Notes under the pieces: generated by a model
What the model saw: the letters and a program-made list of their open reading frames with translations, nothing else
Databases searched by the model: none
What the model was told of the DNA's origin: nothing
Part shown: in pieces, positions 1-64,000 of the stretch
How the letters are laid out: every line of letters begins with the position of its first letter
Position numbering within the stretch: the first letter of the stretch is position 1
Made by a program: the position numbers and the translations under genes
Assembly: GCF_032842345.1 (NCBI RefSeq)
Contig: NZ_WBKO01000001.1
Location: 930,001 to 994,000 of the forward strand
DNA length: 64,000 bases
Reading direction: 5' to 3'
DNA from: Methanoculleus caldifontis
GTDB taxonomy: Archaea; Halobacteriota; Methanomicrobia; Methanomicrobiales; Methanoculleaceae

Positions 1-39
1 GAAATATGGCCGGAAATCGTTCAAGATTGGATAAGATAA
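1..39 (+). CDS. possible 3' end of mcrC (partial)
   Basis: Frame 1 is open from the left edge to a TAA at 37-39 and encodes about 12 residues ending DWIR. In the usual mcrBDCGA order the gene before mcrG is mcrC, so this is probably the McrC C-terminus. The fragment is too short to recognise by itself, and the call rests on gene order alone. Confidence 0.4.
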   Translation, partial: EIWPEIVQDWIR

Positions 40-69
40 GATATCAATCGCTTTGAGGTGAATTGAAAC

Positions 70-834
70 ATGGCATACAAGCCCCAGTACGGTCCCGGGA
101 CATCGATTGTCGCCGAGAACCGTCGCAAACAGATGAACCCCAAGCAGAAGCTTGAGAAGGTTCGCTCCGTAACGGATGAGGACATCGTGCTGATCCTCGG
201 CCACCGCGCTCCCGGATCGGCATACCCGAGTGCTCACCCGCCGCTCGCCGAGCAGCAGGAAGTCGACTGCCCGATGCGCAAGCTCGTCAAGCCCACCGAG
301 GGTGCACAGGCCGGCGACCGCGTCCGCTACATCCAGTTCGCGGACTCGATGTTCAACGCCCCCTCGCAGCCCTACCAGCGGACCTACACCGAGATGTACC
401 GCTTCCGTGGTATCGACCCCGGTACGCTCTCCGGTCGTCAGATCGTCGAGTGCCGCGAGCGCGACCTCGAGAAGTACTCCAAGGAACTCATCGAGACCGA
501 GATGTTCGACCCCGCTCTCGTCGGCATCCGTGGCGCGACCGTGCACGGCCACTCGCTCCGTCTCGCTGAAGACGGCATGATGTTCGACATGCTCCAGAGG
601 AACGTCCTCGGTGAGGATGGCATCGTCAAGTACGTCAAGAACCAGATCGGCGAGCCCCTCGACCGTGCGGTTGCCGTCGGCAAGCCCATGGACGAGAAGT
701 GGCTCAAGGCCCACACGACGATCTTCCACTCGCTCGTCGGAACCGCCTACCGTGACGACGCCGAATACGTCGAATATGTCCAGCGCATCCACTCGCTGCG
801 CACGAAATACGGCTTCATGCCGAAAGAGGAGTGA
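70..834 (+). CDS. mcrG: methyl-coenzyme M reductase gamma subunit
   Basis: Gamma subunit (254 aa) of the cytoplasmic (alpha-beta-gamma)2 enzyme that reduces methyl-coenzyme M with coenzyme B to methane and the heterodisulfide. The N-terminus [10 protein letters not shown], the segment [19 protein letters not shown], the [14 protein letters not shown] stretch and the length are typical of McrG. The ATG at 70 is preceded by a strong Shine-Dalgarno sequence, GAGGTGA, near 55-61. mcrA follows five bases after the stop, so the two are co-transcribed as the end of the mcr operon; mcrB, mcrD and most of mcrC would lie left of the window. Confidence 0.98.
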
Positions 835-839
835 TTACA

Positions 840-2546
840 ATGGCAAAGATTGAGAGATCCCAGAAACTGTTCCTGAAGGCGCTCAAGGAGAAGTTCCAGG
901 GGCAGGACGTCGAGTCCGAGACCGCCGAGTTCTACAAGTTCAACGGCGTCCGGCAGTCTCCCCGCAAGATGGAGTTCATGAAGGCAAGCCGTGCCGTCGA
1001 GATGGACCGCGGCATCTCCATGTACGACCCCGAACGCTGCCACCTCGGCGGTATCCCGATGGGCCAGCGCCAGCTGATGACCTACGAAGTCTCCGGCACC
1101 GGTGTCTTCGTGGAGGGTGACGACCTGCACTTCGTCAACAACGCTGCAATGCAGCAGATGTGGGACGACATCCGGCGGACCGTCATCGTCGGCATGGACC
1201 TCGCCCACCAGACCCTGCAGAAGCGTCTCGGCAAGGAAGTTACTCCTGAGACCATCAACGAGTACCTCCACATCTTAAACCACGCGATGCCCGGCGGCGC
1301 CGTCGTCCAGGAACACATGGTCGAGACCCACCCCGGCCTCGTCGACGACTGTTTCGTCAAGGTCTTCACCGGCGACCAGGAACTCGCTGACGACATCGAG
1401 CCCCAGTTCCTCCTGAACATCGAGAAGCTCTTCCCTGCAAAGCAGGCCGAGGAACTCAAGGCCGAGATCGGCAAGAGCATGTACCAGGCGATCCACATCC
1501 CGACCGCGGTCTCCAGGACCTGCGACGGTGGAACGACCTCCCGGTGGTCTGCAATGCAGATCGGTATGTCCTTCATCGCCGCGTACCGCATGTGCGCCGG
1601 CGAAGCGGCAGTCGCCGACCTCTCCTACGCTGCAAAGCACGCAGGCGTCGTCAACATGGGCTCTGTCCTGCCCGCCCGGCGTGCCCGTGGCCCGAACGAG
1701 CCCGGTGGCATCAAGTTCGGTCTCTTCGCCGATATCGTCCAGGCGAACCGGAAGTACCCCAATGACCCCGCCAAGGCTGCCCTTGAGGTCGTCGGCGCCG
1801 GAACCATGCTCTACGACCAGATCTGGCTCGGCTCCTACATGTCCGGCGGTGTCGGATTCACCCAGTACGCGACCGCGGCCTACACCGACAACATCCTCGA
1901 CGAGTTCACCTACTACGGTATGGACTACGTCAAGGACAAGTACAACGTCGACTGGAAGAACCCGAGCCCCAGCGACAAGGTCAAGCCGACCCAGGAGATC
2001 GTCAACGACATGGCGACCGAGGTCACCCTCAACGCCATGGAGCAGTACGAGCAGTTCCCGACCATGATGGAGGACCACTTCGGCGGGTCCCAGCGTGCCG
2101 GTGTCATCGCCGCCGCATCCGGTCTCACGACCTCCATCGCGACCGGAAACTCCAACGCCGGTCTGAACGCCTGGTACCTCTCCATGCTCCTGCACAAGGA
2201 CGGATGGTCGCGTCTCGGCTTCTTCGGCTACGACCTCCAGGACCAGTGCGGTTCCGCGAACTCGCTCTCCATGGAGTCCGACCGCGGTCTGATGGGCGAA
2301 CTGCGTGGCCCGAACTACCCGAACTACGCGATGAACGTCGGACACCAGGGCGAGTACGCCGCAATCGTCGCGGGTGCTCACTACGGCCGCAGCGATGCGT
2401 TCTGCTACAGCCCGCTCGTGAAGGTCTGCTTCGCCGACCCGGCCCTGAAGTTCGACTTCGCCGAGCCCCGCCGCGAGTTCGCGAAGGGTGCGATCCGCGA
2501 GTTCATGCCTGCCGGCGAGCGCTCGCTCATCGTCCCGGCCAGGTAA
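840..2546 (+). CDS. mcrA: methyl-coenzyme M reductase alpha subunit
   Basis: Catalytic alpha subunit (568 aa) that carries coenzyme F430. The start is the ATG at 840, giving the family N-terminus [25 protein letters not shown] just upstream overlaps the mcrG stop, and a GTG at 831 in the same frame is less likely. Visible hallmarks include [14 protein letters not shown], the region of the methylated active-site arginine in characterised enzymes; [20 protein letters not shown]; and GYDLQDQCG, where the thioglycine and methylcysteine of known enzymes lie. Whether those residues are modified here cannot be read from DNA. It is the last gene of the operon. Confidence 0.99.
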
Positions 2547-2557
2547 ACCCCTCTATC

Positions 2558-2570
2558 ACCCCCTTTTTAA
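2558..2570 (+). terminator. T-tract terminator after mcrA
   Basis: C/T-rich stretch with five consecutive T (2564-2568), 12-24 bases after the mcrA stop. This is the usual form of an archaeal intrinsic terminator; there is no clear hairpin. Confidence 0.5.
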
Positions 2571-2870
2571 GTTGCACGTCCTCACATCCGTGATCGCAAG
2601 CATTCCTGCCGATCGGACGGAGAAGGTGGAGCGAGTGGTTCTCACTCGCCCACGTATTATGATAGTATAAATTCATATCACGAAGTTTGCTTATTTTCAG
2701 TGTTTTATTCGCACTTTCGGTCTTCCCGGCCACCGCGACGCCCGCCCCGGTCACCGGGAGGCGCGCGGGGGTTGGGTTGAGGCTGTTCGAGCACTCGAGA
2801 AGCTCGTTCGGCTTTGTTGAATCCCTTTCCCTGAGATCGAATCGTCTGCAGAATTCTCCATACCACTCGA

Positions 2871-2986
2871 CTCACGCGAAGCCGCGAAGTGCGAGCGTAG
2901 CGAGCTTGAGCACCGTCTGGTGCGAAGAACGCGAAGGAGGCTGTCAGTATCCATTCAGGCTTCGTGCCTCCGCGGCTTCGCGTGAG
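2871..2986. repeat. dispersed palindromic repeat, copy 1 (116 bp)
   Basis: Bounded by a perfect 16-bp inverted repeat: CTCACGCGAAGCCGCG at 2871-2886 and its complement at 2971-2986. The interior (GCGAAGGAGGCTGTC...ATCCATT) resembles the interior of the copy at 34738. It is intergenic between mcrA and dinB. The 925-base gap 2547-3471 otherwise holds no convincing gene: a 130-codon frame at 2687-3079 runs straight through this repeat and looks spurious. Confidence 0.8.
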
Positions 2987-3128
2987 GTCACATCACCACC
3001 ATCTCGTGGTACCTGGACGTTCTCCAGAGGATGTGAAGCATTTCAACAGAGCCGCTCGTTCACGATAGATTCTCGGTGAAGCGCGGCGTCCCGCCAAGAA
3101 TGGGGCATGGGCACCGCAAGATGCGAGA

Positions 3129-3240
3129 CGTGAAAGCCGCGAGGGAGTCACCTACGCCAATCTCCTTTTCTTCGCGCTCTTCGCGGCTTCGCGTGCGATG
3201 TCGATGTAGGGACAACGATATGGTCTCACGCGAAAGCCGT
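3129..3240. repeat. dispersed palindromic repeat, degenerate copies
   Basis: A degenerate left arm (CGTGAAAGCCGCGAG, near 3129) faces TCGCGGCTTCGCGTG at 3181-3195. Another arm, TCTCACGCGAAAGCC, follows from 3224. The sequence before that arm, CGATATGGTCTC, recurs before the copy near 4575, so some flanking sequence belongs to the repeat unit. Confidence 0.6.
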
Positions 3241-3410
3241 GATGGGCGACTTACACCCCTCTCTCGCTCGCTCTGTGCGCACTTCGGGCGGGGTAATGTG
3301 AGGTGGGCGGTCCTGGGAAACTGTTTCAAAGCATCAGATCCCGTCCTTCCTCTGTCACCGCTCACCCTATGGGCAGTAAGTCTCCACGGTGCTCTTTCCT
3401 CACCCCACCA

Positions 3411-3426
3411 AACCCCCTATATCGCC
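3411..3426 (+). promoter_or_regulatory. putative dinB promoter
   Basis: CCCCTATATCGCC contains a TATA-like core at about 3416-3423. Transcription would begin near 3445, about 25 bases before the GGGGAGGAG Shine-Dalgarno sequence at 3455-3463. Confidence 0.35.
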
Positions 3427-3471
3427 GGACCTCCAACACTTTCGTGAAGAACCCGGGGAGGAGTTCATAGC

Positions 3472-4554
3472 GTGACGACCGGCGGTCGGATCATCCTGCA
3501 CGTGGACATGGACAGTTTCTTCGCCTCCGTGGAGGTCCGCCGCGACCCGTCTCTTGCCGGGAGGCCGGTGATCGTCGGCGCCGACCCGAAGGGAGGGACG
3601 GGTCGGGGGGTCGTGAGCACCTGCTCGTATGAGGCCCGGCGTTACGGGGTCCGCTCCGGCATGCCCATATCGCGGGCGTACGACCTCTGCCCGCACGGTG
3701 TCTACCTCCCGGTGGACCGGCCGCTCTATGCCGGTGCCTCAGCGGAGATCATGGCGATCCTCTCCCGGCACGCCGACCGGATCGAGCAGGTGAGCATCGA
3801 CGAGGCCTACCTCGACGTCAGCTCCGCCGGGAGTTTCCCGGCGGCGAGGGCGCTTGCCGCCGCGATCAAGCGGGAGGTCCGCGAAGAGGCGGGGCTCACC
3901 TGCTCCGTCGGCGTCGCCCCGGGCAAGGCCGTCGCGAAGATCGCCTCCGACTACGAAAAGCCCGACGGGCTGACGATCGTCGCCCCGGAGGAGGTCGCGG
4001 GGTTCCTCGCCCCCCTCCCGGTCGAGAAGATCCCCGGCATCGGGAGGAAGACCGGCGAGGATCTCCGGCAGATGGGGGTCCTGACCGTCGGCGACCTTGC
4101 CCGGTGTGACGTCCAGGACCTTATCTCCCGGTTCGGGAGGGCCGGCATCCAGATGCACCGCCTCGCCCGGGGTATCGACGACCGCGAGGTGCGGGACCGG
4201 GGAGGGTGCCGGTCCGTCTCCCGCGAGACGACGTTCGACGCGGATACCGCCGACCCCTCCACCCTCTCGGGGACTCTCCTGGACCTCGCCGGCGACGTCG
4301 CGGGCACCCTCGCGGCGGACGGCCTGCGGTGCCGGACCGTCACCGTCAAGGTCAGGTACCGGGGATTCGAGACGCACACCCGGTCGAGGACGCTGGAGCG
4401 GTTTAGTGACGATCCGGGGGCGATCCGGCGGGCTGCATCCGCCCTGCTCCTCCCGTTCCTCAACGGCCGGCCCGTCAGGCTCATCGGGGTCAGGCTCTCG
4501 ACGCTCGAGGGGGGCCGGACCCGGCAGGCATCGATCGACGAGTTCCTCTCCTGA
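3472..4554 (+). CDS. dinB: DNA polymerase IV (Y family)
   Basis: Error-prone translesion DNA polymerase, 360 aa, normal length. Catalytic carboxylates are visible in HVDMDSFFASVE near residue 10 and SIDEAYLDVS near residue 105. A helix-hairpin-helix thumb follows (VEKIPGIGRKTGEDL), then the little-finger domain. The final residues, QASIDEFLS, fit a PCNA-interacting PIP box (Q-x-x-I-x-x-F-L), as expected for an archaeal Pol IV that binds the sliding clamp. The GTG start is chosen because GGGGAGGAG lies eight bases upstream. It stands alone between repeat-rich gaps; no lesion-response operator is obvious. Confidence 0.96.
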   Translation: MTTGGRIILHVDMDSFFASVEVRRDPSLAGRPVIVGADPKGGTGRGVVSTCSYEARRYGVRSGMPISRAYDLCPHGVYLPVDRPLYAGASAEIMAILSRHADRIEQVSIDEAYLDVSSAGSFPAARALAAAIKREVREEAGLTCSVGVAPGKAVAKIASDYEKPDGLTIVAPEEVAGFLAPLPVEKIPGIGRKTGEDLRQMGVLTVGDLARCDVQDLISRFGRAGIQMHRLARGIDDREVRDRGGCRSVSRETTFDADTADPSTLSGTLLDLAGDVAGTLAADGLRCRTVTVKVRYRGFETHTRSRTLERFSDDPGAIRRAASALLLPFLNGRPVRLIGVRLSTLEGGRTRQASIDEFLS

Positions 4555-4576
4555 CAGGTTGGGCAGCGATATGGTC

Positions 4577-4730
4577 TCGCGCGAAGTCCGGTGGTTACTT
4601 ACAACAGTCTCCTTCGCGGCTTCGTGTCTTCGCGTGAGGGCGCGTCATCGCCCATAAACTGTCAGCTCACCCGAAGCCGCGAAGAACGCGAAGTTCGGTA
4701 AATGGGTGTGCAATGCTCCTTTGCGGCTTC
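4577..4730. repeat. dispersed palindromic repeats, two copies
   Basis: First copy: TCTCGCGCGAAGTCC near 4576 paired with CTTCGCGTGAGG ending near 4639. Second copy: CTCACCCGAAGCCGCG at about 4665, followed by GAAGAACGCGAAG and TTCGGTAAATGGG, closing with TTTGCGGCTTCCTG near 4728. GGTAAATGG is the complement of CCATTTACC inside the 34738 copy, so this copy is inverted relative to that one. They fill the gap between dinB and the protease gene. Confidence 0.7.
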
Positions 4731-4799
4731 CTGTAAGATAGCGAGATCCGGCCGGCCGCAGGGCGAACCTTCTTTACGTGGCGTGCGCATCCTGCCGGC

Positions 4800-5633
4800 A
4801 TGCCCGACATCTGGACCGTGCTCCTTGCCGCCCTGCTCCTTCTCATTTTTGCGGTGCCGGTAGTCCAGCAGCAGGTGACCCGGGCCAGGCGCCTGCGGGC
4901 AATCCGGGACCTCGAGGCCGAACGCCGGACGCGGGTCATCGCCCTCATCCACCGGCAGGAGCGGGTCGCTTTTCTCGGCATCCCGTTCTACCGCTATATC
5001 GACATCAATGACTCCGAGGAGATCCTCCGGGCGATCCGGCTCACCCCGTCGGAGATGCCGATCGATTTTATCGTCCACACCCCCGGCGGCCTGGTCCTCT
5101 CCTCGGAGCAGATCGCGATGGCGCTCCGGCGGCATAAGGGGAAGATAACGATATTCGTCCCCCACTACGCCATGTCGGGCGGAACGCTCCTCTGCCTCGC
5201 CGCCGACGAGGTGGTGATGGACGAGAACGCCGTCCTGGGCCCGGTCGACCCCCGGATCGGCGACTACCCGGCAGCCTCGATCCTGCGGGTCCCGCACCTG
5301 AAGCCGCCGGAGGAGATCGAGGACGAGACCTTCATCCTGGTCGACATCGCATCGAAAGCCCGGAACCAGATGCGGGAGTTTGTCACGGTCCTGCTCCTTG
5401 ACCGGATGGAGCCTGAGCGTGCAGACTCCCTCGCACGCCTGCTCACGGAAGGGACATGGACCCACGACTACCCGATCACCTTCGAGCAGGCGCGGGACCT
5501 CGGCCTCCCCGTCATCCCCGGCATGCCTGCCGGGGTGTACCGGCTAATGGACCTCTTTCCCCAGGCGATGGTCCGCCGCCCGTCGGTCGCCTATGTCCCG
5601 GTGCCCTACCGGGAGGAGGAGAAGGGTCGGTGA
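4800..5633 (+). CDS. membrane-anchored ClpP-class serine protease (SDH proteinase/DUF114-like)
   Basis: 277 aa. An N-terminal hydrophobic segment (residues about 6-24) would anchor it in the membrane; the remainder is a crotonase/ClpP-like fold. HTPGG (93-97) is the typical oxyanion-loop motif, and MSGGTL places the candidate nucleophile at Ser126; DENAVLGPVDPRIG follows as in the SppA/ClpP superfamily. This matches the archaeal group labelled serine dehydrogenase proteinase (old DUF114), whose physiological substrates are unclear. No NfeD partner or ATPase gene is adjacent. No Shine-Dalgarno sequence is evident at the ATG. It is flanked by repeats on the left and a lipoprotein gene on the right. 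Confidence 0.85.
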   Translation: MPDIWTVLLAALLLLIFAVPVVQQQVTRARRLRAIRDLEAERRTRVIALIHRQERVAFLGIPFYRYIDINDSEEILRAIRLTPSEMPIDFIVHTPGGLVLSSEQIAMALRRHKGKITIFVPHYAMSGGTLLCLAADEVVMDENAVLGPVDPRIGDYPAASILRVPHLKPPEEIEDETFILVDIASKARNQMREFVTVLLLDRMEPERADSLARLLTEGTWTHDYPITFEQARDLGLPVIPGMPAGVYRLMDLFPQAMVRRPSVAYVPVPYREEEKGR

Positions 5634-5772
5634 AACGTGACCGTGCGTCTTCGGGCACGGCGAGGCCTACCCTGTTTTAAGGTTCCGGCGCCAAGATCAC
5701 TCCATTCACGGCACGCGACTGCGGGCATGCCGGTCCCGGAGGGCGCGGATGCCGGACGACGAGGAAACGGCA

Positions 5773-6204
5773 ATGACGACTTCAACGATTCTGCAGAGAT
5801 CATTCGTGTGCCTCTTTTTCGCGGCGGTGCTGCTCTCCGCCGGGTGCCTCGGGCAGGAGCAGGCCCCCGCGGTCGAGGGGCCCGCCCCGGAGTTCCGGGG
5901 GGAGACATTTAACTACGACGACCGCGTGATATTCCGCTTCATTCCGGAGACCGATGAGGCGGGGACCTATAGTGTGAACTACATCCTCGAGCAGGGCGTT
6001 TCCTGGGGAACGACGAGAGAATCACGGGAAAACGTGATCTTCGCGAACGTCTCACGCGCCAATCCCATCGAGTTCGTTCTCCCCCGCGAGTCGCCGTCGG
6101 ACACTGCGGCGGTCGAGATCGAGATCCGGAGCACGGCCGGCGTTCTCCTGTACAAGAGCCGGATAGCGGTAACCCCTGTGACACCCACCCCGACACTCCC
6201 CTGA
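5773..6204 (+). CDS. small putative lipoprotein
   Basis: 143 aa from ATG 5773. That start is preferred over an in-frame ATG at 5749 because GAGG at 5761-5764 sits at ribosome-binding distance and the protein then begins directly with a signal peptide. The hydrophobic core FVCLFFAAVLLSAGC ends in a lipobox-like LSAGC, suggesting lipid attachment at the outer face of the membrane. The rest looks beta-rich (NYDDRVIFRFIPETDEAGTY, then VEIEIRSTAGVLLYKSRIAV), as in small extracytoplasmic beta domains, and ends in a Thr/Pro tail (TPVTPTPTLP). I do not recognise the family, and nothing nearby suggests a partner. Confidence 0.75.
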   Translation: MTTSTILQRSFVCLFFAAVLLSAGCLGQEQAPAVEGPAPEFRGETFNYDDRVIFRFIPETDEAGTYSVNYILEQGVSWGTTRESRENVIFANVSRANPIEFVLPRESPSDTAAVEIEIRSTAGVLLYKSRIAVTPVTPTPTLP

Positions 6205-6252
6205 TCCGGGACGGGTTCCCAGCACTTATCCCATCCCGCAACCCACTTTCTT

Positions 6253-6690
6253 TTGATCGTGAGCACCTACCTCCAGCTGGGCCTGGACGCGTTCGACCGC
6301 TCGCAGCCCCCGCTCTGCGCTGATCGTCCCGACCTGAACGGTTTTCGCCGGCTCTGCTGCCGGTGCCCTTTTGCCGCGAGGAGCGGAGGCCTGATCTACT
6401 GCGATCGGTTCGCGATTCCCATCCGGACGCGGGAGAAGTATGCTCTGTTGGGATGGAAGAAGGTCCGCAACACGATCCTCGCACGTGACGGCCACCGGTG
6501 CGCCGTCTGCAACGGGGACCGCGACCTCCACATCCATCATCTCGACCACGACCCCACGAACGACGATCCGGGGAACCTGGTCACGCTCTGCGGCATCTGC
6601 CACGCCCGGGTGCATACCGAGCTCCGCCGCGAGGGAGGGGCAGGACGGGTGGCACGGGTGCTCCCGGCTGCGCGCCGCCGTTTTCGCTGA
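6253..6690 (+). CDS. HNH endonuclease-domain protein
   Basis: About 145 aa. The C-terminal half is a classic HNH module: CAVC near residue 84, the IHHLDHDPTNDDP core, then LCGICHARVH, giving two CxxC pairs for a structural zinc and the catalytic His. The N-terminal half carries another Cys cluster (CCRCP, then YCDRF) that may bind a second zinc. HNH proteins are metal-dependent nicking or cleaving nucleases; the role of such solitary small ones is usually unknown. Start uncertain: TTG at 6253 or GTG at 6259, neither with a ribosome site. No methylase or intein is adjacent, so a restriction role is not supported. Confidence 0.8.
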   Translation: MIVSTYLQLGLDAFDRSQPPLCADRPDLNGFRRLCCRCPFAARSGGLIYCDRFAIPIRTREKYALLGWKKVRNTILARDGHRCAVCNGDRDLHIHHLDHDPTNDDPGNLVTLCGICHARVHTELRREGGAGRVARVLPAARRRFR

Positions 6691-6757
6691 CGCTCGCCCG
6701 TCCTGCCGCCCCTGAAAGCCGCTCAGGTGGCCCCGGCCGGCATCCGCGGTGGGGGAA

Positions 6758-6770
6758 CGATTATATCGTA
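6758..6770 (+). promoter_or_regulatory. putative promoter of the TPR gene
   Basis: TATA-like ATTATATCG at about 6760-6768 lies 35-45 bases before the likely start codons at 6803/6812. Confidence 0.35.
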
Positions 6771-6802
6771 TGCCCGCTACCAGATGCGTTACCACGGGGG
6801 GA

Positions 6803-7642
6803 ATGACCGGAGTGAGTATAACAGAGCGACTCTTCGGCAGGGCCGATCCCGGAGACCGGCGGGGTCCCGAGACCGACGCGGCAGTGAGCAGAAAGGCGGT
6901 TTCTCTGGCCCAGCAGGGGCACCTCGGCGAGGCGATCGCGTGCTTCGACCGGGTGCTCGCAGAGGACCCGGCCAACGTGAAGATGTGGAACAACAAGGGC
7001 GTCTTCCTCGACCTTCTCGGACGGGACCAGGACGCCCTGGCCTGCTGGGAGATGGCGCTCTCGATCGACCCGGAATTTGCTCCGGCCTGGGTCTCCCGGG
7101 GGATGCTGCACCGGCGCCGCAACCGGTTCGACGAGGCGCTCGCGTGCTATGATCGCGCCCTCGAGATCAACCCGGACTCCGCGGTCGCCTGGTACAACCG
7201 GAGCGGGATATTCGTCGCGCAGCGCCTTCTGGACGAGGCGGTCGCCTGCTACGAGCGGGTGCTCGCCCTTGACCCTCATTTCGTGGCGGCCTGGACCGAT
7301 CTCGGCTACGCCCGTTTCCTCCAGCACCGGCACGAGGAGGCCGTCGCCTGCTACGACCGGGCCATCGCCGACGACCCCGGGAGCGTCCGGGTCTGGAGCC
7401 TGAAGGGGGGCGCCCTGTACGCGCTCGGCGAGTACCGCAAATCGCTCGAATGCTTCGACCGGGTGCTCTCGCTCGATCCGAAGTATGCCGCCGGATGGAG
7501 CATGAAGTGCAGCGTCCTCTACCACCTCGGCATGTACCGCCACGCGCTCGCATGTGCCGACAAGGCGCTCGAGATCAATCCCTCCTGCGAGCTGACCACC
7601 CAGGTCCGCAAGATGCTCGTCGGCCTCATCGAGAAGTGGTGA
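6803..7642 (+). CDS. TPR-repeat protein with a cysteine in each repeat
   Basis: 279 aa from ATG 6803; GTG at 6812 is an alternative with GGGGGA about ten bases upstream. After a charged leader of about 27 residues, seven consecutive 34-residue tetratricopeptide repeats fill the protein, each ending with a DP or NP turn (AEDP, SIDP, EINP, ALDP, ADDP, SLDP, EINP). These helical arrays are protein-protein scaffolds, probably cytoplasmic since there is no signal or membrane segment. All seven repeats have Cys at the same place in the second helix (ACFDRVL, ACWEMAL, ACYDRAL, ACYERVL, ACYDRAI, ECFDRVL, ACADKAL). It is monocistronic; no partner can be deduced from the context. Confidence 0.9.
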   Translation: MTGVSITERLFGRADPGDRRGPETDAAVSRKAVSLAQQGHLGEAIACFDRVLAEDPANVKMWNNKGVFLDLLGRDQDALACWEMALSIDPEFAPAWVSRGMLHRRRNRFDEALACYDRALEINPDSAVAWYNRSGIFVAQRLLDEAVACYERVLALDPHFVAAWTDLGYARFLQHRHEEAVACYDRAIADDPGSVRVWSLKGGALYALGEYRKSLECFDRVLSLDPKYAAGWSMKCSVLYHLGMYRHALACADKALEINPSCELTTQVRKMLVGLIEKW

Positions 7643-7803
7643 CGGCCCCGGCTCTTTTCTCCGGGCCCGCGCCGCCCGGACCGTTCCGGAAGGTTGACGC
7701 CGGGCGCCGTCCAACCGGTGACTGTCGCGCCGGGCGGGAACTCTCCCCCGGGGGAGACTCCGACCTCCTATTACCCGGCGATGCCAACAGGTGGATGTAA
7801 TCC

Positions 7804-8658
7804 ATGCCAGTCGATCAGATCCCTATCGGCACGTTCTCGCAGATCACCCGGCTCTCGCAGAAGGCGCTCCGCCTCTACGACGAGCGGGGGCTCCTCGTCC
7901 CCGCGGCAAGAGACATCTGCACGGGATACCGCTACTACACCTTTGCCCAGGTCGAGCGCGGCATCCGTATCCGGCACCTGCTCTGGCTGGGGTTCGGCCT
8001 CTCCGAGGTCGAGACCATCCTCGATGCGCGGGAACGGGGGGATGCCGGGACGATACGGGATCTCTTTCGCGCACGTCTCGCTGAGACCGAGCGGGAGGTT
8101 GGACGGCTGCATGCGATCGCAGAGGTCCTGCGGGTGCAGGACCCGCTGAACGGAGGATTCCGTATGTCGATCACCGAACCTGTCATCAAAGAGATCCCAT
8201 CCCTGCGGGCGCTTTCCCGCCGGGAGCGGGGTGTGTACCAGGAAGCGATCCCGAGACTGATCGGGGAACTCTGCGCTTATGTCTATCCTGCTGATGGGCG
8301 GCAGCCCGCTGCACGGGTGGCCGGGCCGATCATGTTCGTCTGCCACGACGAGGAGTACCGGGAGACGGACGCCGATATCGAGGTCGCGATCCCGATCACG
8401 GGGTCCGTCAACCTCGACGGGTCCGCCATCGAGGTCCGGACCCTTCCTGGCGGCCGGTTCGTCTCGGTGCTCCACACGGGCCCCTACGGCGGGGTCGGGA
8501 AGGCGTACGAGCGGCTCTTTGCCTACATGGGCGAGCACGGCCTCGCGCCGGCCGGCCCCTCGCGGGAGCTCTACCTCAACGACCCCGCAGAGGTGCCGGA
8601 AGACGAACTCATGACCGAGGTCCAGTTCCCGGTGACGGACCTCCCGCTGTCCCCCTGA
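7804..8658 (+). CDS. MerR-family regulator with GyrI-like effector domain
   Basis: 284 aa. Residues 1-75 form a MerR winged helix (IGTFSQITRLSQKALRLYDE, then GYRYYTFAQVERGIRIRHL). A dimerisation helix follows at 80-115, and from about 120 there is a GyrI/BmrR-type effector-binding domain (EIPSLRALSRRERGVY...LPGGRFVSVLHTGPYGG...YLNDPAEVPEDELMTEVQFP). This architecture is that of BmrR, which senses bulky organic cations, although the archaeal ligand is unknown. AGGTGGATG precedes the ATG. No transporter gene is adjacent; the next gene is convergent, so its target is likely elsewhere or autoregulation. No MerR operator could be confidently identified. Confidence 0.93.
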   Translation: MPVDQIPIGTFSQITRLSQKALRLYDERGLLVPAARDICTGYRYYTFAQVERGIRIRHLLWLGFGLSEVETILDARERGDAGTIRDLFRARLAETEREVGRLHAIAEVLRVQDPLNGGFRMSITEPVIKEIPSLRALSRRERGVYQEAIPRLIGELCAYVYPADGRQPAARVAGPIMFVCHDEEYRETDADIEVAIPITGSVNLDGSAIEVRTLPGGRFVSVLHTGPYGGVGKAYERLFAYMGEHGLAPAGPSRELYLNDPAEVPEDELMTEVQFPVTDLPLSP

Positions 8659-8669
8659 AGGGGGAACGG

Positions 8670-10154
8670 TCACCTTTCTTCTTCGACCGCAAAGACATGG
8701 CAGCCCCAGCCGGGGATGTCGAGGTAGAGGCCGGGCGAGAGGAGACTCCCCCCGTCGCGGTCGTACTCTGCCGTCCCCATCAGATCCCGGAGCCGGACCG
8801 ACCTCCCCGCAAGATCCGTCCACGGGAGCGGGACGTAGCACTGGCCCCGGTCCGGCGCGTAGTTGACGGCGACGAGGAGCTGTTCCCCTTCCCCTCCCCA
8901 GGCGAAGGCGATGTAGCCGTCGTGGGAGGGATTGCCCTCCCATGCCGGGCCGCATTCAAGAAGCCGCCATTCCCCGTCCCGGAACGCCTGGCGATTCAGG
9001 CAGGCAAGAAGCCGCCGGTAGAACTCTTCTATGGCCGGATCGACCGGCTCCTCGGGCTCGCGGCAGAGGTGGACGGGGACAAACTTCCGCCGTCCGGCGA
9101 ACTGCCCCTGGTGGAAGAACCGGAGGCCGGGCGAGAGGTAGGCGAGGACGGCGGCGGCCCGGTGCCGGTCGGGCGGGAAGACCGTTGCGGCACGCGGTTC
9201 GTCGTGGTTCTCGAGAAACCGGACGGACTTTCGCTGGTATTCGGGGTCAGCCCGGAGATGGTCCCGGACCGGGCCGGCGTCACCGCTTCGCAGTCGGTCA
9301 TAGAGCCGTTTGTCGTAGGTGTAGTCGAACCCCTGCTGCTGGAGCGTCCACTCGAGGTCCCAGTAGGCCTCCGCCATGAAGACGAACTCCGGGTTCTCTT
9401 TCCGGGCTGCGGCGATCGCCCCCGGCCAGAAGGGTTGTGCATCCCTCCCCCAGGTCTGCCGGAAGACCTCCGGGAGAACGAGCATCGCCATATCGCACCG
9501 GACGCCGTCGCACCACCCCGCGATCCGCCGGACCTCGGCGATCATCGCCTCCCGGAGGGCCGGGTTGCCGTAGTCGAGCTGCAGGGTGTCGGGCCAGCCG
9601 GAGAAGTAGGGGTCCCGGCCGTGGGCGAGGACGGTCCGGCCGCCGGAAAGATCGAGGGCGATGAAGTCCTGCGGCCGGCGGGCGAGGTCATCCTCCGTGC
9701 CGTGGACGTAGTAGTCCGGGTGGTCGCGCACCCAGGGATGGTCGAGGCCGGTGTGGTTCGGGACGAAGTCGAGCATCAGGAGGAGGCCCTCGCGGTGCAG
9801 CCGTTCGCGGAACCGGGCGAGGGCATCCGGGTCGCCGAGGTCCTGGCCGGGCCGGTAGCCGGCGACCGCGAACCCGGAGCCGCAGATCTCCTCCTCCCGG
9901 AGATCGGGGAGGAGGTCGTGGAAGCCGCGGAGCCACTCCTCGTTCGAGCGGGAGACGCGGCGCCCGGCCTCTCCGGTCTCCCAGGCGCCCATGAGGTATA
10001 TCCAGGAGAGGCCGCAGGCCGAAAGCCCACGGAGCCAGGCGTCGGGGATATCGTCGAGCGCGGCACGGGAACGCCCGGTCTCGCGGGCGAGACGCCGGAG
10101 ATGGACGCGGGCGTTGACCTCGTAGAGAGAAGGGTGGCGGGGGGGGACGCTCAT
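8670..10154 (-). CDS. alpha-amylase family (GH13) glycosidase
   Basis: 494 aa from ATG at 10154 (MSVPPRHPSLYEVNARVHL). The open frame extends further upstream only as a shadow of the neighbouring reductase. The (beta/alpha)8 barrel motifs of GH13 are present: region I DFVPNHTGLDH, region II DGVRCDMAML with the nucleophile Asp, region III FMAEAYW with the acid/base Glu, and region IV FLENHDEPRA. There is no signal peptide, so it is probably intracellular and acts on alpha-glucans such as storage glycogen; hydrolase and transglycosidase activities cannot be separated by eye. The geranylgeranyl reductase gene lies just upstream on the same strand (56-base gap), so co-transcription is possible. 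Confidence 0.92.
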   Translation of the reverse strand: MSVPPRHPSLYEVNARVHLRRLARETGRSRAALDDIPDAWLRGLSACGLSWIYLMGAWETGEAGRRVSRSNEEWLRGFHDLLPDLREEEICGSGFAVAGYRPGQDLGDPDALARFRERLHREGLLLMLDFVPNHTGLDHPWVRDHPDYYVHGTEDDLARRPQDFIALDLSGGRTVLAHGRDPYFSGWPDTLQLDYGNPALREAMIAEVRRIAGWCDGVRCDMAMLVLPEVFRQTWGRDAQPFWPGAIAAARKENPEFVFMAEAYWDLEWTLQQQGFDYTYDKRLYDRLRSGDAGPVRDHLRADPEYQRKSVRFLENHDEPRAATVFPPDRHRAAAVLAYLSPGLRFFHQGQFAGRRKFVPVHLCREPEEPVDPAIEEFYRRLLACLNRQAFRDGEWRLLECGPAWEGNPSHDGYIAFAWGGEGEQLLVAVNYAPDRGQCYVPLPWTDLAGRSVRLRDLMGTAEYDRDGGSLLSPGLYLDIPGWGCHVFAVEEER

Positions 10155-10210
10155 CGCGAGGCCCCTCGGTTGTGCGGGGAGATAGAGGTATCCCTGCTCT
10201 AGAAGGACCC

Positions 10211-11422
10211 TTACCAGACGGCGGAGTGGAGGTCGTCGTCCCGCCGGAACCCCCGGAACGACCGGGAGCCCTGGATGGCGTCGATGACCCGGCTGTTCGT
10301 CGCCCGCATGAAGATCTTGAGGGGTGCGTGCATCCTGCCGTCCAGGCAGCGGTAGATGAAGTCCCGCAACGCCGCCTCCGCCCGCAGCTCGGGGATGAGG
10401 CGGCGGTTGAGGAGAGCGGTGTAGGTCCCGGCGAGCGGTGCGCCGGACGCAAGGTGGCGGCCGACGGCGTGGGCGGCGAGTTCTGCGGTCCGGTGGGCGT
10501 AGAAGATCCCTTCGCCGAGGATGGGGCTCGCGAACCCTCCCGCATCGCCGACGAGGACCGTCTCCCCGTACGCGGGCGAGGGGATGTAGTTGCCGAACGG
10601 CAGGGGGTATCCCACCGGCTTTCTCTCTGCAAACGCTGCAAGGCCGATGGTGGCAAGGAACTCCTCGAAGAGGTCGGGCAGTTCTTTCTCGTTCTTCCGG
10701 AGCAGCCCGCCGATCCCCACGATGACCGACCCGCTGTTCGGAAAGACCCACCCGTAGCCCCACCGGCAGGCGGCAAGGACGAGGTGCGGTCTTTCGAGAT
10801 CGGCGCGGAGAGGGATCGCGCCGCCGCCGTCTCCAGACGCCTCCACCTCTTCTCGCGGGATCGAGAGTTCCAGGGCCCAGCCGAGGTTCGCCTGCCACTG
10901 CTTCCGGTCGACGATGCCCCGCGGGAAGGAGCGCCGGACCCTGCTGTGGATCCCGTCGGCGCCGACGATGACCCGGGCGGTGTACCGGTCCCCGTCCGGG
11001 GTCGTGACGGTCCGGTGGGCGTGGTCGATCGTGGCGACTTCCACCCCCTCGCAGATCTCCGCCCCGGCCTCCGCCGCTTTCCGGGCGAGGAAGGCGTCAT
11101 ACCGCTCCCGCCGGGTGAAGTAGAACGGCTCCGCGAGGTCCCCGATGAGGGTGCGGCTGTTCCCGATGTAGAGCGCGTATCCGGTCCCAGCCGAGTCGAG
11201 CAGCCCCTCCTGCCGGAGCGCGGGGACGGGGAGGTGGAAGACCCGGTCGAGGAACCCAACGGACTTCTGGCTGAGGCAGCCCCCGCAGACCTTCCCCCGG
11301 GGGTACTTCTGCTTCTCAAGGAGGGCCACCCGGTAGCCGAACCCCGCGAGCAGGTAGGCGGCGGTGCTCCCGGCAGGCCCGCCCCCGACGACGACGGCGT
11401 CGTAGTCAGGCTGAAACTCCAT
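10211..11422 (-). CDS. geranylgeranyl reductase family flavoprotein
   Basis: 403 aa FAD enzyme. The N-terminal dinucleotide fold is clear (VVVGGGPAGSTAAYLLAG, residues about 10-27), followed by the family cysteine motif near residue 45 (GKVCGGCLS) and a second FAD motif GDAGGFASPILGEGI near residue 290. Members hydrogenate the isoprenoid chains of archaeal membrane ether lipids, or related prenyl groups on quinone-like or dolichyl compounds. Methanogens carry several paralogues and I cannot say which substrate this one uses. It acts at the membrane surface and needs an electron donor not encoded nearby. Confidence 0.9.
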   Translation of the reverse strand: MEFQPDYDAVVVGGGPAGSTAAYLLAGFGYRVALLEKQKYPRGKVCGGCLSQKSVGFLDRVFHLPVPALRQEGLLDSAGTGYALYIGNSRTLIGDLAEPFYFTRRERYDAFLARKAAEAGAEICEGVEVATIDHAHRTVTTPDGDRYTARVIVGADGIHSRVRRSFPRGIVDRKQWQANLGWALELSIPREEVEASGDGGGAIPLRADLERPHLVLAACRWGYGWVFPNSGSVIVGIGGLLRKNEKELPDLFEEFLATIGLAAFAERKPVGYPLPFGNYIPSPAYGETVLVGDAGGFASPILGEGIFYAHRTAELAAHAVGRHLASGAPLAGTYTALLNRRLIPELRAEAALRDFIYRCLDGRMHAPLKIFMRATNSRVIDAIQGSRSFRGFRRDDDLHSAVW

Positions 11423-11536
11423 ACTCTTCTCTCCTCATGGTGACAGGGTCCGGTGCATCTCTCAGTTCCTTCTCCGGATGGGGCTGCCTTCCCCATCCGG
11501 GTATGCGTGCAGAAATATGAACTGATTTCAAAAATG

Positions 11537-11549
11537 GTGTATTTAAATC
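11537..11549. promoter_or_regulatory. TATA-like element between divergent genes
   Basis: GTATTTAAAT in an A/T-rich island of this GC-rich region lies between the reductase (leftward, start 11422) and the radical SAM gene (rightward, start 11669). The core ATTTAAAT is symmetric, so it could serve either strand; both leaders would be about 90-100 bases. Confidence 0.4.
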
Positions 11550-11668
11550 CTCTCGTGCTGCCGGGTGGCCCTCTCGGGGGGGCTGTTTCTCGATCGGGCA
11601 ACCCCCCGCAGACACTTTCACCCCCCGCACGGCGCAGGCTCTTCTTCTCCAGGGGCCGATCTTCTGTC

Positions 11669-12751
11669 ATGTCGGTGCAGGAGCAGAAACTCGCCCGCCT
11701 TACCGCTGCCGGGCGGTTCGACCTCTGCAGCCCGGGGGAGTGCATGCGGCTCCTCTCGGCCGCGGCGAGCATCAACTACAGCCGCCGTGCGGGGGGGTGC
11801 GGGCGGATGCTCAAGGTGCTCCTCCACGGCACCTGCTCCTATGACTGCGCTTACTGCTCCGTCCGCCTCCAGAGGGAGCGGCTCGCGTTCACCCCGGAGG
11901 AGCTTGCCGGGACCTTCCTCGCCCTCTGGCGCGAGGGGCTCGTCGGCGGGCTCTTCCTGAGTTCCGGGATCGCCGGCGACGTCGACATCGCGATGCACGA
12001 TATCGTGGAGACCGGGGAGATCCTCCGCCGGCGGGGCTACGACGGTTACCTTCACCTTAAAATCCTCCCCGGCTCGACGCGGGCCGACATCCGCGACGCC
12101 GCCCGCGTGGCGGACCGGATCAGCATCAACCTGGAGGCGACCTCCCCCGACCGCCTCGGCTGCGTCGCCGGAGTGAAGGATTACCGGCAGGATATCCTGA
12201 AACGCCAGGCCTGGGTGGCGGAGGAGAAACCCGGCGGCCACACCACGCAGATAGTCGTCGGGGCGGCAGACGAGACCGACGCCGAGATCCTCTCCTGCCT
12301 TGCCGATCAATACCGGCGGGTCCGCCCCTCCCGCGTCTACTTCTCCGCGTTCCGCGCCCTGGCAGGCACGCCTCTTGCGTCGCACCCGGACACCCCGGCC
12401 TGGCGGGCCCGGCGGTGGTACCAGGCGGACTACCTCCTCCGAGACTACGCCGTCACGGCCGACGAGCTCCGGGCGGCCCTCGGTGAGGGGGGATTCTTCG
12501 CGAACCGCGACCCAAAAGAGGTCCTTTTCGAAGACCGGGGGCCGGTGGACGTCAACCTTGCCCCGAGGAGCGACCTCCTCCGGGTCCCCGGCATCGGGCC
12601 GAAGGGTGCGGACCGGATCCTTGCCCTGCGGAGAGTTCGGCCGTTCTCCGGCCCGGCCGACCTGGCCCGGGCCGGGATCCGGGGGAGAGCCGCAGGACGG
12701 CACCTCACGTTCGGCGGAGAGAAGACGGTGCAGACCCGGCTTGCCTTCTAG
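11669..12751 (+). CDS. radical SAM protein with helix-hairpin-helix tail, putative DNA modification/repair
   Basis: 360 aa from ATG 11669 (MSVQEQKLARLTAAGRFDL); the earlier in-frame ATG at 11453 would add 72 low-quality residues. The radical SAM cluster motif CSYDCAYC has cysteines 56, 60 and 63 (CX3CX2C), and GGLFLSSG fits the SAM-binding strand. The C-terminal 70 residues form a helix-hairpin-helix DNA-binding unit (VNLAPRSDLLRVPGIGPKGA). This matches the family described as a putative DNA modification/repair radical SAM protein, often next to a uracil-DNA-glycosylase-like gene. No such partner is in this window. The reaction is unknown. Confidence 0.88.
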   Translation: MSVQEQKLARLTAAGRFDLCSPGECMRLLSAAASINYSRRAGGCGRMLKVLLHGTCSYDCAYCSVRLQRERLAFTPEELAGTFLALWREGLVGGLFLSSGIAGDVDIAMHDIVETGEILRRRGYDGYLHLKILPGSTRADIRDAARVADRISINLEATSPDRLGCVAGVKDYRQDILKRQAWVAEEKPGGHTTQIVVGAADETDAEILSCLADQYRRVRPSRVYFSAFRALAGTPLASHPDTPAWRARRWYQADYLLRDYAVTADELRAALGEGGFFANRDPKEVLFEDRGPVDVNLAPRSDLLRVPGIGPKGADRILALRRVRPFSGPADLARAGIRGRAAGRHLTFGGEKTVQTRLAF

Positions 12752-12784
12752 CACGGAACCGGCCGTCTCGAAAAATGGGTGGGG

Positions 12785-13978
12785 TTACTTGATCTTCCCG
12801 AACTCTTCGCTCACTTCGGTGGTGGACCGGTAGGTCCGGTCGCTGAACTGTTCGAGCGCCGCGATCATGTCCTCCGGAGCGTTGTTCTTCCTTGCGTGGT
12901 CGATGAGATCCCCCTTTCCCGCCGGGTAGTCCACGCCCTTGAGGTAGCTCTGCAGGTCGATGGGGGAGAGGTGGGCGAGGGACGGCCTTGCCTTCCGGGT
13001 AACGGGAGGTACCTCGGCGACGGTCTCCGACCGGACTTCCGTGACGGTGGTCTTCATGCCGGTCGGCCGGCCGCTCCGGGCCTCGCTCCCGAACTCCTCG
13101 CTCACCTCGGCGGCGGACCGGTAGGTCCGGCCGCTGAAGCCTTCGAGCGTCGTGATGACGCTCTCCGGGGCATTGTTCTTCCTGGCCTGGCTTATCAGGT
13201 CTTCTCTGCCTGCCGGGTAGTGCATCCCCTTGAGGTAGACCTGCAGGTCGGCGGCGGAGAGATGCCCCGGGGACGGGCCGCGGGTCGTGGTGGGTTGCTC
13301 CGCCTTCACTTCCTCTTTCTCGGCCCTCACCATGGACCCGAGCGTCGGGGCGTGGGCTCCGGTCACCGGCCGGGTCTCTTCGACCGCCTCCTCCCGGATC
13401 TCCGCCCGCTCGGTCGTGACGACCCCGGTGGTCGGGGCCTCCGTCACCGGTCGCACGGTGGTCGTCGTGGTCCTGCCCTCGACCTCCTCGGCCGCTATCG
13501 GCATCCCCGTGCGGGCGGCCGTCTCCCGGATCTCCACCCGCTCGGTCGTGACGACCTCGCGGGGCGGGGCCTCCGTCCGGGTCACGGCCCGGGCCTCCTC
13601 CTGGCTCGGGGGGCCCATGGGCCGGGTCGACTCGATCAGGCTCCAGTCGCCTTCTCTCGGCCAATCCCCCTCCTGGAACCCGGACTCGTTGTCGAGTTTA
13701 TACTTGCTGATGTTCGCCACGAAGACGTCGTCTCCGGGCCGGTAGACCATCGCCTCGATCGGGACCGCGAAGTGCTTCGCGCCGAGGCCGAACATCCCCC
13801 CGTACTTGAGCACCGCATACGCCACTCTCCCCGTGGGCAGACCGACCCTGAGGCTTGAGATCTCACCGAGATCATAACCCTCCGGGTTCTTCACCTTCTT
13901 CCCCACGATGTCTTCGGACGAGAGGTATTCCTGCCCCTCTCTCCTCCGCACCTGCTGCTCCAGAACCGTTTCAGCCAT
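12785..13978 (-). CDS. PRC-barrel protein with two DUF2795-like repeats (paralogue A)
   Basis: 397 aa from ATG 13978, chosen because GGTGAT precedes it; an in-frame ATG at 13990 lacks a ribosome site. Residues about 15-100 form a PRC-barrel (VGKKVKNPEGYDLGEISSL...GGMFGLGAKHFAVP). A Thr/Glu-rich linker follows, then two related modules near residues 245-305 and 340-397 (LSAADLQVYLKGMHYPAGRE; LSPIDLQSYLKGVDYPAGKG), each with ARKNNAPE and GRTYRS/DRTYRS. These modules look like DUF2795, small helical domains of unknown function in bacteria and archaea. There is no membrane segment. It is immediately followed upstream by a paralogue of the same design. Confidence 0.85.
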   Translation of the reverse strand: MAETVLEQQVRRREGQEYLSSEDIVGKKVKNPEGYDLGEISSLRVGLPTGRVAYAVLKYGGMFGLGAKHFAVPIEAMVYRPGDDVFVANISKYKLDNESGFQEGDWPREGDWSLIESTRPMGPPSQEEARAVTRTEAPPREVVTTERVEIRETAARTGMPIAAEEVEGRTTTTTVRPVTEAPTTGVVTTERAEIREEAVEETRPVTGAHAPTLGSMVRAEKEEVKAEQPTTTRGPSPGHLSAADLQVYLKGMHYPAGREDLISQARKNNAPESVITTLEGFSGRTYRSAAEVSEEFGSEARSGRPTGMKTTVTEVRSETVAEVPPVTRKARPSLAHLSPIDLQSYLKGVDYPAGKGDLIDHARKNNAPEDMIAALEQFSDRTYRSTTEVSEEFGKIK

Positions 13979-14053
13979 TGCAATCACCATCTGCGTTGTC
14001 TGCTCCCGAAGGTGACCGCCACCTTCGCGCAGAGCGGGCGATGAGTGCTGTGA

Positions 14054-14065
14054 CTATTTAAAATT
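14054..14065 (-). promoter_or_regulatory. putative promoter of paralogue A
   Basis: Read leftward, ATTTTAAATAGT is a good archaeal TATA box about 80 bases upstream of ATG 13978, so this gene probably has its own promoter. Confidence 0.45.
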
Positions 14066-14166
14066 TCCCGGGGTGCCTGCAGGAGATTCTCCGCGGCGGA
14101 AAGAGTGCGCGGGGGTGGGTGGGATAGCCGTTTCCCGCCATTCCCCCGGTGTCGCGGATTACTCGA

Positions 14167-15405
14167 TCACCTGATGCTGCCGAACTCCTTGCTCACGTCG
14201 GTGGCGGAGTGGTAGGTCCGGTTGCTGAACTCTTCGAGCGCCGCGATCACGCTCTCCGGGGCATCGTTCTCTCGCGCTCGGGCGATGATCTCCTGTCTTC
14301 CCGCCGGGTAATCCATGCCCTTCAGATAGACCTGGAGATCGGCGGCGGAGAGGCGGGCGGGCGACGGCCCCGCTCTCCGGGTTTCGTGCCGCTCCTCGCG
14401 GGCCTCCGCGGTGACGACCGGCGCCTGGACCATCTCCTCTCTGCTGACCAGCCTCTCTCTCTGGACTTCCTCCGCGCTGATCTCCGGGGCCGGGGGCATC
14501 TCGGTCGAGGCGGGGTGTCCGCCACGGGTCTCCCGGCCGAACTCGACGCTCACGTCGGCTGCTGACTTGTAGGTCCGGTCGCTGAAGCCTTCGAGCGTCG
14601 TGATGACGCTATCGGGGGCGTCGTTCCTTCGTGCCCGGCTTACCAGATCCCGCCTCTCTGCCGGATAGTCCATCCCCTTGAGGTAGACCTGCAGGTCGGC
14701 GGCGGAGAGATGCCCCGGAGACGGCCCCCGGGTCGTGAGGGGCTGCTTTGCCTCCGTCACCGGTCGGGTCTCCGGCCGGGCGGGCTCCTCGCGCCGGACC
14801 TCCTCGACGACGGCTCCTGTCGGCCGAACCTCCGCCCGGACGGGGCGCTCTTCGGTCTGCCGTCTCGTTGGCTGCCCTCCCCAGCCGCCCGCGACCGTCT
14901 GGACGGCCGGCTGCGGCGGGATGTCTCTCTCGCCTCCCGGGAACGTGGATTCGGCCGGCCGTGCCTCGCTTTCGACCCGTGACGGGGGGATTGCTTCTCC
15001 TGCGCCGCGGGCAGAGGGCTCTATCTTCCTCTGTGCCGGTGCGGTCCGGATCACGCTCCAGTCACTCTCGCCGGGCATGGTGTCCCGGGCGAAGCCCTGC
15101 GCATTGTCGAGCGTCCGCCTGTCCGTATCCACGATAGCGACCTTCTCCCGCGGGCGGATACGGACCGCTTCCCAGGGTATGGCGAAGCGTTTCTCCCCGA
15201 AACCCAGGATTCCACCGTATGCGAGCACGGCGTAGGCGATGCAGCCGCTCTTGCGGTCAATTGCGACCTCGGTGAGGTCGCCAAGCCCCTCTCCCTCCGG
15301 GTTCTGCACCTTGATATTCGAGATGTCGTCTGCACGCATCAGGTCTACTGTCTCTTCCATTCCCCGCCGGGTCTCCAGAACCGGCCCTGCCTGTCTCTCA
15401 GCCAT
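14167..15405 (-). CDS. PRC-barrel protein with two DUF2795-like repeats (paralogue B)
   Basis: 412 aa, same plan as its neighbour: PRC-barrel at about residues 22-105 (IKVQNPEGEGLGDLTEVAID...GGILGFGEKRFAIPWEAV), a long charged linker, then DUF2795-like modules near residues 230-290 and 350-410 (LSAADLQVYLKGMDYPAERR and LSAADLQVYLKGMDYPAGRQ). GGAGG ten bases before the ATG supports the start. The modules are very alike between the two proteins, pointing to duplication, while the linkers have diverged. PRC barrels occur in proteins tied to RNA processing, photosynthetic reaction centres and CdvA-type division proteins; no specific role can be assigned. Confidence 0.86.
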   Translation of the reverse strand: MAERQAGPVLETRRGMEETVDLMRADDISNIKVQNPEGEGLGDLTEVAIDRKSGCIAYAVLAYGGILGFGEKRFAIPWEAVRIRPREKVAIVDTDRRTLDNAQGFARDTMPGESDWSVIRTAPAQRKIEPSARGAGEAIPPSRVESEARPAESTFPGGERDIPPQPAVQTVAGGWGGQPTRRQTEERPVRAEVRPTGAVVEEVRREEPARPETRPVTEAKQPLTTRGPSPGHLSAADLQVYLKGMDYPAERRDLVSRARRNDAPDSVITTLEGFSDRTYKSAADVSVEFGRETRGGHPASTEMPPAPEISAEEVQRERLVSREEMVQAPVVTAEAREERHETRRAGPSPARLSAADLQVYLKGMDYPAGRQEIIARARENDAPESVIAALEEFSNRTYHSATDVSKEFGSIR

Positions 15406-15563
15406 CGTATCTGCCTCCTGTCTCTTCTGCCTGCGAAGGGGTTACCCCTCCGGAGGAGGCTGGATAGAGGATCGAGGATACTTAAGGGTTTCCCGTTCCG
15501 TCGAACCCGAAACGATCCCGGATCCCGGCGGAGGCCGGGCGGGGGTGAGCGCCGGTCCGGACC

Positions 15564-16877
15564 CTACGTCCGGGCCCGGCCATACCGGAGGATGAGCTCG
15601 GTCGCCGCCCGGATGTCCTGCCCCTGCTTCCGCGCCTCAGCGAGGTAGGTGGCGTAGACCTCGTCGGTCACGAGCCGTATCTGCGGCCGGAAGATATCGG
15701 CGTGCATCATCATGTCAAAACAGCGGGCCTCGCTCTCGGTGAGACCGAGTGTGCGGTACTCCCCGGTGTGGGGAACGAACGCCGGGTTCTGATCCCGCGG
15801 GGTCTTTACGGCGAGGTCTGCGAGCGGGGTGCCGGGGATGGGCTCGGCGCTGCTCACGAAGACGTCGTCGAGGCAGAGTGCGGCGATCAGGTCCTTCGTC
15901 GCCTCGTAGTCCCGGCCCGTCTCGCCCGGGTAGCCGACGATGAAACTCCCCGCCACCCGGAGGCCGTGCTCCCGGCACCGCTCAACCGCCTCCTCGACCT
16001 GCCGGACCTTCGCGCCCTTGCCCATCAGGCGGAGCACCCGGTCGCTCCCCGACTCGATCCCGAAGAAGACCCACCCGATGGTGTACGCCCGGATGGCGTC
16101 CAGGATCTCATCGGTGATGCAGTCCACGCGGATGTCGGGGGAGGAGACGTTCCGCGGCCCCATCACCTCCGCCATGCCGCGGAGGAGAGCGATGAACGCT
16201 TCAGGGTCCATCTCACCGTCGCGCGAACCGTAGAGCGAGCCCGTCCCCCCGGAGACCGAGAGCCTCGTCGCCCCCGCCGCGCGGAATGCCCTGACCTCCG
16301 TAAGGATGCTCGCAAGATCCCTGCTCCGGACCTCTCTCCCGAAGAACCGGGGGACCTGGCAGAAGGTGCACCCCCCGATGCATCCGCGGTGGGTCTCGAT
16401 GTAGGCGCTCGCGCCCCGGACGCTCTGGCTCCCGATATCCTCCGGGATCAGGGGGAGGGACCGATCGATCGGCGCCGGCGGGGCGGGAGGCGTCACGAAC
16501 GGCCGGTCTCCGTCGAGGTAGGCGATGCCGGGGAGGGTGGGCGAGACCCCCTCGCTGACGAGGCGAACGATCGTCTCCTCGCCCTCGCCGACGACCACGG
16601 CGTCGGGGCCGAGCTCGCCGAGAACGATCTCCGGCACCGCCGAGACCGGCCCCCCGACGTAGACCTTCCCGCCCCGTTCGCGGTGGGTCCGGACCAGGTT
16701 CCGGACTGCGGGGTCGAGGAGGTGCTGGGTCGAGAAGAGGCTCGCGACCAGGAGCGAGCCTGCCGGGACGGCGGGCGTCCGGGTGAGCGTGACCGTATGG
16801 CCCGCGTCGCGGAGGACGCCGCCGATCAGCATGGCGCCGTAGGTGTAGATCCCGGGGGAGAAGACCGTGATATCCAT
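15564..16877 (-). CDS. B12-binding/radical SAM domain protein
   Basis: 437 aa. Residues 1-110 form a cobalamin-binding Rossmann-type domain (GGVLRDAGHTVTLTRT, then VYVGGPVSAVPEIVL and VGEGEETIVRL). The radical SAM core follows with HRGCIGGCTFC, cysteines 166, 170 and 173 (CX3CX2C), and SVSGGTGSLYG. This is the class B radical SAM methyltransferase-like arrangement found in archaeal families of unknown substrate. It is not obviously the McrA arginine methylase, which normally sits in or near the mcr operon. A TATA-like GTATAC lies just upstream (about 16900-16907). The Cys-rich protein gene upstream on the same strand may share its transcript. Confidence 0.88.
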   Translation of the reverse strand: MDITVFSPGIYTYGAMLIGGVLRDAGHTVTLTRTPAVPAGSLLVASLFSTQHLLDPAVRNLVRTHRERGGKVYVGGPVSAVPEIVLGELGPDAVVVGEGEETIVRLVSEGVSPTLPGIAYLDGDRPFVTPPAPPAPIDRSLPLIPEDIGSQSVRGASAYIETHRGCIGGCTFCQVPRFFGREVRSRDLASILTEVRAFRAAGATRLSVSGGTGSLYGSRDGEMDPEAFIALLRGMAEVMGPRNVSSPDIRVDCITDEILDAIRAYTIGWVFFGIESGSDRVLRLMGKGAKVRQVEEAVERCREHGLRVAGSFIVGYPGETGRDYEATKDLIAALCLDDVFVSSAEPIPGTPLADLAVKTPRDQNPAFVPHTGEYRTLGLTESEARCFDMMMHADIFRPQIRLVTDEVYATYLAEARKQGQDIRAATELILRYGRART

Positions 16878-16931
16878 GATACAGTATCGGCACAGCAGTA
16901 TACAAAGAGTGGGGCTTTGCCGCCCCTCCGA

Positions 16932-17609
16932 TCAGGGGGCTACCGGCCGCCGGAACTTCCGGGCCTCGGCGACGGTGTGGGCGCCACGGTCCGATGCGGC
17001 GATCAGCCTGCCCTGGAGCCGCATGATATCGGCGATGAGCGGCTGGGGGTTCTTCTCCAGCGTCTCGGCGACAACAGCCCGGGCCTCGCGGAACCTTCCC
17101 GCCCGGCGGAGCAGGTCCGCGAGGAGCGCCTCGTCGGCCCCATCCTGGGGAACCAGCCGCTCGCCCTGGTCCCATGCCCGGTGCAGGAGGTCGGCGGCGC
17201 GCTTCCGGCAGACCCTGGCGGCGACATCTTCCCCTTCATCGTCGCAGATCCAGGCGGCGTGAAGGGACGCCCAGGCCGCCTGGGCCGGAGATCCGAGGTC
17301 TTCCTGGACGATCGACCAGCAGAGGAAGGTGTTCGCGATCGCCGGGAACTTCCGGTTGTCGAGCTGCCAGCGGTAGCGGGGGAGTTTCACCACGTCGGCG
17401 GCCCTGTCCAGCGGCCGGCCCGGGTCCGGGGCAGCGTAGCCGCAGGAAGGACATCGTTTCACCCATGCGTAGATGGTGGACCGGAGCGGTTCGGCCGGGC
17501 GGGTGTCGAGGTCCCGTGACCCGACGCTCACGGCGCCCTCGGGAATGGTGAACCGGCAGGACTCGCCGCAGACCGAGCAGGTGGTGTTGAGGTAGTGGAG
17601 GTGGGTCAT
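16932..17609 (-). CDS. Cys-rich (zinc-ribbon-like) protein, DUF2225-like
   Basis: 225 aa from ATG 17609 (MTHLHYLNTTCSVCGESC). Two Cys pairs, CSVC near residue 11 and CPSC near residue 55, plus C18, suggest a metal-binding head; the rest is helical with TPR-like character (AWASLHAAWICDDEGED, then LADLLRRAGRFREARAVV). The arrangement recalls the DUF2225 group, whose function is unknown; this assignment is by eye. The promoter places the transcript start only a few bases before the ATG. It lies 54 bases upstream of the B12/radical SAM gene in the same direction. Confidence 0.7.
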   Translation of the reverse strand: MTHLHYLNTTCSVCGESCRFTIPEGAVSVGSRDLDTRPAEPLRSTIYAWVKRCPSCGYAAPDPGRPLDRAADVVKLPRYRWQLDNRKFPAIANTFLCWSIVQEDLGSPAQAAWASLHAAWICDDEGEDVAARVCRKRAADLLHRAWDQGERLVPQDGADEALLADLLRRAGRFREARAVVAETLEKNPQPLIADIMRLQGRLIAASDRGAHTVAEARKFRRPVAP

Positions 17610-17634
17610 GGATGGGGCTGAATGGCCTACCCTG

Positions 17635-17648
17635 AAATATATAATTTC
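17635..17648 (-). promoter_or_regulatory. strong TATA box, near-leaderless promoter
   Basis: Read leftward, AAATTATATATTT is an excellent archaeal TATA element. Its centre is about 30 bases from ATG 17609, so transcription should begin within a few bases of the start codon, which fits the absence of a Shine-Dalgarno sequence. Confidence 0.55.
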
Positions 17649-17718
17649 TCGTCGATGGAAAACGAGGAGAGAGCGGGCCGCCGGCAACCGCCCGTGGGGA
17701 GCGAAGTGTGGCATGGAC

Positions 17719-17744
17719 TTCGCGCCTTCGCGCCCTCGCGTGAG
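17719..17744. repeat. single arm of the dispersed palindromic repeat
   Basis: CTTCGCGCCTTCGCGCCCTCGCGTGAG is a one-sided arm of the family, between the divergent promoter at 17640 and the stop of the ABC permease. No matching left arm is visible. Confidence 0.55.
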
Positions 17745-17781
17745 AAAACCGGGACACGCAGGGGGATCGGGGTCCCCGCCG

Positions 17782-18867
17782 TCACCGGGCCGTTGCCGGG
17801 GGAGCCCGTGCGACCCGGCGGCCGTAGGCCGCGACGGCACCGGCAAGGAGCGCCGTTGCGACGGTTACCAGGGCGAGGATCAGCCAGTGGACCGGGCCTG
17901 CGGTCTCCACCGCGAGCCTGACCACGAGGTTGAGCGGGTTGTAGGGGACGGCCATGACCAGGAGGAAGAGCACCACGACCGCGGTCGAGAAGACGAACTG
18001 GGCGCTGGTCCGCTCGCGGTAGTGGAGCGCCGTCGCGGCGCCGAGGAGGATGAGGAAGAGCCCGGCCGCCGCGACATGGAGGAGGATCGGGACGGCGTTC
18101 CCCACCATGATCCCGTTCAGGCCGAGGAGGAGGATCCAGGCCCCGGCCTGGACCGGGACGATGGCCCAGCAGGCGAGGATCTTCCCGAAGACCATCTCCG
18201 TGAACGTGACCGGCGTCGAGAGGAGGGTCTCGAGCGTCTGGCGCTGGTACTCCTCGGTGATGAGGTCGATGATCAGGGCCGCCGAGATGATCGCCGGGAG
18301 GAGGACGAGGATCGGGAGGAGGAGGCCGTAGACGAACTCATAGAAACTCTCCGCGTTCCCGGCGTCGGGGAAGTTCAGCCCGACCGGGAAGGAGACCATC
18401 CGGTCGGCCCGGACCTCGCGGAGCTCCCTCTCGTAGCCCTGGAGGACTTCTTTGATCTTGACGTTGATGACGCTCGACTGCAGGTCGTTCTGGATGAGGT
18501 AAAGCGTGATCGCGACCGGCCCTTCGGCGTCGGGCGGCGTGTCGGGAGCGTAGATCACCGCCGCCACTCTCCGCTCCCGGAGCGCCGCAAGTGCCGGGGA
18601 GAGATCCATCCTGTGCAGGACGAGGTCGTGGCGCTTCTCGAACTCGTCGATGAGGGGTGAGTCCGCCCCGGCGTAGCCGACGCCGTAGGTGGCCGTCGAG
18701 TAGCCCTCGAGCGCCTCCGGGTCGTACATCGCGGTGAGCCCTACCATCAAGAATGAGGAGAACATCGCGATGAATACCTGCAAGAGGATGGCAAAGACGA
18801 TCGTCTTCTCCGAGGAGAGGCCGGAGAGTTCCTTTTTTGCGACAAGACCGATATGGCGGGCGTTCAT
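17782..18867 (-). CDS. ABC-2 type transporter permease
   Basis: 361 aa. One N-terminal membrane helix (about 20-45) is followed by a long extracytoplasmic domain (about 45-165) and then five hydrophobic segments to the C-terminus, the plan of ABC-2/NatB-type permeases. The segment EEYQRQTLETLLSTPVTFTE before the second membrane block is the typical ABC-2 coupling region. It overlaps the start of the larger permease by four bases, so the two are translationally coupled and probably form a heterodimeric channel with the ATPase encoded divergently at 20752. Substrate unknown; relatives export sodium, drugs or peptides. Confidence 0.88.
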   Translation of the reverse strand: MNARHIGLVAKKELSGLSSEKTIVFAILLQVFIAMFSSFLMVGLTAMYDPEALEGYSTATYGVGYAGADSPLIDEFEKRHDLVLHRMDLSPALAALRERRVAAVIYAPDTPPDAEGPVAITLYLIQNDLQSSVINVKIKEVLQGYERELREVRADRMVSFPVGLNFPDAGNAESFYEFVYGLLLPILVLLPAIISAALIIDLITEEYQRQTLETLLSTPVTFTEMVFGKILACWAIVPVQAGAWILLLGLNGIMVGNAVPILLHVAAAGLFLILLGAATALHYRERTSAQFVFSTAVVVLFLLVMAVPYNPLNLVVRLAVETAGPVHWLILALVTVATALLAGAVAAYGRRVARAPPATAR

Positions 18868-20669
18868 GACAGGCCTCCGAGGAGGAAGTAGAGGTTATAG
18901 AGGCTGTGGACCACGCTTGCCACGACGAGGCCGGGGACGTAGGCGCGCCTCCCCCCGACGAGGAGGAAGGTCCCGGTGATCAGCACCCCTCCGATGTGGA
19001 GGAGGAGCGGCATCCAGAGCACCTGGAGGGAGAGGAAGAGGACACTCCCGAAGATCGACTCGGTGATCTGGGAGAGCGTGGCAAACAGGAGGAGTTTCTC
19101 CCCGACCAGGAACCCGGCGCCGATGGCGACCGCTCCGAGGAGCAGGTTTTTCACGGTGAGGAATCCCGGCCGTTCCCGCGCTATCGCGTAGAGCCCGACG
19201 GATTTCGCGACCTCCTCGATGAACGCCGCCGAGACCGTCAGGATGACGAGCGAGAGCGGCATCGGGATGTTGAAGAAGAGGACGAGCGTCATCATCTGGA
19301 CCATGAAGACGAACGGTATCGTGAAGGCTGAGAGGAGGAAGAGCGAGAGGTGCGGGTGGTCGCGGCCGATCACGCCCGCGACGAAGTCCACGAGTCTCGA
19401 GGTGAGGGGTTTCTCGGAGAAGAGGCGCTCCTCGCGGAAGTTGACCGTCCCGGCGTAGATCAGGACGGCGCTCGTGAGGAAGAAGAGCGCGGTCGAGTAG
19501 ATGTACTCGACGGCCGTGAACCCCTCGCCCTGGATCTGGAGGACGACCAGAGTGAGGGGGGAGATAATGCTGATGACGTGGGTGTTCGCAAAGACCGTCG
19601 GGAAGAAGAGGTACGACGTGGCGAGGGTCGAGAAGAAGATCGAGACGAACGAGAGCTCCTTGAAACTCCGTGCGGCCATCCCGATGATCAGGGCGTTTGC
19701 GAGGAAGAAGAGGATGACCGGGAAGAGCGGGAGGAGGATCGCGAGCGGTGCGCCGATGAAGACGGTGATCGCGGCCGAGACGAGGAGCATGATCGCGAGG
19801 TACGGGACGGCCTTCCCGACGACGATCGCGGCGGGCCGGACGGGTGTGGAGAGGAGTGCCTCCCCCGCCCGCCCGATCCGCTCGTTCATCACGCTCATCA
19901 TGAAGAACTGGGAGGTGAAGTAGAGCGGGAAGATGAAGACGAAGACTAGAATGAGCGCGTCGTAGGGGAGCGGAGGCGAGAGTTCCGCTGGCGTCCGGAG
20001 CCCGTCCGTGGCGGAGCTGCTCGATATGATGCCGGTGTAGCGGGAGAGGGGGCTCTGGCTCCCCGTCTCCGCGAGGTGCTGGCGCAGGTCGTTTTCGGAG
20101 ACCGGGACGGTCGCGGGCGGGGGGGTCACGGCCTCCACCGGTCCCGAGGGGGCGGGCGGCCTCCGGGTATCCGCCGGGGCGCCGACCTGCTGCCCGCTCT
20201 GGGTTGCCAGGAAGTCGATCTCGCTCCTGACGTACTCGAGGTCGATCCAGAGCGGGTAGCCGGCGAAGAGGTCGGGCTGGGCTGCGGCCACCCGCGAGAC
20301 GTAGGCGTCGTAATCGCGGCGAAGCGCCGTCAGGGCCGCCCGTCCTTTATCCGTGTCGGCGGCGTAGACCTCGCCGGAGAGGACGAGGATGTCGTACGCG
20401 AACCGGTCGTTCCAGAGGGTGTGCCCGTCGGCGAGTTCGACGGTGAAGCGGCTGTCGGGGGTGACGATCCGGGCGACTTCGGGGTCGTCGATCCCGATGC
20501 GGTAGATGCCGTCCTGCATGTGGACGCCGCTCTGGGCGGCGAATGCGGTCACCAGGACCAGGAGAGCGAGCAGTCCCGCGGCGAGCGGCAGGACGCTTCT
20601 GCCCATCGTGGTCATCGACCGGTTCATCTCCCAGACGGCGATCGTTCGGATGGAGGAAGCGAGACTCAT
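18864..20669 (-). CDS. ABC-2 permease fused to PrsW-like intramembrane protease
   Basis: 601 aa, about 200 longer than a plain ABC-2 permease. Residues 1-420: N-terminal membrane helix, extracytoplasmic domain to about 240, then a multispanning ABC-2 block with NERIGRAGEALLSTPVRPAA. Residues about 430-601 add a second membrane domain with PrsW/M82 signatures: EEVAKS at 485-490, GAGFLVGE ending at Glu524, His558 in LLLHIGG and VVHSLYN with His588. These Glu and His positions match the likely metal-binding residues of PrsW-type site proteases, so the fused domain may be active. The gene is divergent from the ATPase gene across an 82-base gap containing a palindrome. Confidence 0.85.
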   Translation of the reverse strand: MSLASSIRTIAVWEMNRSMTTMGRSVLPLAAGLLALLVLVTAFAAQSGVHMQDGIYRIGIDDPEVARIVTPDSRFTVELADGHTLWNDRFAYDILVLSGEVYAADTDKGRAALTALRRDYDAYVSRVAAAQPDLFAGYPLWIDLEYVRSEIDFLATQSGQQVGAPADTRRPPAPSGPVEAVTPPPATVPVSENDLRQHLAETGSQSPLSRYTGIISSSSATDGLRTPAELSPPLPYDALILVFVFIFPLYFTSQFFMMSVMNERIGRAGEALLSTPVRPAAIVVGKAVPYLAIMLLVSAAITVFIGAPLAILLPLFPVILFFLANALIIGMAARSFKELSFVSIFFSTLATSYLFFPTVFANTHVISIISPLTLVVLQIQGEGFTAVEYIYSTALFFLTSAVLIYAGTVNFREERLFSEKPLTSRLVDFVAGVIGRDHPHLSLFLLSAFTIPFVFMVQMMTLVLFFNIPMPLSLVILTVSAAFIEEVAKSVGLYAIARERPGFLTVKNLLLGAVAIGAGFLVGEKLLLFATLSQITESIFGSVLFLSLQVLWMPLLLHIGGVLITGTFLLVGGRRAYVPGLVVASVVHSLYNLYFLLGGLS

Positions 20670-20690
20670 GGTTATTATCCCAAACGGCGT

Positions 20691-20708
20691 CAGAGGTTCA
20701 TACCTCTG
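20691..20708. promoter_or_regulatory. palindrome between divergent ABC genes, candidate operator
   Basis: CAGAGGTTCATACCTCTG is a perfect inverted repeat with 7-bp arms and a 4-bp centre. It sits 22 bases before the permease start on one side and 44 before the ATPase start on the other. The position suits a repressor site controlling both promoters. Confidence 0.45.
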
Positions 20709-20751
20709 TGCAGCAACCTATTAGTAGTCATCGGCGCCATAGGGAGATCCG

Positions 20752-21639
20752 ATGATCACCGCCCGCTCTCTTGTCAAACACTACGGCGACTTCCCGGCCC
20801 TCGACGGCGTCACCTTCGATCTCGACGACGCACAGATTCTCGGGGTGATCGGGCACAACGGTGCAGGAAAGACGACGCTCCTGAAGATCATGGCCGGCCT
20901 GATCTCGCCGACTTCGGGAAACCTCGAGATCGACGGCGTCGATGTCGTCAGGCATCCGCTCGACCTGAAACGGAACCTGGGCTATCTTCCCGAGGAGTCG
21001 CGGCTCTACGAGACGATGACCACGGATGCCTACCTCTCGTTCTTCGGCGAGATCTACGGCCTCTCGAAGGCGGCGATCAGGGAGCGGCGCGAAGACCTCC
21101 TCGTCTCGCTCGCGCTCGAGCCGAACGGAAAGAAGATCGGGGAGTTTTCGAAGGGAATGAAGCGGAAGGTCGCCATCGCCCGGTCGCTGATGCACGATCC
21201 CGGCCTGCTCATCTACGACGAACCCACCTCCGGCCTCGACCCCATGACCTCCCGGTCGGTGCTCGAGTACGTCAAGGGTCTCAGAGAACAGGGCAAGACG
21301 GTGATCTTCTCGGCCCACAACCTCTTCCAGGTGGAGGAGGCCTGCGACCTCGTCCTGATCCTGCGCCGGGGAAAGGTGGTCGCGAGCGGGACTATCCCCG
21401 AGCTCCGCGAGACCTTCGGCTCGATCACCTACCAGATCTTCTTCAGGGTCCCCGACCCGGCGGCCTTCGCGACGTCGGTCACCTGCACGGCAGAGAACGG
21501 GGGGTATCTCGCCGAGGCACGCTCGGTGGAGGAGTTGAACCGGGCGACCGCGGCGCTCGCGGCCGACGGCGCGACGATCGAGCGGATCGAGTCGCATTAT
21601 CCGACGCTCGAGGAGATGCTCCTGAAGATCGGGCGGTGA
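20752..21639 (+). CDS. ABC transporter ATP-binding protein
   Basis: 295 aa nucleotide-binding subunit. Walker A is GHNGAGKTT near residue 38, the signature is a SKGMKRKVAIAR variant (residue about 130) instead of LSGGQ, and Walker B is LLIYDEPTSGLD near 155, with H-loop FSAHN at about 186. The SKGM signature is usual in ABC-2 exporters of the drug/sodium type. The C-terminal 80 residues form an accessory domain. AGGGAGAT precedes the ATG. It should energise the two permeases encoded divergently at 17782-20669. Confidence 0.95.
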   Translation: MITARSLVKHYGDFPALDGVTFDLDDAQILGVIGHNGAGKTTLLKIMAGLISPTSGNLEIDGVDVVRHPLDLKRNLGYLPEESRLYETMTTDAYLSFFGEIYGLSKAAIRERREDLLVSLALEPNGKKIGEFSKGMKRKVAIARSLMHDPGLLIYDEPTSGLDPMTSRSVLEYVKGLREQGKTVIFSAHNLFQVEEACDLVLILRRGKVVASGTIPELRETFGSITYQIFFRVPDPAAFATSVTCTAENGGYLAEARSVEELNRATAALAADGATIERIESHYPTLEEMLLKIGR

Positions 21640-21685
21640 ACGGCTCCCGCCGCCAACATTTTCAAGTTCAGTTACTTAAATCTTC

Positions 21686-21711
21686 TCATTTTTGAATAAT
21701 TTTTCTTTTGG
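21686..21711 (+). terminator. T-rich terminator after the ABC ATPase gene
   Basis: Two T-runs (21689-21693 and 21700-21704) with more T up to 21709, about 50-70 bases after the stop. The 260-base gap to the next gene also holds A/T-rich promoter-like sequence near 21715-21728; the GC-rich stretch 21740-21880 holds nothing I can name. Confidence 0.5.
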
Positions 21712-21899
21712 CGGTAATAAGATTTAATGCCTATTGGTGCCCAGGAATCTTTGTCCGGGAGAAGGTGCCCGGGAGTACGATCCCGTGCCCTGCCCCGGAG
21801 AAGACGCTCGCACCGGAGATGCCGGCGGATGTGCCCTGCCGAAACTCCGGAGATTCATCGTGCCAGTGTTCAGCATCACGTTAAAACGGGTGATTGCAT

Positions 21900-24113
21900 A
21901 TGCAGAGAGACAATCGCGAGACGACGGAAACAGGAGAGTTTTACCGGGCACTCTACGAAAGCGTGCCCGTAGCGCTCCTCCTCATCGACGACAATCGTAT
22001 CATCGAATGCAACAGAGCGGCAGAGGCCCTTTTTGACTGTGGCGGGCGCGAGAACCTGATCGGCCTGGACCCTGCCCGGCTCTCCCCCGGAATGCAGCCG
22101 GACGGGAGCGCATCGGCAGACCTGGCCGCAAGGCACCTCCGTGAGGCCCTCTCGGGCCGCCGGACGTTCGAGTGGGTCCACCGGCGTGCCGGAGACGGGA
22201 CCTTCACCGCGGAGGTGACCCTCACGCCGGCCGATACCGGCTCCGGCCTGAAGATCCTTGCGGCCGTCCGCGACATCAGCGAGGAGAAGGAGGTCCGAAA
22301 GCAGGCCGAAGAGGCCGGGCATCGGGCCGACGCGATCCTTCAGGAGAATCCGATCCCCACAATCATCTGGGACCGGAGCCTGCATGTGAAGGCGGTGAAC
22401 GAAGCGTTCCTGAAGATCACCGGCTATGACAGGAAGAGGGTCGAGTCCATGACGCTCAAGGACTTCAGCCACGTCGGCAGCCAGTCCGGCCAGGAGGTGG
22501 CGGAGGCCTTCAGGACGAAGCAGGCGACGTCTGCGGAGTTGGCAGTTGCTTTCCCGCACGGGACCTTCTCCTTCATCCGCTACAGCGTGCCGCTTCCCGA
22601 CAGGGCCGGCAACGTCGAGAGCGTGATGGCCGTCTACAAGGACATCACCGACCAGAAAGAGCAGCTGGAGCAGATGCGGGTAATCCAGCAGCAGGCCGAC
22701 GCGATCGTTCAGGAGAACCCGATGCCGATCCTCCTCTGGAAGACCGACCTGACCGTAGAGGTGGTCAACAAGGCGTTCCGCAGGCTCTCCGGTTTCTCCG
22801 ACGAACAGTGCGCCCGCCTCACCGTCCGGGACTTCAAATACCTCAGCCAGTCCGGGGAGGGCGTTGCTGATACGGTGAAGAGCCACAGGGCCAGCAAAGG
22901 CGAGGCCGCCATCGAGTTTCCCGCCGGTATCCGCATCCTCGAGCGATACAACATCCCGCTCCTCGATAGGGCGGGAGACCTCGCGAACGTGCTCACGGTC
23001 TACAACGACATCACGGAGAAACGGAGCCTTGACGAACGGCTCAGGAAGAGCATCGACGAACTCGCCGCGAGCCTCCATGCCGTGGCCGCCGGCGACCTGA
23101 CGAAACTCGCGGTCACCTACCCTGACGACCCGCTCGCTGCGGTCAAGGGGAGCATGAACGAGACGATCGCGGCGCTGACGGATCTCCTCCGGCACCTTCT
23201 CGAGCAGGCGGATGCCCTCGAGCACGCCATCATCGATGTCGGGAAGGGTGCCGACGAGATCGCCCGGGCATCCCAGCAGGTGGCGAACACGGCGCAGAAA
23301 TCCTCTGACGGGGCAAAAGAGCAGATCCGGCAGCTCGACCGGGTCACCAAGAAGGTCGGCGACCTCTCCGCCAGCGTCGAGGAGATCGCAAGCACCGCCC
23401 AGGAGGTCCGGGACCGCGCCTTAAACGTCGCAAAGGCCGGAGAATTTGCCGTCGGGATCGGGAACGAGGCGGGCGAGAAGATGCAGGCGGTCCAGAAGAT
23501 CTCCGAGCGGGCCGTCGAGGAGATCACGAACCTGAACGCGAAGATGCAGGACATCAGCCACATCGTGAAACTCATCACCGATATCGCGAACCAGACCAAT
23601 CTCCTCGCGCTGAACGCCGCGATCGAGGCCGCCCGGGCGGGAGAGCACGGGCGCGGGTTTGCCGTGGTCGCGGGCGAGGTCCGGAACCTCGCCGGGGAGT
23701 CCAAGAGCGCGACCCGGCAGATCGAGGAGGTGATCGGCGGGGTGACCGCGAGCAGCCGGAAGACCGCCGAGGCGATGCAGGGGGCGCACGCGGAGATCCT
23801 CGGGGGGATCGAGAGCGTGAACAAGACCATCGAGGCGCTCAACCGGATGGTCGCCGACGTCGGGGTGGCGGTCAACGGCATCGCCGATATCTCCCGGGCG
23901 ACCGAGAGCCAGGCGGACGAGACGACCTCGGTCACGACGAGCATCGAGGAGGTCTTCGTCCTGGTCCAGGATAACGAGAAAGGCATGGAGAGCCTTGCCG
24001 CGCTCGCTGAAGAGTCGTCTGCCTCGACCGAGGAGGTCGCAAGCGCCTCAAACGAGATCCGGCAGATGGCCCACCAGCTCCGCGAGAAGGTCGCGACGTT
24101 CAGGTTCGAGTGA
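21900..24113 (+). CDS. soluble PAS-domain methyl-accepting chemotaxis protein
   Basis: 737 aa from ATG 21900, with GGTGATT just upstream; TTG at 21894 is less likely. No membrane segment is visible, so the receptor is cytoplasmic. Three PAS domains occupy about residues 15-130, 140-255 and 265-380; the second and third are close paralogues ([20 protein letters not shown] and [20 protein letters not shown]). A HAMP-like link ([19 protein letters not shown]) leads to a long coiled-coil signalling domain with the conserved tip [20 protein letters not shown]. It presumably senses redox, energy or a small ligand and signals through CheW, encoded ten bases downstream. Confidence 0.95.
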
Positions 24114-24123
24114 GGCCGCGAAG

Positions 24124-24615
24124 ATGATCGACGTCGTCGAGTTCGGACTGGGGCAGGAGCTGTACGCGATGGATATCCAGCTCGCCCGGGAGATCGTGGA
24201 GATGATGCCCATCACCCACATCCCCCGGTCGCCCGATTACATCGCGGGGATCATGAACCTCCGGGGCGAGATCACCACCGTCATCGACCTAAAGCGGCTG
24301 ATCCAGATCCAGGGGACGCCGGGGAGCAGCCAGAAGATCATCGTCCTCGTGGCCGAGGCGACCGGGGGGTCGAACCTCGGCATCATCGTGGATGACGTCC
24401 ACAGCGTCATCCAGGTGGCCGAGAGCGATATCGAACTGATGGACGAAGGGATCTCCTCCGGGGTCCACGCCTTCGTCAAGGGGATCATCAAGGTCGCGAA
24501 GGCCGAGGACGACCGGAAGCGGGCGGACGGGAAAGGCCAGCAGGGGACCGGGCTCATCCTCTGGATCGATATCAAGAAGATCCTGGAGGACCTCGTGCGG
24601 CGAAGTCAGCCCTGA
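24124..24615 (+). CDS. cheW: chemotaxis coupling protein CheW
   Basis: 163 aa from ATG 24124; GTGAGG overlapping the receptor stop supplies the ribosome site. The CheW fold is recognisable: VVEFGLGQELYAMDIQLARE at the start, IPRSPDYIAGIMNLRGEITT in the middle and LGIIVDDVHSVIQVAESDIE near residue 100. It links receptors to the CheA kinase. The C-terminal loop (KVAKAEDDRKRADGKGQQGT) is a charged insertion. The receptor-cheW pair stands alone; cheA, cheY, cheB and cheR are not in the window. Confidence 0.95.
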   Translation: MIDVVEFGLGQELYAMDIQLAREIVEMMPITHIPRSPDYIAGIMNLRGEITTVIDLKRLIQIQGTPGSSQKIIVLVAEATGGSNLGIIVDDVHSVIQVAESDIELMDEGISSGVHAFVKGIIKVAKAEDDRKRADGKGQQGTGLILWIDIKKILEDLVRRSQP

Positions 24616-24767
24616 CTTCCGCAAGGCGCGCCTGCAAGGGGGAGCATATCCTGAATTATCTCTATTTTGGCCCTGCAACGCCTTTCGGCCGGGTGGGTCC
24701 GGAGCAGGGAGCCTCTGCCGATCTTCATCCGCCGCATGCCGCTCTCCCCGGTTTTTTCACCTGAGCA

Positions 24768-24968
24768 GGATTTATATAGCAGCCGCATATAATTGCCTCC
24801 GGAACCCCGGAGAATTCGCGTCTATCGACCTCCCGTTTAAAACCGCGGTGGGTATGGGGGCCGATGCGGGCTGACCGGACGGCCGGGCGCCCTGATGAGA
24901 CGGGTGAGCGCAGGGACCGGATCGTCGTCGCCGGAAGGATCGATACGGGGATCGGATGCACACGATGA
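24768..24968 (+). other. A/T-rich promoter-like site and possible 34-codon ORF
   Basis: The 371-base gap 24616-24986 holds a good TATA-like element (TTTATATAG, 24771-24779). About 85 bases further is ATG 24864, opening a 34-codon frame (MRADRTAGRPDETGERR...) that ends with TGA at 24966-24968. GTGGGTATGGGGG upstream could act as ribosome site. The peptide is unrecognised and its composition is what GC-rich noncoding DNA often gives, so the gene is doubtful; the promoter may serve a small RNA. Confidence 0.25.
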
Positions 24969-24986
24969 GAAGAAATGAGTGTTCGA

Positions 24987-25060
24987 CGGGCCTGAAGGGA
25001 TTTGAACCCTTGGCCTACGGATTAAGAGTCCGTCGCTCTGCCGAACTAAGCTACAGGCCC
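24987..25060 (-). tRNA. tRNA-Lys (anticodon CTT)
   Basis: Read leftward, the 74-nt sequence folds as a full cloverleaf: acceptor GGGCCTG/CAGGCCC, D arm GCTT...GAGC, anticodon stem ACGGA/TCCGT with loop CTCTTAA (anticodon CTT), five-base variable loop and T arm AAGGG/CCCTT with loop TTCAAAT. The discriminator base is G; CCA is not encoded and there is no intron. Confidence 0.97.
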
Positions 25061-25090
25061 ATGCATCTGACCTAGTAGTATAGCACGGGG

Positions 25091-25106
25091 AGGGTTATAA
25101 AGTTTA
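25091..25106. promoter_or_regulatory. TATA element serving tRNA-Lys and/or the DHH gene
   Basis: Read leftward AAACTTTATAACCC is a box A about 35-45 bases before the tRNA 5' end; read rightward GGGTTATAAAGTTT lies about 30 bases before ATG 25132. The same A/T-rich patch may drive both divergent transcripts. Confidence 0.45.
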
Positions 25107-25131
25107 CTGACTGCCCCCGAAAATCACCGGA

Positions 25132-26634
25132 ATGGAATCCCTTAATACCATGAGAAGTTACACCATTGTACGCATGCCTGAGGCGGTCCAGAACGTTTCG
25201 AAGGAACGTATCAAATACATTATTCTTGGCTGCGGGAGCACCGGCTACAACGTCGCGGAGGAGCTCGAGCAGGAGAGCGAAGACCTCATCATCGTCGATA
25301 AAGACGAGAAACGGGTGGAGGATCTCCGCGACCAGAAGTACGAAGCGCTCGTCCGCGACCTCCGCGACCCGAACTTCATGGAGGGGCTGCCTGTCCCGGA
25401 GATAGCGTTCATCCTCGCGAACGACCGTGAAGCCAACCTGACCGCGCTCAAGACGGTCAAGAACCGCTACCCGGCAACATACGTCATCGCCCGCGCGACC
25501 GACCCGGTCAGTGTCGACCTTCTCCAGCAGGAGGGCGCCGATATCGTCCTCTATCCGCAGGAGGTGGTGGCCCGGACCGCCATCCACCACATCCGGAAAC
25601 TCCACTCGTCCCGGCTCGCCCTGCGGCTCTACGACATGCTTGCCGCCTGGGAGGGGACGCTCTGCATCGTCACCCACTTAAACCCCGACCCCGACTCGAT
25701 CTCGAGCGCGATGGCGCTCTCGATGATCGCGAGGCACGCGAGCCACAACAAACTCAGCTGCCGGATCCTCTATGAAGGGGATATCGGGCACCAGGAGAAC
25801 CGGGCGTTCATCAACCTTCTTGAGATCAAGATGGAGCGGCTCACCCCCCAGATCCTCTCCGAGTGCAACTACGTCGCCCTGGTCGACTCGTCCGCACCCG
25901 GCGTGAACAACGAGCTCCCCAAGACCGCCCGGGTCAACATCATCATCGACCACCACAAGAACGGCGAGCATCCTTCGGCCGTCGCCGACTTCGTCGACAT
26001 CCGGCCGGGGGTCGGCGCCACGGCGAGCATCCTGACCCAGTACCTGATGGAGCTCGATATCCCGGTGAACAAGTCGGTGGCGACCGCCCTCCTCTACGGC
26101 ATCCGGGCGGACACCCGGGACTTCAAGAGAAACGTCACCCCGCAGGACCTCAACTACGCGGCGTTCCTCCTCCCGCTGACCGACTCGGACCTCCTCGACA
26201 AGATCACGTCTCCTTCCATCTCGCAGGAGACCGTGGAGATCATCGGGAACGCCATCCGGAACCGGCGGCTCAAGAGCGGTTACCTCTTCTCGAGCGTGGG
26301 CTATATCCGGAACCGGGACGCTCTCCCGCAGGCGGCCGACATGCTGATCCACCTGGAGGGCGTGAACACGGCCCTGGTCTACGGCATCAGCGATCAGAAC
26401 ATCGTCATCTCAGGCCGAAACAAGGATATCCGGCTCCACCTCGGCAACGTGATGGCCGAGGCTTTCGGACCGATCGGCGAGGCCGGGGGGCACGCCACGA
26501 TGGCTGCCGCCATGATCCCGCTCAGTTACTTCTCGATGGTGAAGGAGAAGGAGAACCTGCTCGACCTCATCATCGACCCTATCCTCAAGCGGTTCTCCAA
26601 CATCGTCGGGCTGGATAACGAGGGCAAGCAATGA
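25132..26634 (+). CDS. TrkA-N/DHH-DHHA1 phosphoesterase
   Basis: 500 aa. Residues about 27-145 form a TrkA-N (RCK) nucleotide-binding fold with GCGSTG at 33-38 and the acidic strand end IIVDKD. Residues about 170-330 form a DHH domain with NPDPDS (184-189), VDSS (251-254) and IIDHHKNG (271-278), the metal-binding motifs of RecJ/NrnA/GdpP-like phosphoesterases. A DHHA1 domain follows, ending with GEAGGHATMAAAMIP near 450. No membrane segment. Start uncertain: ATG 25132 fits the TATA distance, ATG 25174 is possible, and neither has a Shine-Dalgarno sequence. It overlaps mptE by four bases. Domain content suggests hydrolysis of a small nucleotide under cofactor control; that is inference. Confidence 0.9.
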   Translation: MESLNTMRSYTIVRMPEAVQNVSKERIKYIILGCGSTGYNVAEELEQESEDLIIVDKDEKRVEDLRDQKYEALVRDLRDPNFMEGLPVPEIAFILANDREANLTALKTVKNRYPATYVIARATDPVSVDLLQQEGADIVLYPQEVVARTAIHHIRKLHSSRLALRLYDMLAAWEGTLCIVTHLNPDPDSISSAMALSMIARHASHNKLSCRILYEGDIGHQENRAFINLLEIKMERLTPQILSECNYVALVDSSAPGVNNELPKTARVNIIIDHHKNGEHPSAVADFVDIRPGVGATASILTQYLMELDIPVNKSVATALLYGIRADTRDFKRNVTPQDLNYAAFLLPLTDSDLLDKITSPSISQETVEIIGNAIRNRRLKSGYLFSSVGYIRNRDALPQAADMLIHLEGVNTALVYGISDQNIVISGRNKDIRLHLGNVMAEAFGPIGEAGGHATMAAAMIPLSYFSMVKEKENLLDLIIDPILKRFSNIVGLDNEGKQ

Positions 26635-27254
26635 GGTTTGCTGACTGGGAACCTCATTACACCGCAATTCTTGAGTATTTCGGGTTCGAACGCGAGGCCG
26701 ACGAGGCGGCCGCCCGGCTGCTTGCTGACCTCGCGGGCGGCAGGGACGATCTCGGTCTCCTTGAGGCGCTCATCCGTGATAGGCCCGTGACGGTCTGCGG
26801 GAACGCGCCCTCTCTCCCGGACGAGCTCGGCCGGATAGAAGGGACGGTGCTTGCCGCCGATGCGGCCGCGGAGGTCCTCGTCAATCATGGTATCCGGCCG
26901 GACGCCGTCTTCACCGATCTCGACGGGGCGACGGACGTCTTCGTCGACCTCTCGGAGCAGGGGACGGTGATGGTCGTCCACGCGCACGGCGACAACCTCC
27001 CGCTCCTCCGCCACTGGGTCCCGCGCCTTCCCGGCCCGTTCGTCGCCACGACCCAGGCGGCCCCCCTCCCGCACGTCCACAACCTCGGCGGGTTCACCGA
27101 CGGCGACCGGGCGGTCTTTGCCGCCGACGACCTCGGTGCAGCGGAGATCCGGATAGTCGGGTTCGACCTTGCGGACAAAAACGTCGACCCCCTCAAGCGG
27201 GGAAAACTCTTCTGGGCGGGGGAACTCCTCCGCCTGATCGGGCATGACCTCTAG
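26631..27254 (+). CDS. mptE: 6-hydroxymethyl-7,8-dihydropterin pyrophosphokinase
   Basis: 207 aa. This matches the archaeal MptE (old DUF115) family, which replaces FolK and makes the pyrophosphate of hydroxymethyldihydropterin on the way to tetrahydromethanopterin, the C1 carrier of methanogenesis. Visible family elements: VTVCGNAPSL near residue 55, VLAADAAAEVLVNHGIRPDA, VFTDLDGA, MVVHAHGDN and RIVGFDLADKN. Normal length. It overlaps the DHH gene by four bases and the downstream radical SAM gene by 11, so all three are translated from one transcript. Confidence 0.9.
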   Translation: MRFADWEPHYTAILEYFGFEREADEAAARLLADLAGGRDDLGLLEALIRDRPVTVCGNAPSLPDELGRIEGTVLAADAAAEVLVNHGIRPDAVFTDLDGATDVFVDLSEQGTVMVVHAHGDNLPLLRHWVPRLPGPFVATTQAAPLPHVHNLGGFTDGDRAVFAADDLGAAEIRIVGFDLADKNVDPLKRGKLFWAGELLRLIGHDL

Positions 27255-28887
27255 CGCCCTCATCATCGACGGCTACGTCGACGAGCCCGCGTGCCTCGGC
27301 GTCGCCCCTTACATCTCCCCCTACGTCCGGGAGGTCGCCGGAGTCCTCTCCGGGCGCGGTTACGCGCTCCGCTACGTCACCATCGACCAGGTCCGGGCCG
27401 ACCCCTCGCTCGTCGCCGTACCCGGCCGCGGCGACCTCGTCGTGATGATCGCAGGAATGACCGTGCCCGGCGCCTACATCGGCGGGAAGCCGGCGACCCT
27501 GACGGAGGTCCAGCAGCTCGGTATCCTCCTCCGGGAGCCGACGACCGCGATCGGCGGGCCGATCGCATTCGGTTACGCTCCCGGCGGAGGAAGGAAGGCG
27601 ATCCGTCAGGCTATTGCTGGCTTCGACGTCACGCTGTCGGGGTCGCCTGCTGTCGCGCTGGAGAACTGGTTGTCGGGCGGGGAGCCCGCCGGTGCGGCCG
27701 ACTACTCGCTGACCGATCCCTGGTCGGTGGCGGGCGCCCCGATCATCAGAGAGCACCCGGCGTTCCCCTACGTGATGTGCGAGCTCGAGACCGCGACCGG
27801 GTGCTCGCGGGCGACGGTCGGGGGCTGCTCCTTCTGCACCGAGCCCTTCTACGGGCTCCCCCGCTACCGGAGCATCGGGGGGGTCGCGGAGGAGGTGGCG
27901 GCGCTCCATGCCGCGGGTGCCCGCCACTTCAGGCTCGGCCGGCAGCCGGACCTCCTCGCCTACCAGAGTTCCGGCGGCGAGTTCCCGGTCCCGCGCCCGG
28001 AGGTGCTCGAAGACCTCTTCTCGGCCATCCGTGCGGGCGCCCCGGATCTTGCGACCCTCCACATCGACAACATCAACCCGGGCACCATCGCCCGGCACGA
28101 GGACGCGGCGCGGGCGGCCCTTGCGGCGATCGTCGCAGGCCACACCCCCGGCGACATCGCGGCATTCGGGATGGAGACCGCCGACCCGGCGGTGGTCGCG
28201 GCAAACAATCTCAAGGCGATGCCGGACGACGTCTTCCGTGCCATAGAGATCGTGAATGCCGTGGGAGCAGGACGGACGGGCGGCATCCCGGAGCTCCTGC
28301 CGGGCCTGAACTTCATCGTCGGCCTTGCCGGGGAGACCCCGGCGACCTTCGACGCAAACCAGGCGTTCCTCCAGCGTGTCCTCGACGCCGGGCTCCTGGT
28401 CCGGCGGGTGAACATCCGGCAGCTGATGCCGTTTGAGGGGACGAAGGCCTACGACGAGAACGCTCTCGGAACGCACGACGCCCGGTTCAGGGCCTTCAAG
28501 GAGTGGACAAGGACGCAGTTTGACGAGCCGATGCTCCGCCGGGTCTTCCCCGCCGGCACCGTCCTCTCCGACGTCGTCATCGAGGTCCCCGGTAAACCGT
28601 CGTTCGGGCGGCAGATGGGCTCATACCCGATTCTCGTCGGGATCCCCCTCGACCTTCCGGCAAAGACCGTGCTTGACGCCGTCGTGGTCGACTGGGGGAT
28701 GCGGTCGGTGACGGCCCTTCCCTGCCCGGTGGCGGTCAACACCCTCCCGGTCGCGGCGCTCCGGTGGATCCCCGGCGTCGGCAAGAAGAGGGCCGCCACG
28801 ATCGCCGCCCGCCGGCCGTTCCGGAGCGTCGAGGAGTTCCGGAAGGTCGCCGGGGAGACGGGGATCGAGGACGTGATGGTGTTTTAG
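27244..28887 (+). CDS. radical SAM protein with CX7CX2C motif and helix-hairpin-helix tail
   Basis: 547 aa. The N-terminal 160 residues look like a Rossmann-type domain (VVMIAGMTVPGAYIGG). The cluster motif CSRATVGGCSFC has cysteines 187, 195 and 198, a CX7CX2C spacing in place of the usual CX3CX2C. Downstream barrel elements (ARHFRLGRQPDLL, LHIDNINPGTIA, FGMETADPAVVAANN, LPGLNFIVGLAGETPAT) confirm the radical SAM fold. The C-terminus is a helix-hairpin-helix (LRWIPGVGKKRAATIAARRP). It resembles the uncharacterised archaeal Fe-S oxidoreductases of COG1031. It overlaps mptE by 11 bases. Substrate unknown; the tail suggests nucleic acid. Confidence 0.87.
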   Translation: MTSSALIIDGYVDEPACLGVAPYISPYVREVAGVLSGRGYALRYVTIDQVRADPSLVAVPGRGDLVVMIAGMTVPGAYIGGKPATLTEVQQLGILLREPTTAIGGPIAFGYAPGGGRKAIRQAIAGFDVTLSGSPAVALENWLSGGEPAGAADYSLTDPWSVAGAPIIREHPAFPYVMCELETATGCSRATVGGCSFCTEPFYGLPRYRSIGGVAEEVAALHAAGARHFRLGRQPDLLAYQSSGGEFPVPRPEVLEDLFSAIRAGAPDLATLHIDNINPGTIARHEDAARAALAAIVAGHTPGDIAAFGMETADPAVVAANNLKAMPDDVFRAIEIVNAVGAGRTGGIPELLPGLNFIVGLAGETPATFDANQAFLQRVLDAGLLVRRVNIRQLMPFEGTKAYDENALGTHDARFRAFKEWTRTQFDEPMLRRVFPAGTVLSDVVIEVPGKPSFGRQMGSYPILVGIPLDLPAKTVLDAVVVDWGMRSVTALPCPVAVNTLPVAALRWIPGVGKKRAATIAARRPFRSVEEFRKVAGETGIEDVMVF

Positions 28888-28941
28888 GGTAATCTCTTCA
28901 CGGTTTCGTGTGAGTCAGCGGTGTATGGAGTGACCGGTGTC

Positions 28942-29105
28942 CCACGCGAAGGCGCGAAGCCGCGAAAGAGATTTTCCAGTCCCCTGACATCGGCCTTCGC
29001 GTTCTTCGCGGCTTCGCGTGAGGTCGTATCGTAATCTGGACTCGTTAATTCACGCGAAGTCTGACCGCTGGGTGCTAATGACTTCCCCTTTGCAGTTCGC
29101 GTGAG
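28942..29105. repeat. dispersed palindromic repeats, two copies
   Basis: Copy 28942-29022 runs from CCACGCGAAGGCGCGAAG to CTTCGCGGCTTCGCGTGAG. Copy 29049-29105 runs from TTCACGCGAAGT to AGTTCGCGTGAG with an unrelated centre. A further half-arm, CACGGTTTCGTGTGAG, lies at 28899-28914. Together they fill the 245-base gap between two convergent genes, where hairpins could stop transcription from both sides. Confidence 0.75.
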
Positions 29106-29132
29106 GCCGGCCCCCCCTTCGCACCTCCCACG

Positions 29133-30269
29133 TTACTTCTCCTCCCGCAGTTCCATCACCCGCAGGACGTCCGTCCGCGTGACGATCCCGACCAGGTCGC
29201 CGTCTGCGACCACGGGGATCCTCCCGACGTCCTGGCCCGTCATGACCCGCAACGCATCGATGAGCGGCGCAGACGGCGGGAGGGTGGTCGGGGTCCGGGT
29301 CATGACGTCCCGCACCTGCATCGCCTCGCGGTCCTGAGGCGAGATCTTGTGGACGTCCGCGAGAGCGATGATCCCGACAAGCGACCCCCGGTCCATCACC
29401 GGGAAGCCGAGGTGCTTCGTCTCGTACATCATCTCCAGCAGTCGCGGGAGCGGGGTCGTCGGCTCCACGGTGACGACAGGACTGCTCATCGCGTCCGCCA
29501 CCGTGACGTCCTGGAGCAGGACGTTGTAGCGGAGGTAGGTGGCTTCCTGGCTCGCCCCGATGTAGATGAAGAAGGCGATGATGATCAGGATGGGGTTCAA
29601 GAGCAGGAGCCCGACGATCCCGAAGAGGACAGCAAACCCCCTCCCGATGTCGGCGGCGATCCTGGTCGCCCGCGCGAGCGGCATCCTCCGGGCGAGCCAT
29701 GCCCGGAGGACCCGCCCTCCGTCCATCGGGAACGCCGGGAGAAGATTGAACCCGAAGAGCAGGACGTTTAAGAGGCCGAGGTAGCCGAACGTGAAGACGA
29801 GGACGCCGGCCAGGCCGGCGTCCGCGACGACGGCGGGAACGGCGTAGACGAGGGCGCTGCTGATGAGACCTACCCCGAGGCTCGTGAGCGGGCCGGCGAG
29901 CGCCATCGGGAGTTCGATCTTCGGGTCCGGCATCGTCTCCTCCATCTGGGAGACGCCGCCGAGGATGAGGAGGGTGATGCTGTGGATCTCGATCCCCCTC
30001 GCCTTCGCGATGAGCGAGTGGGCCATCTCGTGGATGAAGACACCGACGAAGAGGCCGAGCGCGACGACGGTCCCGAGGATGTAGGGGTTGAATCCGGCCG
30101 CGATCAGCGTCGTGTCGATTGGAACCCCGAAGAGAACTGCGATCAACTCGGTCGTGAGCAGGATCTGGCTCCCGATGATCCATGCGAAGATTGGGATCAC
30201 CAGAAGGAAACTCCAGTGCAGTTTGACCGGGATTCCGGCCAGTGTGCCGATCTGTAGCGACGCTTCCAT
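29133..30269 (-). CDS. site-2 protease family (M50) membrane metalloprotease with CBS pair
   Basis: 378 aa. Zinc site HEMAH near residue 65 inside a membrane helix (FVGVFIHEMAHSLIAKARG) and the second motif NLLPAFPMDGGRVLRAW near 155 identify an S2P intramembrane protease. Six or so membrane helices occupy residues 15-230. The last 140 residues are two CBS domains (VADAMSSPVVTVEPTTPLPR and VRDVMTRTPTTLPPSAPL), which bind adenine nucleotides and may gate activity. Such proteases cut membrane-tethered regulators; no target is encoded nearby. TATA-like ACTATAAATG about 25 bases ahead implies a nearly leaderless transcript. Confidence 0.93.
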   Translation of the reverse strand: MEASLQIGTLAGIPVKLHWSFLLVIPIFAWIIGSQILLTTELIAVLFGVPIDTTLIAAGFNPYILGTVVALGLFVGVFIHEMAHSLIAKARGIEIHSITLLILGGVSQMEETMPDPKIELPMALAGPLTSLGVGLISSALVYAVPAVVADAGLAGVLVFTFGYLGLLNVLLFGFNLLPAFPMDGGRVLRAWLARRMPLARATRIAADIGRGFAVLFGIVGLLLLNPILIIIAFFIYIGASQEATYLRYNVLLQDVTVADAMSSPVVTVEPTTPLPRLLEMMYETKHLGFPVMDRGSLVGIIALADVHKISPQDREAMQVRDVMTRTPTTLPPSAPLIDALRVMTGQDVGRIPVVADGDLVGIVTRTDVLRVMELREEK

Positions 30270-30279
30270 GGAAAGGAGT

Positions 30280-30306
30280 ATCTTTTTATCATTTATAGTA
30301 ATATAC
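30280..30306. promoter_or_regulatory. divergent A/T-rich promoter region
   Basis: TCTTTTTATCATTTATAGTAATATA contains TATA-like cores on both strands, between the M50 protease gene (start 30269, leftward) and the small PRC-barrel gene (start 30322, rightward). Confidence 0.5.
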
Positions 30307-30321
30307 CTTCAGAGGATACCG

Positions 30322-30585
30322 ATGAGAACACAGATCACAGAGCTGTTCGGGCTGCGTGTCTATACTGACAGGGCTGTCTTTGTCGGGAATGTTGACGATG
30401 TCGTGATCGATGTGGATCAGAAGAAGATCGACTCCCTCGCGGTCGGTGCACTCAACCCCGAGATCGGAGAGGCGAAGGGCTATGCCGGACTGCAGATCCC
30501 CTTCCGGATCATCAAGAGCATCGGGGATATCGTCATCGTCCGCCACATCCCGGGGATCTTCAGGTCGCCGGGGAAAGAAGAGTGA
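30322..30585 (+). CDS. small PRC-barrel domain protein
   Basis: 87 aa from ATG 30322; AGAGGAT at 30311-30317 is the ribosome site. The whole protein is one PRC-barrel (LFGLRVYTDRAVFVGNVDDV, then AKGYAGLQIPFRIIKSIGDI and IVIVRHIP). Stand-alone PRC-barrel proteins of this size are common in euryarchaea, with RNA-related roles suggested but not proven. The Thg1-family gene starts 41 bases downstream on the same strand, which suggests an operon. Confidence 0.85.
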   Translation: MRTQITELFGLRVYTDRAVFVGNVDDVVIDVDQKKIDSLAVGALNPEIGEAKGYAGLQIPFRIIKSIGDIVIVRHIPGIFRSPGKEE

Positions 30586-30626
30586 CCGCCGGACCCGGCC
30601 AGCCCGAAAACATCTCACGATAGAAT

Positions 30627-31361
30627 ATGGATAGCAAGGATCGGGAGATCTTCTCGAATCTCAGCATCTTCCCCCCTGTTTTTGTCCGGCTCGACGGCCG
30701 TGCCTTCCACCGCCTGAGCCGTGCGCTCGAACTGAAGAAGCCCTTCGACCCCGCCTTCCATACGGCCATGCGGTCGGTCTGCCGCTACCTCCTCACGGAA
30801 AGCGGTCTTACGCCCACATTCGCCTACACCTTCTCCGACGAGATCAGCCTCTACTTCTCGACGCTGCCGTTCTCCGGGCGGGTGGAGAAGCTCGACTCCG
30901 TGACCGCCGCGGTCGCGGCAAGCGCGCTGACGATCGAACTCGGCTGCCGCGAACCCCTCGCCTTCGACGCCCGGACCATCCCGGCAACGGGGGAGTTCGC
31001 GATAGAGTACCTCATCTGGCGGCAGAACGAGGCCTGGCGGAACCACATCAACGCCTACTGCCAGACCGCACTCGTCGAGGAGGGGATGAGTGCCCGCGAG
31101 GCCGCGGCAACGCTCCGCGGGATGCAGTCCGATGCCATGCACGAGATGATGTTCGAGCGGGGCGTCAACCTGGCGGCAACGCCGGCCTGGCAGCGGCGTG
31201 GGACGCTCCTCTACCGGGAAGAGTGCGTAAAAGAGGGGCATAACCCCCTGACGGGGGAGACCGTCGAGGCGAAGAGGACCTGTATCCGGGAACCGGAAGA
31301 AGTGCCTCTCTTCTCGACGGATGAGGGAGCGGCCCTGGTCCGCTCACTCACCGGCGCGTGA
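30627..31361 (+). CDS. thg1: tRNA(His) guanylyltransferase family protein
   Basis: 244 aa. The Thg1 fold is recognisable from FVRLDGRAFHRLSRALEL near residue 20 (metal-binding Asp), TFAYTFSDEISLYFS near 65 (second carboxylate pair), and RQNEAWRNHINAYCQTALVE near 130. Family members add nucleotides in the 3'-to-5' direction: G-1 addition to tRNA-His, or 5'-end repair in Thg1-like proteins. Which activity applies here cannot be read off. It probably shares a transcript with the PRC-barrel gene. Its 3' end overlaps the convergent ileS by 18 bases. Confidence 0.92.
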   Translation: MDSKDREIFSNLSIFPPVFVRLDGRAFHRLSRALELKKPFDPAFHTAMRSVCRYLLTESGLTPTFAYTFSDEISLYFSTLPFSGRVEKLDSVTAAVAASALTIELGCREPLAFDARTIPATGEFAIEYLIWRQNEAWRNHINAYCQTALVEEGMSAREAAATLRGMQSDAMHEMMFERGVNLAATPAWQRRGTLLYREECVKEGHNPLTGETVEAKRTCIREPEEVPLFSTDEGAALVRSLTGA

Positions 31362-34300
31362 GATGCCCATCTGCATCTGCACGCCCTCGACGTCCCAGTC
31401 CTTCTCGAGCGCGAAGGGGCCTTCAGGCTTCTTCCCGTCGGCATAGTTGACGGTGAGGGTCGCCGCCCGCACCTCGCCGGCGATCTCGTTTTTGCACTCC
31501 TGGTTCCCGATGAGCGAGGCCACCCGCTCGTCGGCGACCTCCACGGCCGCGACGATGAAGTCGTCGACGTTCAGGTCGAGCTGCCGGCGCATCTCCTGAA
31601 TCCGCCGGATCACCTCGCGGGCGTAGCCTTCGGCCTCGAGCGCCGGCGTGAGGGTGACGTCGACGTAGACCGTCGCGCCCTTCATGGGAGCGGAGAAGAC
31701 ACCCTCCGGGAGGGCTTCGGCGAAGGTGACGTGGCGCGCGGCGATCTCGTAGCCGTCGAGCGCCGCCTTTCCTTCGCGGTCGATCGCGGCTTTCAGGGCG
31801 GTGCCGTCCGCCTGCTCGATCAGCGCTTTGACCTTCGGGCCCTCCTTCCCGAACTCCGGGCCGATCGCCCGCATCACCGGTTCGGCCTGCCAGAGGAGCC
31901 GGTCCCACGCCCCGGCAACGACCCTGACCGTCTGGGCGTTCGCCCGGGTCAGGGCGAGATCGTTCAGGCCTTCGAGAGCAGCCTTCACGTCCTCGCTCTC
32001 CGCGGCCACCACGACCTCCCCGACCGGCCAGCGGAGCTTCCGCTTCCCGTTCTGCCGGGCGGTGGCGACGGCGTCGTCGAATGCCCGCACAACCTCCATC
32101 CTCGCCTCGAGCTCCGGGTCGATCAGCGAGGCGTCCGCCTCCGGCCAGTCGATCATATGGATGCTCTCCGGGTCTTTGGCGAGGCGGAGGTTGCCGTAGA
32201 TCTCCTCTGCGATGTGCGGGACGAAGGGTGCGAGGAGCGCTGTTAAGCGGCGCATGACGTAGTAGGTCGCTTCGTAGGCGTAGCGCTTCTCCGGCGCGTC
32301 CTCCTCAAGCCACATCCGCGGCCGGACGAGCTGCAGGTACCAGCGCGAGAGGTCCTCGAGGATGAACGTGGTGAGCGCCCGCGTCACCTTGTGGAGCTGG
32401 TACTCCTGCATGTCCGCGGCGGTCGACCTCGCAAGCGAGTTGATCCGGGAGACGATCCAGCGGTCCTCCTCCGGCATCCCGCCAAAGCGGGTCCGGACGA
32501 ACGACCCGTCCCATACTCCGCCGTCGCTCGTGGCCGGCTCGAACGAGTCGAGGACCATGTAGGGGAGCGGGAACCGGTAGACGTTCCAGAGGATGTTGAG
32601 CGTCCGGTGGATGGTCTTCACACTGTCCCAGTTGAACTTCAGGTCGTCCCAGGGAGCGTTTGCAGAGAGGACGTAGAACCGGAGGACGTCGATGCCGAAC
32701 TGGTTCATCACTTCCTCGGGCGTCACGACGTTGCCGAGGCTCTTGCTCATCTTGCGCCCGTCGGCGTCGAGGGCGAACCCGTGCATCAGGACGCTCTTGT
32801 AGGGGGCGCGACCGAACGCCATCGTGCTTGCGCCGAGCTGGGAGTAGAACCAGCCCCGGGTCTGGTCCTGGCCCTCGGTGATGAAGTCCGCCGGCCAGTA
32901 GCGGTCGAAGGCCTCGTGCTCTCTGGGGAAGCCGAGCGTCGCCCAGGAGGCGACCGCCGAGTCGAACCAGACGTCGAAGATGTCGGAGACCCGGCGCATC
33001 CTGCCGCCGCAGGCACACGGGATGGTGACCTCGTCGACGTAGGGCCGGTGCGGGTCGGGGATCGACGTCCCCGACCGCTCCTCGAGTTCGGCGATGGTGC
33101 CGACGACGGTCTTCTCGTCGCACCGTTCGCAGTGCCAGATGGGGATGGGGATGCCCCAGTAACGCTGCCGGGAGATGCACCAGTCGCGGGACTCTTTGAC
33201 GAAGTCGTGGAACCGGGCGCTCCCGGCCCAGTCGGGATACCACTTCACCTTCGCGATCTCTTCAAGCATCGGCTCGCGGACGGCGGTGGCCTTCAGGAAC
33301 CACTGTGCCGTCGCGCGGTAGATGATCGGGGTCTTGCACCGCCAGCAGTGTCCGTAGCGGTGGGTGATCGTCCGCCGGGCGAGGAGATTCGCTCCGAGCG
33401 CCTCGATGACGAGGTCGTTTGCGTCCCTGACATACATGTCGGCGAACGCCCCGGCCGCCGGGGTGAAGCACCCGCCGGCGTCGACGGGACAGAAGACCTC
33501 AAGCTCTTCCTTGAGCCCGACCAGGTAATCGTCCCACCCGTGGCCGGGGGCGATGTGGACGAGACCGGTGTTCTCGAGCGCGACGTAGTCGGCCGCTACG
33601 ACCCGGTGCTTGATCTCCGCCTGGCGCGGCACCTGGCCGGCGAGCGGCGAGGTATACTCCGTCCCGACGAGGCTGCTCCCCGGGACCCGCTCGATGACCG
33701 CGTAGTCCTGGTACCGGCCCATCTTCAGGACCGGCTCGACGAGTTCGTCGGCGATCCAGAGGACCTCTTCGCCGCCATCCTTCTTTGCCTGCACCTTTGC
33801 GTAGGTGAAGTTGACGTTGACCGCCACCGCCACGTTCGCGGGGAGTGTCCAGGGCGTCGTCGTCCAGATGACGAGGTACTCGTTCTCGCGCCCGGAGACG
33901 GGGAACTTGACGAAGATCGAGGGGTCGGTCTCGTCCCAGTAATCCACCTCGGAGTCGGCGATCGCCGTCTCGCATCGGGGGCACCAGTTCACGACCCGGT
34001 GGCCGCGCTCGAGCAGCCCGCGTTCGTCCGCGCGCTGGAGCGCCCACCACGCGGACTCGATGTACTCAGCCTTGATGGTCTGGTAGGGGTTGTCGAAGTC
34101 GAGCCAGACGCCGAGCTTCCGGAACTGATCGTTCATGATCTCCATGTGCGTCACGGCAAACGTCCGGCACTGCTCGATAAACGCGGCGATCCCGTACTCC
34201 TCGATATCTTTCTTGGAGGTGAAGCCGAGCTGGTGCTCCACCTGCACCTCGATGGGGAGGCCGTGCATGTCGTAGCCGGCCCGCTCGATGATGTTTGCGC

Positions 34301-34523
34301 CCCGCATCCGGTGGTAGCGGAGGATGGTGTCTTTTATGATCTTGTTCCAGGCGGTGCCGAGGTGGATGTGGCCGGTGGTGTACGGCGGCCCGTCGACGAA
34401 AAAGAATGCTTTTCCATCCTTCCGCACTTCCTGGACGTGTGCATAGATATTCTCCCGCTTCCAGTAGTCCTGGACTTCTGTCTCGAGTTCGCGCGGGTTA
34501 TAACTGCTGGTGACCTCTTTCAC
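31344..34523 (-). CDS. ileS: isoleucyl-tRNA synthetase
   Basis: 1059 aa class I synthetase, full length. HIGH-type motif PPYTTGHIHLGTAWNK is near residue 50, the large CP1 editing domain lies at about 190-400, and KMSKSLGN near 600 is the KMSKS loop. Cys-rich segments CPRCETAI near 182 and CERCDEKT near 455 are probable zinc sites; the anticodon-binding domain and a C-terminal extension follow. The start is the GTG at 34523, preceded by GAGGG about eight bases upstream. It is transcribed alone; the upstream gap 34524-34917 carries palindromic repeats. Confidence 0.98.
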   Translation of the reverse strand: MKEVTSSYNPRELETEVQDYWKRENIYAHVQEVRKDGKAFFFVDGPPYTTGHIHLGTAWNKIIKDTILRYHRMRGANIIERAGYDMHGLPIEVQVEHQLGFTSKKDIEEYGIAAFIEQCRTFAVTHMEIMNDQFRKLGVWLDFDNPYQTIKAEYIESAWWALQRADERGLLERGHRVVNWCPRCETAIADSEVDYWDETDPSIFVKFPVSGRENEYLVIWTTTPWTLPANVAVAVNVNFTYAKVQAKKDGGEEVLWIADELVEPVLKMGRYQDYAVIERVPGSSLVGTEYTSPLAGQVPRQAEIKHRVVAADYVALENTGLVHIAPGHGWDDYLVGLKEELEVFCPVDAGGCFTPAAGAFADMYVRDANDLVIEALGANLLARRTITHRYGHCWRCKTPIIYRATAQWFLKATAVREPMLEEIAKVKWYPDWAGSARFHDFVKESRDWCISRQRYWGIPIPIWHCERCDEKTVVGTIAELEERSGTSIPDPHRPYVDEVTIPCACGGRMRRVSDIFDVWFDSAVASWATLGFPREHEAFDRYWPADFITEGQDQTRGWFYSQLGASTMAFGRAPYKSVLMHGFALDADGRKMSKSLGNVVTPEEVMNQFGIDVLRFYVLSANAPWDDLKFNWDSVKTIHRTLNILWNVYRFPLPYMVLDSFEPATSDGGVWDGSFVRTRFGGMPEEDRWIVSRINSLARSTAADMQEYQLHKVTRALTTFILEDLSRWYLQLVRPRMWLEEDAPEKRYAYEATYYVMRRLTALLAPFVPHIAEEIYGNLRLAKDPESIHMIDWPEADASLIDPELEARMEVVRAFDDAVATARQNGKRKLRWPVGEVVVAAESEDVKAALEGLNDLALTRANAQTVRVVAGAWDRLLWQAEPVMRAIGPEFGKEGPKVKALIEQADGTALKAAIDREGKAALDGYEIAARHVTFAEALPEGVFSAPMKGATVYVDVTLTPALEAEGYAREVIRRIQEMRRQLDLNVDDFIVAAVEVADERVASLIGNQECKNEIAGEVRAATLTVNYADGKKPEGPFALEKDWDVEGVQMQMGISRAGE

Positions 34524-34737
34524 CTTGTATCCCTCATATTCAGCACTCTGATGTACCGTTTGTTCTTAGGGGACAAAGTGTTTGTGTGCACGACGTTCCG
34601 ATAGGAACGGAGTGGGAGCACCGGAGGTCCGACTCGCGATGGGCCGGGGGGCTCGAGGCGGGAGCATTTGGGGTGCGAAGGCCGATGGCCTGGAAAGCCG
34701 GAATTCGAGCCCTCCAGGGGGAGAAATGGGAGTGAAT

Positions 34738-34860
34738 CTCACGCGAAGGCGCGAAGAGCGCGAAGGATTGTCAAGATCCATTTACCCGACTTCGCGGCTT
34801 CGCGCCTTCGCGTGAGGTAACAGTGGGATAGTGACTTAGTCTCACACGACGCCGCGAAGG
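34738..34860. repeat. dispersed palindromic repeat, best-preserved hairpin
   Basis: CTCACGCGAAGGCGCGAAG at 34738-34756 is perfectly complementary to CTTCGCGCCTTCGCGTGAG at 34798-34816 (19-bp arms, 41-base centre). A further half-arm, CTCACACGACGCCGCG, follows at about 34841. The rest of the 394-base gap (34590-34735, purine-rich) holds nothing I can identify. Confidence 0.85.
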
Positions 34861-34917
34861 TATCTTCTCTCAATCCGGCCCGCCCTTTTATTCCGTCGAA
34901 ACCCCGATCCCTCCTCC

Positions 34918-35400
34918 ATGCAGATCGCTGTCATCGGCCGGGGGGACTGCTCCGGCGAAGAATACAGAACCGCAGAAACCGTCGGTCGCCTCATCGCCGA
35001 AAGCAACGCGACCGTCTGCTGCGGTGGCCTCGGCGGGGTGATGGAGGCCGCCTGCAGGGGCGCAAAAGAGGCCGGCGGGATGACCCTCGGGATTCTCCCC
35101 GATGTTGGGGAGGGAAACGCCTACCTCGACGTGGTGATCCGGACCGGGATGGGCCACGCGCGAAACGTCATCCTGGTCAACTCGGCGGACGCGGTCATCG
35201 CTGTCGGGGGAGGCTACGGCACGCTCTCGGAGGTCGCAGTCAGCCTCAAGATCGGTAAGCCGGTCTTCGGTCTTTCGACCTGGGAGATAAAGGGGGTGAG
35301 GGCCTGCGCCGGGCCTGAGGAGGCGGTCAGCCTCGCAGTCCGCGCAGGACGCCGGTCTCGTCCGTCTCGTAGCCCCCGAGACCCCGGAGGATCACTTTGA
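34918..35400 (+). CDS. SLOG-superfamily protein, TIGR00725-like
   Basis: 160 aa. The Rossmann-like fold of the LOG/SLOG group shows in MQIAVIGRGDCSGEEY, the CCGGLGGVMEAACRGAKEAGG phosphate loop, GHARNVILVNSADAVIAVGG and GGYGTLSEVAVSLKIGKPV. Relatives include cytokinin-riboside monophosphate hydrolases and nucleotide-sensing proteins; the biochemical role of this subgroup is open. A TATA-like CTTTTATT about 27 bases upstream and no Shine-Dalgarno sequence suggest a leaderless mRNA. The last 20 residues ([19 protein letters not shown]) look unlike the family and are read from the opposite strand of the convergent moeA-like gene, a 74-base overlap. Confidence 0.85.
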   Translation: MQIAVIGRGDCSGEEYRTAETVGRLIAESNATVCCGGLGGVMEAACRGAKEAGGMTLGILPDVGEGNAYLDVVIRTGMGHARNVILVNSADAVIAVGGGYGTLSEVAVSLKIGKPVFGLSTWEIKGVRACAGPEEAVSLAVRAGRRSRPSRSPRDPGGSL

Positions 35401-37189
35401 ACGCTTCCGAGGAGACGGTCTCGACGAGGGCCGCGATTCGCGAATCGTCGAGCATCTCGCGGTGCATCACGAGTTCGTAGCGTTCCGTCGCCACCGGGAC
35501 GAAGGGGAGGTCGAGCGCCTTTGCTGCGCTGTAGACCCCCATCCCGGCATCGGCCTCCCCTGTTTTGACCGCGAGGGCCACCGCAAGGTGCGTCGTCGCC
35601 TCGCGCCCGTATCCGGGGATGAGGCCCGGGTCGATCCCGCGCCGGGCAAGGTGGTGGTCGAGGAGCATCCTCGTCCCCGATCCCTTCTGCCGGTTGATGA
35701 ATGTCCTGCCCGGCAGGTCGTCAAACCCGATGCCGTCGCGAGAGATGACCCCCTGCTGCCGTTCCGCCACGCAGAGGAGGACGAGGTCCGCGCCGGGCAT
35801 GTAGCGCTCCAGGTAGTGGGTGTTGTAGGTGCCGTCGGGGGCGAGGAGGTGCATCGGGGCCGCGTGGCACTCCTGCTTCTTCAACGCGATAACCCCGCCC
35901 ATGCTCCCCGCGTGGGTGGAGTGGATATCGACGCCGCGCGGCCGGACCAGGTCGGCCAGGTAGTCGAGGGCCGGGTCGTGGCTGCCGGTGATGAGGACCG
36001 CCTCCTCCGCCTCCGCGCGGGGGACCGTGAGCCGGACGTCCACGGTCTCTCCGGCCTCGGCGCCCTCCTTCTGCGACGGGATCTGGAGGTAGCCGTTCGC
36101 CCGCACCATGCTCATCTGGACCCCGGCACCCCTCGACTGGGGGACCGCCACCCAGCGCTCATCGATCCTCCCCACCGAGAGGAGGACGAACTCGTCGGTC
36201 CCGATATCCGAGTGGAGGCTCGTGGTCAGGCCGGCCTCGACGCGCTCCGGCCGGGGGACGGAGAGGCCGTAGCGGGCGATGAGCGGCAGGACGATCTCGC
36301 GGAGGACCGTTGCTGCCGCGAGCGGGTAGCCGGGGAGGCCGATCACCGGCTTTCCCTCGACCCGGCCGATGATCACCGGCTTTCCGGGCTTGATGGCGAC
36401 TCCGTGCGCCAGCACCTCGCCGAGGTCTGCGATGACGGAGGCCGTGTAGTCGCGGGTCCCGGCGGACGATCCCGCCGAGACAAGCAGGATATCATTCTCC
36501 GCGACACCGCGCCGGACGGCGTCCCGGATCAGGTCGTATTCGTCCGGGACGATTCCATAGCGGTGCGCCTCCACGCCCGCCCCCGCGAGGACCGTTGCGG
36601 CCATCAGGGTGTTGCTCTCCACGACTTTCCCCGGCGGTGGCATCTCGCCTGCCGGGACGAGCTCGCTCCCGGTCGGGATCAGGCCGGCCCGGACATTTTT
36701 GACCGCGACCTCCGTGACCCCGTAGTTCGCGAGCGCTCCCACGTCGTGCGGCCGGATCCGGTGGTTTGAAGAGAGGATCATCTCCGACTCCCCGATATCC
36801 TCGCCGACCGGCCGGACGTGCTGCCAGGGGCTCACGGACTTGCGGACGGTGTAGGTCCCGCCGTCGACCCAGACGTCCTCGATCATCACGACCGCGTCGT
36901 AACCTGGAGGGATGATGTTGCCCGTATTGACCCTCGCCGCGTCCGGGAGGGTCACCGGGCGCTGCTCGCTCGCAGCATGGGTATCGGCGCTCCGAACCGC
37001 GATCCCGTCCATCGCCGAGATGTGGATGGCCGGGACCGAGAACCGGGCGAATATGGGTTCGGCGGTGATCCTCCCGACCGCCGCGGCGGTCACCGGGACC
37101 CGGACGACCCCCGGCGTCGCCGTAAACGAGCGTTCCACGAGTGCCCTGGCTTCGGCGAGCGATATGACCGAGAGGTAGCGCTTCACCAC
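35327..37189 (-). CDS. MoeA-family molybdopterin protein with C-terminal periplasmic-binding-like domain
   Basis: 620 aa. Residues 1-400 are a MoeA molybdotransferase-type module (PAIHISAMDGIAVRS near residue 55, VSAGSSAGTRDYTASV near 245, KPVIGLPGYPLAAATV near 285). The final 220 residues are a substrate-binding-protein fold (GSHDPALDYLADLVRP, then SMGGVIALKKQECHAAPMHL and GSGTRMLLDHHLARRGIDP), as in archaeal MoeA/LysR-substrate fusions thought to bind molybdate, tungstate or a cofactor intermediate. Methanogens need molybdenum or tungsten pterin for formylmethanofuran and formate dehydrogenases. It overlaps the upstream moeA by seven bases. Confidence 0.92.
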   Translation of the reverse strand: MVKRYLSVISLAEARALVERSFTATPGVVRVPVTAAAVGRITAEPIFARFSVPAIHISAMDGIAVRSADTHAASEQRPVTLPDAARVNTGNIIPPGYDAVVMIEDVWVDGGTYTVRKSVSPWQHVRPVGEDIGESEMILSSNHRIRPHDVGALANYGVTEVAVKNVRAGLIPTGSELVPAGEMPPPGKVVESNTLMAATVLAGAGVEAHRYGIVPDEYDLIRDAVRRGVAENDILLVSAGSSAGTRDYTASVIADLGEVLAHGVAIKPGKPVIIGRVEGKPVIGLPGYPLAAATVLREIVLPLIARYGLSVPRPERVEAGLTTSLHSDIGTDEFVLLSVGRIDERWVAVPQSRGAGVQMSMVRANGYLQIPSQKEGAEAGETVDVRLTVPRAEAEEAVLITGSHDPALDYLADLVRPRGVDIHSTHAGSMGGVIALKKQECHAAPMHLLAPDGTYNTHYLERYMPGADLVLLCVAERQQGVISRDGIGFDDLPGRTFINRQKGSGTRMLLDHHLARRGIDPGLIPGYGREATTHLAVALAVKTGEADAGMGVYSAAKALDLPFVPVATERYELVMHREMLDDSRIAALVETVSSEAFKVILRGLGGYETDETGVLRGLRG

Positions 37190-38385
37190 AGGATCACCTC
37201 GACTTCTTCTCCCACTTCAAGCCCCTCGCTCGATGCCGGGACCCGTACCAGCCCCTCGCTCCGGGCCAGGGTGTTGAGGAGCCCGGACTTCCCGAAGACC
37301 GGCGTCGCTTCAGTGTCCCTGACGCTGACCCGGACGTAGTCCTCCCGGCCGCGGGCCGAGGGGACGTTCTGCGTCAGCCGTGCGCGCACGGTCCGCCGGG
37401 AGACGGCGGAGTCAAGCATCGCCGCGAGGAGGTGGTCGACGACGGCGACGAGCACGACGAAGGCCGAGGCCGGGTGGCCGGGGAGCCCGATGACCGGTTT
37501 TCCGCGGACCGTCCCGATGATGGTGGGCTTGCCCGGCGCGAGAGCGATCCCGTGGATCAGCACCTCGCCGAGGTCCGCGATGACGGCGGCGGTGTTGTCC
37601 CGCTCGTCCTTGGAGGAGCCCCCCGATACCAGGACCGCGTCGCACTCATCGAGCGCTGATGCGACCGCCTGTGTCAGCACCGCCCGGTCGTCCCGGATGA
37701 TCCCGAAGTAGACCGGATGGCAGCCCCGCTCCGTCACGAAGGCGCCGGCAAGGTAGGAGTTCGCGTCCCGGACCTCGCCCGGCCCGGGGGTCGCGGCGAC
37801 GGGGACGAGCTCGTTTCCCGTGGAGATGATCCCGATCTTCGGGACCCTCGTCACGACGACCCGGTCGGCACCGACCGCGGCGGCGACGCCGATGTCCCGC
37901 GGGGAGAGGACGCGGCCCCGGCTGAGGACCACCTCGCCGGCGCGGAAGTCCTCGCCCTGGAAGACCACGTTCTCGCCGGGCGCCACCGGCCGGTGGATCA
38001 GGATATCGTCGCCGACCTGCTCGGTATGCTCGATCATCGCGACCGCGTCCGCACCCCCGGGAAGAGCGCCGCCGGTCGGGATGTAACGGCACGACCCGGG
38101 GGAGATGCTCCCGGCGTCCGTGCTCCCCATCCCCACCCGGCCCCGGCACTGGAGCATCGCGGGGATGGCCTCGGAGGCCCCGGTCGTCTCGGCCGCGGCG
38201 ACCGCGTAACCGTCGACCGTCGACCGGTCGAAGCCGGGGATATCGATGTCGGCATGGACGTCCTGCGCGAGGACCCGGTGGAGTGCGTCCTCAAGCGGCA
38301 CCTCCTCGCACCCGGACGGCGGCGCGATCCTCTGCACCGCTGCCACGGCCTCGCTGACCGGGACGACCGATAGAAAGAGGCTCAT
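37183..38385 (-). CDS. moeA: molybdopterin molybdenumtransferase MoeA
   Basis: 400 aa, single MoeA module of normal length: DIPGFDRSTVDGYAVAA near residue 50, ISTGNELVPV near 190, VSGGSSKDERDNTAAV near 255 and KPVIGLPGHPASAFVV near 305 (the canonical GLPGNP-like loop). It catalyses metal insertion into adenylated molybdopterin. It is the middle of a three-gene leftward operon: the small protein overlaps it by ATGA at 38382-38385 and the longer MoeA-like gene overlaps its end. Confidence 0.95.
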   Translation of the reverse strand: MSLFLSVVPVSEAVAAVQRIAPPSGCEEVPLEDALHRVLAQDVHADIDIPGFDRSTVDGYAVAAAETTGASEAIPAMLQCRGRVGMGSTDAGSISPGSCRYIPTGGALPGGADAVAMIEHTEQVGDDILIHRPVAPGENVVFQGEDFRAGEVVLSRGRVLSPRDIGVAAAVGADRVVVTRVPKIGIISTGNELVPVAATPGPGEVRDANSYLAGAFVTERGCHPVYFGIIRDDRAVLTQAVASALDECDAVLVSGGSSKDERDNTAAVIADLGEVLIHGIALAPGKPTIIGTVRGKPVIGLPGHPASAFVVLVAVVDHLLAAMLDSAVSRRTVRARLTQNVPSARGREDYVRVSVRDTEATPVFGKSGLLNTLARSEGLVRVPASSEGLEVGEEVEVILW

Positions 38386-38564
38386 CTGAAGCAGCCGAGC
38401 TGGCAGCCCCGGATCTTCAGTCTGGGCTCGCGCTGGTTACAGTAGCGGGCGATCTCCATCTTCGGGATACCGTATTTCTCCGAGATCTCGAATGCCTGCG
38501 GGCAGGTGATCTCGTCCGTGATACCATACGCCTCGAACGCTTTCCGGATCTTTTCTTCGTCCAT
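38382..38564 (-). CDS. small conserved-looking protein upstream of moeA
   Basis: 60 aa from ATG 38564 (MDEEKIRKAFEAYGITDEIT); a GTG at 38573 is an alternative. The sequence reads as a helix-turn-helix-like segment (CPQAFEISEKYGIPKMEIAR) followed by a Cys-containing tail CNQREP...GCQLGCFR, which could bind metal. It ends in an ATGA overlap with moeA, so it is translated with the molybdopterin genes. I do not recognise a named family; a regulatory or metal-handling role is a guess. Confidence 0.75.
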   Translation of the reverse strand: MDEEKIRKAFEAYGITDEITCPQAFEISEKYGIPKMEIARYCNQREPRLKIRGCQLGCFR

Positions 38565-38658
38565 GATACCCACATGGTCTGCCTGAAGGGAGATAGGATT
38601 TACTATTGAGCCGGTCAGGCACTACCATTTACCATGCCGCCCGCCCATGTATGTACTG

Positions 38659-39972
38659 ATGCGGATCGCGCTGATCAACTCAAAGGAAGACCTGGCAGGT
38701 GCAAACATCCGCGACCATCTCAGGGCCGCGATCGCGGAGGGCGGGCCCTGGCCGCTTGCACAGCAGCATATGCTCGTCTTCCACGAGGTGCAGGGGAGAC
38801 TGATCTATCAGGACCGGATCGACGATACGATCGATGCCGATCTCATCATCTTCATCTCCCGGCACTCGAGCGTCCAGGCGGTCCCCGCCCTGACCGTCCA
38901 CGTGACCGGCAACTACGATGCCGCCGACCTCGGCGGGGAGCCGGAAGCCCTCGCACCCGCGGCCCCGGCATGGATGCATGCCATCCTCGGCAACCTCGCC
39001 GCCCGTGCCCCGGAGGGCTACCGGGTCTCCTACGAGGTGACGCACCACGGCCCGACGGCGCTTGCCGTGCCCTCTCTCTTCGTCGAGATCGGGTCCACCG
39101 CCACGGAGTGGGCCGACCCGGCCGCCGGGAGAGCGGTCGCGGAGAGCATCCTCTCCGCGGCGCCTCAAGAGACGATCAACCTCGTCGGGTTCGGGGGGAC
39201 CCACTACGCCGTGCGCCAGACCGAGATCGCCCTCTCGTCGCGGGGCGCCTTCGGCCACATCGTGCCGACGCGGCAGGCCGGCGCCCTCACCCCCGCCATG
39301 ATCGGGCGGATGAGAGAGGCGAGCCGTGCGGTCGCCGCTTACATCGACAGAAAATCGCTCTCCCCCGCCGAGGCCGGGCGGATCGGGCGGATGCTCGATG
39401 GCGCCGGGCTCCCTCTCCTCTCCGAGTCGGAGATCGTCGAGGCCTCCCGTCTCGAATGGCATACCTACCTCAGGGTGAGGGAGGTTGCCGAAACGATCGC
39501 TGCCGGTTCCCGCATCCGCATTCACGGCCTTGCTGGAGAAGGAACTCCCGTTCCGGTCGATGTGAACCCCGATCTGGTCGAGGAAACGGTTAAATCCGAT
39601 AAAGATGGGTTTTTTGCCGCATTGAGCGATTTCCCCGTGGTAAGCCTCTCCGACGGGTCAAAAGAAGTCCTTCCCACGTTTATCTGCTTTGCGGATACGG
39701 CCTCTCGACTCGCAAGTGATATAACTACCCTGTGTGTAAAACTCATACTTATCTGTGAAAATGCTGTAATCGACGGTGATCACCTCGTCCTCCGGAAGGT
39801 GCGGTTCGACCCCGGGAAGGCGCGCACGCTCGGGGTCCCGAAAGGACCGCTTTTTGCCATGCTTGCCGGCGGGAAAGCGGTTGAGATCGAGGGACGGCGG
39901 ATCACCCCCGATGCAGTACAGACAACCAGCGTGAAGCGGATACCTATCCCGGGATTGGAGAATTACATATGA
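38659..39972 (+). CDS. dtdA: D-aminoacyl-tRNA deacylase (archaeal type)
   Basis: 437 aa from ATG 38659 ([14 protein letters not shown]), which begins at the first beta strand as in the family; ATG at 38647 would add four residues, and neither has a clear ribosome site. The DtdA/GEK1 signatures are present: [21 protein letters not shown] near residue 77, [20 protein letters not shown] near 135, [20 protein letters not shown] near 180 and AFGHIVPTR. It hydrolyses D-amino acids from mischarged tRNA, a proofreading step. The C-terminal 100 residues are an extra domain. It overlaps ftsZ by four bases. Confidence 0.93.
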
Positions 39973-41066
39973 AATCCATCGTAGAAGAGGCACTTTCACG
40001 GGCACGAGAGGAGCAGCGCTTTGCTGAGCCCATGGGGGTCGACAAGGATCTTGAAGATATCCTCATGGAACTCCGGACTGAGATCGCGGTCGTCGGTTGC
40101 GGCGGCGGCGGTTCGAACACGGTCACCCGGATGGCGGAAGAAGGGATCAACGGAGCGCGGCTGGTCGCGATCAACACCGACGCCCAGCACCTCATCCGGA
40201 CCCGGGCGGACACCCGGATCCTGATCGGGAGGCAGAGGACCCGCGGGCTTGGTGCGGGCTCGATCCCCCAGGTCGGCGAGGAGGCGGCGCTCGAGAACGA
40301 GGACGACATCAAGCGGGCCGTCGAGGGCTGCGACATGGTCTTCATCACCACCGGTCTCGGGGGCGGGACCGGCACCGGCTCCGCACCCGTGGTCGCGAAG
40401 TCCGCCCGTGAGGAGGGCGCCCTGACGATCGCCGTCGTCACCCTGCCGTTCACTGCCGAAGGCGCCATCCGCGGGCAGAACGCCGAGGCAGGTCTCGAGC
40501 GGCTCCGTGAGGTGGCGGATACCGTCATCGTCGTCCCGAACGACCGCCTGCTCGAGGTCGTTCCCCGGCTCCCCCTCCACGCCGCCTTCAAGGTCTCCGA
40601 CGAGGTGCTGATGCGGGCGGTCAAGGGCATCACCGAACTGATCACGATGCCCGGGCTCGTCAACCTCGACTTCGCCGATGTCCGGACCGTCATGGAGCGC
40701 GGCGGCGTCGCGATGATCGGGATGGGCGAGAGCGACAGTGAGGACAAGGCCGCCGACTCCGTCAAGAAGGCGCTGCGCTCCCCGCTGCTCGATGTCGATA
40801 TCTCCGGGGCGAGCGCGGCGCTCGTCAACGTGGTCGGCGGTCCGGATATGACGATGTTCGAGGCGGAAGCCGTAATCCAGGAGGTCTACGACCGCATCGA
40901 CCCGGACGCCCGGATCATCTGGGGCGCGCAGGTCGATCCCGAGATGCAGGGCCGGATGCGGACGCTCCTCGTCGTCACCGGCGTCCGGTCACCACAAATA
41001 TATGGGAGAAACGAAAAGAGTATGCCACGCATGATGAAACAGTTTGAGATCGACTTCCTGAAGTGA
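39969..41066 (+). CDS. ftsZ: cell division GTPase FtsZ
   Basis: 365 aa tubulin-like GTPase that forms the division ring. Nucleotide-binding motifs: [15 protein letters not shown] near residue 42, the tubulin signature [13 protein letters not shown] near 133, and the T7 synergy loop [11 protein letters not shown] near 233. The N-terminal extension of about 35 residues before the first strand is normal for archaeal FtsZ. The C-terminal tail ([20 protein letters not shown]) is short. It is co-transcribed with dtdA upstream and secE six bases downstream, a conserved euryarchaeal arrangement. Confidence 0.98.
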
Positions 41067-41072
41067 GCCGGT

Positions 41073-41282
41073 ATGATGGACTATAAAGAGAAATTCGATG
41101 AAGTAAAGTCGTTCAAGCTCGATGAGGAACTCTTCAAGAAGTACTGGCGCGTGCTGAAACTGGCACGGACGCCGACCCGCGACGAGTTCTCCAAGATCGC
41201 GATCGTGGCAGCTGCCGGGATCCTGCTCGTCGGTCTTGTCGGCTTTATCGTATACGAGATCATGCTGGTCCTGCCGAACTGA
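41073..41282 (+). CDS. secE: protein translocase subunit SecE (Sec61 gamma)
   Basis: 69 aa (or 68 from the second ATG at 41076). An amphipathic N-terminal region (FKKYWRVLKLARTPTRDEFS) is followed by one membrane helix (IAIVAAAGILLVGLVGFIVY, residues about 43-62), the exact plan of archaeal SecE/Sss1. It clamps the SecY channel. Its stop overlaps the Spt5 start. Confidence 0.95.
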   Translation: MMDYKEKFDEVKSFKLDEELFKKYWRVLKLARTPTRDEFSKIAIVAAAGILLVGLVGFIVYEIMLVLPN

Positions 41283-41761
41283 TGGTTATGGCTGAGAGCG
41301 TAAACAGAGTATATGCGATCAAGACGACCGCGAAGCAGGAGCGGACGGTAGCCGACAACATCGATAAGGTGATCCGCGAGCAGAAGGACATCCACGTGAT
41401 GGCCGTCATGGTCCCCGAGGAGCTGAAAGGCTACGTTCTCGTGGAGAGTCCCGACTCCATCGCCCGGATCGAGCAGCTGGTCGAGCTGATCCCCCACGCG
41501 CGCGCGGTGGTGCAGGGCTCGACCGCACTCTCCGAGGTCGAGCACTTCCTGGTCCCGAAACCGGTGGTCAGCGGCATCACCGAGGGCACCATCGTCGAGA
41601 TCATTGCAGGCCCCTTCAAGGGCGAAAAAGCTGTCGTAAAGAGGATCGATTCCGGAAAGGAAGAGATCACGGTCGAACTATACGAGAGTATGGTCCCCAT
41701 CCCGATCACCGTGCGCGGCGACTCCGTCCGCGTCGTGGAACGGTCGGAAGACGCCCGCTGA
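41282..41761 (+). CDS. spt5: transcription elongation factor Spt5
   Basis: 159 aa. A NusG N-terminal (NGN) domain occupies residues 8-95 (VYAIKTTAKQERTVADNIDK, then AVMVPEELKGYVLVE), and a KOW domain follows at about 100-155 (GTIVEIIAGPFKGEKAVVKR). It binds RNA polymerase with Spt4 and promotes processive elongation. The secE-spt5-rpl11 order is widespread in archaea. Start at ATG 41282, overlapping the secE stop; an ATG at 41288 is close by. Confidence 0.96.
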   Translation: MVMAESVNRVYAIKTTAKQERTVADNIDKVIREQKDIHVMAVMVPEELKGYVLVESPDSIARIEQLVELIPHARAVVQGSTALSEVEHFLVPKPVVSGITEGTIVEIIAGPFKGEKAVVKRIDSGKEEITVELYESMVPIPITVRGDSVRVVERSEDAR

Positions 41762-41763
41762 AG

Positions 41764-41786
41764 AGTTCTTCTCCCTTCTTTTTCCC
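41764..41786 (+). terminator. pyrimidine-rich terminator after Spt5
   Basis: GTTCTTCTCCCTTCTTTTTCCC directly after the spt5 stop is T-rich with a five-T run, as in archaeal terminators. It separates the ftsZ-spt5 transcript from the ribosomal operon, which has its own promoter. Confidence 0.45.
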
Positions 41787-41885
41787 GGCCCGGCCCGGGT
41801 CTTTGCGCCGCCGTCGATGCTTCCTGCCGGAAGGCGTCCCCATCTGTGGATCGGCCTTGCCGCCATCTCCTGACACCCTTCTGCA

Positions 41886-41902
41886 CTATACCTTTAAATC
41901 CC
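41886..41902 (+). promoter_or_regulatory. promoter of the L11-L1-L10-L12 operon
   Basis: CCTTTAAATCC at 41891-41901 is a strong TATA box. Initiation near 41920 would give a leader of about 45 bases before the rpl11 ATG, with GGTGAAC near 41954 as ribosome site. Confidence 0.6.
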
Positions 41903-41964
41903 GTTACGTCGACCTTGGATAACCCAGGCAACTATTCCCCTGAGGAATAAGCTGGTGAACTTGT

Positions 41965-42441
41965 ATGGCAGAAACGGTCGAGGTATTGGTACCTGGCGGC
42001 AAGGCCACAGCAGGCCCGCCTCTGGGCCCCGCACTCGGACCTCTCGGTATCAACGTGAAGGCCGTCGTCGATGAGATCAACAAAAAGACGGCTGACTTCA
42101 ACGGCATGCAAGTGCCGGTGACGGTCACAGTCGACGACAAGCGGAACTTCACGATTGAGGTGGGCATTCCGCCCACGACGGCGCTCGTCATGAAAGAGGC
42201 CGGTATCACGAAGGGGTCTGCAGAGCCGGGTGCTTTAGTGGCAGGAGATCTGCCGCTGGAGGCCGCCGTCCGTATTGCCCGTATGAAGCTTGATGACATG
42301 CTCTCGTATGATCTGAAATCGGCCGTCAAAGAGGTCGTTGGAACGTGCGTGAGCGTCGGTGTCACCGTCGAGGGCAGGAAGCCCCGCGAGATGATCCAGG
42401 CCATCAACAACGGGGAATACGACGGCGTACTCGTCGCATAG
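41965..42441 (+). CDS. rpl11: 50S ribosomal protein L11 (uL11)
   Basis: 158 aa. The N-terminal glycine/proline-rich motif [20 protein letters not shown], the following [13 protein letters not shown] and the domain [13 protein letters not shown] are diagnostic. It binds the GTPase-associated centre of 23S rRNA with the L10/L12 stalk, whose genes follow in the same operon. Confidence 0.99.
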
Positions 42442-42492
42442 ATGTCAGACAACCATAGAAGATCGTGAGGTCGTGTACTATGGAGGCAAAGG

Positions 42493-43134
42493 ATGGTTGA
42501 TAAAACCAGTATACAGAAAGCCGTGATGGCGGCACTGGAGAAGGCTCCGGAACGGAAGTTCAAGGAGAGCGTGGATATCACCGTCAACCTCAGGAATGTC
42601 GATATGTCCCAGCCCAAGAATCGTATCGATGAGACGATTCTCCTCCCGAACAGCCTTGACAACGTCAAGATCGCTGTGCTCGGGAAGGGCGACATCACCA
42701 CGCAGGCAAAAGAGGTGAATGTGGACCTTATCATTGGACCTGAGGAGATCGAGCGGCTCGGTGGGGAACCCCGGGAAGCCCGTAAGATGGCGGAGGATTA
42801 CCAGTTCTTCCTTGCCGAGACGGCAATGATGCCTCTCGTCGGCCGTTACCTCGGTGTCAGGCTCGGTCCGCGCGGAAGGATGCCGATGCCCGTTCCGCAG
42901 GGAATGGACGTCAGGCCTATTGTTCAGCGTCTCCGGAGTTCAGTCAAGATCCGGACGAAGGACAAGAAGGTCTTCCACGCGAAGGTCGGTTCGGCCGGGA
43001 TGGAACCCGTAGCGATCGCCGAGAATATCGACGTGGTCCTCCGGAGAGTCGAGTCGGTCCTGGAGAGCGGCGCGCTCAACATCCACTCGGTCTACGTGAA
43101 GACGACCATGGGGCCGGCAGTGAGGGTGATCTAG
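42493..43134 (+). CDS. rpl1: 50S ribosomal protein L1 (uL1)
   Basis: 213 aa archaeal L1: FKESVDITVNLRNVDMSQPK near residue 24, RYLGVRLGPRGRMPMPVPQG near 117 and VGSAGMEPVAIAENIDVVL near 165. GGAGG at 42482-42486 precedes the ATG. In Methanococcus, L1 represses its own operon by binding mRNA inside the start of its gene; such control is plausible here but I have not demonstrated the hairpin. The L10 gene begins immediately after the stop codon. Confidence 0.99.
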   Translation: MVDKTSIQKAVMAALEKAPERKFKESVDITVNLRNVDMSQPKNRIDETILLPNSLDNVKIAVLGKGDITTQAKEVNVDLIIGPEEIERLGGEPREARKMAEDYQFFLAETAMMPLVGRYLGVRLGPRGRMPMPVPQGMDVRPIVQRLRSSVKIRTKDKKVFHAKVGSAGMEPVAIAENIDVVLRRVESVLESGALNIHSVYVKTTMGPAVRVI

Positions 43135-44160
43135 ATGGCACTCTACACGCACCACCTGCCCAGGTGGAAGAAGGAAGAAGTAGAGGAGATCAAGCGCGGT
43201 ATCGAGGAGCACACCCTCGTCGGCGTCGTGGATATGTACGGCATCCCTGCCTCGCAGATCCAGCAGATCCGGCGGAACCTCCGCGGCACCGCGACGGTGA
43301 AGATGGCCCGCAACACGCTGATCGAGCACGCCTTAAACGAGCTCGGCGGCAGCGTCGCGACGTTAAACAATCACGCCGACGGCCAGAGTGCCCTGATCTT
43401 CACGGACGAGAACCCCTTCAAGCTCTTCAAACTGCTGGAGAAGACGAAGACCAAGATGGCGGCGAAGCCCGGCGAGACCGCTCCCGAGGATATCGTCGTC
43501 CCGAAGGGTCCGACCACCTTCAAGCCCGGCCCGATCGTGGGCGAGCTTCAGCAGGTGGGCATTCCCGCAGCCATCGAGGGCGGAAAGGTCAAGATCCGTG
43601 AGACCAAGACGGTCGTAAAGAAGGGCGAGGTCATCAACAAGAAGGTTGCCGAGGCCCTCGTGAAGCTCAGCATCAAGCCGATGGACGTCGGTCTGATCCT
43701 GCTCGCTGCACACTACAAGAACACCGTCTTCACGCCGGACCTCCTCGCAATCGACGAAGAGGGGTACCTCAACAACATCATGCTCGCTGCCCGGCAGGCG
43801 TTCAACCTCTCGGTGAACGCGGCTATCCCGACTCCGCTGACGATCGAGGCGATCATCGGCAAGGCGGTGCGCGAGGCCCGGAGCGTGGGTGTCGAGGCGC
43901 CGATCTACGAGAAGGATATCGCCGACCTGATCATCGGCCGCGCACAGCGCGAGATGCTCGTCGTCGCGCTCGCGGCACAGGGCCACGGTTTCGAGCTTGA
44001 TGAGGCGACCCTGAAGGCCGCCGCTGCGGCGACCGCTGCGGCGCCTGCCGCTGCCCCGGCAGCATCCGAGGCGAAGCCCGAGGAAGAAGAGAAGGAAGAG
44101 GAGAAGAAGGAAGAGGGAGAGGAGAGCGGCATGGCCGGTCTCGGTGCCCTCTTCGGCTAA
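43135..44160 (+). CDS. rpl10: 50S ribosomal protein L10 / acidic P0 (uL10)
   Basis: 341 aa, the long archaeal P0 form. N-terminal rRNA-binding domain with LVGVVDMYGIPASQIQQIRR near residue 28 and TATVKMARNTLIEHAL near 52, a central insertion domain, and helices that dock L12 dimers. The tail is an Ala/Glu-rich hinge ending [12 protein letters not shown]. The same ending occurs in L12, where it recruits elongation factors. Confidence 0.99.
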   Translation: MALYTHHLPRWKKEEVEEIKRGIEEHTLVGVVDMYGIPASQIQQIRRNLRGTATVKMARNTLIEHALNELGGSVATLNNHADGQSALIFTDENPFKLFKLLEKTKTKMAAKPGETAPEDIVVPKGPTTFKPGPIVGELQQVGIPAAIEGGKVKIRETKTVVKKGEVINKKVAEALVKLSIKPMDVGLILLAAHYKNTVFTPDLLAIDEEGYLNNIMLAARQAFNLSVNAAIPTPLTIEAIIGKAVREARSVGVEAPIYEKDIADLIIGRAQREMLVVALAAQGHGFELDEATLKAAAAATAAAPAAAPAASEAKPEEEEKEEEKKEEGEESGMAGLGALFG

Positions 44161-44187
44161 TATTATTTCAAACTGAGGTGAATCAAC

Positions 44188-44502
44188 ATGGAGTATATCT
44201 ACGCTGCACTGCTCCTGCACAACGCAGGCAAGGACGTAACTGAAGAGAATGTGACTGCTGTCCTGAACGCGGCCGGTGTCGCCGTCCAGGATGCCCGCGT
44301 GAAGGCCCTCGTCGCCGCACTCGAAGGCGTGAACATCGAGGAGGCCATCAGCAAGGCCGCCGTCGCGCCGGTCGCCGCCGCACCCGCGGCAGCCGCCCCT
44401 GCAGCAGCCGCACCCGCGGCCGCGGAAGAGGCCGAGGAAGAGGGGAAGAAGGAAGAGGAAGAAGAGAGCGGCATGGCCGGTCTCGGCGCCCTCTTCGGCT
44501 AA
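44188..44502 (+). CDS. rpl12: 50S ribosomal protein L12 / P1
   Basis: 104 aa: dimerisation domain ([20 protein letters not shown]), Ala-rich hinge, acidic stretch and terminal [19 protein letters not shown] before the ATG at 44188 is a strong ribosome site, fitting the need for several copies per ribosome. Last gene of the operon. Confidence 0.99.
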
Positions 44503-44504
44503 AC

Positions 44505-44519
44505 TCCTTTTTCCTTTCG
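44505..44519 (+). terminator. T-rich terminator after rpl12
   Basis: CTCCTTTTTCCTTTCG begins two bases after the stop, with a five-T run at 44508-44512. Confidence 0.5.
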
Positions 44520-44644
44520 CCGGCGGTCTGCTGGTATTCTATTGATCTCCTGTTCACGCCAACGCTCGAGCCCCGGCTCTCCTGCGGTGAGTATCCCGGA
44601 GACTGCCGGCTACGAGGAGAACTGTCCTGAAAAAAAGTGGGCTG

Positions 44645-47551
44645 TCAGAGCGCCCCGAACCAGACGTCCCGGAGGCCGACGTTGTACTGGGCGATGAAGA
44701 GGGCGTCCCCGACGTCGATCACGCCGTTTGTATGGACATCGGTCTTGCTGAACCGGTCGGTGCCGGCGGCGGGCTGCTCCCGGATCCCCACGACCTCCTG
44801 GAGGACGATGAGGGTATCCGCCTGGTTGACCATGCCGTCCTCGTTCGCGTCGCCGAAGAGGACCGGGGTGACCCTGACGTATTCCGGTCTCGTGGCGGTC
44901 GAGAGCCCGCCGTCCACCGAGAGCGTGACGGTGTGGTTGCCGGGGAGGGTGTAGGTATGAGTCGGATTCTGGTCTGTCGACACACTCCCGTCGCCGAAGT
45001 CCCAGAGCCAGGATGACGGGTTCTCCGTCGTGGTATCGGTGAACCGGACGGTGAGCGGGGCAGGGCCGGCGGTGGCGTCGGCGGTGAAGGACGCGTTCGG
45101 CGCCGGGACGAACTCTATCCCGGCGATTGCGTGCGCTGTCCCGGCAAGATCCGCTGCTGACCTCGGTTCCGCGGCGGCATAGACCGTATATACCCCCTCC
45201 GCGATGGCGGCGGTCCCCCACCGGTACTCCCAGGTGCCGTCCGGCGCGACGGCGGCCTGCGTGAACGTATCGGCATCTCCCGTCACGCAGGGCGCGGTCA
45301 GGTCGTCAGGTCCCGTGCCGTTCAGGGGAAGGCCCGGACCGGTGACGGAGAGATAGGTGACGGGAGAGTCTGTGTTGGTGCCGCCGAGCACGACCTCTTC
45401 CCCGATGCGGAAGGTGCCGGCCCCCGGCACCGTGAGGGTGACCATTCCCCGCTCCACGCTCACCGTGACGCTTGCCGAGCGTGAGGGGTCGGTCCAGTCG
45501 ATCGCCTCGATGGTGTAGTTCTGCGGCTTTGTCGAAGCGTTCGTCTCAAACCGGACTGTACAGGTGCCGGATGGCCCAGCGGTGACGTTTGCCTGCGAGG
45601 CCGCAGTCGCGTTCGCCACCGTCCGGGGCCCCGTGGTCCCGATGCTGCTTACGCCGGGCTGTCCGGGTGCGATGAACGGGTACTCCGCCGGGGAGGTGCC
45701 TTCGGCCGCCTGGATGTATATGAAATAGGTCCGGCTGCTCTCGCCGCCGAGGGTCAGATCGAACGGGTTGCCGCGCATGACTGTATCCTCCCCGGCGGTG
45801 AGGGTGAGGGCGACCGGGGTCCTGACGGTGAAGCCCTGCGGGAGTACGGCCGACTGTCCGTCCGGGTTCGTCACGACGATGCTCCAGGCTCCTGCCTCTC
45901 TTCCGGCAAGATCGAGCGTGCAGGCGATCTTCGATGAGGAGACGACCGAGACGCCTGTCGCCACGATATCGGGCTGACCCGTCCGGGTGAGCCTCACCGT
46001 GGCGCCGTCCACAAAGCCGGTCCCTGAAAGGCCCGTGACCTGCACGAGGCTGCCGGCATACCCGGAGTTCGGGGTGATCCCGGCGATCGCCGGGGCCGGG
46101 ACCTGGCCGGGATAGATCCAGCATGCTCCGGCGGCGTCAGCGTCGGTCAGGGTGCGCTTGATCTGGCCGGCCCCGACCCGGCCGTACATCACCTTCGCCG
46201 TGTCGGAGGGGTATCCCTGGACGTTCCCATAGAGGTCGAGGAGCTGGACCCAGTGACCGAGTTCGTGGAGACAGACCGTCTCGATATCAAACTGCCCGGT
46301 CCCGGGGTTGGTCGACCAGGAGTACCGGGTGTTGAACTTGATGTCGCACTCGACAACCTGTCCCGCGCTGGACCATGTGCTCGCCTGGGCAAGCACCCCG
46401 TCCGTGGCGATGTCGCCCCAGAGGATCTCGTTTTTGTAGTTGTAGATCCTGTCCGTCGAGGTCGTGGTCCCGGCATACTGGAAGGAGAAGTCGGAGCCCT
46501 GGACCGCCGTCCACGTCGCGGCGGCGTTCTGCGCCGCAGTGAGAGCGCCCGATACCGCAGGGGGATTGACGTAGAAGGGGACGACGGGTGCCGTTCCCTG
46601 CCAGCGGCTCTTGCTCCACCCGAACGGGACGGTGAGCGAGTATGGGCCCGATGTGGTCGCCCCGTTGTCGTGAAGCACGTAGACCGGCCCGCTGCCTGCC
46701 GACCCCCGGTATGTCTGCCCCCGCCAGGCCGTCCCGGTCGGGACCCTGCAGACGATCTTCGAGTCGGTCCAGGAAACGATATCGTTCGGGTTGATGCTCT
46801 GCCAGTTCTCGACCGGGATGTAGCCGGTAGCGTAGATCCAGTAGGATGTGCCGCTGATCGAGGTGAAGAAGAACGCGACGTCGGCGTTGCTCTCCCTGGA
46901 CGCTTTGGCCCCGAACCCTGTCCCGGTTATCGTCAACTCGGTCCCGGTCCCCGCCGATGCGCTCGTCGGGGCGACGGCGCCAGAAGAGATTGCCGCTGTC
47001 CCGACCGGCGCGGGGACCGACGTTGCCGTCGTCCACGAGATTCCGGCGTCGCCCTGCAGCGCGGCGTCCACCCTCCCGCCGAACTCTTCGGCCGTGAGCA
47101 GGCCTGCCGCCCGGTCCTTTGCCCCGGACCCGTCGGCGAGCGGCACGACCCCCTGCGAGAGGCCGACCGGCAGGTAAGACCCGTCGGGACGCTCTTTCAG
47201 GAAGAGCCCGACGGTCTCACCCGGGAAGAAGACCGGAACGTCCTCCACCCAGAGCGTAATCCTATCCACCGTTCCGCCCGGGAGTACCAGGACGGGGTCC
47301 TCCGGGAGTCCGCCCGCGAGGGTCTCGCCGACCGAGAAGGAGACGACGGTCTCGATTCCGGTGCCGGCCTCGTCCCACCGGCTCTCGACGGAGGTGATCG
47401 TCCCGGTCGCTATCGCGTCCGAGTGCTCTGCAAGGTACGAGGGGGAGAGGTCGACCATGAGCGCTGCTGCCGGGAATGCGAGCATGCCCGTAAACAGGCC
47501 AAGGCAGAGGGTGAAAAGAGCAACCCTGCACCCGGTTGAGATATCACTCAT
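44645..47551 (-). CDS. secreted multidomain protein: metallopeptidase motif, IPT/TIG, PKD, dockerin-like
   Basis: 968 aa. An N-terminal signal peptide ([20 protein letters not shown]) is followed by a beta domain and an IPT/TIG fold at about 190-310. A matrixin-like region carries the zinc motif HELGH (429-433) followed by WVQLLDL. A second TIG fold ([19 protein letters not shown]) lies near 490-580, then beta domains like those of methanogen surface proteins, a PKD domain at about 815-890 ([20 protein letters not shown]) and a C-terminal dockerin-like pair of calcium loops ([16 protein letters not shown] and [16 protein letters not shown]). A TATA-like element near 47572-47584 would start transcription almost at the ATG. 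The final 150 residues are closely related to those of the next gene. Confidence 0.85.
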
Positions 47552-47758
47552 ATACGGTCATCAGCGCCGGGAATCATATAACTTCGCATCCCAATCCGTT
47601 ATTTTCTTCTTATTCGGGAGATAAGTGGAGGACTGAAAACCGCCGTATTTATATCATGTTCAAGGGATTCCCCCGTGCTCTCTTTTGCCGGGAACCTCAG
47701 GGAACCTGGCGCACTTCGAACCAGAAGGGGGCGGACCCTCACCCGGCCCGCAGAGGTC

Positions 47759-49702
47759 TCAGAGTAACTCGAACCAGACGTTCCGGAGCCCGACGTTGTA
47801 CTGGGCGATGAAGAGGGCATCGCCGACCTCGATCATGCCGTTCGTGTCGACGTCCGTCCGCCAGAATCGGCCGGTGCCGGCGGCAGGCTGCTCCCGGAGG
47901 CCCACGACCTCCTGGAGGACGACGAGGGTGTCGGCCTGGTTGACCGCGCCGTCCTCGTTCGCGTCACCGAAGAGGACCGGGGTGACTTTGATGTAGCCGG
48001 GCTCTGTGCAGGTCTCTGCGCCGTCGTTCGTCGAGAGCGTGACGGTGTGGTTGCCGGGGAGGACATAGGTGTGGACGGGGTGCTGCTCCGTCGAGGTCTG
48101 CCCGTCGCCGAAGTCCCACGACCAGGACGACGGGTCGTCTGTCGAGGTATCGGTGAACTGGACCGTGAGGGGCGCCGGGCCGGCGGTGACGTTCGCCGTG
48201 AAGTCGGGAGGCGGGATCGACCGGGTGTAGGCCTTAATGCAGACATTCATGTTCTGCTCGGAGATGTCGATCCAGTTCGACCCGTCGCCGCTGACGTAAC
48301 TCTCCCCCGGGGAGGCATCGGCGTTCGACGAGTAACCGGTTATCGGTTTTTCAACGATTATCGGATAGTCGTATCCCGGCGTCTTCAGAGCCAGACAGAC
48401 CGTGAAGGTCTCTCCTACCCGGACCCGAACCGGGTTGTCCAGCGCAATCGTGTGGAACCCCGCGTCCTCGATCGTCCCGCTCTGCGTAGTCAAAGTCTCC
48501 TGGCCGCGGTAGATGGAGATGGAGTATTCTGAGTCCATCGCCGGGGTGTAGAACCCTGCGGCAGCGACCTTTTCGTTCCCGGTTGCCTGGAACACATTCG
48601 CAGCGTAGGCCCACTCACCTGGCTCGTGTATCGTGCATGAACTCGTCCATCCATAGGGGTCGTACTGGTAGACGGTATCGTAGTTGGTCGTCGGTTCAGC
48701 GGTGAAGACTGCAGGCTGTGCGAGGGAATTGTTGAACGAATCGTCGTAGTATGAGATGTAGAAGTATCCGTCGTCCCCCCACCCGGTCCCCCAGCTGTTC
48801 TTACAGATGAAGGCGCCGTCTCCGGGCGGTGCCGTGGCAAACTTCGACCGATCGAAGGTGTCGTCCCACCCGACGATGGTGACCGCATGGCTGCCCTCTA
48901 TCCGGAGATCGGAGCTCCCGTTGTAGTAATACGACGTGGAGGACGGGGTCTCCGCGAAGCTGGAAAGATTCACCCGGAAGCCTGTGAACAGCGCTCCCTT
49001 CTCTACTACCGCCTCCTTCATCCGGGTAATGTCGCAGGGAAGGAAGAGCACCTCCTGGGAGTGAACCCTCCCGGTGAGTCCGGCGGGGGAAGCGGTCCAC
49101 TTGAAATTTCCGGGATACGGGTCCTCTTCCTCATAGACGGGCCCTCCCCAGCGGGTGAGGTAGGCCGTCGCCATGAGGTTATCGCCCCCGTCATCGACCT
49201 CAGAATCGAACCCGTTGAGGTTCGCCATATGCTTCTCCGAGTAGTCCTTGGTACCGAACGCCGGGACCCCTGTCGATTCAAGCGATGCAAGAGACGCGAA
49301 GGCCCAGCAGGTGCCGTAATACCCCTGGTCCTTCACCGGGGTGACCCGGCCGGAGTCCCGCAGGTCGTAGCGTGACCCCCGGGCCGGTGCCTGGAAGCCA
49401 GGGTCTGCCCGGAGGTGAGAGAGGTCCACAGGGGACGGGGCGTAGCCGTACAGGTGCCTGCTCCCGTCGAGCGTCAGGAGCCCGGCTCCCTCGAAGGATC
49501 TCTCCTGATAATCGAGAAAATGCGGATTCTGCGGGGCAAACACCAGTTCCCCCTCCGGGCATGACGTTGATCCGCCTGGTGAGCCCGGCGGAAAGGGGAG
49601 CGATCCGGGTTCGTCGGCAGCACAGATCCCGCAGGCGGCCTGCAGAACCACCAGCACGAGCAGCGCTGAAGATATCGGGGAGATATGTTTTTCGGGAGTC
49701 AT
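47759..49702 (-). CDS. secreted papain-like (C1A) peptidase with PKD and dockerin-like domains
   Basis: 647 aa from ATG 49702 ([12 protein letters not shown]); the ATG at 49762 would add 20 basic residues before the signal peptide. Signal sequence at about 10-28. The C1A peptidase domain spans about 110-330 with Gln126 (KDQG), nucleophile Cys132 (GTCWAFAS), His272 ([12 protein letters not shown]) and Asn302 ([15 protein letters not shown]), all in place for activity. A beta domain of the type often following archaeal C1 peptidases comes next, then PKD ([20 protein letters not shown]) and dockerin-like loops ([33 protein letters not shown]). The last 150 residues mirror the neighbouring protein. 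Confidence 0.9.
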
Positions 49703-49815
49703 ATGCCGTTCCGCCAGGAGGTTGCCGGGGCGACGCCTTGAGGGAGAAAATCCCATTCTCAAGCAGAGCTGACGCCAAATCCGGTTCTCTGTAGTAGAGA
49801 GATGGCTTGTTTCAA

Positions 49816-49831
49816 CGGATAAATTTATCCG
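49816..49831. promoter_or_regulatory. palindromic A/T-rich promoter-like site
   Basis: CGGATAAATTTATCCG is a perfect 16-bp palindrome in the 249-base gap upstream of the C1 peptidase gene, 114 bases before its ATG. It contains a TATA-like core on both strands and could be promoter, operator or both. Nothing else is evident in 49703-49951. Confidence 0.4.
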
Positions 49832-49951
49832 CCTCTTTAGCGGAATCGGCCACTTCCGTTGCCGATCCCGGTTCCTGAGTATTGTTTAGGAGAGTTTCGG
49901 GAGAATAGGGAGGTGATAGCCTATCAGGCGTGAGGGCAGGGGCTGGCCGCC

Positions 49952-52162
49952 TTACTCCTTCCCGCTCCCCCCGTAGACCACCTGGCCGAAGCTGATGCAC
50001 CCGTCGCCGAGCGGGTAGTCCCGGTTGATGATCATCTCAAGCCCGGCGGCACGGACCTCACCGGCGATCGTCTCCCGGATCGCCCGGTTGTAGACCACCC
50101 CGCCCGAGAGCGCCACCCGGGGGATCCCCCGCTCCTCCGCTGCCCGGACGGCCATCGCGGCGACGCCTCTTGCCAGGTTATACTGGAACGACGCGGCGAC
50201 GTCGTTCGTCCGTTCTCCGACAGCCGACCGCCGGTACGCCTCCGCAAGGAGCGAACGGGTCGAGAGGACCTCGCGGCCGTCGTTGCGCGAAAAGACCAGG
50301 TCCCAGGCCGACGCCCGCCCGGCATAAGCCGCCGACTCGAGCTTCATCGCCGGCTCGCCGTCGTAGGTCCGCTCCCGGCAGATCCCGAGGAGGGCCGCGG
50401 CGGCGTCGAGGACCCTCCCGGTGCTCGAGGTCGCGGCGACGTTCAGGCCCCGCTCCACCTGCCTTGAAAGAACCGCAAGTTCGATCTCGCTCCATCCCCG
50501 CGACGCAAGGAGGTCGCGGACCCCTGAGGTCGGGAGGATACCGTAGAGCATCCGCTCCGGGAACCGGGTGGCGAGGTCGCCCCCGGGCATCGGGACGACC
50601 TCGAGGTGGGCGACCCGGTCGAGGTGTGGGACCCGCCCGGCAAAGACCTCCCCGCCCCAGATGGTCCCGTCGTCGCCGTAGCCCACGCCGTCGATCGCGA
50701 TCCCGACGCACTCCTCGCGGGTCGCGGCGGCGATGTGCGCCCGGTGGTGCTGGACGGCGAGGAGTTCCGCCCCGGCCGCTTCGGCGATCTCTTTCGCGTA
50801 GCGGGTCGAGAGGAACTGCGGGTGGAGGTCGTGGACGATCACGTCGTATCGCGCCCCGACGAGCCCCCCGATCTTCTCCGTCGTCTCCTGCAGGTAGGCG
50901 AGGGTCTGGGGGTTTCTGACGTTTCCCACGTGGGGCGAGGTGATGCAGAACCCGTTCCGGTAGACGGAGACGTTCGCGTTCAGTTCCGGCCCGACGCCGA
51001 GGATGCAGGCATCCCCGAGATCGATCGCCGCCCGCTTCGGGGCGAAGCCACGCGAGAGTCTGATGATGTAGCCGTCCCGCACGACGGAGTCGTCGCACCG
51101 GTTGACGATCCGGCGGTCGTGGGTGAGGATGTAGTCGACCTCTCCGGAGAGCCTGCCGAGGGCGACCGATAGATCGGTGATCATCGGGTAGCCCGGCAGG
51201 TTCGCGCTCGTCATGACCAGGAGCGGGTGGGCGAGGCGTGCAAAGAGGAGGTGGTGCAGCCCGGTGTAGGGGAGCATGCACCCGATGGTGTGGAGGTTTG
51301 AGATGCCCGGGTGCGATGCGTGGTCTTTCTTCTCAAGCACCACGATCGGCCTCTCAAGGGAGCGGAGAACCTCCCGCTCCTCGTCTGATACGACCGCGAT
51401 CCGTTCCACCTCGCCTGCGGTCGCCATCACCGCGAGGGGCTGCTCCGTCCGGCCCAGGCGGCGTTTCAGTTCGGGGGCCGCCTCCTCGGTGCAGGCGATG
51501 TGAAATCCTCCGATCCCCCTGATGGCGACGATCGCTCCTCCGTCAAGGAGGGCTGCCGCCTCCCGGACCGGGTCCGCCGCCGCAACCGGTGTCCCGTCGG
51601 CCCGGTAGAGGGCGAGGCGGGGGCCGCAGGCGGCGCAGGCGATCGTCTGGGCGTGGTGCCGCCGGCAGGAGGGGTCCGTGTACTCACTCTCGCAGTCGGG
51701 GCAGGTCGGGAACTCCACCATCGACGTCCGCTCCCGGTCGTAGGGGATCGCGGTGATGATGCTGTACCGCGGGCCGCAGTTGACGCAGGACGTGGCCCAG
51801 TAACCCTCGTAACGGCCGCCCGACGTGAAGATATCGGCGATGCAGTCGTCGCAGGTCGCGACGTCGGCGGGGATGAATCCCGAGAGGCTCCCGGAGCCGC
51901 TCTCGAGGATGGTAAACCCTTCGGTCTGACAGCCGCGCAGATCCTGGACATCTATGAAATCTATGCGGGATAAGGGCGTCCCTCTCGAAACTGCCTCGAG
52001 GAACTCCTCGAACCGCTCCCCACATGCGTGGATCTCCACCTCGCTCCCGAGGTTCTTGACGGTCCCGGTGATCCCGAATTTCCGGGCCATTGCATAGACG
52101 AAGGGGCGAAATCCGACCCCCTGCACGATGCCCCGGATGATGATAGTACCACGTGTACGCAT
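49952..52162 (-). CDS. hypF: carbamoyltransferase HypF ([NiFe] hydrogenase maturation)
   Basis: 736 aa, full length. Domains in order: acylphosphatase (RGIVQGVGFRPFVYAMAR, 9-26), two zinc fingers (CDDCIADIF; CVNCGPRYS; CPDCESEYTDPSCRRHHAQT; CAACGPRL) at about 108-185, a YrdC-like domain (IRGIGGFHIACTEEA, near 214) and a Kae1/TobZ-like C-terminal domain (VQHHRAHIAA, then GIAIDGVGYGDDGTIWGGE and DGCISFGQVVYG). It makes the thiocarbamate on HypE used for the cyanide ligands of [NiFe] hydrogenases, essential in a hydrogenotrophic methanogen. Other hyp genes are not in the window. Confidence 0.97.
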   Translation of the reverse strand: MRTRGTIIIRGIVQGVGFRPFVYAMARKFGITGTVKNLGSEVEIHACGERFEEFLEAVSRGTPLSRIDFIDVQDLRGCQTEGFTILESGSGSLSGFIPADVATCDDCIADIFTSGGRYEGYWATSCVNCGPRYSIITAIPYDRERTSMVEFPTCPDCESEYTDPSCRRHHAQTIACAACGPRLALYRADGTPVAAADPVREAAALLDGGAIVAIRGIGGFHIACTEEAAPELKRRLGRTEQPLAVMATAGEVERIAVVSDEEREVLRSLERPIVVLEKKDHASHPGISNLHTIGCMLPYTGLHHLLFARLAHPLLVMTSANLPGYPMITDLSVALGRLSGEVDYILTHDRRIVNRCDDSVVRDGYIIRLSRGFAPKRAAIDLGDACILGVGPELNANVSVYRNGFCITSPHVGNVRNPQTLAYLQETTEKIGGLVGARYDVIVHDLHPQFLSTRYAKEIAEAAGAELLAVQHHRAHIAAATREECVGIAIDGVGYGDDGTIWGGEVFAGRVPHLDRVAHLEVVPMPGGDLATRFPERMLYGILPTSGVRDLLASRGWSEIELAVLSRQVERGLNVAATSSTGRVLDAAAALLGICRERTYDGEPAMKLESAAYAGRASAWDLVFSRNDGREVLSTRSLLAEAYRRSAVGERTNDVAASFQYNLARGVAAMAVRAAEERGIPRVALSGGVVYNRAIRETIAGEVRAAGLEMIINRDYPLGDGCISFGQVVYGGSGKE

Positions 52163-52219
52163 TGAGAATTCAGCAAAAATTTATGGAGTTATACAACGAT
52201 ATAACAATAGGGTATCGCA
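52163..52219. promoter_or_regulatory. divergent promoter between hypF and the HTH gene
   Basis: The 57-base A/T-rich spacer contains AAAAATTTATGG and ACGATATAACAATAG. It must serve both directions; both start codons lack clear ribosome sites, so one or both transcripts may be nearly leaderless. Confidence 0.4.
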
Positions 52220-52732
52220 TTGACGGGGCATATTAAGATTCTTAATGATCCAGTTGAGCTTGTTCCTCTCCTTATAACATTCAATAACGCCGATTATAAA
52301 CGGATCTACGAACTCTTAAACAAGACCTGGTTGACCGAGGAGGAGCTCGTCGCCTACGCCGCCGGTCCGGTGGTGACCGAGTGCCTCTCCATCCTCCGGA
52401 AGGGAAACCTGATCGAAGAGCAGTGGCGGATGCCAAGGCCGGGTGAGAAGCCGACGAAGGAGTACCGGACGACGTACAGCAAGTTCCGGGCCAGTTTCCA
52501 GTGTACCATGGGCGATATCGGGGACCTGCTCCACATCGCCGTCTCAAACGACGAAGGCCTCCGCACGATCGTGGACTCGGTCGAACAGGAGATCGTAGCA
52601 GGGACCACCTCAATCGGCGATATATCCCGGAAATACGGTGTCAGCCCGATCTTCATCAAGGGGCTGGCGAAGAGGATCCCCGGTCTCGACGTGAAAGGGC
52701 AGGGAATGGTGTTGCTTGACCGGCCTCAGTGA
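52220..52732 (+). CDS. ArsR-like winged-helix regulator
   Basis: 170 aa from a TTG at 52220. An N-terminal winged helix (LITFNNADYKRIYELLNKTW, then LTEEELVAYAAGPVVTECLS and LRKGNLIEEQWRMPRPGEKP) carries the helix-turn-helix and wing. The C-terminal half has another HTH-like stretch (TTSIGDISRKYGVSPIFIKG). It begins next to the divergent hypF promoter and overlaps the next gene by 17 bases, so it heads a three-gene operon with another HTH protein and a helicase. Ligand unknown; no Cys metal site is obvious. Confidence 0.8.
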   Translation: MTGHIKILNDPVELVPLLITFNNADYKRIYELLNKTWLTEEELVAYAAGPVVTECLSILRKGNLIEEQWRMPRPGEKPTKEYRTTYSKFRASFQCTMGDIGDLLHIAVSNDEGLRTIVDSVEQEIVAGTTSIGDISRKYGVSPIFIKGLAKRIPGLDVKGQGMVLLDRPQ

Positions 52733-53528
52733 CGATCCGCTCTACGTGATCCTGCGCAGCAAACGCGAAGCCACGCGATTCCAGATCCTCGTCGAGATCG
52801 CCGAGCACCAGCCGGCGATCCGCCAGCAGGAGGTCGCCGCGAAACTCGGCGTGACCCCCCAGGCCGTCTCCGAGTACATCCGCGAGATGGTGGACGAAGG
52901 ACTGGTCATGGCCCAGGGCCGGGGCCGGTACGAGGTGACGAAGAACGGGATCGAGTGGGTCCTGCGGCACGCAGAGGCTCTCGAGGCCTATGCCCGCCAC
53001 GTCAACCGCGACATCATCCGGCAGGTCGCGGTCTGGACGGCCGTCGCCCGGGACGATATCGCGAAGGGGGATACCGTCGGCGTCTTCATGCGGGCCGGTT
53101 GGCTCTACGCGACGAAAGAGACGGAGCAGAGCGCCACGGGCCTCGCGACCATGGATGCGGCGGCCGGAGAGGACGTCGGCGTGGCTCACCTGAGCGGGAT
53201 CATCGAGCACGCGGAGGGGCTTGTCCACGTCTGCAAGGTACCGCGGGTGGAGCGGGGCGGGTCCCGCCAGGTCCGGGCGGACCTCCTCAGAGAGGCCGTC
53301 CGGGACGCGGAGATGGTGGCCGCGGTGGGTCTTGAATCCTACGTGGCCCTCAAAAAGGCAAATATCGAACCTGATATGTTCTTTGGCTCCCGCGAGGGCG
53401 TTATCGAAGCGGCGTTCCACGGCCGGGAGTGCGCAATCCTTATCGTTGATGAGGAGTTTACCGATTTTCTCAAGCGACTGGAGACGGTGGGGCTCACCTA
53501 CACGATCCACGACCTGATAGCACCATGA
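52716..53528 (+). CDS. winged-helix protein with conserved archaeal C-terminal domain
   Basis: 270 aa from TTG 52716. A MarR/ArsR-type helix-turn-helix lies at about 15-75 (ATRFQILVEIAEHQPAIRQQ, then EVAAKLGVTPQAVSEYIREM). The remaining 190 residues form a conserved-looking alpha/beta domain (DIAKGDTVGVFMRAGWLYAT, ADLLREAVRDAEMVAAVGLE, FFGSREGVIEAAFHGRECAI) with no enzyme motif I recognise. It overlaps its neighbours by 17 and 4 bases and is therefore tightly coupled to the ArsR-like regulator and the helicase. Probably a DNA-binding regulator; ligand unknown. Confidence 0.75.
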   Translation: MTGLSDDPLYVILRSKREATRFQILVEIAEHQPAIRQQEVAAKLGVTPQAVSEYIREMVDEGLVMAQGRGRYEVTKNGIEWVLRHAEALEAYARHVNRDIIRQVAVWTAVARDDIAKGDTVGVFMRAGWLYATKETEQSATGLATMDAAAGEDVGVAHLSGIIEHAEGLVHVCKVPRVERGGSRQVRADLLREAVRDAEMVAAVGLESYVALKKANIEPDMFFGSREGVIEAAFHGRECAILIVDEEFTDFLKRLETVGLTYTIHDLIAP

Positions 53529-55543
53529 AGGTTATTGTCCAGCCCCAGAAGGGGACCTATAAGCTGCTGTTTGTCGAGGGCGGCCGCGTCGAAGCTTCCG
53601 GATTCGTGGAGCTGACCGGGACCCCGAAGGGCCAGCGGCCCAAAAACTTCAAGATGCGCAGGAGGGGCAAACCCCTCAAACCCACCCCGACGCGGGATCT
53701 GATAGGGCTGCTGCGCCGATCCTCGGTCCAATTGGCGGGCAGGAGCCCGGAGTTCGAGTCGTTCCTTGCCGACCTCCAGATCCAGGTATCGAAGATCGAT
53801 ATCTGCCGGCTCTGCCAGCTCGAGGACCGGTTCGTCCCCGTCGATAAGGCGACCGGGGTCCGCTACGGCGGCGAATGGATCTGCATGGACTGCGCGAAGC
53901 GCGAAATGCGCCGGGAACTTGGCTATATGGGCCGGTTCGGCGGCTCCGTGCTCGTCCACCTCGAGAAACTCCTCGCCCAGGCTCGGGACCTCGACCGGGT
54001 CCTCGCCTCGGTGGGGCCGGAGAAACCCGACCGGTCGCGGACCCTCTTTGACCGGCTCGAGGCGCACGAAGTCCAGAAGACCGCCCATATCACCGAGCTC
54101 CCGCTCCCTCCGGCGTTCGCGAAGGCCGCGGGAGTCGAGTATCTGATGCCCGTCCAGCAGTTCGCCGTCCAGAACGGGCTCCTTGAGGGGCAGCATCTCC
54201 TCGTCGTCTCCGCCACCGCGAGCGGCAAGACCTTCATCGGGGAGATGGCAGGGATGAAGAACTTCCTCGAAGGGCGGGGGAGGATGCTCTTCCTGGTCCC
54301 GCTCGTCGCGCTCGCGAACCAGAAGTACCAGCGGTTCCGCGACCGTTACGGCCACCTGGTCCGGGTCACCCTGCAGACAGGGGTGAGCCGCCTCAACCTT
54401 CCCGAGACCCGGCCGGCGGGTGACCGCGATGTCAACGCTCCCGTCGTAGTGGGGACCTACGAGGGGATCGACCACGCCCTCCGGACCGGACGGACCTTGA
54501 AAGACATCGGGACCGTCGTGATCGACGAGATCCAGATGCTCGAGGACCCCGAGCGGGGCCACCGCCTCGACGGGCTGATCGCCCGGCTCAAGCACGTCGC
54601 CCCCGATGCCCAGTTTCTCTACCTCTCGGCCACGATCGGGGTGCCGGGGCTGCTTGCAGAGAAACTCCGGGCGAACCTCGTCCGCTATGCCGACCGTCCG
54701 GTCCCGCTCGAGCGCCACCTCCTCTTCGTCGAACGGTCGAAAAAGATCAACTTCATCAAGCAGATGGCCGCCGAGGAGTTCAAGGTGCGGTCGTCAAAAG
54801 GCTACCGGGGCCAGACGATCGTCTTCACGAACTCGCGGGCCCGCTGCCACGTCATCGCCGACGCCGTCGGCAAGAACGCCGCCCCCTACCACGCGGGGCT
54901 GACCGCCCAGGAGCGCCGCGACGTCGAGCGGCGGTTCGCGAACGGCGAGATCGCGACTGTGGTGACGACCGCGGCACTCGCTGCCGGCGTCGACTTCCCG
55001 GCCTCCCAGGTGATCTTCGACGCCCTCGCGATGGGCATCCAGTGGCTCACCGTCCAGGAGTTCCACCAGATGATGGGCCGGGCAGGCCGGCCCGACTTCC
55101 ACGACCTCGGTCGGGTCGTCATCCTCGCGGAGCCCGGTGGGTCCTACTCCCGGACGTCCGGGAAGACCGAGGAGGAGGTCGCCGTCGGCCTCCTGCGAGG
55201 CGATATGGAGGAGGTGGCTCCCGAGTACGATATGGAGCAGAGCACGGAGGAGTTCGTCGCGAACGCTGTCGTCTGCGGCGGCGACGAGCAGCAGATCATC
55301 CGCATGACGCACGCGATGGTCGGGACGCTCGAGCCCGCCCTCCCCACTCTCCTCGACTACAAACTGGTCAAGCGGCGGGCGGGCCGGATCGAACTGACCG
55401 ACATGGCCCGGGTGATGGCCGAGCATTTCATCGGCGCCGAACGCCTGATCGAGATCCTGGACCTGGTCAAGCGGGTGGACGATGCGGCCGAGATCGTCGC
55501 GGAACTCGAGTGCGCTGCAACCGAGGAGCCGCAGGGGCGTTAG
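53525..55543 (+). CDS. SF2 DEAD/DEAH-type helicase with N-terminal zinc finger
   Basis: 672 aa. The N-terminal 200 residues hold a basic segment (KNFKMRRRGKPLKPTP) and a four-Cys zinc finger (CRLCQ near 98, CMDC near 121). The helicase core has Walker A SATASGKTF near 235, motif II DEIQ (a DEAH variant) near 338, motif III LSATIG, motif V TTAALAAGVDFPASQ and motif VI HQMMGRAGRPDF. This resembles the archaeal Hel308/Ski2-like group COG1202, distinct from Hel308 itself. It may act on DNA or RNA; the substrate is not established. It overlaps the upstream regulator gene by four bases and the convergent PAS gene by four. Confidence 0.9.
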   Translation: MKVIVQPQKGTYKLLFVEGGRVEASGFVELTGTPKGQRPKNFKMRRRGKPLKPTPTRDLIGLLRRSSVQLAGRSPEFESFLADLQIQVSKIDICRLCQLEDRFVPVDKATGVRYGGEWICMDCAKREMRRELGYMGRFGGSVLVHLEKLLAQARDLDRVLASVGPEKPDRSRTLFDRLEAHEVQKTAHITELPLPPAFAKAAGVEYLMPVQQFAVQNGLLEGQHLLVVSATASGKTFIGEMAGMKNFLEGRGRMLFLVPLVALANQKYQRFRDRYGHLVRVTLQTGVSRLNLPETRPAGDRDVNAPVVVGTYEGIDHALRTGRTLKDIGTVVIDEIQMLEDPERGHRLDGLIARLKHVAPDAQFLYLSATIGVPGLLAEKLRANLVRYADRPVPLERHLLFVERSKKINFIKQMAAEEFKVRSSKGYRGQTIVFTNSRARCHVIADAVGKNAAPYHAGLTAQERRDVERRFANGEIATVVTTAALAAGVDFPASQVIFDALAMGIQWLTVQEFHQMMGRAGRPDFHDLGRVVILAEPGGSYSRTSGKTEEEVAVGLLRGDMEEVAPEYDMEQSTEEFVANAVVCGGDEQQIIRMTHAMVGTLEPALPTLLDYKLVKRRAGRIELTDMARVMAEHFIGAERLIEILDLVKRVDDAAEIVAELECAATEEPQGR

Positions 55544-56607
55544 CGGTAGCGCTTGAGATACTCCCGCACCTTCTCCGACTCCACCCAGCCGTCGTCGAGC
55601 TGCCGGAGGATCTCTTTTATCCGGCCGACCTGCTCGCGGATCTGTGCCGCCCGCTCGTCCTCGATGAGGTCGGCCATCCCCTGGACGACCTGGAGGGGGT
55701 TTCTGATGTGGTCGGTCAGGACCGCGAACTGCTCGATGTTCCGCTCGATCTGCCGGTATGCCTCCGCCTTCTCCCGCTCGATCCGCTCCCGCTCCCTGAT
55801 CTCGCGCCGGAGGCTCTCGTTCGCCGCCCGGAGTTCGTTGGTCCGCTGCGTCACGAGTTCTTCGAGGCGGTAGCGGTACTCTATCAGCTCCTTCTCGGCC
55901 TGCCGCCGTTCCGTCACGTCCCGGGCGATGATGAGGGCCGCCGGGGCGCCGTCAAGGCTGATACGGTGGATGGTCGCTTCGACGGGGATCCGTTCGCCGT
56001 ACCTGGGCATCAGGTCGGCGCTGTGGAGGCGGTGGTCGTCCCGCGTGCCGTCGCTTCGGATGAGGATGACTGCCTGCGGAGCGACGGCGAGCAGTTCTTC
56101 GCGGGAGTAACCGAGGCACCGGCAGGCGAGCGCATTCGCATCCAGTATCCGGTAGGGGGTGCCTTCCCTCCCGACCGCGCAGACGAGCAGAAAATCGTTG
56201 CCGCTGTCAAAGAGGAGACGATAGCGGTCTCTGCTCTCCCGGAGTTCCTGCCGGGAGTGTTCCAGATCCTCGAGCATCAGGTTGATCCCGCCGGCGAACG
56301 CCGCGACCGGGTCGCTCCCGTCCGCGGGGAGACGGGCCGGGGCGCCGCCTCCTTCCCTGGCGGCCTCGACCTCCGCACCGATACCGGCGATGCGGGCGGC
56401 TACATCCCGTTCCTTGAGCCAGACCCCGAGCAGCCCGAAGGCGATGCCGAAGACGAAGAGCCCGGCGAGCATGGCGACCGGGGAGGCCCAGACCTCCCCT
56501 GGAAGGCCGGGCAGGAGGGCGAATGCAGGAAGGAGGGTACGGCCGGAGGTACGGGGGGCCGCAGGAGGGGCATCCGGGATCGTGGGTGCGTGCTTGCAGG
56601 AAGCCAT
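55540..56607 (-). CDS. PAS sensor protein with H-box but no kinase ATPase domain
   Basis: 355 aa from ATG 56607; a GTG at 56670 would extend it by 21 residues. One membrane helix (PVAMLAGLFVFGIAFGLLGV) lies near residue 45. A HAMP-like stretch is followed by one PAS domain (about 120-240; YRLLFDSGNDFLLVCAVGRE), a coiled coil (EEKELIEYRYRLEELVTQRT is approximate wording of the region; see 250-300) and an H-box resembling a dimerisation/phosphoacceptor helix (FAVLTDHIRNPLQVVQGMAD). The protein ends about 50 residues later, with no HATPase_c domain, so it cannot be an ordinary histidine kinase. No response regulator gene is adjacent. Confidence 0.8.
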   Translation of the reverse strand: MASCKHAPTIPDAPPAAPRTSGRTLLPAFALLPGLPGEVWASPVAMLAGLFVFGIAFGLLGVWLKERDVAARIAGIGAEVEAAREGGGAPARLPADGSDPVAAFAGGINLMLEDLEHSRQELRESRDRYRLLFDSGNDFLLVCAVGREGTPYRILDANALACRCLGYSREELLAVAPQAVILIRSDGTRDDHRLHSADLMPRYGERIPVEATIHRISLDGAPAALIIARDVTERRQAEKELIEYRYRLEELVTQRTNELRAANESLRREIRERERIEREKAEAYRQIERNIEQFAVLTDHIRNPLQVVQGMADLIEDERAAQIREQVGRIKEILRQLDDGWVESEKVREYLKRYR

Positions 56608-56855
56608 GTCGCTGTATTTTGCTGGTGTGGCCGGGCGAGATCGTCCGGCGGCCTTGCAGACTGTTGTCACGGCGATACCGGCACGCAGGGGACGCGCGTG
56701 CCATCGTATCCCATGATAGAGAAAGAGATATATAAAATTTTCTTGTGTGGATGGAAAGTATCCTGCCCGGTTCCCTCTTTTCGACGGGAGGATGAGGGTC
56801 TTATCCTCCTGCCTGACATTCGCCGGCGTTTCCTGAACCCCGGGCGAGATCCGGC

Positions 56856-58049
56856 TTATCCGGGCCCCGGAGCCTCGCCGACGGTGGTTTTGCCGGCACT
56901 CTTCTGCATCATCACCGCAAAGACTGCGGTCCCGAGGAGGCTTATCGCCCCGCCGACATAGAAGACGGCGTCGATACCGATGAAGTCCATGAAGATGCCA
57001 CCGATCAGCGGCGCTACGATCATCCCGATCCCGAAGACCGTGTTGTAGGCGCCCATCGAGGTCCCCATCCCGATAGTCCGGCCCGCATCGACCGTCAGGG
57101 CCATGATCGCCGGCTGCTGGATGGCACCCCCGACACCGACGATGGACGTGACCACGAGCAGGGGGCCAAACGATCCCGAGAGGGGGATTGCTATGATCGC
57201 CAGGGCTGCTATCGTCGATCCCGCGACGATCAGGGCGACCTTATTTCCCGTGTCGGTGATCCTCCCCACCGGCACCTGGAGGAGCGCCATCAGGAAGGTG
57301 TTTGCGGAGAGGACGATCCCCACCTCAAAGGGGCTGATCGCTAACAGCGGAGCGAAGACCGGGATGAAGACCATCATGCCCCCGCGGCCGAGGGCGCTGA
57401 TGAGGGTGAAGATCATGACCCCCCGCATGACCGGCAGCGTGAGGATCTCCCGCATCGGGGCCGGGGAAGCGGTCGGGCGGGCGAGCGATCCCGATCTGGC
57501 CTCGGGCAGCGAGACGGCGACGAGGAGCGTGGCGAGCGCCGAGAGGCCGGCCATGGCATAGAAGACCGAGTCCATGCCGAGCGTATCGTTCAGGAACCCG
57601 CCGACGAGCGGCCCTACTCCCATCCCGAGGAACATCGAGATGGAGAAGTTCCCCATCCGGCTCCCCTCCTTCCCTTTCTCCGAGAAGTCCGCGACGTAGG
57701 CCATGGCTATCGGGACGACCATGGCCGAAGCTATTCCGTGGGCGAAGCGGACGGTCGTGAGGGAATAGACGCTGTCGGCGACGACGTAGGCGAGCGAGAA
57801 GACGGCGTAAGCGAACATGCCGATGAGGATGATCCGCTTCCTCCCCCGGCGGTCCGATATCCTCCCGATGACGGGCATGAAGGCCGACCGGGAGAGCGCA
57901 AACGCCGAGAAGATGATGCCGAGCCAGATGCCGGTCGCACCGAGGTTCTCCGCGTAGATGGGCAGGAGCGGGCTCACGACGCCGAGCCCGAGCATCGTGG
58001 CGAAGACGGAGATGAATAAGACGTTATAGATTCGTTTTGGGGTATTCAT
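56856..58049 (-). CDS. major facilitator superfamily transporter
   Basis: 397 aa from ATG 58049, preceded by AGGTG; the frame continues upstream without support. Twelve hydrophobic segments and the cytoplasmic loop-2 motif GRISDRRGRKRII near residue 62 identify an MFS drug/proton antiporter-like protein; a second loop, GRITDTGNKVALI near 265, repeats the motif in the second half. Extra signatures GMGVGPLVGGFL and FGIGMIVAPLIGGIFMD resemble the multidrug DHA1 group. Substrate unknown. A TATA element, CCAATATATAAGG, lies near 58137-58149 read leftward. Confidence 0.93.
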   Translation of the reverse strand: MNTPKRIYNVLFISVFATMLGLGVVSPLLPIYAENLGATGIWLGIIFSAFALSRSAFMPVIGRISDRRGRKRIILIGMFAYAVFSLAYVVADSVYSLTTVRFAHGIASAMVVPIAMAYVADFSEKGKEGSRMGNFSISMFLGMGVGPLVGGFLNDTLGMDSVFYAMAGLSALATLLVAVSLPEARSGSLARPTASPAPMREILTLPVMRGVMIFTLISALGRGGMMVFIPVFAPLLAISPFEVGIVLSANTFLMALLQVPVGRITDTGNKVALIVAGSTIAALAIIAIPLSGSFGPLLVVTSIVGVGGAIQQPAIMALTVDAGRTIGMGTSMGAYNTVFGIGMIVAPLIGGIFMDFIGIDAVFYVGGAISLLGTAVFAVMMQKSAGKTTVGEAPGPG

Positions 58050-58159
58050 GCAGATGACACCTGATTGGCAGAACCGTTGAGCCCGGTCTGCAGCCGGCGG
58101 TTCGCAATTGCGGGAAAAAGAGTTGGCGATGATCTGCCTTATATATTGGCGAGCCGGGA

Positions 58160-58990
58160 TCAGGCCCGCCGTGCGACGCAGCACCACCGGTCATAGATCG
58201 GGTCGCGGCGGTTCTCGAAGACCTCGACGTCCCTCCCGGCGCACCACCCCTCTACCCGCGCCGCTTCGGCCTCGGTCCCGACGGTGACGAGCGTCTCGTC
58301 GGTGAGGTCGAGGAGTTCCGTGATGATCTTCTCCCAGAGGTCGGCGTTGTAGGAGTAGATCTCTCCGGCCATGAACGCAACGCCGAGAGGCACCGGTGCG
58401 ATATAGTCGGCCGCGACCCGTGCGTCGATGCACATGGTGTCTTCCGGCACAAGGCGGCCCTTCGCGAGGCCGAGCGCGAGGAGAGCCGGGTCGTTGTCGC
58501 AGGCGAGCGCCCGCACCCCGTCCGCCCGGAGGGCCGCGGTGCCGACACCCGACCCGCAGCAGCAGTCGAGGCAGAGCGTCCCAGCCCGGTCGCCCCAGAC
58601 CTCGCGGATGAGGTCGCGGATCATCTCCTCACGTTCGGGACGGAGGTCTTCGAAGGCGGGGACGGTGGTTGCCGAGAGTTCCATGCTGTAATACTCGCGG
58701 ACCGCCGAGAGCCATGCCTCCCGCTTCTCCTGGTAGATCTCGCCGTCAAGCGCCTCGAAGCACTCGATCGCCGCAAGGTTCGGGTCGCGGAAGAGGAACG
58801 AAGCGGCCCGCCAGCCCGTCCCGTCGTGCAGCGCGAGGGCGAGCGGCTCCTCGTCTTCGTCCACCAGGAACCGGGCCTCATCCGCCCCAGCCTCAAGCAG
58901 GAGGGCTGTACAGGAGTCTATCGTCAGTTCGGCAAACGACGGTTCAACCAGCCGGCACCCGTCGACCTCAAGGATATCTGCAACCTTCAT
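58160..58990 (-). CDS. SAM-dependent methyltransferase-like protein
   Basis: 276 aa from ATG 58990. The second half has a Rossmann methyltransferase motif I (LCLDCCCGSGVGTAALRADG, near residue 168) and acidic motif II (ALACDNDPALLALGLAKGRL), which support SAM binding, but no catalytic motif reveals the substrate. The first 150 residues are an unrecognised N-terminal domain. The start codon overlaps the stop of the bactofilin-like gene (ATGA, 58987-58990), so the two are coupled. Two Cys in a row before GSG are unusual. Confidence 0.8.
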   Translation of the reverse strand: MKVADILEVDGCRLVEPSFAELTIDSCTALLLEAGADEARFLVDEDEEPLALALHDGTGWRAASFLFRDPNLAAIECFEALDGEIYQEKREAWLSAVREYYSMELSATTVPAFEDLRPEREEMIRDLIREVWGDRAGTLCLDCCCGSGVGTAALRADGVRALACDNDPALLALGLAKGRLVPEDTMCIDARVAADYIAPVPLGVAFMAGEIYSYNADLWEKIITELLDLTDETLVTVGTEAEAARVEGWCAGRDVEVFENRRDPIYDRWCCVARRA

Positions 58991-59835
58991 GATTCTCGCC
59001 TCTGGATCTTCAGGCCGCCCGGCGCCCGGATGACCCCGTCCACGCGGGCGTCCTCGTGCAGGGTGAGTCCCCGGCAGGAGACGTTCCCGAGGATATGCAC
59101 TCCCCGCTCGACCACGGCATCGTCGTCTGTCTGGACGTTGCCGTGGACGACCGATCCCCGCCCGACGCTCACCCCTTCCTTCGCGTGAAGGCTCCCGAAG
59201 ATCGTCGTCTCCTCCCGGACGGCGATCGCGCCGGCCCGGATGTTCCCGTGCAGCCGGCACCCCGACCCGATGGCCATCCCTCCCGGGACCGAGAAGGTCT
59301 CCATATTGAGGACGGCGCCCGCCGGGATCATCAACGGGGTCCCGGCGGGGACTTCGTCGTCGCCGAAGAGTTTCTGGAGGACGGATTCGAGTTCTTCCTC
59401 TTTCTCGATCCTGAGAACGGCGACCAGGTACATCATGATGTAGATGATGACCGGCATCGGGTTCCGGATGGAGATCCAGCCTTTCGCCTCGAACCCGCGC
59501 TCGATCTGGACATTGTCCCCGATATCGAGGTCGCCTCTGACGATAAGCTTGCCCTGGATCTTCACCCCTTCGCCGAGGTAGGCGTCCGCCTCCACGATGA
59601 CGTCGCCGGCGACCTCGCACCAGTTGTCTATCCGGGCGTCGCCTGCGGCAACGATGTTGCCGTTGATCTTGCTGAATTCACAGACCACGACGTCGTTCCC
59701 CGACAGGCCGTAATCGATCCGGCACCGGTCACCGATGACGATATCCTGCCCGGTCTTGAGCGTCCTCTCCTGGAGTTCGGTCTGGTCAGGGAGGGTGCAG
59801 GCCCTGAGCCAGTCGTGATCGCCTGTCGGTTCCAT
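58987..59835 (-). CDS. bactofilin/polymer-forming cytoskeletal-like protein
   Basis: 282 aa. Two runs of short beta-helix rungs (GNIVAAGDARIDNWCEVAGD... and GNIRAGAIAVREETTIFGSL...) with the G-x-I/V pattern repeating every 6-10 residues, as in bactofilins and related DUF583 proteins. They are separated by a hydrophobic segment (MPVIIYIMMYLVAVL, near 130) that could touch the membrane. In bacteria such proteins form filaments or scaffolds; in methanogens the function is unknown. It lies 16 bases after apgM and overlaps the methyltransferase gene, forming a leftward three-gene operon. Confidence 0.85.
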   Translation of the reverse strand: MEPTGDHDWLRACTLPDQTELQERTLKTGQDIVIGDRCRIDYGLSGNDVVVCEFSKINGNIVAAGDARIDNWCEVAGDVIVEADAYLGEGVKIQGKLIVRGDLDIGDNVQIERGFEAKGWISIRNPMPVIIYIMMYLVAVLRIEKEEELESVLQKLFGDDEVPAGTPLMIPAGAVLNMETFSVPGGMAIGSGCRLHGNIRAGAIAVREETTIFGSLHAKEGVSVGRGSVVHGNVQTDDDAVVERGVHILGNVSCRGLTLHEDARVDGVIRAPGGLKIQRRES

Positions 59836-59851
59836 TTACCCGCTAAGATCT

Positions 59852-61087
59852 TCATGCCCCATACTTATGACTCTTATTAATTAGATCCAGGACGATCGGC
59901 ATGAGATCGCAGCCGCGGATGCGGTGAAGGCCGCCTTCGGCACACGAGACCTCGTCGAACCGGGTGTTCCGGTCCGTCCGGACGCCCGGACCCCTGATGA
60001 CGACCGGCACCGGGTCGGCGCTGTGGTCCTTGATCGAGCACGGGGTGCTGTGGTCGGCGCAGATGACGATAAGAGTCTTCTCAAGCGAAAGGAGCGGTTC
60101 GAGCGCCGTATCGATGACCTCGATGAAGTCGCGCTTCTGGATCCCTTTCCCGTCGTGGCCGGCCTCGTCCGCGCCCTTGATGTTCACCAGGACGAAGTCT
60201 TTCCGGCCGAGCTCCCCGAGCGCCGCCTTCACCTTGGCGTCGAGGTCGGAGTCGACCGACCCGGTCGTCCCCGGCACCGGGATGTGCTCCAGCCCCACGA
60301 CCTTCCCGATCCCGGAGATGAGGGTTGCCGCGGAGATGACGCTTCCGGAGAGGTGGTAACGCTCGGAGAACTGCGGGAACGCGCCCATCTTCCCGGCGCC
60401 CCGGATCAGGAGGAGGTTTGCCGGCGGCAGCCCCTCTTCCATCCGCCTGACATTGAGCGGGTGGTCGTAGAGGATCTTGTGTGACTGGCGGATGAACTCG
60501 TTGCAGGCGTCTGCCGTCTTTTTATCCGCGGGATCGTCGGTGCAGGGTCGGATCACGAGCGGCTGCACGCCTTCCTTCTTCGGGTCGTTCGAGGAGACTT
60601 TATCGCCGAGACCCTCTCCCGTCAGGGCGAGGGCCGCCCGGTGGCCGGCGCCCGACTCGAGCCTGAACCCCACGCCGAGGGCCGAGAGGTCGACGTTCTC
60701 GCGGATCGCCTCCGCGAGCGGTGCGGTCCCGGAGATCCTCCCTGCCCGGCGGTCGGTGACGCGCCCTTCCGCGTCGACCGTGGCGAAGTTGCACCGAAAG
60801 CCGATCATCCCGGCGGTCATGTGGATTCCGGTCCCCTCGGCCTCGAGCGGCCCGCGGCCCGTGTAATACTCCTGCGGGGGGTAGCCGAGCAGAGAGAGGT
60901 GCGAGGTGTCGGAGCCGGGGCGTATGCCGGGGGATATGGAGTCCATGATTCCGCAGACGCCCTCGGCTGCAAGCCGGTCGAGGACCGGGGTCCATGCAGC
61001 CATAAGAGGAGTCCGTCCGTTCAGGGCTTCGCAGGGACGGTCGGAGATCCCGTCCAGCACGAGGAATAGCACTTTCTCAGCAATCAT
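59852..61087 (-). CDS. apgM: 2,3-bisphosphoglycerate-independent phosphoglycerate mutase (archaeal)
   Basis: 411 aa from ATG 61087; a TTG at 61090 adds one residue. Alkaline-phosphatase superfamily motifs: LVLDGISDRPC near residue 9 (first metal Asp), PGSDTSHLSLLGYPP with the catalytic Ser near 59, and the C-terminal metal sites NIKGADEAGHDGKG and ICADHSTPCSIKDHS. It interconverts 3- and 2-phosphoglycerate in glycolysis and gluconeogenesis. First gene of the leftward operon with the bactofilin-like and methyltransferase-like proteins; the reason for this grouping is unclear. Confidence 0.97.
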   Translation of the reverse strand: MIAEKVLFLVLDGISDRPCEALNGRTPLMAAWTPVLDRLAAEGVCGIMDSISPGIRPGSDTSHLSLLGYPPQEYYTGRGPLEAEGTGIHMTAGMIGFRCNFATVDAEGRVTDRRAGRISGTAPLAEAIRENVDLSALGVGFRLESGAGHRAALALTGEGLGDKVSSNDPKKEGVQPLVIRPCTDDPADKKTADACNEFIRQSHKILYDHPLNVRRMEEGLPPANLLLIRGAGKMGAFPQFSERYHLSGSVISAATLISGIGKVVGLEHIPVPGTTGSVDSDLDAKVKAALGELGRKDFVLVNIKGADEAGHDGKGIQKRDFIEVIDTALEPLLSLEKTLIVICADHSTPCSIKDHSADPVPVVIRGPGVRTDRNTRFDEVSCAEGGLHRIRGCDLMPIVLDLINKSHKYGA

Positions 61088-61137
61088 CAAGAACAGGTGA
61101 GATCGCGGACCTGATTACTCTTGCCGGCGGGCGGGGG

Positions 61138-61584
61138 TCAGGGTCCCCGGACCGCGACCCGAAGCGTTCTGCATCGTTCCGCATGACGGAGGGCCGCTCC
61201 GGCGAGCGCATCGCCCCGTCTGCAGCAGTCCTCCCCGCGGCAGGTCATCACCAGGATGTTCGTCGTCATGATCATATCGGCCGAGAGGCACCGGATATCC
61301 ACGGCGAGGTCGTCGCCGACGACCGCCTCGAGATCGCGTATGACGTCGTAGATCCGGTGCGAGTAGCGCTCGAGGAGCGCATTTGCCGCGATAACCCAGG
61401 CCCCGTCGGTCTCGCGGGTCCGGAGCTCCGTCCATTCACGGTGGAACTCTACGAGCATCCTCCGGAGGATCCCGAGCGCCACCCTCTGCTGCTCGCCGGG
61501 CGCCCCCGGAACGGTCATGGCCTGCTTTGCCTGCGGTGCGCCTGAATGTTGCTGGTAAGCCGTCGTCGTCTCCGCCTCCTGCAT
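61138..61584 (-). CDS. hypothetical helical protein
   Basis: 148 aa. A polar N-terminal 30 residues (MQEAETTTAYQQHSGAPQAK) precede a helical domain (LGILRRMLVEFHREWTELRT, then LLERYSHRIYDVIRDLEAVV and DDLAVDIRCLSADMIMTTNI) and a Cys cluster CRGEDCCRRGDAL near residue 122. There is no membrane segment. I do not recognise the family; composition and codon use look like those of a real gene. It lies between apgM and the S3Ae gene, separate from both. Confidence 0.6.
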   Translation of the reverse strand: MQEAETTTAYQQHSGAPQAKQAMTVPGAPGEQQRVALGILRRMLVEFHREWTELRTRETDGAWVIAANALLERYSHRIYDVIRDLEAVVGDDLAVDIRCLSADMIMTTNILVMTCRGEDCCRRGDALAGAALRHAERCRTLRVAVRGP

Positions 61585-61622
61585 GCCTCGCGGAACCTAT
61601 ACCCGGGCTCAGGTGATATACA

Positions 61623-61717
61623 TTCGCACCTGACGGTGCTCATGCTCCGACCCGTCGCACTTCGCACCTGACGGTGCTACTGCCCGCTTCGCTCGCAAGT
61701 CGCGCCTGACGGCTTCT
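61623..61717. repeat. short direct repeats upstream of the hypothetical gene
   Basis: TTCGCACCTGACGGTGCT occurs at 61623-61640 and again at 61661-61678, with a degenerate third copy (GTCGCGCCTGACGG) near 61700. CACC...GGTG within each unit is a small palindrome. The 215-base gap 61585-61799 otherwise has no gene. Confidence 0.55.
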
Positions 61718-61799
61718 CAAACATGCTTCGCACTTCGCGCCGCGTCCGGAGCAGCGTGAGGGACGAACCTGGAAAGATAAAAGGGGTGAGCAGCCGGCC

Positions 61800-62393
61800 T
61801 TATACGGCCGCGATCTGCTCCAGTTTGGACTTGGTGATCTCGACCCGGCGGATCGGGTAGATCTCCTTTGAGACCTTGAAGACTTCCCGGGCCATCTCGC
61901 CGGAGACGATGTCCTTGACCAGGGTCTCGAAGTCGCTCTCTGCCGCCTTTGCGGCGAGGGCCTGCGAGATCGCCTGCCGTACGGCGTGGACCTGGCTCTG
62001 CTCGGCCCTCGAGAGGGTGAGACAGACAACCGTCACCCGCAGGAGCTTCTTGTCCTTGCTGATGATCGGGTGGATGGTGTCGATGCGGGATGCCCGCCGC
62101 TTGACCATCGACCGGAGGTAGTCGCGAGTCACTTCGTGCCCGACGAACTCGGTGTACGCGGCGTCGCCGGCCACGTTGTTGATCTTGAACTTCATCTTGA
62201 TGTGGGACTTGGAGTAGTCCTGCACAACTTCGCCGAGCGTCGCGGTCATGACCCGGCCGACCATGTTCGCGGGGTCGGCCGAGATGGTGTCGCCGATCTC
62301 AACTTTGCCGAAGGCGTCGGGTACGTAGACACGGTACCACTTCTTGGCCTTCCAGCCTTCCACCCTTCTTCCAACCTGTTTCTTCCTTGCCAT
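61800..62393 (-). CDS. rps3ae: 30S ribosomal protein S3Ae (eS1)
   Basis: 197 aa archaeal/eukaryotic S3Ae: basic start MARKKQVGRRVEGWKAKKWY, then FGKVEIGDTISADPANMVGR, KMKFKINNVAGDAAYTEFVG and SRIDTIHPIISKDKKLLRVT. Small-subunit protein near the mRNA exit. It follows pcc1 after 39 bases in the conserved archaeal order rps15-recJ-like-pcc1-rps3ae, all read leftward. Confidence 0.98.
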   Translation of the reverse strand: MARKKQVGRRVEGWKAKKWYRVYVPDAFGKVEIGDTISADPANMVGRVMTATLGEVVQDYSKSHIKMKFKINNVAGDAAYTEFVGHEVTRDYLRSMVKRRASRIDTIHPIISKDKKLLRVTVVCLTLSRAEQSQVHAVRQAISQALAAKAAESDFETLVKDIVSGEMAREVFKVSKEIYPIRRVEITKSKLEQIAAV

Positions 62394-62432
62394 GATATCA
62401 CTCTCTTTATGTCCTTGTTTTTGAGCCGCAGT

Positions 62433-62675
62433 TCACTCCGGGCCTTTCCGTTTCCGCGCCGCGCAGGTGCAGACGTCTTCTGCGATCGCGAGGTTCATGA
62501 GGTAGTCGTCCACCGAGGCGATGATCGACCGGAGTCTGGCCCCGTCGATCTCTGCCCGCACCCCTCCCCCGACCGGGGAAGTCCTGATCAGGGTGAGGTT
62601 GTCGGGTTCGAGCGCCGCCGCCACGCATTCGGGATGAGCGTGGGGGGTCTCGATGGTGCCCTCGATCCGGATCAT
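62433..62675 (-). CDS. pcc1: KEOPS complex subunit Pcc1
   Basis: 80 aa from ATG 62675. The Pcc1 fold is visible in MIRIEGTIETPHAHPECVAA, ALEPDNLTLIRTSPVGGGVR and LRSIIASVDDYLMNLAIAED. Pcc1 dimerises KEOPS, which makes t6A37 in ANN-decoding tRNAs. The start overlaps the stop of the RecJ-like gene (ATGA at 62672-62675), confirming co-translation. Confidence 0.93.
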   Translation of the reverse strand: MIRIEGTIETPHAHPECVAAALEPDNLTLIRTSPVGGGVRAEIDGARLRSIIASVDDYLMNLAIAEDVCTCAARKRKGPE

Positions 62676-63889
62676 GCCGCGACCGCCTCCAGGAGTTCCT
62701 GCCTGAACCTCCCGGCTTCTCCGGGTTCGATCCGGGCGCCGGCTCTCCGGTGGTGCCCGCCGCCCTGGCCGCCGCACGCCTCCGCGACCCTGCGCATGAG
62801 CGCCTCAAGGTCGAGGTCGACGCCCGGCGGGCAGCGTGCCGAGACGGAGCAGTGGTCCCCTCTCGGCCCCATGACGAAGACCGGGCCGGTCCCGACGAGG
62901 TCGTTTGCGAGCGTGTCCGCGACGTCGCTTGCCACCGTGCCGTCATCCACCGCAAAGATGGCGAGGCGGTCGTCGAGCCTGCGCGCCCCCCGGATACCCG
63001 CGATGACCGCCTGCCGATAGCGGCAGGTGATCTCCCAGGCATCCTTGAGGGCGTGGGTCGAGCGGAGACAGAGCGACGCGCCGAGATCTCCGTTTCCGGA
63101 TTTGCCGCAGGCGTCGACGACGGCGGCGAGATTCAGGGCCTCGTCGATCACCTCCCGGCCGAGGCTGTAGGTCGTCCCCCAGATTCCGCAGAGCGCGGAG
63201 ACCGATGCTTTCGGGGCGGCCGTAAGAACGACCCGGGAGAGGAGGGACTCGAGGTCCACGTCGTCCTCGTCGGTGACCGCTGCAACGAGGGTCCTCGCTG
63301 TATCGGGCGAGCCCGAGAACCCGTCGAGATAGGGGTTGACGGCGAGGGCGAGCTGCTCGACGAGGCCCCTTCCTGCAAGGCGGAGGCCGCGGCGGGGCGT
63401 GATGAACCCGTTCGCGATCCCCTCGCTTGCGATCTCCCTGTTCGGTCCTTCGAGTTCCTGGCCGTCGCCGAGGATCCCGAGGAGTGCGAGGCTCGCGAGG
63501 TCGCGGTTGTCTCCCATGCGCTGCGCGACCAGGTAGGCCGCGCCGGACGCCGAGAGGCTCCGGTCGCCGTCGATTCCCGCAAGACGCGGGTTGACGTGGT
63601 AGTCGCCCTCGAAGTGGGGCAGGTGGTGGTCCACCACCATCACGTCACCGGAAAGGTCCGTGAGTGCTGACCCGAAGTCGCAGAGAAGCACGCTGCCGTC
63701 GCGCGGCACGTCGGCCGTAGCTATGCCTGAGCAGATCCTCAGCCGGAACCGCCCGCCCTCGCGGAACATGGCGTGGCAGAGGATGGATGCGGCGGCGATA
63801 CCGTCCGCATCGTGGTGCGCGAGCACCTCCACGAACTCCTGTTCGAGGAGGTGGTCGGCGAGACGGGCGGCAGCGGCTTCAAGCGACAT
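62672..63889 (-). CDS. RecJ-like DHH/DHHA1 phosphoesterase
   Basis: 405 aa. DHH motifs: LAHHDADGIAAASILCHAMF near residue 22, GSVLLCDFGS near 66, MVVDHHLPHFEG near 84 and GILGDGQELEG near 136. The C-terminal DHHA1 ends with GGQGGGHHRRAG, a glycine-rich substrate loop. This is the archaeal RecJ-homologue group; relatives degrade single-stranded nucleic acid, and some associate with GINS/MCM. It is encoded between rps15 and pcc1, in the conserved operon order. Confidence 0.93.
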   Translation of the reverse strand: MSLEAAAARLADHLLEQEFVEVLAHHDADGIAAASILCHAMFREGGRFRLRICSGIATADVPRDGSVLLCDFGSALTDLSGDVMVVDHHLPHFEGDYHVNPRLAGIDGDRSLSASGAAYLVAQRMGDNRDLASLALLGILGDGQELEGPNREIASEGIANGFITPRRGLRLAGRGLVEQLALAVNPYLDGFSGSPDTARTLVAAVTDEDDVDLESLLSRVVLTAAPKASVSALCGIWGTTYSLGREVIDEALNLAAVVDACGKSGNGDLGASLCLRSTHALKDAWEITCRYRQAVIAGIRGARRLDDRLAIFAVDDGTVASDVADTLANDLVGTGPVFVMGPRGDHCSVSARCPPGVDLDLEALMRRVAEACGGQGGGHHRRAGARIEPGEAGRFRQELLEAVAA

Positions 63890-63895
63890 GGGTCA

Positions 63896-64000
63896 TCAGC
63901 GGGACAGCAGGATCTCCGCGGTCTCCGGCTTGTAGGTCCAGCCTTCCGGCAGCCGTCCGGACCCGACGTAGTACTTGACCAGCCTGCGCACCTTGGACTC
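63896..64000 (-). CDS. rps15: 30S ribosomal protein S15 (uS15), C-terminal part
   Basis: Partial gene cut by the right edge; the last 34 codons are visible. The peptide [20 protein letters not shown], then [14 protein letters not shown], is the characteristic C-terminus of archaeal S15. Six bases separate its stop from the RecJ-like start, so it leads that operon. Confidence 0.9.

Follow-up and report, generated by a model that had tools for sequence, protein, structure and literature searches.

Palindromic repeats between the genes of Methanoculleus: a dispersed and probably non-autonomous mobile family with flipped interiors

The window analysed here, a stretch of 64,000 nucleotides of the archaeon Methanoculleus caldifontis, holds at 2871-2986 a palindrome whose arm, CTCACGCGAAGCCGCG, recurs in several other intergenic gaps, which raises the question of what such repeats are and how they came to be there. 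Dispersed palindromes of archaea are, to our knowledge, little described. The closest relatives of the window genome belong to Methanoculleus, a genus with dozens of species in which filled and empty orthologous sites can be compared, and insertion, flipping, nesting and co-option can therefore be ordered in time.

The arm is matched 13 times in the window with up to three mismatches, against 2.6 expected and a maximum of 7 in 100 shuffles, and it is exact at 2871-2886 (plus strand), 2971-2986 and 29007-29022 (both minus strand). The match at 52760, which has three mismatches and falls within a gene, is probably due to chance. Across the host genome (2.617 Mb), 245 arms are found with up to two mismatches, compared with 2 for a reversed-pattern control. 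The copy number in 35 congeners ranges from 0 to about 246; with at most one mismatch, there are 204 arms in G001, 130 in G015, fewer in the other congeners and 0 in four genomes, and a looser pattern, which reaches 246 per genome, is almost restricted to Methanoculleus within the order. The repeats match no RNA family in an Rfam search, in which tRNAs are the sole matches, and nothing in a plasmid search, and a literature text search with the arm and cassette strings returned no relevant paper. Palindromes with arms of the same type, TCACGCGAAG(NCGCGAAG)n, and unrelated centres are present in unrelated IMG/VR contigs (L274, L275, L285, L286, L288), where the likeness may reflect common descent or convergence.

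The arms of these repeats, hereafter family A, are runs of GCGAAG-type 8-9-mers. In the arrangement S1, a unit of 79 bp, paired arms point towards each other over a spacer of about 27 nt, and in S2 the arms face away from each other across 24-27 nt; arrays alternate S1 and S2 in the pattern + 63 - 41 + 63 -. The initial annotation had placed copies at six sites, all of which gene calling confirms as intergenic, and two of them turn out to be degenerate. The palindrome at 2871-2986 (plus strand) has perfect outer arms of 16 bp. At 3129-3240, there is one good arm (3182-3197, minus strand) with two decayed arms near 3129 and 3225, and the site listed at 17719-17744 is a lone degenerate half-palindrome (17718-17744, minus strand). 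A two-unit array occupies 4570-4735, between a Pol IV gene (3472-4554) and an SDH-type protease gene (4800-5633), and a multi-unit array lies between convergent genes at 28897-29110. The last copy, at 34738-34860, is composed of a unit (34738-34816) and a half unit between divergently transcribed genes.

Family A is present at some orthologous junctions and absent at others, its copy number varies widely between species, and its insertions lie between genes. The segment 28888-29140 (252 bp) corresponds to a gap of 3 nt in G017 and of 20 nt in G015, and elsewhere in the genus the junction is occupied by different A arrays or by family C. The latter is a third palindrome, of considerable length (GGATATCGCC...GGGGAGGGGGG..., in L204-L206, L208-L210, L215, L216, L218, L219 and L302), and sits in other species at gene junctions occupied by A in the host. 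Downstream of the Pol IV gene, the window has about 200 bp containing A, whereas several congeners have no more than a short spacer and G015 has a different, single-unit A. The reverse situation is seen at 27251-27256 (plus strand), an empty target site CTAGCG in this genome (G000), at which ten congeners carry an A insertion; G017 and G031 are empty as well. In G015, the insertion measures 154 bp and lies between two copies of CTAGCG, and this 6-bp duplication, perfect in one species, marks one ancestral insertion of A. Its right end provides an in-frame ATG to the downstream gene (MPGSTSALIIDGY in G015 versus MTSSALIIDGY in G000), which is visible in 10/10 filled sequences; in these ten species (L329-L338, orthologues of window 27244-27256), the end of the inserted A now forms the region around the start codon of a radical-SAM-like gene. 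With 245 arms genome-wide instead of copies confined to the window, and with these presence and absence differences, the condition named earlier as one that would refute it does not hold, and the earlier claim that the repeats are dispersed copies of one element is borne out, as is its suggestion of mobility.

The interior between the arms has been repeatedly flipped or replaced with unchanged flanks. At the 27250 locus, G015 has its interior inverted with respect to G001, G004 and G011, as does G025 with respect to G002 and G032; a larger inverted segment, with the left flank in it, is seen in G011. The locus has two interior types, which have replaced each other, and one of them also occurs at window position 28941. 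In MITE D, described below, the interior of the palindrome at 2871-2986 and that of its counterpart in L026 are likewise inverted relative to L128 and L130. In three separate comparisons, the scores are 32-49 for the flipped alignment versus 0-9 for the unflipped one.

Part of the mobility of family A has an identifiable vehicle. The palindrome at 2871-2986 lies inside MITE D (2810-3053, plus strand), a non-autonomous element of 244 bp with the ends GGCTTTGTTGAAT / TTTCAACAGAGCC, flanked by an 8-bp target duplication, GCTCGTTC, at 2802-2809 and 3054-3061. Its 13-bp terminal inverted repeats have two mismatches in the window copy and are exact in L019, L127, L129, L130 and L140. These five copies and L026, all in the host genome, have their own, different and exact 8-bp duplications, none is evident in L128, and the count is 7 of the 8 copies inspected. 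An intact relative of 1010 bp exists in G001 (L295), with MITE D ends, a 288-aa DDE_Tnp_1 transposase and an 8-bp duplication, CAAGCATC; it has relatives in G034 and G026, and its transposase has no match in the host genome at E 1e-15. From the DDE_Tnp_1 match and general knowledge of the IS5 family, we take this element to be IS5-type. An IS6 parent was rejected, as PF13610 is absent and the parent found is IS5-type. Some A copies thus ride in the MITE of an IS5-type (DDE) transposon with 8-bp duplications, and A is a passenger in this class, as is family C, which with a nested family B element takes the place of A between MITE D ends in G011. The earlier comparison with MITEs holds for 2871-2986, which has terminal repeats, the 8-bp duplication and an autonomous relative in a congener, and is at best putative for most copies. 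Outside MITE D, conserved outer ends of A were not found and the flanks of most copies differ; one insertion has the perfect 6-bp duplication described above and two have imperfect ones (AAGTGT/AATTGT and TCCGGGGA/TCCAGCGA). In other species, A copies at L178, L220 and L256 adjoin a common end motif, AAAATA(A)GGTGAAAAC(G)GTCCACT, which possibly represents another A-carrying MITE class.

Family B consists of double hairpins of 32-45 bp with the form stem2 - TCNNRCTC - stem1 - TCGCA, and it is independent of A, into which it inserts with 6-bp target duplications. In the window, an element of 32 bp (2890-2921, minus strand) interrupts the left arm of the A copy in MITE D between duplicated GCGAAG motifs at 2884-2889 and 2922-2927, and the segment 2890-2921 is precisely what is missing from a related MITE copy in G002. 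A second element lies beside an A copy at 34592-34632 (minus strand), and tandem copies fill part of an intergenic gap at 61624-61700 (plus strand). Genus-wide, B nests in A, in C and in other B elements, with further loci at L127, L129, L216, L219 and L251. One B pattern is matched 98 times in the host, and congeners reach 185 matches, against a control of nearly 0; A and B counts correlate moderately across genomes (Spearman 0.58), G001 being A-rich and B-poor and G026 the opposite. The sequence of stem1 takes many forms in which pairing is kept, and the stem is found unprompted in 44% of elements versus 12% of shuffles. Exact direct repeats of 5-6 bp, such as CTTCGC, CTCCCC, AGTCGC, CCTCGC, CTGCGC, CCCCGC and TCTTGA, flank 27 of the 133 elements with both ends found, and longer repeats flank none, though 8 bp were allowed. 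Shuffled pairing of the ends yields about 8 cases because CTTCGC is common, and the claim of 6 bp is therefore carried by the sharp cut-off and by the filled and empty pairs. In 126/140 cases, the final two bases of the target are paired with the element, versus 111 in shuffles (maximum 118). It is conceivable, although we hold the idea only tentatively, that B, and probably A too, belongs to a new class of transposition in Methanoculleus, integrated by a putative enzyme with a strict 6-bp duplication and with a hairpin that includes the target (CC with GG, AC with GT, GC with GC). If so, few known elements that generate a target duplication would be as small as B, and the choice of target would be guided by base pairing. 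The 6-bp duplications of B make the mobilisation of such short hairpins testable.

Taken together, family A is probably a dispersed, non-autonomous mobile palindrome shaped by selection and template switching. Copies outside MITE D would have been spread in trans by a putative enzyme with a 6-bp stagger or by carrier transposons that have since decayed, template switching by a polymerase at the arms may underlie the flips and the turnover of hairpins, and the removal of harmful insertions would account for the intergenic and convergent bias described below. Occasional co-option, in which an A end supplies the start codon of a gene, would complete the picture. Published work describes how a polymerase that switches template at short inverted repeats inverts spacers (PMC8604942) and creates or maintains hairpins (PMC8794818). 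This reading is weakened by the single A insertion with a perfect 6-bp duplication and the mostly unconserved outer ends, by the absence of the parent IS transposase from the host, and by arms that are no more alike within an element than between elements, which neither homogenisation by template switching nor selection for a hairpin predicts.

The spread could also have proceeded free of any dedicated enzyme, by template switching during replication or repair and by gene conversion that copies palindromes between sites, a process that the interior flips and swaps, the unit duplications and the composition of the arms from GCGAAG-type repeats would suit. The clean insertions into empty sites and the sharply defined 6-bp repeats are, however, what an integrase or transposase with staggered cuts typically leaves behind, and we regard this alternative as rather unlikely.

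A role at 3' ends, as a putative terminator or mRNA-stabilising hairpin kept by selection, is suggested by gene context and folding. Of the strict A arms, 158/161 are intergenic in a sample that is 81% coding; 38 of 80 A clusters lie in convergent gaps, compared with 32 of 180 spacers (Fisher p 1.6e-6), and divergent gaps are depleted, values that are approximate, given that the sample consists of regions chosen for holding A and that genes were called by a simple codon score. Single-strand folding of A copies beats that of shuffles with z between -3 and -8 (DNA folds: -5.3 for 2871-2986, -8.0 for 34738-34860). Termination or mRNA protection would account for the excess at convergent 3' ends, but so would selection against harmful insertions; avoidance of promoter damage predicts this junction bias too. 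Orthologous junctions in sister species often have no element at all or an unrelated palindrome. Comparison of arm variants within and between A elements reveals no covariation: arms are no more alike within one element than between elements (z about -1), so that their complementarity follows from the consensus and offers no evidence for a selected hairpin. A selectively maintained function at 3' ends is for these reasons improbable.

The initial annotation had likened the repeats to REP elements, a comparison that stands for the architecture alone. Like REPs and BIMEs, family A consists of short palindromes in more than 100 intergenic copies, arranged in arrays of alternating orientation. The corresponding mobilising enzyme, a RAYT (Y1/HUH) transposase, is missing: PF01797 is absent from the host, from G001, from G015 and from nearly all high-copy congeners, whereas the positive-control genomes and low-copy congeners do match. 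One Methanoculleus genome poor in A, G033, matches the Y1 transposase family 19 times, with many fragments among the matches. A GTAG/CGTC tag was not found at the foot of the palindrome, where the arms begin with CTCACGCG and no tag is conserved outside them, and REPs are not characterised by target duplications. A RAYT origin is thereby largely refuted, and we consider true REP/BIME elements very improbable. Least credible of all is a small invertible switch, in which a site-specific recombinase would flip A and control neighbouring genes, for although both interior orientations occur among orthologues, at about 30 bp the spacer leaves very little room for recombinase synapsis, no recombinase is linked, and the flips are seen between species and not within a clone.

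Compared with known systems, the probably mobile family A shares with REP/BIME elements (PMC2817692, PMC3733652) the short, high-copy intergenic palindromes, the alternating orientation and the mosaic arrays, and differs from them in its archaeal host, the lack of a RAYT and of the tag, the target duplications and the flipping centres. With IS-derived MITEs, it has in common the terminal repeats and 8-bp duplication of window 2810-3053 and the autonomous relative in G001, whereas terminal repeats cannot be recognised in most A copies. The inversions resemble those attributed to template switching in published accounts (PMC8604942, PMC8794818), in which a spacer is inverted between arms and stems are rewritten yet remain paired; unlike those, they occur here in a dispersed mobile family and with no homogenisation of arms within an element. 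The yeast mitochondrial GC clusters (PMC4478555) and known double-hairpin elements are similar in being tiny, GC-rich, dispersed hairpins that merge and have putative target duplications, whereas the elements of Methanoculleus are found in an archaeal chromosome, with duplications of 6 bp instead of 2-3 bp and with terminal target bases that pair with the first stem of the element.

Follow-up and report, generated by a model that had tools for sequence, protein, structure and literature searches.

What an intramembrane protease does at the end of an ABC exporter subunit is the question raised by one gene in the 64,000-nucleotide stretch of Methanoculleus caldifontis DNA that was analyzed here (the window). 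The original prediction was that the encoded protein joins an exporter permease to a PrsW-like protease. Its reading frame, taken from the list of open reading frames of the window, and all four PrsW motifs are present as claimed (Table 1). A gap of 82 bp separates the start of the fusion gene from the divergent ATPase gene.

Table 1. The fusion gene, its predicted halves and motifs, and its partner genes, with positions in the window
Feature	Position	Strand	Remarks
601-aa fusion of an ABC-2 exporter permease and a predicted PrsW-type intramembrane protease	18864..20669	(-)	predicted to have 11 TM helices, with the N-terminus inside and the C-terminus outside
ABC-2 permease half, residues 1-437	19359..20669	(-)	TM1, ~188-residue extracytoplasmic loop, TM2-TM6 (predicted)
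Predicted PrsW/M82 protease half, residues 438-601 plus stop	18864..19358	(-)	five predicted TM helices, compact
Motif 1, EEVAK (E485, E486, K489)	19203..19217	(-)	no substitution in 70 order or 34 phylum-set sequences
Motif 2, FLVGEK (F520, E524, K525), within GAGFLVGEK	19095..19112	(-)	from alignments and hhalign
Motif 3, H558	18996..18998	(-)	no substitution wherever the column exists
Motif 4, HSLYN (H588, N592)	18894..18908	(-)	H invariant; N 31/34, D 3/34
Second ABC-2 permease, 361 aa	17782..18867	(-)	ABC2_membrane_3 66.4 bits; 4-bp overlap with fusion
ABC ATPase, 295 aa, divergent	20752..21639	(+)	ABC_tran 102 bits

Profile searches place the C-terminal half in the PrsW family

When the 164 residues of the C-terminal half (438-601) are scanned alone they match the Pfam family PF13367 (PrsW) with 26.9 bits, above the curated cut-off of 23.5, and no second Pfam family is found at E<=10. 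A profile match to some different membrane family alone had been named as an outcome that would refute the original prediction; it did not arise, here or in the related domains, and the proposed fusion is upheld. A six-frame search of the genome (2.6 Mb, 4 contigs) also recovers PF13367 at the place of the fusion, at 24.7 bits and so above the cut-off. PrsW is absent from the Pfam matches at E<=1 when all 601 residues are scanned whole, as it is from the corresponding NCBIfam scan, and routine annotation would therefore overlook the protease half.

The assignment extends to the relatives of the domain. Taken one by one, 54 related C-terminal domains yield 29 matches to PF13367 at E<=0.01 and not one to another Pfam family; the remaining 25 fall under the detection level of PF13367 yet retain the motif residues. 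A profile comparison of the 54 fused domains with 16 stand-alone archaeal PrsW proteins in hhalign gave a probability of 94.7% (E 6e-8), with EE..K, GF..E, H and H..YN aligned in register, whilst a profile search of solved-structure sequences returned no match at E<=1. The motifs EExxK, FxxxE, H and HxxxN/D are shared, in the same order, with the M82 family and Bacillus subtilis PrsW. The stand-alone PrsW proteins differ from the fused domain, with its five predicted helices, in having no transporter attached and in the ending of motif 2, which is E-N in the former and E-K in the latter. The genome also carries a stand-alone PrsW (locus L001; contig C2, 216679-217206; 233-residue open frame; 139.5 bits).

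The catalytic positions are the most constant part of the domain

In 70 orthologues from the order, E485, E486, K489, F520 and E524 occur without exception, and H558, H588 and N592 are constant in the 69 of these that extend so far, the 70th locus being cut by a contig end before these positions. The window protein and 33 orthologues from other families have E485, E486, K489, E524, K525, H558 and H588 in common; the exceptions in this 34-sequence phylum set are a single replacement of F520 by Y and three of N592 by D. Across the 54-domain alignment, which reaches down to ~21% identity to the window domain, there are just eight columns without variation (E485, E486, K489, E524, K525, P554, H558 and H588), and six of these coincide with the seven motif positions (E, E, K, E, H, H), an overlap with P ~6e-9 for random placement over 170 columns. 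Judged from these alignments, the catalytic residues are under strong selection, and their invariance argues for a working protease as the predicted product.

Predicted fold and topology

Since a Foldseek search with the full-length AlphaFold model (mean pLDDT 72.6, with most of residues 131-233 below 50) returned nothing with E below 0.001, the protease domain was folded separately. The resulting model has a mean pLDDT of 91 and a pTM of 0.85. APH-1 chains take the first three places among its Foldseek matches in the PDB (E 0.2-0.7, probability 0.80-0.98), and the top five in VIA-align are either APH-1 chains (Z 10.2-10.6) or BOS-complex/translocon chains (Z 10.5-11.0), aligned over 146-156 residues; Z values below about 13 may reflect an arrangement common among helical bundles, so that the fold backs the profile evidence and does not replace it. 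The BOS-complex/translocon chains are presumably TMEM147. Further down the VIA ranking are SpdC (6u0o, Z 6.6) and Rce1 (4cad, Z 5.3), the latter a modest match. The matched proteins APH-1, TMEM147, SpdC and Rce1 belong to the CPBP/PrsW/APH-1 superfamily, and the predicted structure of the protease domain resembles that fold. Membership of the superfamily is drawn in part from two papers (PMC4602095, PMC3482391). Searched against viral structures, the protease domain had no match of note.

Within this superfamily, APH-1 and TMEM147 act as scaffolds and not as enzymes. That they or their complexes provide the best matches to the modeled domain is the main attraction of supposing that it serves the exporter structurally, in the manner of APH-1, and has no catalytic role. 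Such a scaffold would not need the catalytic motif residues, yet all of these are invariant, and we regard a purely structural role as very improbable.

The N-terminal half scores 27.5 bits against ABC2_membrane_3, under the cut-off of 31.6, and has a weak profile likeness to the second permease (hhalign probability 19%). Its relationship is more readily seen in the full-length model, which matches ABCA4, NosDFY, ABCG5/8 and a mycobacterial efflux pump with Z 14-17, the aligned part being chiefly residues 1 to ~436. By its modeled fold, its paired permease and its ATPase, this half is a six-TM ABC-2 exporter permease. With helix limits placed by hand, the modeled helices and the hydrophobicity point to six TM helices followed by five more, the N-terminus lying inside and the C-terminus outside. 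The distribution of positive charge can be set beside this topology: in the protease part the inner loops average 5.0, 2.4 and 2.2 K/R over 70 sequences, against 0, 0 and 0.1 for the outer loops. Under the predicted topology the motif residues fall mid-membrane in TM8-TM11. The C-terminal half thus has the features by which PrsW/M82 proteins are recognized, namely a score above the Pfam cut-off, the motifs EExxK, FxxxE, His and HxxxN/D conserved in predicted membrane helices, and a modeled fold of the PrsW/CPBP/APH-1 type, and it is on profile and model evidence a PrsW/M82 domain with predicted intramembrane-metalloprotease activity.

The fusion is conserved across the phylum

Within the order, 174 of the 232 genomes have an orthologue, as do 116 of the 135 of good quality, and 36 of its 40 genera are represented. 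In a sample of the phylum, 197 of 392 genomes have one; as tallied from the phylum table, 67 of these belong to the order and the other 130 to 19 further families. We inspected 33 of the 130 outside loci, hand-picked to cover all 19 families, and the fused architecture is found in every one (33/33), although in L179 it is divided between two overlapping frames. The best 80 of 127 relatives from a genome-wide scan are, by their titles, all from Methanomicrobiales or unplaced Euryarchaeota. The original prediction was therefore right but understated, for the fusion of transporter and protease is conserved phylum-wide.

One haloarchaeal plasmid record carries the three genes as an operon. Their annotations there are 'ABC transporter ATP-binding protein', 'ABC transporter permease subunit' and 'ABC transporter permease', none of which refers to a protease. 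Many proteins named 'ABC transporter permease subunit' would on this sequence evidence gain a second, unrecorded activity. The phylum includes genetically workable archaea (Methanosarcina and haloarchaea), which makes the coupling of exporter and protease directly testable. The Haloferax protein HVO_0408 is termed PrsW-like in one paper (PMC9263693).

No copy was detected in 58 of the 232 genomes of the order, including all 25 of genus g13 (genomes G020-G044), and the fusion is thus dispensable. The absence from g13, inferred from the complement of the orthologue list, appears as a lineage-specific loss while most relatives keep the fusion; none of the loci L003-L072 comes from this genus.

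Genus g13 bears on the suggestion that the fusion is a sorting protease, in which the PrsW half would cut the C- or N-terminal anchors of surface proteins and the ABC part would remove the helix. Myxosortase, of the CPBP family, offers a precedent for this activity, being described as an intramembrane protease by which MYXO-CTERM proteins are sorted (PMC11980579). Archaeosortase A is found in 214 of the 232 genomes of the order (134 of the 135 of good quality), so these cells commonly have sorting substrates. Within g13, however, 23 of the 25 genomes have archaeosortase A and the fusion was detected in none (0/25), which indicates that the fusion is not required for the archaeosortase route. 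On the same count archaeosortase A was rejected as a specific partner of the fusion. We consider a sorting function distinctly unlikely.

The fusion travels with a second permease and, nearly always, an ATPase, and with no other conserved gene family

The second permease lies directly downstream of the fusion, on the same strand, in 102 of 103 loci, comprising 69 of 70 in the order and all 33 in the phylum set; the sole order locus lacking it is broken by a contig end. The ATPase adjoins the fusion in 98 of the 103 loci (order 70/70, phylum 28/33), and of the 28 phylum copies 17 are divergent, the other 11 being upstream on the same strand. Four of the five phylum loci without it have at most 2 kb of flank on that side, and in the fifth, L169, several kb of flank contain no ATPase match. 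These counts agree with the earlier claim that two permeases and a divergent ATPase make a complete system. Over 68 loci the pairwise distances of the fusion correlate with those of the second permease (Spearman 0.94) and of the ATPase (0.82), and those of its two halves correlate with one another (0.86). The correlations fit joint vertical inheritance of the encoded sequences, although they include shared phylogeny and do not prove contact.

We clustered open reading frames of at least 90 residues in the 59 loci with wide flanks, setting aside by eye the clusters formed by antisense or wrong-frame reading frames of the triad, and found no further gene family conserved phylum-wide near the three genes. 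No dedicated substrate gene is therefore seen. The original prediction had proposed, as a check, a search for a co-occurring small secreted peptide or a regulator, and neither is conserved among the reading frames of this size in the 59 loci.

This result weighs on the idea of a dedicated peptide or leader-type exporter that would trim, during export, a single precursor or a small set of them akin to pheromones or bacteriocins. SagE-type CPBP proteases are thought to trim precursors beside SagGHI, and here protease and exporter share one chain, with the second permease making a weak match to the SagH family in NCBIfam (27.7 bits, cut-off 450). Against such an exporter stand the lack, among reading frames of at least 90 residues, of a conserved small secreted family at the locus and a core, apparently vertical and near order-wide distribution, unlike that of bacteriocin-type peptide exporters, and we judge it quite improbable. 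The absence of a neighboring substrate gene and the core-like distribution instead speak for general housekeeping and not for a peptide of its own.

A possible exporter with a built-in protease

The arrangement suggests that these archaea cut and expel membrane proteins or peptides with a single machine. The original prediction had offered two conjectures, that the substrate may be processed while it is exported or that the protease may regulate the transporter. The reading that we tentatively favor, as plausible if short of probable, is by analogy that of an ABC-2 exporter with a built-in PrsW-type protease, which would cut membrane-embedded peptides or proteins and clear the fragments as a housekeeping activity. 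The two permeases would form a heterodimer driven by a dimer of the ATPase. Substrates, which would be encoded elsewhere, may be single-pass or otherwise hydrophobic (left-over signal peptides, membrane-anchored or lipo-peptides, orphan helices) and would reach the protease from within the bilayer. The PrsW site would cut them near mid-membrane and the ABC part would extract and export the fragments, serving both membrane clean-up and peptide release.

One chain would thereby do the job of the EcsAB or PptAB exporters and the separate proteases RasP or Eep. RasP and Eep are site-2-type proteases, not PrsW. In these Firmicutes systems the ABC exporter is functionally tied to an intramembrane metalloprotease, with the two being separate proteins. 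Inactivation of Ecs in B. subtilis inhibits proteolysis by RasP, and a 'cleaning function' for membrane peptides has been proposed, the molecule transported by Ecs being described there as unknown (PMC2996298); an eLife paper terms EcsAB a regulator of RasP (PMC7478892), and peptides matured by Eep are reported to be exported by PptAB, for which an interplay with Eep is suggested (PMC7564271). The comparison with Ecs and Ppt concerns function only: no EcsB-type family is among the Pfam matches listed at E<=1 for either permease of the present system.

A bolder proposal, which we hold to be rather doubtful, is that the ABC engine feeds TM helices into the PrsW site or pulls products from it. 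The complex would then be an ATP-powered intramembrane protease, a membrane-embedded counterpart of the AAA+ proteases and an ancient membrane quality control of this archaeal phylum.

The order of control might also be reversed, with the ABC part acting as a sensor or lever for ATP-gated proteolysis of a membrane regulator and transport being secondary. Some ABC systems do serve as sensors, and the adjoining ATPase would supply the control by ATP. The founding role of PrsW is site-1 cleavage of the anti-sigma factor RsiW (PMC4602095). A regulator gene is, however, not conserved beside the triad in the 59 loci, among reading frames of at least 90 residues. We know of no sigma/anti-sigma pair in archaea, and the regulatory reading consequently has no known target; we think it unlikely.

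Comparison with known fusions

Unlike Ecs and RasP, the exporter and the intramembrane protease described here form a single polypeptide, whose catalytic residues are kept throughout the phylum. Of known architectures the nearest is the NCBIfam family NF041647 (ABC transporter permease subunit/CPBP intramembrane protease), in which an ABC-2 type permease and a protease are likewise joined in a single chain of ~600-640 residues with the protease C-terminal. Its protease is of the CPBP branch, whereas that of the present fusion is PrsW. Membership of this family was rejected, as the fusion has no match to it at E<=1 and the second permease scores 58.7 bits against a cut-off of 435; among 21 related genomes none has a match above the cut-off (0/21). 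Because NF041647 matches the partner permease and not the fusion, the two fusions have probably arisen independently, on opposite permease partners. The fusion of an ABC permease to a CPBP protease is thus already known to annotators, and the PrsW version looks like an independent case.

Rce1 has an EExxxR motif without the extra histidine (PMC4602095). PrsW fused to polymorphic toxins and the double PrsW protein PH0065 have been proposed to form an export-and-processing unit, in an account whose accessible part does not mention an ABC permease (PMC3482391). We found no description of an ABC-PrsW fusion in the open-access literature searched; arCOG or the subscription literature may name one.

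Other genes around the triad

On the same strand downstream of the triad, 15564-16877(-) encodes a radical SAM protein with a B12-binding-like domain (Pfam, 97 bits), and a similar protein occurs near the triad in 14 of the 59 wide loci. Between it and the second permease, 16932-17846(-) encodes a DUF2225-like protein with TPR matches (22.6 bits, cut-off 21); its listed start overlaps the second permease and the true start is therefore probably internal. On the other side, the gene beside the ATPase, 21894-24113(+), encodes PAS domains with a methyl-accepting chemotaxis signalling domain, and by eye its product has no obvious transmembrane part. Past the radical SAM gene, the translation of 14167-15405(-) has a repeated LSAADLQVYLKGMDYPA module toward its C-terminus.
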